A stretch of DNA of 6,382 bases. Source: JBGPLH01 sp041486365 [NCBI: Thermodesulfobacteriota bacterium] (GTDB taxonomy: Bacteria; JAUYMQ01). Shown here in pieces: positions 1 to 6,382 of this stretch. A program made the position numbers and the translations under genes. The notes beneath the pieces were generated by a model. It did not search any database and was not told the DNA's origin. It worked only from the letters and a program-made list of their open reading frames with translations. Within the stretch, counting starts at the first letter, position 1, and every line of letters begins with the position of its first letter. Where the stretch lies: the NCBI GenBank assembly GCA_041486365.1, contig JBGPLH010000195.1, positions 1 to 6,382 on the forward strand, read 5' to 3'.

Positions 1-162
1 CCGGGGACCGCGGTCGTCCTGATGACCGCCTATTACCACGACAAGGATCACATCATCAAACGGAGCAGGATGAAGGGGCTCGAGGGAAGCGTGTTCAAGA
101 AGCCGATCAACCTGGAGCACCTGAAGAAGGTGATCGCCCAGGCGTGCAAACGCGCGGCCTGA
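1..162 (+). CDS. Response regulator receiver domain, C-terminal end (partial)
   Basis: Only the last 53 residues are inside the window, and the reading frame is open from base 1 to the TGA at 160-162. The visible part matches the end of a CheY-like receiver domain. A hydrophobic beta-4 strand ends in the switch Thr (VVLMTAY, Thr at visible residue 9). A basic helix follows, then beta-5 with the conserved Lys-Pro pair (FKKPI, residues 32-36) and a final amphipathic helix (LEHLKKVIAQA). In this family the Lys contacts the phosphorylated Asp, which lies upstream of the window. The protein ends directly after the receiver fold, so any output domain would have to be N-terminal, or the protein is a stand-alone receiver. 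A strong hairpin terminator follows 17 nt after the stop. The family call is fairly secure; the partner kinase and the target are unknown. Confidence 0.8.
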   Translation, partial: PGTAVVLMTAYYHDKDHIIKRSRMKGLEGSVFKKPINLEHLKKVIAQACKRAA

Positions 163-179
163 GCCGCGCGTCCCGCGAG

Positions 180-207
180 CGCCCGCCGGAGGCGGGCGTT
201 CTTCGTT
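180..207 (+). terminator. Rho-independent terminator after the response regulator
   Basis: A perfect 8-bp GC stem, CGCCCGCC (180-187) paired with GGCGGGCG (191-198), has a GGA loop and is followed by the T-rich stretch TTCTTCGTT (199-207). It lies between two convergent genes. The T-rich tail is on the plus-strand side, so it mainly serves the response regulator. The stem could also block minus-strand transcripts running out of the panE-like gene, but no T-run follows it in that direction. Confidence 0.75.
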
Positions 208-217
208 GGTGGAAGGC

Positions 218-1264
218 TCAGGCCAGCCCGAGCCGGCGGGCGACCTCGAGGCTGGAGAGGTCCGGCGGGGCGCCGCGCGACTCGGCCTCCTTCACGAGAT
301 CGCGGATCGCGCGGTTGTAGGGGGCGTGGAGTCCCTGCGACTCCGCGAGCCGCACGATCTCGCCGTTCAGGTACTCGATCTCCGTCGGGTGGCCCTTGGC
401 CAGGCTCTGCCACGTCGACCAGCGCGCCTCCGGATGGATCTTCACCAGCCACCGGACGACGATCCGGAGGAGGAAGGGCGGGAGGTTCATTGACAGGATC
501 CGGAGGAGACGGCTCGGATCGACCTTCGGGATCGTCTCGAGCCGGATCCCCGCCTCGCGACACACGCGCATCCCCTCCGCGAGGAGCGCCGCGGACACGC
601 GCCGCGCCACGGGGTCGGACACGCCTTCCTCGATGGACTGGCCGGTGAGCGCGCCGTAGCCGTTGTTCAGGTTGATGAGGAGTTTCGACCAGAGCAGCCC
701 CTCGATGCGCGGCGTCACGTGAACGGCGAGCCCCGCGCGCATCGCGTCGCGGCCGAAGGTCGCCATCTCGGGACCGAAGCGCCCGTCGCGGGATGTGGCG
801 CCGACCACAATTTCGCCCGACGTGGTCAGCAGCACGCGGCCCGGCTCGAGGAAGACGGCGTTGAAGATCACGCTGCCGCCGATGCCGCGCCCGGCGCCGA
901 GGGCCTCGTCGATCAGGTCCACGTTGCGCACGCCGTTCTGCAGCGACAGGATCGGCGCGCGCTGCGGCAGGAAGGGCGCGAGGGCAACGCAGGTGGCCGC
1001 CGTGTCCTGCGACTTCACGCACAGGAGCACAGCACCCGCGTCCTTCACCGCGTCGGGCGATTCCGCGGCGTCGAGCCGGACGCGGAAGGGACCGACGAGC
1101 CCGCCCACCTCGAGACCGGCGCGGCGGATCGCCTCGACGTGATCCTTCCGCCCGACGAGCGTCACGGGGAGTCCCGCGCGGGCGAGCATGCCGCCCACGA
1201 AGCTCCCCACCGCGCCCGCGCCCACCACGACGTATCGCAGGTGTCCTCCCGGGGTCCGGATCAT
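218..1264 (-). CDS. 2-dehydropantoate 2-reductase family protein (PanE/ApbA-like)
   Basis: The family reduces ketopantoate to pantoate with NADPH on the way to coenzyme A; paralogues act on other 2-keto acids. Numbered from the ATG at 1264, residues 9-37 form the Rossmann strand and glycine motif (GAGAVG, 15-20), with Arg39 where NADPH-binding members carry a basic residue. Lys84 (CVKSQ) and Asn110 (SLQNGV) are the usual N-domain active-site positions. Lys194 (WSKLLINLNN) is the catalytic lysine and Glu295 (TEIEYLNG) the substrate-binding glutamate. At 348 residues it is longer than the roughly 300-residue E. coli enzyme, owing to a hydrophobic and basic insert at about 250-280, seen in a long subfamily. 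The usual SS..D motif reads STWQS, so the Asp is Ser287. The first 8 residues precede the normal family start: a CTG at 1240-1238 with GGGAGG just upstream may be the true start. It is transcribed divergently from the SDR gene. The fold is secure; a role in pantothenate synthesis is not proven. Confidence 0.88.
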   Translation of the reverse strand: MIRTPGGHLRYVVVGAGAVGSFVGGMLARAGLPVTLVGRKDHVEAIRRAGLEVGGLVGPFRVRLDAAESPDAVKDAGAVLLCVKSQDTAATCVALAPFLPQRAPILSLQNGVRNVDLIDEALGAGRGIGGSVIFNAVFLEPGRVLLTTSGEIVVGATSRDGRFGPEMATFGRDAMRAGLAVHVTPRIEGLLWSKLLINLNNGYGALTGQSIEEGVSDPVARRVSAALLAEGMRVCREAGIRLETIPKVDPSRLLRILSMNLPPFLLRIVVRWLVKIHPEARWSTWQSLAKGHPTEIEYLNGEIVRLAESQGLHAPYNRAIRDLVKEAESRGAPPDLSSLEVARRLGLA

Positions 1265-1275
1265 CGCGAAGGCCC

Positions 1276-1304
1276 TTTATAGCCGCGCCCGGCGGGCACG
1301 GCAA
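1276..1304 (-). promoter_or_regulatory. Sigma70-type promoter of the panE-like gene
   Basis: On the minus strand there is a -35 box TTGCCG (1304-1299), a 17-bp spacer and a -10 box TATAAA (1281-1276). Transcription would start near 1269. That leaves only about 5 nt before the ATG at 1264 but about 28 nt, including GGGAGG, before the CTG at 1240. No experimental start is available. Confidence 0.6.
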
Positions 1305-1319
1305 CCGCGTCCGCGGTTG
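1302..1319. promoter_or_regulatory. Dyad operator candidate between divergent promoters
   Basis: CAACCGCGTCCGCGGTTG is a perfect inverted repeat with 8-bp arms and a 2-bp centre. Each arm contains the TTG of one of the two divergent -35 boxes, so a bound dimer would cover both. The dyad axis (1310.5) is exactly midway between the two -35 boxes and between the two -10 boxes. The regulator is unknown. The TetR protein encoded at 4036 has no visible copy of this motif in its own control region. Confidence 0.55.
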
Positions 1320-1345
1320 AAAGGCGAGGGGGGATCGGCTATCGT
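1317..1345 (+). promoter_or_regulatory. Sigma70-type promoter of the SDR gene
   Basis: A -35 box TTGAAA (1317-1322), a 17-bp spacer and a -10 box TATCGT (1340-1345) would give a transcript starting near 1352 with a leader of about 60 nt. The leader can form a 6-bp stem, GCCGCG (1348-1353) with CGCGGC (1378-1383). The ribosome binding site is AAGGAG (1399-1404), 7 nt before the ATG. Confidence 0.6.
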
Positions 1346-1411
1346 GTGCCGCGTTTTGGGGGCCCGGGGCAAGGTCCCGCGGCGGACTATCGATAACCAA
1401 GGAGTCTCGAC

Positions 1412-2329
1412 ATGCCGAACATCAGACTCGACGGCAAGGTGGCCGTCGTGACCGGCGCCGGCGGCGGCCTCGGACGCGCCCACGCGCTCCTGCTCGCCTC
1501 CCGCGGGGCCAGGGTGGTGGTGAACGATCTCGGCGGCTCGGTGGACGGGTCGGGGAAGAGCGCATCGATGGCTGATCACGTCGTCGAGGAGATCCGCAAG
1601 GCCGGCGGCGAGGCCGTGCCGAACTACGACAGCGTATCCACGGCGGAAGGCGGCAAGACGATCATCGAGACGGCGGTGAAGGCCTTCGGCCGGATCGACA
1701 TCCTGATCAACAACGCCGGGATCCTCCGCGACAAGTCGTTCTCCAACCTGACCGAGGAGATGTGGGACGCGGTCGTGGCGGTGCATCTGAAGGGCGCCTA
1801 CAACTGCACGAAGCCCGCCTTCGATCTCATGAAGGCGCAGAACCACGGGCGGATAGTCTTCACCACGTCGGGCACGGGGCTGTTCGGCAATTTCGGGCAG
1901 ACCAACTACGGCGCCGCCAAGCTCGGGCTCGTGGGCTTCGCGAACTCGCTCCGCCAGGAAGGGGCGAAGTACAACGTCCACTGCAACACGATTGCCCCCA
2001 TCGCCTTCACCCGGATGACCGAGAACCTCATGATGGGCGTGCCACCGGATCTCTTCGCGCCGGATCTCGTCTCGCCGCTCGTCGCCTACCTCGTGAGCGA
2101 CGACTGCGCCCTGAACGGCCAGGTCTTCGTGGTCGGCGGCGGCATGGTGGCGCGGGCTTTTATCGGCGAAACGCGAGGGGCCTACACGAACCACAAGAGC
2201 GCCCCGCCGACGCCCGAGTGGGTGTCCGATCACATCGACCAGATCATGGACGCGAAGGACTACACGATTCCCCAATCCGTGCAGGAGGACACGCTCAAGG
2301 TCGTCCAGCTCATGCAGAAGAGCAGCTAG
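1412..2329 (+). CDS. SDR-family NAD(P)-dependent oxidoreductase, MFE-2/Hsd4-like
   Basis: This is a classical short-chain dehydrogenase of 305 residues. The cofactor motif TGAGGGLG is at 14-21. Asp39 at the end of beta-2 (VVVNDLGG) points to NAD rather than NADP. NNAG is at 100-103, and the catalytic set is Ser153, Tyr166 and Lys170 (YGAAK). Phrases such as VVNDLGG, NAGILRDKSF, GNFGQTNY and VHCNTIAP, plus a C-terminal extension of about 65 residues after the Rossmann fold, resemble the (3R)-hydroxyacyl-CoA dehydrogenase unit of eukaryotic MFE-2/HSD17B4 and actinobacterial Hsd4A. A role in beta-oxidation of a CoA-linked substrate is therefore plausible (inference). No hydratase or SCP2 domain is attached. 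AAGGAG lies 7 nt upstream of the ATG, and a good promoter lies at 1317-1345. The orphan secreted protein follows after 13 nt, probably in the same transcript. Confidence 0.9.
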   Translation: MPNIRLDGKVAVVTGAGGGLGRAHALLLASRGARVVVNDLGGSVDGSGKSASMADHVVEEIRKAGGEAVPNYDSVSTAEGGKTIIETAVKAFGRIDILINNAGILRDKSFSNLTEEMWDAVVAVHLKGAYNCTKPAFDLMKAQNHGRIVFTTSGTGLFGNFGQTNYGAAKLGLVGFANSLRQEGAKYNVHCNTIAPIAFTRMTENLMMGVPPDLFAPDLVSPLVAYLVSDDCALNGQVFVVGGGMVARAFIGETRGAYTNHKSAPPTPEWVSDHIDQIMDAKDYTIPQSVQEDTLKVVQLMQKSS

Positions 2330-2342
2330 GGAGGAGGGATCG

Positions 2343-2885
2343 ATGAGCAGCCGGAACCGCGCACGCGTGCTTTGGGTCGGGATGGCGATCATGGTCGCGG
2401 CGGTGCTCTCGCCGTCCGCGGCGGGAGCGGGGATGAAGACCCCGCTCTGGGGCTGGAACGGCGACGAGTTCTCGCTCTGGCCCGTCGTGTACGTGGGGCA
2501 CGGGGGATTCAGCATCCCCGGCTTGCAGGTCACGGAAGACTCCTGGAGCATCCCGTTCATCCACAAGCAGGACAAGCCGACGGAGCGCTACGACGCGACG
2601 CCGATCTTCCACGACGAGAAGGGGGTGGAGGGCGTCGCGCTCGGGCCGCGCCGCGAGACCGTCAACGAGGGCGTGCAGGGAGTCGCGAACACGATCTTCG
2701 ACGTGCTGACGGTCGTGACCAACACCCGGCAGCTCGTCTCGGACGACAACGAGCAGTACGAGACCTACCGCGAGTACGGTGATCCGAACCAGCCGATCCC
2801 CGGGCAGGAGAAGGGGCCGGTGGCGACCCTGCCCCCGCCCGTGCCGGCGCCGCCCCAGGAGCCGGCTCCACCGGTGGAGCCCTGA
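2343..2885 (+). CDS. Small exported protein of unknown function
   Basis: I do not recognise a family for these 180 residues. Residues 1-29 look like a Sec signal peptide: Arg-rich start (SSRNRAR), hydrophobic core VLWVGMAIMVAAVL, and a likely AGA cleavage site at 27-29. There is no cysteine anywhere, so it is not a lipoprotein and forms no disulphides. The mature N-terminus is rich in Trp, Gly and aromatics (LWGWNGDEFSLWPVVYVGHG, 35-54). The middle, about 60-110, is charged. A short hydrophobic segment, GVANTIFDVLTVVTN, lies near 112-126. The last 20 residues or so are Pro-rich (PPPVPAPPQEPAPPVEP), like a flexible linker or wall/periplasm-spanning tail. AGGAGG lies 5 nt before the ATG. The gene starts 13 nt after the SDR stop, so the two are probably co-transcribed. 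It could be a periplasmic or outer-surface protein; nothing shows an activity. The signal peptide, codon use and ribosome binding site make it very likely a real gene. Confidence 0.82.
   Translation: MSSRNRARVLWVGMAIMVAAVLSPSAAGAGMKTPLWGWNGDEFSLWPVVYVGHGGFSIPGLQVTEDSWSIPFIHKQDKPTERYDATPIFHDEKGVEGVALGPRRETVNEGVQGVANTIFDVLTVVTNTRQLVSDDNEQYETYREYGDPNQPIPGQEKGPVATLPPPVPAPPQEPAPPVEP
2864..2881. repeat. Perfect 18-bp palindrome at the 3' end of the orphan gene
   Basis: GGCTCCACCGGTGGAGCC reads the same on both strands. It lies just before the stop codon and encodes part of the Pro-rich tail. As RNA it could fold with a 7-bp stem and a CCGG loop. No T-run follows, so it is unlikely to be a terminator by itself; it may protect the 3' end or arise from the Pro/Glu codons. 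Confidence 0.5.
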
Positions 2886-2916
2886 CGGGATCGCGGACGG
2901 CTCCAGAAGGTGCGTG

Positions 2917-2950
2917 AGCGCGGCGGCACGTCCGCCGCGCTGCGTTTGTG
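2917..2950 (+). terminator. Probable terminator of the SDR/orphan-protein transcript
   Basis: A perfect 10-bp stem, AGCGCGGCGG (2917-2926) with CCGCCGCGCT (2932-2941), has the 5-nt loop CACGT and is followed by GCGTTTGTG. The stem is very stable, but the T-tract is weak and interrupted, as is common in high-GC genomes. It lies 32 nt after the orphan gene's stop and 80 nt before the VOC gene, which suggests a separate transcript for the latter. Confidence 0.5.
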
Positions 2951-3020
2951 CGCCGGAACCGACCGCCGGGTCACGGGCGCCGCAGCTCGCGGTGATTCAC
3001 TTCCGGCGAATGAGGGCGGC

Positions 3021-3866
3021 ATGCTTGCGTGCGTCGATCGGATCCTCGTTGCGGTGAAGGACCTGGGGAAAGCGGCGGAGACCTACGCGGCGCTGCTCGG
3101 AACGGAGCAGCGATCCACGACGCGAAGCCGTGCGCTCGGTGCCCAGAGGCTCGTGCTCGCCCTCGGCGGGAGCGAGGTGGAGCTCCTGCAACCCGAGGGT
3201 GCGGGGCCGGTGCGGGAGTTCCTGGATCGCCGAGGCGAGGGGCTGTTCGCGGCGGGCCTGGCGTCGCGGGATCTGACGGCGCTCGTCGATCGACTGAAAT
3301 CCCGGGGCGTCCGGATCGCGAAGGAGGGCGGGCAGGCGCATATTGCCCCGGAGGACACCCGCGGGCTCCGGATCGTCCTGTCTCCGCTGCGCGAGCGCCA
3401 GGGCCCGGGGCCGGTGAAGCACCTCTACGAAGTGACCAACATGGTCTCCGACCGGCAGGCGGCGGCCGCGCGCTACACGGACCTCTTCGCCCTGGATCCC
3501 TCCCGCTTCTGTCCGATCACAAGTGAGGCCTTCGGCTACACCGGCGCGCTCCTCCTCTTCGATCCGCCCGCGCGGCTGGACCGCATCGAGCTCGCGCAGG
3601 TCGTCGATCCCGGCTCCGCGATGGGGCGCTTCGTGGCCAGGCACGGCGAGTCGCTCTATATGTGCTTCGTCCAGGCCGACGATCTGCGACCGATCGTCGG
3701 GCGGCTCGACGCCCGGGGCGCCCGCTGGGCCCAGGCCCCGAGCGAGATGAAGGCCGAGCACCTCTTCATCCATCCGTCGGGACTCCACGGGGTCCTCATG
3801 GGCGTCTCCCGCACGAACCATGCCTGGGTCTGGTCCGGCCGGCCGGAGCTGGCCGGGGTCATCTGA
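3021..3866 (+). CDS. Tandem VOC (glyoxalase/dioxygenase-fold) protein
   Basis: The start is ATG 3021, with GAGG (3012-3015) 5 nt upstream. The frame opens earlier, at GTG 2910, but that stretch is low-complexity and holds a terminator hairpin, while the VOC fold begins right at ATG 3021 (MLACVDRILVAVKDL). The 281-residue product has two beta-alpha-beta-beta-beta modules pairs. The first spans about 1-125 (VKDLGKAAETYAALLG, VELLQPEG, DLTALVDRLKSRGVRI). The second runs from about 132 (VKHLYEVTNMV, RIELAQVV, DDLRPIVGRLDARGARW, HPSGLHGVLMGV). VOC enzymes bind a divalent metal through His/Glu at the ends of these strands. Here Arg7 replaces the first His, FAA replaces the usual HHI-type strand in module 1, and Tyr and Met stand at the later positions of module 2. 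The protein may therefore be a binding or structural member rather than a metalloenzyme, or the ligands are shifted. No substrate can be assigned. Confidence 0.83.
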   Translation: MLACVDRILVAVKDLGKAAETYAALLGTEQRSTTRSRALGAQRLVLALGGSEVELLQPEGAGPVREFLDRRGEGLFAAGLASRDLTALVDRLKSRGVRIAKEGGQAHIAPEDTRGLRIVLSPLRERQGPGPVKHLYEVTNMVSDRQAAAARYTDLFALDPSRFCPITSEAFGYTGALLLFDPPARLDRIELAQVVDPGSAMGRFVARHGESLYMCFVQADDLRPIVGRLDARGARWAQAPSEMKAEHLFIHPSGLHGVLMGVSRTNHAWVWSGRPELAGVI

Positions 3867-3954
3867 GTCCGCCCACCGGCGTCTTTCTCCAGGTCCCTCC
3901 GTCGGGGATCCCTCCGTCATTTCAATCTGTTTGCCTCACCCTCCCGCTTTCCGG

Positions 3955-3996
3955 GCGCCGGCACTCCGCGCCGGCGCGGACTGGCGCGTGATTTTT
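3955..3996 (+). terminator. Hairpin region with T5 run between the VOC and tetR genes
   Basis: Two mutually exclusive folds are possible. One is an 8-bp stem, GCGCCGGC (3955-3962) with GCCGGCGC (3970-3977) and a 7-nt loop. The other is a 6-bp stem, CGCGCC (3967-3972) with GGCGCG (3983-3988), followed closely by TGATTTTT (3989-3996). The second has terminator geometry for the VOC transcript, though its 10-nt loop is long. Confidence 0.4.
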
Positions 3997-4028
3997 CGCT
4001 TGACCTGATATGACGAGCGTAATACCAA
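3997..4028 (+). promoter_or_regulatory. Candidate promoter/operator of the tetR operon
   Basis: This AT-richer patch sits directly before tetR. TTGACC (4000-4005) is a good -35 match. The -10 is unclear: TAATAC (4020-4025) is only 14 bp away, and TACCAA at 17 bp (4023-4028) is weak. A degenerate 23-bp inverted repeat, CGCT.G.C.T...A.G.C.AGCG (3997-4019, 7 of 11 pairs match), overlaps the -35 box and would suit TetR autoregulation. The repeat match is moderate and could be chance. Confidence 0.35.
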
Positions 4029-4035
4029 AGAGGGC

Positions 4036-4644
4036 ATGCGATACGCGAAGGGGCACAAGACGGAGACGCGGGGCCGCATCCTCAGGGCCGCGGCCCGGCG
4101 ATTCAGGGAGCAGGGGTTTCTCGGCGCCGGCGTCGACGACGTGATGCGCGAGGCGGGACTCACCGCCGGGGGCTTCTACGCGCACTTCGATTCCAAGCAC
4201 GCACTCCTGCGCGAGGTGCTCGCGCACGCGCTGCGGCAGACGCGCGAGGGGCTCTTCGCCGGGCTCGACGACGTTCGCGGCCTGGCCTGGCTCCGCGAGG
4301 TCGTGCGGCGCTATCTCAGCCGCGCGCACCGCGACGACGCTGCGGAGGGTTGCGCGTTGCCCGCGCTGGGCGCCGAGGTCGGGCGCATGGGCGGCGAGGC
4401 GCGAAAAACCTTCGAGGCGCATCTGCGCGATCTGATCGCGGAGGTCGAGAACAAGGCCCCCGCGTCCGCCACGCTCGACCCGCGAGATCGGGCGCTCGGC
4501 ACCCTCGCCCTCTTCGCCGGAAGTCTCATGCTCTCCCGCGCGGTCGCCGACCGCGCTCTCGCCGATCGCATCCTGCTCGCCTCCCGCCGGCTCGCGCTGG
4601 CGGGACTCGAAGAAGAACCCCCGTCCAGGGAGAAGAAGCCATGA
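4036..4644 (+). CDS. TetR/AcrR-family transcriptional regulator
   Basis: The product has 202 residues, the usual size for the family. The N-terminal DNA-binding domain spans about 8-55: helix 1 TRGRILRAAARRFREQG (11-27), then the helix-turn-helix VDDVMREAGLTAGGFYAHF (33-51) with the typical GGFYAHF recognition-helix end and Ser53-Lys54. The remainder is a helical ligand/dimer domain containing EGCALPALGAEVGR (104-117). This Gly-Cys motif is seen in the LmrA/YxaF-like branch of TetR proteins; Cys106 is the only cysteine. The start MRYAKGHKTETR matches the usual family beginning. The ribosome binding site is GAGG (4030-4033), only 2 nt from the ATG. The stop overlaps the start of the molybdoenzyme gene (ATGA, 4641-4644), so the two are co-transcribed and probably translationally coupled. 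It probably represses its own operon until an unknown, likely hydrophobic or CoA-linked, ligand binds (inference). Confidence 0.9.
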   Translation: MRYAKGHKTETRGRILRAAARRFREQGFLGAGVDDVMREAGLTAGGFYAHFDSKHALLREVLAHALRQTREGLFAGLDDVRGLAWLREVVRRYLSRAHRDDAAEGCALPALGAEVGRMGGEARKTFEAHLRDLIAEVENKAPASATLDPRDRALGTLALFAGSLMLSRAVADRALADRILLASRRLALAGLEEEPPSREKKP

Positions 4645-6382
4645 CCGGAACCTCCGACACGAAGGCCCCGTGGACATCCACCGCGTGCATCCTCTGCTCG
4701 AGGAACTGCGGCATCGAAGTGCAGGTGGAGGACGGCCACCTGCGCAGGATCCGCGGCGATGAGAGCCACCCGATCTCGGAGGGCTACGTCTGCCAGAAGG
4801 CGGGCCGACTCGATCGCTACCAGAACCACGCCGACCGCCTCACGACGCCGCTGCGGCGGCGTGACGACGGCGCCTTCGAGCCGGTGGACTGGGACACGGC
4901 GATCGCGGAGATCGCCGCGAAGCTCGTCGCGATCCGCGACACACACGGCGGCCGCGCACTCGCCTACTACGGCGGCGGCGGGCAGGGAAACCACCTCGGG
5001 GGCGTCTACGGGTCGGCGCTGCGCGCGGCCATGGGGACCCGCTACCTGTACTCCGCGCTGGCGCAGGAGAAGACCGGCGACTTCTGGGTGAACGGGAAGC
5101 TCTTCGGCCATCAGACCTGCCACGTCACCGAGGACGTCGAGCACGCCGACTTCGTGATCTTCATCGGCACCAATCCCTGGCAGGCCCACGGGATCCCCAA
5201 CGCCCGCGACACGCTGCGCGCGCTGGCGAAGGACCCGAACCGCAGGATGGTGGTGGTCGATCCGCGGAGGACGGAGACCGCCGCGCTGGCGGACATTCAT
5301 TTCCAGATTCGCCCCGGGACCGATGCGTTCCTGCTGGCCGCGATGCTGGGTGTGATCGCCCAGGAGGGATTGGAGAACCGCGAGTTTCTCGACGCGCGCG
5401 TGAACGGCTTCGAGGAGCTGCGCACGATCCTGAAGGAAGTACCCGTGGCCGATTACGCGGCCCGCGCGGGCGTGGACGCGGAGCTGGTGCGCAGGACGGC
5501 GCGGGGCCTGGCGCGGGCGCGCACGGCCTGCGTGCGGGTGGATCTCGGGATCCAGCAGAGCCTCCACAGCACGCTCAACTCTTACCTCGAGAAGACGCTC
5601 TTCCTCGTGACGGGGAACTTCGCGAAGAAGGGCGGGAACAACCTCCACACCTTCCTGCTGCCGCTCGTCGGCCACTCGGACCCGCCGGGGGAGGGAAGCC
5701 GCGCCTGGACCACGGCGGTGACGGGCATGCCGGAGATCGGGAAGCTCTTCCCGCCGAACGTGCTCCCGGCGGAGATCGACACGGATCATCCGGGGCGCAT
5801 CCGGGGGCTCTTCGTGGACAGCGCCAACCCGATGATGTCGGGCGCCGACACGGAAGCGTACCGGAAAGCGTTCGCGAAGCTGGAGATGCTCGTCGTGGTC
5901 GACGTGGCCTTCACGGAGACGGCGCGGATGGCGCACTACGTGCTGCCGGCGGCCTCGCAATTCGAGAAGTGGGAGGCGACCTTCTTCAACCTCGAGTTCC
6001 CGAAGAACTTCTTCCACCTGCGCAGGCCCCTCTTCCCCCCGAGGCCAGGGACCCTGCCGGAGCCCGAGATCTACCGAAGGCTCGTCGTGGCCATGGGCGC
6101 GTTGCCGAAGCGGATGCCGCTCCTGGCCGCCGCGGCGCGGATCGATCGGCGCTGGCCGCGTCTGCGGCTGTTCCCGCTGGCGCTCCGGGCCGCGCTCTCG
6201 CGGCGCCCGGCGCTCCGGCCCCTCGCGACGATGGTGCTCTACGACACGCTCGGACGCGCGCTCCCCGACGGGGCGCAGGCAGCCGCGGTGCTCTGGTTCG
6301 CCGCGCACCAGTACGCCGGGAAGCACGCCGAAGCCGTGCGGCGCGCGGGGCTCGCGGGCGGCGGCGCGGATCTCGGCGAGGC
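4641..6382 (+). CDS. Molybdopterin-bisPGD oxidoreductase, large subunit (3' end missing)
   Basis: The frame is open for 580 codons to the window edge; full members are longer and end in a MopB C-terminal domain not seen here. There is no Tat signal, so the enzyme is probably cytoplasmic. Residues 16-51 hold the [4Fe-4S] motif C-x2-C-x3-C-x27-C (Cys16, 19, 23, 51), as in the formate dehydrogenase/DMSO reductase superfamily. Cofactor-binding segments follow: FIGTNPWQAHG (174-184), VVVDPRRTET (204-213), RPGTD (224-228), LVTGNFAKKGGNN (to 334), DSANPMM (393-399) and HYVLPAASQFEKWEATFFN (432-450). The usual metal-ligand slot, 28 residues before Asp170, reads LAQEKTGDFW (140-149), without Cys, Sec or Ser. 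After about 480 there is a basic, Leu/Ala-rich helical insert, then LYDTLGRALPDG (533-544), which fits the long oxidoreductases found in actinobacteria and deltaproteobacteria. AGGGAG (4627-4632) is the ribosome binding site. Substrate and partner subunits are unknown. Confidence 0.9.
   Translation, partial: MTGTSDTKAPWTSTACILCSRNCGIEVQVEDGHLRRIRGDESHPISEGYVCQKAGRLDRYQNHADRLTTPLRRRDDGAFEPVDWDTAIAEIAAKLVAIRDTHGGRALAYYGGGGQGNHLGGVYGSALRAAMGTRYLYSALAQEKTGDFWVNGKLFGHQTCHVTEDVEHADFVIFIGTNPWQAHGIPNARDTLRALAKDPNRRMVVVDPRRTETAALADIHFQIRPGTDAFLLAAMLGVIAQEGLENREFLDARVNGFEELRTILKEVPVADYAARAGVDAELVRRTARGLARARTACVRVDLGIQQSLHSTLNSYLEKTLFLVTGNFAKKGGNNLHTFLLPLVGHSDPPGEGSRAWTTAVTGMPEIGKLFPPNVLPAEIDTDHPGRIRGLFVDSANPMMSGADTEAYRKAFAKLEMLVVVDVAFTETARMAHYVLPAASQFEKWEATFFNLEFPKNFFHLRRPLFPPRPGTLPEPEIYRRLVVAMGALPKRMPLLAAAARIDRRWPRLRLFPLALRAALSRRPALRPLATMVLYDTLGRALPDGAQAAAVLWFAAHQYAGKHAEAVRRAGLAGGGADLGE

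Follow-up and report, generated by a model that had tools for sequence, protein, structure and literature searches.

The window, meaning the whole stretch of 6,382 nucleotides that was analysed from contig JBGPLH010000195.1 of a Thermodesulfobacteriota bacterium, carries near its left end two genes that are transcribed away from each other, a ketopantoate reductase-like (panE-like) gene on the minus strand and an SDR gene on the plus strand (Table 1). The initial annotation of this DNA had named both from sequence alone, and profile and structure matches agree with it: the first gene falls in the panE family through TIGR00745, and the nearest entries for the second are the (3R)-hydroxyacyl-CoA dehydrogenase 2et6 and HSD17B4 (1gz6). 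The intergenic stretch between them covers positions 1265-1411 (147 bp) and holds two promoter-like elements, which face outwards, with an 18-bp perfect dyad at their centre.

Further features lie downstream of the SDR gene. Directly after it, positions 2343-2885 encode a protein of 180 amino acids with a hydrophobic, signal-like N-terminus (judged by eye) and a proline-rich tail, for which no Pfam or NCBIfam match was obtained at E 0.001. The last 4 bp of a TetR-family gene (4036-4644), whose best NCBIfam match is ScbR-like and below the cut-off, are also the first of a molybdopterin oxidoreductase gene (4641-6382), and these two genes likely form one operon. Between a glyoxalase-like gene and the TetR gene, GC-rich inverted repeats followed by a T run (3955-3988) scored as terminator-like and include a perfect 16-bp palindrome, TCCGCGCCGGCGCGGA, at 3965-3980. 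No riboswitch or other known RNA was detected in the window at Rfam gathering scores.

Table 1. Coordinates of the genes and predicted regulatory features at the divergent locus.
Feature	Position	Strand or axis	Basis or remark
Ketopantoate reductase-like (panE-like) gene	218-1264	-	Pfam ApbA, ApbA_C; TIGR00745 above cut-off
Possible Shine-Dalgarno GGGAGG for a CTG start	1245-1250	-	four bases before CTG 1240-1238
CGGC and -10 box TATAAA (1281-1276), panE-like promoter	1276-1285	-	first seven bases mirror 1336-1345
-35 box TTGCCG, panE-like promoter	1304-1299	-	promoter scan and shuffles
Perfect dyad CAACCGCG-TC-CGCGGTTG, candidate operator	1302-1319	axis 1310.5	sequence, repeat scan
-35 box TTGAAA, SDR promoter	1317-1322	+	promoter scans; TTG-GCTAT spacing the same or one base longer in 5/20 SDR relatives
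CGGC and -10 box TATCGT (1340-1345), SDR promoter	1336-1345	+	GCTAT 74 bp 5' of ATG
Shine-Dalgarno AAGGAG, SDR gene	1399-1404	+	read from sequence
SDR gene, HSD17B4-like (3R)-hydroxyacyl-CoA dehydrogenase type	1412-2329	+	Pfam PF00106; PDB 2et6, 1gz6 best

Promoters and mirror symmetry in the intergenic stretch

Two divergent sigma-70-type promoters sharing a perfect dyad had been proposed here, and the promoter and dyad coordinates given in that proposal match the raw sequence to the base, as does the axis at 1310.5, which is 6.5 bp from either -35 box and 29.5 bp from either -10 box. Hexamers of both kinds, on both strands and facing away from each other, are found at 1276-1345; the spacer is 17 bp on both strands, inside the 16-18 bp range, and both promoters score 9/12. 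In tests that, like all the symmetry and promoter statistics given here, were designed after the pattern had been seen, the intergenic stretch was shuffled 5000 times. A promoter scoring at least 9/12 appeared on the plus strand in 61 and on the minus strand in 84 of these cases, and a back-to-back pair of such promoters in none. The minus-strand -10 box, TATAAA, is the weaker of the two, without the final T, and a stricter scan that required T at the last -10 position listed the plus-strand promoter alone. The chance tests favour both promoters, and comparative evidence is added on the SDR side; the reading as two promoters is well supported for the SDR gene and likely for the panE-like gene.

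Transcription starts were predicted 7 bp past each -10 box, at 1352 (plus strand) and 1269 (minus strand), 83 bp apart. This would leave about 5 nt between the predicted panE start and the ATG at 1264, which TATAAA precedes by 11 nt. At residue 9 of the window's PanE-like protein, 12 of 20 distinct relatives (N-terminus aligned or extrapolated) have an ATG, and the corresponding codon in the window is CTG (1240-1238, minus strand). Judging from the sequence, the panE-like gene may start at this CTG behind GGGAGG instead of at ATG 1264; the leader would then measure about 29 nt and include a Shine-Dalgarno sequence. The other possible option is a start at ATG 1264 on a transcript with almost no leader.

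The dyad, of 8-2-8 layout, overlaps both -35 boxes and gives each of them its TTG. By itself it is unremarkable, because dinucleotide shuffling of the 147-bp stretch yielded inverted repeats with arms of at least 8 and a loop of at most 6 in 78/2000 cases (about 4%) and because the window is rich in such repeats (10 against 2.1 expected, five of them within predicted genes). Even with three mismatches allowed, the 18-bp sequence matches nowhere else in the window; at least one such match occurred in 27/200 window shuffles. An exact copy was looked for in 36 loci and found in none. The initial annotation had also drawn attention to a half-site inside the panE-like gene. CGCGGTTG does occur there, at 310-317; with an expectation of 0.5 copies for a window of this kind, however, this copy can be put down to chance and carries no meaning; the window holds no meaningful second copy of the half-site. 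As an RNA hairpin the dyad is not favoured (z -0.33 and -1.32), and the scan for terminator-like sites scored none there, which dismisses an intrinsic terminator or RNA hairpin at this place and makes a role at the DNA level likelier than one in the transcript. No published operator equal to the dyad was found for CGCGGTTG or, among the matches listed, for CAACCGCG.

The mirror symmetry extends beyond the dyad to a second block that had been overlooked. CGGCTAT occurs in the window just twice, once at either -10 box (plus strand, 1336-1342; minus strand, 1285-1279), and each copy is 25.5 bp from the axis. In shuffles of the intergenic stretch, blocks of at least 8 and at least 7 on one axis arose in 1/5000, and any symmetric blocks of at least 6 summing to at least 15 in 4/5000; no axis in the window other than 1310.5 has two blocks of at least 6 that sum to at least 14. 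Part of this symmetry follows from the presence of a promoter on either side. When the mirrored TTG and TAT were held fixed, five more symmetric bases per arm were seen in 0.25% of shuffles, and the further symmetry of both blocks (CGCGG and CGGC) in 4 of 200000 single-base shuffles. Overall, 25 of 45 mirrored positions agree; outside the two blocks the count is 10/30, against about 29% from base composition.

The gene pair and the SDR promoter in distant relatives

A regulon joining the panE-like and SDR genes, as suggested by the initial annotation, gained no support from distant relatives. The SDR gene was absent at E 1e-5 from all 21 distinct panE loci (L001-L021), whose flanks measured 1.5 to 5 kb, several ending at contig edges and one (L009) without the 5' side of panE. 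Conversely, a panE homologue was found in 0/20 SDR loci (L028-L047; flanks of about 1.5 kb, E 1e-3), these being the loci with the best E-values and fewer than all the matching genomes, and in 0/8 of the same loci in wider stretches of 8.9 to 16.9 kb (E 1e-6). To judge from these distant relatives, the gene pair is therefore not a widely kept neighbourhood. The relatives are distant (28-44% identity for panE, 54-59% for the SDR), and no close relative carrying the pair was found in the collections searched. With the panE protein as query, 9 loci were retrieved from genome contigs, the best E-value being at 40% identity, and viral contigs gave no match; among 242 plasmid records retrieved with the DNA of both genes, none covered 80% of the query.

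Sampled genomes were searched at deliberately strict limits, so that empty searches, which had no positive control, mean that there was no close relative among the genomes drawn. For panE, matches were obtained in 70/99 genomes from the phylum of G006 at 1e-3 (best 1.6e-53, at 37%), in 2/149 from the phylum of G009 at 1e-50 and in 1/251 around G001 at 1e-58, this one being G001 itself. None was obtained in the G008 sample (0/47 at 1e-50), the G003 sample (0/398 at 1e-58) or the class of G065 (0/148 at 1e-48). The SDR was matched in 34/198 genomes from the phylum of G006 at 1e-85, 1/249 from that of G003 at 1e-95, 14/145 from the class of G065 at 1e-100 and 0/100 from the phylum of G007 at 1e-75.

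The promoter of the SDR gene recurs in these relatives. TTGnnn-17/18-GCTAT is present within 200 bp upstream of the SDR gene in 5 of the 20 (L038, L039, L042, L046 and L047) and absent there from the other 15; the mean over 1000 shuffled sets was 0.077 and the maximum 2. The distance from GCTAT to the ATG is 69-90 bp in the five relatives and 74 bp in the window. As the five form about two look-alike groups (L039/L042/L047 and L038/L046), the independent evidence amounts to fewer than five cases. A perfect dyad (arms 4-11, loop 0-8) with its right arm ending in the -35 box was seen in 0/5 of them. The SDR promoter thus occurs elsewhere without the dyad, and the dyad, if functional, would be peculiar to the arrangement in the window.

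In the first of the two groups the promoter sequence reads CTTTGAAG...GCTATGTCCTA. In addition, perfect dyads rich in GC (arms 7-8) lie between the promoter and the SDR start in L039 and L042, about 38-71 bp before the latter, and L047 has one at 38. The dyads downstream of the promoter in L039 and L042 are perhaps leader hairpins.

GCTAT was also counted across 159 upstream regions of the related class, where 11 sense and 8 antisense copies give no clear enrichment; a TTG stands 17 or 18 bp before GCTAT in 4 sense copies and 1 antisense copy. Across 377,332 bases of that class, a set chosen so as to contain the SDR genes, five of the seven copies of TTG-17/18-GCTAT on both strands are SDR promoters. 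For this reason the motif is not established as a general -10 element of the lineage and may belong to the SDR promoter in particular. The firmer gain of the analysis is this TTG-17/18-GCTAT promoter ahead of HSD17B4-like SDR genes, in the window and in 5/20 relatives.

A candidate shared operator and its alternatives

The leading interpretation, which we hold tentatively, is that two ordinary sigma-70-type divergent promoters flank an operator particular to this lineage, with its centre at -41.5 relative to either predicted start. The 147-bp gap would contain two separate housekeeping-type promoters back to back, of the form TTG-17-gcTATnnn with CGGC before both -10 boxes, and the 18-bp dyad would most likely serve as an operator for a putative homodimeric regulator. 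A bound dimer would cover both -35 boxes and so block sigma region 4 at both promoters simultaneously. The distance of -41.5 is that of class-II activators; an activator of this type is possible at the dyad, but less likely than a repressor. Judged from the sequence, operator function is plausible, and the switching of both genes by one putative dimer, as originally proposed, is geometrically possible; co-regulation of panE and the SDR gene in one regulon is unsupported. In favour of the interpretation are the absence of a comparable promoter pair from 5000 shuffles, the rarity of the paired symmetric blocks (1/5000) and of the symmetry left beyond TTG and TAT (4/200000), the recurrence of the SDR promoter in 5/20 relatives with GCTAT at a like distance from the ATG, the near confinement of TTG-17/18-GCTAT to SDR genes in the related class, the likeness of GCTA at the -10 box to the Caulobacter RpoD consensus, and the hairpin and terminator results. 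Some findings weigh against this interpretation. A dyad as good is expected in about 4% of shuffles, it has no exact match in the 36 loci and its half-site no meaningful second copy in the window, and the five relatives with the SDR promoter have no dyad at its -35 box. GCTAT is not clearly enriched upstream of genes in the related class, and TTG-17/18-GCTAT is there nearly restricted to the SDR genes. TATAAA is without the conserved last T, and unless panE starts at CTG 1240, its ATG follows the predicted transcription start by just about 5 nt. No regulator gene stands beside the panE-SDR pair, the nearest being the TetR gene at 4036. The TetR protein of the window was considered as the regulator and judged unlikely: no copy of the half-site, even with one mismatch allowed, was found upstream of its own gene, and the protein more likely serves the molybdopterin oxidoreductase operon, because its gene overlaps that gene.

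It is possible, if somewhat doubtful, that both promoters are real and the dyad is no operator. The mirrored TTG and GCTAT would then reflect the same kind of promoter on either side and the CGCGG arms a GC-rich coincidence, and with starts 83 bp apart the polymerases would at most crowd each other. Repeats as good or better in 78/2000 shuffles, an SDR promoter kept without the dyad in relatives and a gene pair without an adjacent regulator gene all suit such an account, whereas the symmetry that remains once TTG and TAT are fixed counts against it, whether measured as five extra bases per arm or as both extra blocks. That the SDR promoter alone is real is unlikely. In this case the minus-strand TATAAAGGG would be an AT-rich leader or a weak Shine-Dalgarno sequence (AAAGGG, eight bases 5' of ATG 1264), and panE would be transcribed from elsewhere; the missing last T of TATAAA, its position 11 nt from the ATG and the confinement of comparative support to the SDR side are in keeping with this. 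However, a minus-strand match of 9/12 was reached in just 84/5000 shuffles, the minus side has CGGCTAT at the mirrored place, and a start at CTG 1240, where 12/20 relatives have ATG, would restore a normal leader.

Other accounts start from the symmetry itself. It is decidedly unlikely that the double promoter works as a fully mirror-symmetric unit, with one dimer at -41.5 relative to either start affecting both polymerases alike, through dual class-II activation or through joint exclusion from both -35 boxes; the operator arms would then double as the two -35 boxes, and geometry would set the product ratio of the two genes. There is only a slim chance that GCGGTTG-16-CGGCTAT is the site of an alternative sigma factor, or of another gene-specific factor, read on both strands. 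The extended boxes are identical on the two strands, TTG-17/18-GCTAT in the related class is nearly confined to SDR genes (5/7 copies in the 377,332 bases), and GCTAT is no general upstream signal there, all of which would be expected of such a site; against it, the relatives share little beyond TTG and GCTAT, which suit the housekeeping consensus. We know of no alternative-sigma consensus that suits this sequence. An ancient inverted duplication, by which an inverted copy of a promoter about 45 bp long came to serve the divergent gene, is very improbable. Two identical blocks in exact mirror position, and the recurrence of the SDR side in relatives without the divergent gene, could be so explained, but agreement at 10/30 mirrored positions outside the blocks is about the base-composition expectation, so that no residual similarity between the halves is left. 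The duplication was rejected on this ground, symmetry beyond the two blocks being at background level.

If the dyad is an operator, as the leading interpretation has it, the locus would be a compact and exactly symmetric case of one dimer acting on two polymerases that face away from each other, and it would connect the ketopantoate reductase-like enzyme of this GC-rich bacterium with its hydroxyacyl-CoA dehydrogenase. At present the layout is a common one, and the functional link between panE and SDR is unproven.

Comparison with known systems

A shared operator between separate divergent sigma-70 promoters is a textbook layout. The window resembles it in having two -35/-10 sets that face away from each other and a dyad positioned over both -35 boxes, and differs from it in that the pair is without a regulator gene and the candidate axis is exactly equidistant from both promoters. 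No divergent-promoter layout matching that of the window was found in the literature among the matches listed.

Bidirectional promoters of E. coli, in the portion of the study available to us, share one -10 element and have starts most often 18 bp apart, and separate -10 and -35 boxes fall outside the class so defined (Warman et al., 2026; PMC12825309). The window resembles them in its symmetric sequence and in its predicted divergent transcripts. A shared -10 bidirectional promoter in this sense was nevertheless rejected for the window, where 58 bp separate the two -10 boxes (1281 and 1340) and the starts are predicted 83 bp apart (PMC12825309, as far as its available text defines the class).

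At the level of single promoters, the Caulobacter RpoD consensus is given as TTGaCgS / GCtANAWC in the available part of its source (PMC8144410). The window shares with it the TTG of the -35 box and GCTA at the -10 box; the plus-side bases after GCTAT fit partly, and the lineage differs. DriD of Caulobacter is described, in the accessible text of a preprint, as binding a 20 bp pseudo-palindromic site that overlaps a -35 box between divergent genes, activating one direction and leaving its own gene unregulated (PMC12340889). In the window, by contrast, one dyad overlaps both -35 boxes. ThnR, a LysR-type activator, uses a separate site for each promoter and DNA looping at close divergent catabolic promoters, according to the part of the report at hand (PMC4834489). 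Close divergent promoters under one regulator, putative in the window, are a point of likeness with ThnR, whereas the window has a single central dyad. Taken with these systems, the panE-SDR intergenic stretch is a neat example of a familiar arrangement and not a new kind of switch.
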